From NCBI GenBank assembly GCA_017508895.1, contig JAFWRA010000069.1:1-5497 (forward strand): a stretch of DNA of 5,497 bases. Direction: 5' to 3'. The position numbers and the translations under genes were made by a program. The DNA is from Bacteroidales bacterium. GTDB taxonomy: Bacteria; Bacteroidota; Bacteroidia; Bacteroidales; F082. Shown here piece after piece: positions 1-5,497 of this stretch; the stretch's first letter is position 1, and each line of letters begins with the position of its first letter. The notes beneath the pieces were generated by a model. The model worked only from the letters and a program-made list of their open reading frames with translations. It did no database searches and was not told the origin of the DNA.

Positions 1-255
1 GTGAGGCGGTTGCGGCACGCTGCCACGTGGGGCGTTGGTGCCACGGTCGTAGCAAATGCGCATACTGCCTGCGGGCCAGTCGGCGGCAGGGGTGAAGTAG
101 AGTTCGCCGTAGCGGATGTGCGAGTCGGCGCAATAGCTGATGAAATTGGAGCCGTCGACCGACGCGCCCTTGGTAATCAGGAAATTTGTGCAGGCCTGCG
201 ATTGGCCGAATGAGGCAAGCAGGACAATCAGGATAAGGTGTTTGATGGTTTTCAT
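1..255 (-). CDS. C69-family dipeptidase, N-terminal part (gene continues beyond base 1)
   Basis: The reading frame opens with ATG at 255-253 and stays open for 85 codons to the window edge, so only the N-terminus is present. Residues 1-21 form a signal peptide: MKTIKH, a hydrophobic run LILIVLLASF, then SQA. Directly after it comes ACTNFLITKGASVDGSNF, with Cys22 at the expected cleavage point. This matches peptidase family C69, Ntn hydrolases in which the exposed N-terminal Cys is the nucleophile, and which share a C-T-n-hydrophobic-K-A-S-x-D-G-S block. The following stretch with ADSH, RYGELYF and a Pro-rich loop also fits. The likely role is cleavage of dipeptides outside the cytoplasm (periplasm or cell envelope). 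A lipoprotein reading of Cys22 is possible, but SQAC is a poor lipobox. The start lies 10 bases downstream of the STAS-like gene and no TAnnTTTG box lies between, so co-transcription with the upstream genes is plausible. Family call is from memory of the motif. Confidence 0.85.
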   Translation of the reverse strand, partial: MKTIKHLILIVLLASFGQSQACTNFLITKGASVDGSNFISYCADSHIRYGELYFTPAADWPAGSMRICYDRGTNAPRGSVPQPPH

Positions 256-265
256 GATGAGTTTG

Positions 266-610
266 TTATTGGGAAACCAAAAACTCCGCAAGATGGGTTT
301 GGTTTTCGAATTTGTACATTTTCGGATGAGGTATGCCCAGATTGCGCTCATGCTCGCGCCCATTTGACACAACTCGTAACATCGACTTAACGATGTCGTT
401 GCAGTTTATGAATCTGAAAGACTTGTCATTATTGGAATCCATAATGTTTAGAATTTCATCGGTAAATGAGCGTGACATGAAACTGATTTCGGAAAAATCA
501 AGAATGACAGAATCGGTCTTGCTGTCAATAACGGAATATAGTATATTCGCTCTTGCTCTTGAAAAAAGGTCGCTACCGAATATGTTGAAAAGCTGAATGG
601 TCTGTGTCAT
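266..610 (-). CDS. STAS-like domain protein (DUF4325 type)
   Basis: A 114-residue protein read from ATG 610-608 to TAA 268-266. The core at residues 34-54 is a hydrophobic strand followed by DFSEISFMSRSF and DEIL, the signature I associate with the STAS-like DUF4325 family. STAS domains bind partner proteins, classically as anti-anti-sigma factors or in partner-switching modules with an ATP-binding kinase. Ser46 and Ser48 sit where phosphorylatable Ser/Thr lies in SpoIIAA-type proteins, but that is inference. The rest alternates predicted strands and helices and ends in FLVSQ, with no signal peptide or membrane segment, so it should be cytoplasmic. It begins 12 bases after the ancestral stop codon of the ATP-binding gene upstream, the spacing of a translationally coordinated pair. 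The gene is intact although its upstream partner is broken. Target and output are unknown. Confidence 0.75.
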   Translation of the reverse strand: MTQTIQLFNIFGSDLFSRARANILYSVIDSKTDSVILDFSEISFMSRSFTDEILNIMDSNNDKSFRFINCNDIVKSMLRVVSNGREHERNLGIPHPKMYKFENQTHLAEFLVSQ

Positions 611-622
611 AGTTGTTTATGT

Positions 623-1131
623 TTATTCTAAGTAATCAATGTAATTGAAATTGTCTGGAATAATGATGGGAATCCGAAGGAGAATAAAGGAGTTGAAATC
701 CTTGTATCAACTTTAGCTTGACGGATGATGATATTGCGAACGATTGACCCGAATGTGTCTTTGTTGGCATCGGTCATGGAGAAACTGCATAATGGAATAT
801 AACTCTTGGTGGCATATTGTTCCATCACCATCTCGGCCGTTTCTTTGGTAGCGTTCTCGAAATGGAGCATTCGGTCAAAGTAAATATTGTTCAGATAAGA
901 TTGCATGGGCAAGGAAATGCTTTCGCAACTGATTTCTTTGGCTGATTGCTGTTTGTATATAGCAAGAGGGGCTAAGAAAAACGGATGCAAAAAATGAACC
1001 TCTTTGAAATCCCAAACCACCTTGCTTTGTGCTAGACTGGTCTCTTCCACTACTCGGATGAGGTGATTGAAACTGCTTCCAATACGCTCGTCTTCTTGCA
1101 CATTGGGGATGATAATTCTTGTAGGTTGCAT
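623..1131 (-). pseudogene. ATP-binding (HATPase-type) regulator, internally deleted and frameshifted
   Basis: From ATG 1131-1129 an open frame runs 167 codons to TAG 630-628. Residues 1 to about 150 look like the N-terminal domain of Bacteroidales ATP-binding proteins that pair with STAS-like partners, with IIIPN, DERIGSSFN, VVWDFKEVHFLHPFF and YIPLCSFSMTD. That family normally continues into a HATPase domain with an E-x-x-x-N box and a glycine-rich ATP lid, giving about 300 residues. None of this is present. Instead the frame continues into GFPSLFQTIS, which looks out of frame. In another frame the same DNA reads RIPIII, PDNFNYIDYLE and then TAA at 625-623, which resembles an authentic C-terminus of the family. 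The simplest explanation is an internal deletion with its junction near 674-690 that joined N- and C-terminal parts in different frames. A truncated N-terminal protein might still be made. The family length and missing core are from family knowledge; the two reading frames are seen directly. Confidence 0.7.
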
Positions 1132-1152
1132 GTTTTCTTAGGAATTGAATTG

Positions 1153-1160
1153 CAAAATTA
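1153..1160 (-). promoter_or_regulatory. Probable -7 box for the minus-strand regulator block
   Basis: On the minus strand this reads TAATTTTG, matching the Bacteroidota TAnnTTTG consensus. It would start transcription near 1149 and give a leader of about 18 bases to the ATG at 1131. I see no good TTTG -33 element at the usual 19-21 base spacing, so the assignment rests on the -7 box and its position. A second TAATTTTG on the same strand at 1193-1200 is an alternative. Confidence 0.45.
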
Positions 1161-1182
1161 GACAAATTTCTTTGAAATTGTC

Positions 1183-1190
1183 TACCTTTG
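1183..1190 (+). promoter_or_regulatory. -7 box of the rarA promoter
   Basis: TACCTTTG fits TAnnTTTG. Transcription would begin around 1194, leaving only about 10 bases before the rarA ATG at 1205. Because the box lies inside the in-frame extension that begins at 1145, it argues strongly against that upstream start. The -33 region near 1160 is weak. Confidence 0.6.
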
Positions 1191-1204
1191 CACAAAATTA
1201 TGAA

Positions 1205-2491
1205 ATGAAAAACGGATCCATCCCATTGGCGGAACGTCTGCGTCCCACGACGCTCGACGACTACATCGGGCAGAAGCACATCATCGGTGAACATGCCGTG
1301 TTGCGCCGTGCCATCGAGAGCGGGCGTGTGCCGTCCATGATTTTTTGGGGACCACCTGGCGTGGGCAAAACCACTTTGGCCTTCATCATCTCCAAGCAGG
1401 TCAAGCGGCAATTCTTCCAGCTGAGTGCGGTCAGTAGTGGCGTGAAGGAGGTGCGCGAGGTCATCGACCGAGCGCGCATGGCTCCCGAGGCACCTATATT
1501 ATTTATCGACGAAATCCACCGTTTCAGCAAGTCGCAGCAGGACTCACTGCTGGGTGCCGTGGAGCGCGGTTTGGTCACTTTGATTGGCGCGACTACGGAG
1601 AATCCCTCGTTCGAGGTCATTTCGCCTTTGCTGTCACGTTGTCAGGTCTATGTGCTGAAGTCATTGGAGAAAGCAGACCTTGAAATCCTTTTGGATAAGG
1701 CCGTAAAAGCCTTGGAGTACGACTATGGCAAGAAAATCACAGTAAAGGAATCGGAGGCCTTGATGCAAATCAGTGGAGGCGACGGGCGCAAATTGCTGAA
1801 CGCCATCGAGTTGGTGGTCACTTCGTTGAACGACTTGGACGAAACGGCTGAGGAGTTGGTGGTCACCAACCAGTTCACCACCGACTGCATCCAGAGCAAC
1901 CTCGTGAAGTATGACAAGTTGGGCGAGATGCACTATGACATCATTTCAGCCTTCATCAAGTCGATGCGCGGCAGCGACCCCAATGCTGCTCTGTATTACC
2001 TTGCCCGCATGATTGAGGCAGGGGAGGACCCGCTCTTCATCGCCCGTCGTATGCTGATTCTGTCGTCAGAAGACATCGGCAACGCCAACCCTAATGCCTT
2101 GTTGTTAGCCAATGCTTGTTTTGACGCAGTGAACAAAATCGGCTGGCCAGAGAGCCGCATCATCTTGGCGCAGACGGTCGCTTATTTGGCCTCATCGCCG
2201 AAGAGCAACGCAGCTGTGGCAGCCATCGATGCGGCACAAGCCTTGGTACGTGAGACGGGTGATTTGCCGGTGCCATTGCACCTGCGCAACGCCCCGACGA
2301 AGTTGATGAAAGAGCTTGGCTATGCCGACGGTTACAAGTATGCCCATGCCTATCAGGGCAACTTCGTGGAACAGGAATTCCTGCCAGCCGAAATTTCTGG
2401 CACGGTTTTGTATGCACCTCAAGACAATCCCCGCGAGCGAGAGTTGCGGAAGAACCTCCGCGAAAAATGGAAGGAAAAGTATGGGTATTAA
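1205..2491 (+). CDS. rarA: RarA/MgsA replication-associated recombination protein (AAA+ ATPase)
   Basis: A 428-residue cytoplasmic AAA+ ATPase of the RarA (MgsA, eukaryotic WRNIP1) family, which acts at stalled replication forks and works with single-strand binding protein, recombination and clamp-loader factors. The N-terminus PLAERLRPTTLDDYIGQKH is the family hallmark. Walker A GPPGVGKT lies at 49-56, Walker B ILFIDEIH at 98-105 followed by RFSKSQQD, sensor 1 GATTEN at 128-133, the arginine finger in LLSRC (Arg145), and sensor 2 GGDGRKLLN at 191-199. The C-terminal half contains GEMHYDIISAFIKSMRGSDP, ARRMLILSSEDIG and LRNAPTKLMKELGY, typical of the tetramerisation domain. Length is normal and no key residue is missing. 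I chose ATG 1205 over the in-frame ATG at 1145 because the promoter box at 1183-1190 lies between them and homologues begin close to PLAERLRP. No promoter box separates it from the EcsC-like gene 129 bases downstream. Confidence 0.96.
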   Translation: MKNGSIPLAERLRPTTLDDYIGQKHIIGEHAVLRRAIESGRVPSMIFWGPPGVGKTTLAFIISKQVKRQFFQLSAVSSGVKEVREVIDRARMAPEAPILFIDEIHRFSKSQQDSLLGAVERGLVTLIGATTENPSFEVISPLLSRCQVYVLKSLEKADLEILLDKAVKALEYDYGKKITVKESEALMQISGGDGRKLLNAIELVVTSLNDLDETAEELVVTNQFTTDCIQSNLVKYDKLGEMHYDIISAFIKSMRGSDPNAALYYLARMIEAGEDPLFIARRMLILSSEDIGNANPNALLLANACFDAVNKIGWPESRIILAQTVAYLASSPKSNAAVAAIDAAQALVRETGDLPVPLHLRNAPTKLMKELGYADGYKYAHAYQGNFVEQEFLPAEISGTVLYAPQDNPRERELRKNLREKWKEKYGY

Positions 2492-2510
2492 TTTGAAAAT
2501 GAAAGACGTA

Positions 2511-2579
2511 GGGGTAGACCCATGTGTCTGCCCGGTCCATTTGGGGCAGACCCGCGTGTCTGCCCAGTCCCGTAGGGAC
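2511..2579. repeat. Two palindromic repeat copies plus a third small hairpin
   Basis: Two related palindromes lie exactly 32 bases apart. The first has arms GGGTAGAC (2512-2519) and GTCTGCCC (2526-2533), with one T·G wobble in RNA. The second has perfect 8-base arms GGGCAGAC (2544-2551) and GTCTGCCC (2558-2565). Loops are six bases each, and both copies are followed by (G/A)GTCC. A third hairpin follows directly, GTCCC-gta-GGGAC at 2567-2579. The layout resembles the short interspersed palindromic repeats found between genes in many bacterial genomes. Here it sits between rarA and the EcsC-like gene and would fold in their shared transcript, where it could affect stability or act as a weak terminator. 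There is no T run, so an efficient intrinsic terminator is unlikely. Confidence 0.75.
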
Positions 2580-2620
2580 GCCATATCAGTAAACAGGCGA
2601 CGTAATAAAAAACGAAAAGA

Positions 2621-3349
2621 ATGAGCGAAGAAAACAAAGAAAAAAGTGTCAGTCTGTGGAACAAGGTGCTGTCCACAAGTCTGAGGTTGCCTTTCGTCAA
2701 GGTCGACAGGCAGGAGTTCCTCACCAAGGAATTGACCAAGTTTTGCACCCCGATGGAAGTGATAACGGCTTTGGACGATACACCAGTCAAGGTGTTGAGC
2801 AAGAAGGAGATAGATAAGTTGGCCAACCAGTGCATCAGCTATCATCTTACCATGGTATGCGGCACTTCTGCGCTGATGGGCTTGCCGGGAGGCTGGTGGA
2901 TGGCAGGCACCATTCCCACCGACCTCACTCAGTTTTACGGCCATATCCTCGCCTTGATGCAGAAGCTCATTTACATTTACGGCTGGCCCTCCTTGACCGA
3001 CGTCAACAACCAATTGGACGACGAGTCACTCAACATCATGACGCTCTTTGTGGGCGCGATGATGGGCAACAAAGTCGCCATCGAGGCACTGACCAAGGTG
3101 GTGGGGCAAGTCTCAAAGAATGCGGGTATCAAGATTTCGGAAACCGTGATGGCACAATATGCCATCAAGATTGCGCAATGGATAGGTGTCAACATAACGA
3201 AGGAAAGCTTCGCCAAGGGTGTGGGCAAAGTGTTACCGTTGGTGGGAGCACCCGTTTCGGCCACCATCACTTACTACACCTTCCGGCCCATGGCACGGCG
3301 GCTGAAGAAGCACCTCGACGAGCTGTATGATATGCGTCATGGATACTAA
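2621..3349 (+). CDS. Probable EcsC-family protein
   Basis: A 242-residue protein starting at ATG 2621 after an A-rich leader (AAAAAACGAAAAGA) typical of this phylum, and ending at TAA 3347-3349. The first ten residues are charged. Next comes KLPFVKVDR-like sequence (LRLPFVKVDRQEFL) and a helical charged segment to about residue 70. Residues 78-125 hold a Gly-rich hydrophobic stretch, MGLPGGWWMAGTIPTDLTQFYGH, followed by YGWPSL. The order of a GGxxx-P-x-D motif, a helix and YGWP, then DDESLNIMTLFVGAMMG, is what I associate with the EcsC family (Bacillus EcsC, linked to the Ecs ABC transporter). The molecular function is not established. Hydrophobic patches at about 75-97 and 203-221 suggest membrane association rather than clear multi-pass insertion. 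The C-terminus is basic (RPMARRLKKH). No promoter box lies in the 129-base gap after rarA, so read-through from rarA is likely. Confidence 0.65.
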   Translation: MSEENKEKSVSLWNKVLSTSLRLPFVKVDRQEFLTKELTKFCTPMEVITALDDTPVKVLSKKEIDKLANQCISYHLTMVCGTSALMGLPGGWWMAGTIPTDLTQFYGHILALMQKLIYIYGWPSLTDVNNQLDDESLNIMTLFVGAMMGNKVAIEALTKVVGQVSKNAGIKISETVMAQYAIKIAQWIGVNITKESFAKGVGKVLPLVGAPVSATITYYTFRPMARRLKKHLDELYDMRHGY

Positions 3350-3386
3350 CCGCCCATGTCGTTCCCCTTGGAATCTATGGGCGGTT
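3348..3386. terminator. Long inverted repeat between convergent genes, probable bidirectional terminator
   Basis: A perfect 10-base stem, AACCGCCCAT (3348-3357) and ATGGGCGGTT (3377-3386), encloses 19 bases that contain a nested TTCC/GGAA stem (3362-3365, 3370-3373). It overlaps the stop codon of the EcsC-like gene and ends 7 bases before the stop of the opposing small gene. No clear T run follows on either strand, so it may stop polymerase weakly or protect the 3' ends. Position between two convergent genes supports a termination role. Confidence 0.6.
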
Positions 3387-3393
3387 GCAATTC

Positions 3394-3633
3394 TTAGTGC
3401 TTGAACTCAAACAGGTAGAGGTCGTGCAATTGGTGGTCGGGTGTTTGTAGGATAGCCTTGTAATTCATGCCCTTTTCAGTCATGAGCCATTCGGTGTACT
3501 CGTCGACGAACTCCTTGATTTCGGATTGGTTCATCTTGATGTAGATCAAGTTCAGTTTGGCTTTGGCTTCGGTTTCTGTGAGGCCGTCATTTTTGATGAT
3601 GTCTTCTGTGAGTTTGTCCATGAATTTTGCCAT
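3394..3633 (-). CDS. Small hypothetical protein, 79 residues
   Basis: I do not recognise a family. The frame runs from ATG 3633-3631 to TAA 3396-3394. The product is rich in charged residues and predicted helical throughout (MDKLTEDIIKNDGLTETEAK, EIKEFVDEYTEWLMTEKGM), with no signal peptide, membrane segment, cysteine or known motif. It should be a soluble cytoplasmic protein. The gene is convincing because it has its own well-placed promoter (-7 box at 3663-3670, CTTG at 3691-3694) with a leader of about 25 bases, ends just before a hairpin, and has no credible competing ORF. It stands alone, convergent to the EcsC-like gene and divergent from the candidate small RNA, so context gives no clue to its role. 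Confidence 0.7.
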   Translation of the reverse strand: MAKFMDKLTEDIIKNDGLTETEAKAKLNLIYIKMNQSEIKEFVDEYTEWLMTEKGMNYKAILQTPDHQLHDLYLFEFKH

Positions 3634-3662
3634 AGTATCAGTTTTTTAAATGTTTTAGCTTG

Positions 3663-3694
3663 CAAAAATAAGCATAGAAATCCATTTTGTCAAG
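3663..3694 (-). promoter_or_regulatory. Promoter of the 79-residue protein gene
   Basis: On the minus strand, TATTTTTG (3670-3663) matches TAnnTTTG, and CTTG (3694-3691) sits 20 bases upstream as the -33 element. Transcription would start near 3659, about 25 bases before the ATG at 3633. Both boxes and their spacing match the Bacteroides sigma-ABfr pattern. Confidence 0.7.
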
Positions 3695-3734
3695 AAAATA
3701 GGAAGAAAAAAGATGATTTTTTTGTTCAAAAGGA

Positions 3735-3763
3735 TTGTAGAATTGAAAAAAATAGTATTTTTG
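3735..3763 (+). promoter_or_regulatory. Promoter of the candidate small RNA
   Basis: TATTTTTG at 3756-3763 is a full match to TAnnTTTG. A TTG at 3735-3737 lies 18 bases upstream, slightly short of the usual 19-21 spacing. The predicted start is near 3767. The box points away from the divergent 79-residue gene and into a region with no convincing ORF. Confidence 0.6.
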
Positions 3764-3766
3764 CAG

Positions 3767-3880
3767 CAATTCTCTTTTTTAAGAGGAGGAGGATGTAGTT
3801 GATTTTCAACTACAAAAAGGTTTCATAAATTTTGGTTTTTGGTTCTTGAAAACCCTGGCTTTTGCCGGGGTTTTCTTGTT
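3767..3880 (+). ncRNA. Candidate small structured RNA of about 110 nt
   Basis: A consensus promoter at 3735-3763 is followed by three hairpins and a terminator with no convincing ORF between. Hairpin 1 (3772-3785) is CTCTT, loop TTTT, AAGAG. A purine tract GAGGAGGAGG then leads to ATG-TAG at 3792-3797, a start codon followed at once by a stop. Hairpin 2 (3794-3814) has a perfect 9-base stem, TGTAGTTGA, with a TTT loop. An AU-rich single-stranded stretch runs from 3815 to 3847. Hairpin 3 (3848-3875) is the terminator. The RNA would be free-standing rather than a leader, because the terminator closes it and the next features downstream are tRNAs on the other strand. I do not recognise it as 6S, SRP, tmRNA or RNase P RNA. 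Ends are inferred from promoter and terminator. Confidence 0.5.
3848..3878 (+). terminator. Strong intrinsic terminator of the candidate small RNA
   Basis: A 12-base stem, GAAAACCCTGGC (3848-3859) with GCCGGGGTTTTC (3864-3875), has one T·G wobble and a TTTT loop, with T-rich sequence in and after the 3' arm. The A run before and T run after also allow it to work on the minus strand, though less plausibly. An upstream GGTTTT at 3834-3839 could compete for AAAACC at 3849-3854. Confidence 0.8.
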
Positions 3881-4060
3881 ATTGGGGAGGCGGACGAGGG
3901 GCTGGATGATGTAGAATGCATCATTAATGGACATTTTGGGTGATGGGTGTTAAGGTTAGGTCTATCCGTGGTTGGGTGCGCAGCATCGTTTAATCTGTAG
4001 CCGCAGATGGCCGTGTGTTTCGGTAGCGGAAACGTGTTGAGATGCCCAAATAGAAAAGAA
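3880..4060. other. Intergenic stretch without an assignable feature
   Basis: About 180 bases between the small-RNA terminator and the tRNA-Glu terminator. I see no ORF with a credible start and no TAnnTTTG box leading into a gene. There are several weak inverted repeats: ATGATG/CATCAT at 3906-3924, ATCTG/CAGAT at 3993-4008, and GTTTC/GAAAC at 4017-4033. The plus strand is G- and T-rich at 3936-3980. It may be degenerate sequence or the remains of an element. Nothing is supported further. Confidence 0.5.
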
Positions 4061-4093
4061 AAAGAGCTGTAACTTGTTGATTTACAGCTCTTT
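4048..4093 (-). terminator. Intrinsic terminator of tRNA-Glu
   Basis: Read on the minus strand, a perfect 12-base stem AAAGAGCTGTAA and TTACAGCTCTTT (4093-4082 and 4072-4061) with a 9-base loop is followed by TTCTTTTC (4060-4053). It begins at the last base of the tRNA's CCA end, so it closes the tRNA transcript with almost no spacer. Confidence 0.85.
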
Positions 4094-4167
4094 GGTAGCC
4101 CATAGCGGAATCGAACCGCTGTTTTAAGTGTGAGAAACTTACGACCTAACCGCTAGTCGAATGGGCC
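4093..4167 (-). tRNA. tRNA-Glu (anticodon CUC)
   Basis: A complete cloverleaf can be folded. The acceptor is GGCCCAT with ATGGGCT, closing in a G1·U72 wobble, which I also recall for Bacteroidota tRNA-Glu. The D stem is GACT/GGTC with loop AGCGGTTA, the anticodon stem is TAAGT/ACTTA with loop TTCTCAC, and the T arm is AGCGG-TTCGATT-CCGCT. The anticodon CUC (plus-strand 4132-4134) decodes GAG as glutamate. The discriminator is A, and CCA is encoded at 4095-4093. It lies 32 bases downstream of tRNA-Arg on the same strand. CUC is a secondary glutamate isoacceptor that many bacteria lack, so a UUC tRNA should exist elsewhere in the genome. Confidence 0.93.
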
Positions 4168-4195
4168 AAAAAAATAGGTTCGTTTTGTGGAACCT
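4168..4195 (-). terminator. Short hairpin with T run between the two tRNAs
   Basis: On the minus strand AGGTTC (4195-4190) pairs with GAACCT (4181-4176) across an 8-base loop, and ATTTTTTT follows (4175-4168). The 6-base stem is short for a full terminator, so it may only partly block read-through from tRNA-Arg into tRNA-Glu, or mark a processing site. No separate promoter for tRNA-Glu is visible in this spacer. Confidence 0.5.
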
Positions 4196-4199
4196 TTTG

Positions 4200-4273
4200 T
4201 GAACTAGGCGGGAGTCGAACCCACAACCGCCTGATCCGTAGTCAGGGACTCTATCCAATTGAGCTACTAGTCC
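4200..4273 (-). tRNA. tRNA-Arg (anticodon ACG)
   Basis: The cloverleaf folds fully. The acceptor is GGACTAG with CTAGTTC (one G·U), the D stem is GCTC/GAGT, the anticodon stem is CCTGA/TCAGG with loop CTACGGA, the variable loop is CGGTT, and the T arm is GTGGG-TTCGACT-CCCGC. The anticodon ACG (plus-strand 4237-4239) is normally edited to ICG by TadA and reads CGU, CGC and CGA. The discriminator is A at 4200. CCA is not encoded (the DNA continues CAAAAGG), so the CCA-adding enzyme must complete it, unlike the neighbouring tRNA-Glu. It has its own promoter upstream at 4291-4298. Confidence 0.94.
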
Positions 4274-4290
4274 AGTCGTTTTTGACACTG

Positions 4291-4324
4291 CAAAAGTACA
4301 GATTTTTTCGTTCACGCAAGCAAA
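4291..4324 (-). promoter_or_regulatory. Promoter of the tRNA-Arg/tRNA-Glu unit
   Basis: TACTTTTG on the minus strand (4298-4291) matches TAnnTTTG. Candidate -33 elements are TTG at 4319-4317 (18-base gap) or TTTG at 4324-4321 (22-base gap). Transcription would start about 14 bases before the 5' end of tRNA-Arg. Confidence 0.6.
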
Positions 4325-4410
4325 AAAACAGCAAAAATTTTATTGTTTATTGCAAATATTTGATAATCAAACTGATAAAATTTTCTTTCAAAAGTCGATT
4401 TTCGGTTGCT

Positions 4411-4443
4411 TTTGTGGTTGCAATCGCTTTTTTGCTATCTTTG
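4411..4443 (+). promoter_or_regulatory. pepE promoter
   Basis: TTTG at 4411-4414 and TATCTTTG at 4436-4443 are separated by 21 bases, a good match to the Bacteroides -33/-7 pattern. Transcription would start near 4447, giving a leader of about 24 bases to ATG 4471. This places the promoter inside the longer in-frame ORF that begins at 4282 and rules out that start. Confidence 0.75.
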
Positions 4444-4470
4444 CGCCATCATTTTCAAAATTATTACATC

Positions 4471-5244
4471 ATGAGATTATTACTGATCAGCAATTCGACC
4501 AATTTCGGAGAAAATTATTTGGCTTGGGCCACGACACAAATCGAGCTTTTCTGCTCGCAGAACCATATTAATAAGGAGAGCCGTATCATTTTCGTGCCTT
4601 TCGCGGGCGTCAATATCGGTGGCAAGGCTTACCCTGAAAGCTATGACGCTTATGAGGCTCGGGTGAAGGATGTGTTCATACGCAAGTTCGGCTTGGAGAA
4701 CTTCACCTCGGTGCATCACTTCGACGACAAGGTGAAAGCCGTCAACGAGGCCGACTGCATCGTGGTGGGCGGCGGCAACACCTTCCATTTGGTGGCTGAA
4801 ATGCACCACTACGGCCTGATGGAAGCCATCCGCAATCGCGCTTTGGCTGGGGTGCCTTACATGGGTTGGAGTGCCGGCTCGAATGTGGCCTGCCCAACGC
4901 TTTGCACCACCAACGACATGCCTATTGTGCAGCCCGCATCGTTCAATTGCCTCAATCTGGTGCCTTTCCAAATCAATCCGCACTACCTTGACCCGCATCC
5001 GGAAATCGACAAAATGATCAAGCATGGCGGCGAGACCCGTCAAGACCGCATCAATGAATATTTGGCTGTCAACCAGCAGATGACTGTGGTCGGCTTGCGT
5101 GAGGCCACTGCCCTTTGGGTGACCGACGGCAATATGATGCTGAAGGGAGGCAAGAAAATGATTGTGATGCGCTACGGCAAGGAGTCGGTCGAGATTGAGC
5201 CGAATTCCGATGTCACTTTCCTTTTGGAAGGACATAACGCTTGA
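4471..5244 (+). CDS. pepE: Dipeptidase E (alpha-aspartyl dipeptidase, family S51)
   Basis: A 257-residue cytoplasmic serine peptidase that cleaves dipeptides with N-terminal aspartate and acts in peptide turnover. MRLLLISNST opens the class I glutamine amidotransferase-like fold. The strand FVPFAG (41-46) and the block DCIVVGGGNTFHL (95-107) are family features. The nucleophile is Ser134 in GWSAGSN, followed by Asp149 in TTNDMPI and His171 in INPHYL. These spacings equal the Ser120/Asp135/His157 triad of the enterobacterial enzyme, so catalysis should be intact. It is somewhat longer than the roughly 229-residue enterobacterial form, partly through a longer C-terminus. ATG 4471 is chosen because the promoter lies just upstream and MRLLLISN is the conserved N-terminus; the extension from 4282 would overlap the tRNA promoter region. 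The gene diverges from the tRNA pair and is followed by a terminator-like hairpin. Confidence 0.95.
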   Translation: MRLLLISNSTNFGENYLAWATTQIELFCSQNHINKESRIIFVPFAGVNIGGKAYPESYDAYEARVKDVFIRKFGLENFTSVHHFDDKVKAVNEADCIVVGGGNTFHLVAEMHHYGLMEAIRNRALAGVPYMGWSAGSNVACPTLCTTNDMPIVQPASFNCLNLVPFQINPHYLDPHPEIDKMIKHGGETRQDRINEYLAVNQQMTVVGLREATALWVTDGNMMLKGGKKMIVMRYGKESVEIEPNSDVTFLLEGHNA

Positions 5245-5251
5245 AGGCAAT

Positions 5252-5275
5252 AAAACGCCCACTTTTCGCGTTTTT
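5252..5275 (+). terminator. Terminator-like hairpin after pepE
   Basis: AAAACGC (5252-5258) and GCGTTTT (5268-5274) form a 7-base stem with a 9-base loop, and the T run TTTTT ends at 5275. It starts 8 bases after the pepE stop. Since no plus-strand promoter box is visible before the downstream ATPase gene, some read-through may be needed. Confidence 0.6.
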
Positions 5276-5295
5276 CAACGCAAAAGTAAAAGTCA

Positions 5296-5497
5296 ATGAA
5301 GCGCGACTATAGAAACGGTTTGACCCATGACGAGGTTCTGGAGAGCCGCAGCAAGCATGGCGATAATGTGCTGACTCCACCCGAAAAAGACCCGGTGTGG
5401 AAACAGTTTTTGGAGAAATTCAGCGACCCGATTATTCGCATTCTGCTGATTGCCTTGCTGTTGTCGGTGGCAGTTTCCTTGTACCAGTTGTTTACCA
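5296..5497 (+). CDS. P-type Ca2+-transporting ATPase, N-terminal part (gene continues beyond the window)
   Basis: Sixty-seven codons are present from ATG 5296 to the window edge. The sequence YRNGLTHDEVLESRSKHGDN followed by VLTPPEKDPVWKQFLEKFSD is the actuator-domain entry of PMCA/SERCA-like P-type ATPases (cation-transporter N-terminal domain: G-L-T-x-x-E-V, then the R-x-x-x-G-x-N-x-L motif). PIIRILLIALLLSVAVSLYQ (residues 46-64) is the first transmembrane helix. By family, the protein exports Ca2+ or a similar cation from the cytoplasm using ATP. The phosphorylation motif DKTGT and other catalytic parts lie outside the window, so ion specificity is not proven. It follows pepE by 51 bases that include a hairpin. 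Leader AAAAGTAAAAGTCA is A-rich as usual here. Confidence 0.88.
   Translation, partial: MKRDYRNGLTHDEVLESRSKHGDNVLTPPEKDPVWKQFLEKFSDPIIRILLIALLLSVAVSLYQLFT

Follow-up and report, generated by a model that had tools for sequence, protein, structure and literature searches.

In the window analyzed (i.e., the whole stretch of 5,497 nucleotides), the plus-strand region at positions 3768–3880 very probably encodes a free-standing, terminated small RNA of no known family that is common to many relatives. Sequence comparison supports this reading with a conserved promoter box, a conserved core, a terminator, covarying stems, and a near-universal single copy. The gene is conserved and structured, nearly always occurs once per genome, and in distant relatives often lies between a divergent histidine kinase and pgi. 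It is fairly probable that the product, of about 110 nt, represents a Bacteroidales family of trans-acting sRNAs whose core pairs across mRNA start regions and blocks ribosomes. The features discussed below are as follows.

3394–3633, minus strand: 79-aa ORF, the divergent neighbor of the RNA in the window's group (beside the RNA in 31 of 48 RNA loci)
3735–3763, plus strand: promoter, with TTG at 3735–3737 (−33 position) and the −7 box TATTTTTG at 3756–3763, based on the sequence and an alignment with eight relatives
3768–3880, plus strand: predicted small RNA of about 110 nt, its 5′ end placed by promoter spacing and its 3′ end by the terminator
3769–3794, plus strand: hairpin 1 (5′ hairpin), from the fold; the sequence differs in the window copy and its sibling L170
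3795–3813, plus strand: hairpin 2, from the fold and from covariation in 9 of 9 pairs
3815–3852, plus strand: conserved core AAAAGGTTTCATAAATTTTGGTTTTTGGTTCTTGAAAA, whose last 5 nt overlap the terminator stem; identical in all nine first copies
3848–3875, plus strand: intrinsic terminator with a 12-pair stem and a 4-nt loop, then a T-rich stretch; from the fold and covariation

The gene content of the window is bacterial, with an MgsA/RarA-type ATPase, a 242-aa ORF, the divergent 79-aa ORF, an S51 peptidase, the start of a cation ATPase, and two minus-strand tRNA genes (Glu and Arg). Going by their family matches, we take the first of these to be RarA and the S51 peptidase to be pepE-like (pepE). 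Two small ORFs are located on the minus strand: one at 266–610 with a weak match to the STAS-like DUF4325, and one at 628–1131 with no match in Pfam or NCBIfam. The intergenic segment at 2511–2565, which separates the ATPase gene from the 242-aa ORF, is repeat-like and contains two near copies of GGGG(T/C)AGACCC..GTGTCTGCCC. The RNA lies between the 79-aa ORF, which has no match in Pfam or NCBIfam, and the tRNA genes. The sibling locus of the window, L170 in genome G898, shares 97.1% identity over 2,425 bp. The preliminary description of this DNA had proposed looking for a conserved position beside the tRNAs; this position is not fixed, as the RNA is ~3.6 kb (L008) and ~4.4 kb (L019) away from them in relatives, and the tRNA neighborhood is incidental.

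The promoter consensus given in the accessible text of PMC7366714 is TAnnTTTG / TTTG. The box TATTTTTG lies at 3756–3763, as had been proposed, and is conserved: by eye, seven of the eight first relatives have the same box and L008 has TACTTTTG. A TTG at the matching −33 place was seen by eye in five of the eight (L002, L003, L018, L019, and L022), is absent in L011 and L014, and is out of register in L008. The segment at 3767–3880 folds at −41.3 kcal/mol, compared with −23.0 (sd 3) for 200 dinucleotide shuffles (z = −6.09; none of the 200 as good), with both hairpins and the terminator at 3848–3875 in the places first described. This terminator has the most pairs (12) among the 10 terminator-like sites in the window, a site count that carries no weight by itself because shuffles give 6.9 (sd 2.8). 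Lone promoter-like or terminator-like matches are indeed common in the window, as would be expected of a chance or decayed element that resembles a gene without any function. Against this reading stand the fold z of −6.1, the covariation, and the family-wide conservation; we regard its probability as negligible, and sequence comparison refutes it as far as comparison can.

The 5′ hairpin of the window copy is atypical. The 13 other copies among 14 aligned carry GGTTCTTATCA(T/A)..GAYC at this place, L170 has the window's form, and L093, L095, L097, and L165 also deviate from the common form. The hairpin contains a purine run, GAGGAGGAGG at 3783–3792, which is Shine-Dalgarno-like yet paired in the predicted fold and which, among the copies compared letter by letter, was seen only in the window and L170.

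A covariance model (R1) built from 13 copies, with the window left out, scored the window copy at 87.8 bits (3774–3880). In 36 fitted copies (33 distinct), 97.9% of the cells are paired, and both sides have changed in 18 of the 27 pairs, compared with a shuffled mean of 8.3 and 6–10 in slid controls; these figures lean toward structure because the alignment was fitted to the structure model and 13 of the 36 copies also built it, and the gap to the controls is still wide. Changes on both sides were found in 5 of 6 pairs in helix 1 of the family and in 9 of 9 pairs in hairpin 2. The compensatory changes that had been anticipated in the stems are thus present (18 of 27 pairs vs. the shuffled 8.3). 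In the Rfam search only tRNA reached the gathering score, in a release that may lack FopS and GibS models. The Pseudomonas rnk leader (RF01772, 24.6 bits, threshold 55), PsrR1 (RF02701, 24.5 of 42 bits), and MicX (RF01808, 21.5 of 75 bits) all scored below their gathering thresholds and were rejected as identities. The initial view that the RNA belongs to no known family therefore agrees with the Rfam result. Among the findings that had been named as evidence against the proposal were a lack of conservation and a match to a known family, and neither was obtained: the box, core, and stems are kept in relatives.

Judged by sequence conservation, the heart of the RNA is the linker core between hairpin 2 and the terminator, not the hairpins. 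The early description, with its emphasis on the stems, overlooked that the linker is the most conserved part; the hairpins are the variable one. In the core segment AAGGTTTCATAAATTTTGGTTTTTGGTTCT (AAGG to TTCT), compared across 25 copies (types A to D), 27 of 30 columns are invariant and the other three are at least 90% conserved, although finding the copies by similarity favors a conserved core in the distant ones; the flanks change while the core stays. Among 14 copies in the window's setting, the core differs only in L092, by a single base at the 3′ end. Its reverse complement, AACCAAAAACCAAAATTTATGAA, is an A-rich leader with AUGAA that resembles a Bacteroidota start region. The core folds on itself weakly: an AU/GU helix is possible and the mean unpaired probability is 0.45. 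This internal helix is beyond the covariation test because the core hardly varies.

The core is also partly open in two frames (by eye), which would fit a small coding or dual-function RNA. We consider this highly improbable, since the core is invariant even at synonymous sites, the start codon ahead of it is not kept (by eye), and the terminator loop length varies among copies, which also argues against coding. The earlier statement that the region has no convincing ORF is in line with these patterns.

For the distribution of the gene, 80 relative loci were gathered via the pepE-like protein, mostly from uncultured Bacteroidales or Bacteroidia and many from rumen samples. With a 151-nt query, eight of these loci gave long copies (74.6–80.6% identity over 139–151 columns), and L052 gave a 78-nt partial match. 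With a 118-nt query, 21 of the 27 genomes reached through these loci match, and the best match in each is the RNA copy. At E 0.001, the order sample gave matches in 19 of its 393 genomes. Among these, 11 are RNA-like (G003, G375, G312, G128; loci L115–L120 and L126); the other eight match over a short stretch, which is near an ORF start in L114, L122, L125, and L127 and was not recovered with the core query in L121, L123, L124, and L128. In a related bacterial family, 89 of 173 genomes have the gene at E ≤ 1e-8, with one match in 88 of them and two in G843. In the class sample, the core with one mismatch was found in 4 of 395 genomes, as pattern matches alone (L151–L153 included). The order, family, and class samples together indicate that the RNA is confined to part of Bacteroidales, as far as sampled. 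The open literature consulted on Bacteroides sRNAs, sRNAs linked to glucose-6-phosphate isomerase, and RprY does not describe it, and the supplementary lists for B. thetaiotaomicron might hold a distant homologue; as far as searched, the family is new.

The genomic neighborhoods fall into two groups. In 31 of 48 RNA loci the 79-aa and 242-aa ORFs adjoin the RNA, a setting that is part of the type A label, and no pgi or kinase match was found within 2–3 kb of sequence. Of the other 17 loci, 10 have pgi next, in the same orientation as the RNA, and 13 have a divergent sensor histidine kinase ahead of the RNA. Types A and B have the 5′ hairpin, core, and terminator in common, and types B, C, and E have the core and the kinase-pgi setting in common, so the chain of homology looks continuous. 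The 10 of 17 loci with same-strand pgi would fit a terminated leader or attenuator of the downstream gene, pgi in the ancestor. Against this reading, pgi has its own TAnnTTTG/TAnnTTCG-like box after the terminator in L094, L096, L098, L099, L100, and L168 (by eye), and the window's group, with no pgi found within 2–3 kb in its 31 loci, keeps the RNA all the same. Directly downstream of the RNA, the window has no gene on the same strand. We therefore consider a leader very unlikely, and for the window it is largely refuted. With its own promoter box and terminator, the RNA would be closed off from the surrounding genes, as had been proposed.

A survey of pgi in the order of G295 gave matches in 131 of 149 genomes, and 30 of the matched loci were read, two of them without upstream DNA. 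The core (at most one edit) was found in four: three (L331, L332, and L339) are the places of L116, L117, and L126, and L343 is new. A divergent kinase was present in 10. All eight type E loci (L115–L120, L126, and L343) have a tandem TTAAC repeat (TTAAC-N5..7-TTAAC or a near form) ahead of the promoter. The repeat was found in none of 32 type A loci (window included), four type B, five type C, and one type D, and it is present in all six kinase-pgi loci without the core (L340, L344, L345, and L352–L354). Possibly, these repeats are a candidate operator of the neighboring OmpR-family regulator. The response regulator beside the kinase in L098, whose gene is cut by the locus end, matches RprY best, at 242.6 bits, below the 370-bit cut-off. 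The kinase-pgi intergenic regions of L340, L344, L345, L352, L353, and L354 contain a diverged G/U-rich RNA-like gene with a terminator (by eye). Such genes may be relatives with different seeds. From these patterns, we infer that the RNA probably originated as an output of a two-component locus, which it would have left in the lineage of the window's group. The link to the kinase and pgi in distant relatives suggests a role in stress or central carbon control.

In the mechanism that we favor, the RNA would be transcribed from its own housekeeping-type promoter and end at its own terminator, with hairpins 1 and 2 and the terminator serving as structural caps. The 30–38 nt core between the caps would act as an extended seed, the complement of an A-rich leader plus AUGAAA, and would anneal over the start region of target mRNAs to exclude ribosomes, like GibS and FopS in Bacteroides. 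Transcription, base-pairing, and translational repression are what we infer. In favor of the model stand the family-wide presence, the covariation, the conservation of the core amid changing flanks, its start-like reverse complement, the motif that it has in common with the FopS seed (by eye), the reported binding of FopS and GibS to start regions, and the phage leaders described below. The model is weakened by the target searches described below, which gave no conserved chromosomal target and a null enrichment in G312, and by the weak self-folding of the core. It is further weakened because the top duplex in G011 involves a leader that is repeat-like and the viral 18-mer is no commoner than its control.

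Several chromosomal candidates were tried and rejected. The top duplex in G011 involved an HHH-domain-like protein, and its strong pairing comes mostly from a repeat-like leader. This gene was matched in 26 of 28 genomes, and its start was identified in 22 of the 26 loci (none in L230, L231, L235, and L236). Seven of the 22 have both the repeat-like leader and a strong match (six at −27 to −30 kcal/mol and L221 at −24.6); L234 (G024) reaches −27.8 without such a leader, and most other loci are not strong. The motif CGAC(A/G)GGCTCAA..TGAGC(C/T)TGTCGAAGGGCCC is found ahead of the start codon in 7 of the 22 orthologues (L211–L214, L216, L221, and L223). A TonB-dependent receptor, matched in 23 of 26 genomes, has a 15-nt match over the AUG in G011 (−24.3), and none of the 27 other loci is below −19.1. 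For pgi (matched in 26 of 28 genomes), all 26 leaders give only −7.3 to −17.5. The 79-aa neighbor gives −6.1 to −16.2 in the 25 of 32 loci with a rule-found start; the rule found none in seven loci, another ORF in L159 and L161, and an earlier in-frame start in L088 and L164. The sites in L129 and L130 lie inside other-strand coding sequence (by eye). There is thus no conserved chromosomal target among the HHH protein, pgi, the TonB-dependent receptor, and the 79-aa neighbor.

Enrichment among start regions was uneven. In a first run on 643 start regions of G011, the top-10 mean was −25.2, compared with −22.4 (sd 1.06) for 40 shuffled cores. A second run used a 32-nt core and 60 shuffles on two partial genomes, G011 (644 genes, 777 kb) and G312 (674 genes, 800 kb). 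Shuffles reached the real core in G011 in 0 of 60 for the top-10 mean, 2 of 60 for the number below −18, and 10 of 60 for the mean; the corresponding values in G312 were 27, 25, and 18 of 60. The G312 values are unlike those of G011, so the enrichment was not reproduced.

Searches for antisense sites gave few places. A 23-mer (at most three mismatches), sought in 17 genomes, occurred at four places besides the RNA gene and its control at none, and a 21-mer across the AUG gave nothing beyond the RNA genes. A 20-mer in 12 genomes gave 14 places beyond the RNA genes, compared with 11 for a reversed control that is partly self-similar. These 14 include six leaders (L373, L375, L379, L380, L382, and L386), four promoter overlaps, and L374, L378, L381, and L384. 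The four overlaps (L376, L377, L383, and L385), located before a 438–441-aa ORF, were rejected as targets, because a match that overlaps the promoter box should be outside the RNA. The plasmid and phage records listed (20 of 41 and 20 of 87, respectively) included no clear match; the lowest E among them was 0.01, for a Staphylococcus plasmid gene.

The exact antisense runs of at least 18 nt that were read outside the RNA gene in RNA-carrying genomes are at eight places (L102, L103, L105, L106, L107, L130, L382, and L386). All except L130 precede an ORF, and six of these seven are in prophage- or element-like settings. The site in L102 precedes a small HTH-like gene next to an integrase, and that in L105 precedes an unclassified 40-aa ORF. 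Those in L103, L106, and L107 are before a 52-aa ORF (51 aa in L107) followed by PAPS-reductase and ParB-like genes, as classified on the L106 proteins. As a conserved target, the leader of this PAPS-reductase cluster was rejected, the site being present in L432 and in none of the 15 other relatives.

As a target, the best candidate by comparison is the leader of a prophage head-maturation protease, which the 20-mer search found in G898, the sibling genome of the window, and twice in G013, where the protein matches PHROG 53 (phage head-maturation protease; 4.9e-37). The G898 leader has one mismatch within the first 18 nt, and its predicted duplex with the core has 18 consecutive pairs, G-U included. 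Six distinct leaders read AACCAAA(A/G)ACCAAA(A/G)TTTTT or, in L429–L431, AAAAACCAAAATTTTTTT, with the site between a TAnnTTTG box and the ATG. A leader like AACCAAA(A/G)ACCAAAATTTTT between promoter box and ATG was seen in L379 (G898), L382/L386 (G013), L427, L428, L448, and L429–L431. The proteases that share the leader have 56–80% protein identity to that of L379. Relatives of the protease found by protein alone (L428, L448, and L429–L431) keep the site. They include three of the six distinct leaders, those of L428, L448, and L429, whose pairing is −24.5, −28.6, and −20.2 kcal/mol, equaled by 1, 0, and 0 of 300 shuffled cores, respectively. Among 149 start regions of viral pieces, six are at −20 or below, of which four are head-protease leaders (one leader counted twice) and the remaining two are both at −20.4.

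The exact 18-mer antisense site is not enriched in viral contigs, with 10 stretches compared with 15 for a rearranged control (copies of a single gene account for 7 of the 15, and one sequence is shared by 2 of the 10), and it is near an ORF start in 4 of 10 compared with 8 of 15. L114 and L122, from genomes without a detected RNA copy, have comparable one-mismatch runs ahead of genes that look ordinary. Given this control and these runs, it is possible that the core merely mirrors an A-rich translation enhancer. The idea that a core-genome Bacteroidales sRNA, derived from a two-component/pgi locus, pairs with prophage leaders in the same genome, either silencing them or being used by them, is quite unlikely in our estimate; it is weakened by the position of L130 inside other-strand coding sequence and by L114 and L122. 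If such a link to mobile elements is true, the expression of prophage genes in rumen bacteria would be under the control of an sRNA encoded on the chromosome. The prophage leaders could also be used as first reporters for pairing.

The lack of a conserved chromosomal target in these searches would also be expected if the G/U-rich core docks an RNA-binding protein (e.g., RRM-1), which it titrates or guides, with no mRNA pairing. Thirty contiguous conserved nucleotides are long for a pure seed, and an RRM_1 protein is present in all 18 genomes tested, compared with 2 of 14 named control genomes. Furthermore, the RRM protein RbpB prefers single-stranded regions of sRNAs, according to the portion of PMC11697453 available. 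This reading is opposed by the anti-start-codon form of the core, by the TTTCAT-N14-GGTT that the core and the reported seed have in common (by eye), and by the long antisense sites at ORF starts in RNA-carrying genomes. We consider it unlikely as a full account, and protein binding and pairing are compatible with each other.

The pairing mechanism that we favor has precedents in Bacteroides, which has no obvious Hfq or ProQ homologue according to the accessible part of PMC7366714. The RNA adds a conserved family with a precise seed to a group with few characterized sRNAs. MasB, as described in the available text of PMC10994844, is an intergenic Bacteroides sRNA of ~100 nt that represses an mRNA by pairing; by this description it is set apart, because its conservation is narrow and its predicted pairing site falls within the coding region, ~40 nt in. 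For both FopS and GibS, pairing across start regions has been reported (PMC11697453 and PMC7366714, as far as the accessible texts go). GibS of B. thetaiotaomicron is likewise intergenic and terminated, with a long conserved seed, which is reported to pair at start regions, whereas by description its seed is in the 5′ portion and its promoter motif is PM2 (PMC7366714). FopS is an RbpB-associated family with 12–15 copies per genome (PMC11697453), unlike the RNA studied here, which is nearly always single copy. Both have a canonical promoter, an intrinsic terminator, and TTTCAT-N14-GGTT (by eye) in an extended seed, which in the RNA studied here is a proposed one that would face start regions; within the seed text available, this is the only part clearly in common by eye, and the rest differs. 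The FopS seed is in a single-stranded 5′ stretch, whereas the core described here is internal, with two covarying hairpins on its 5′ side. By analogy, this RNA may work like GibS and FopS.
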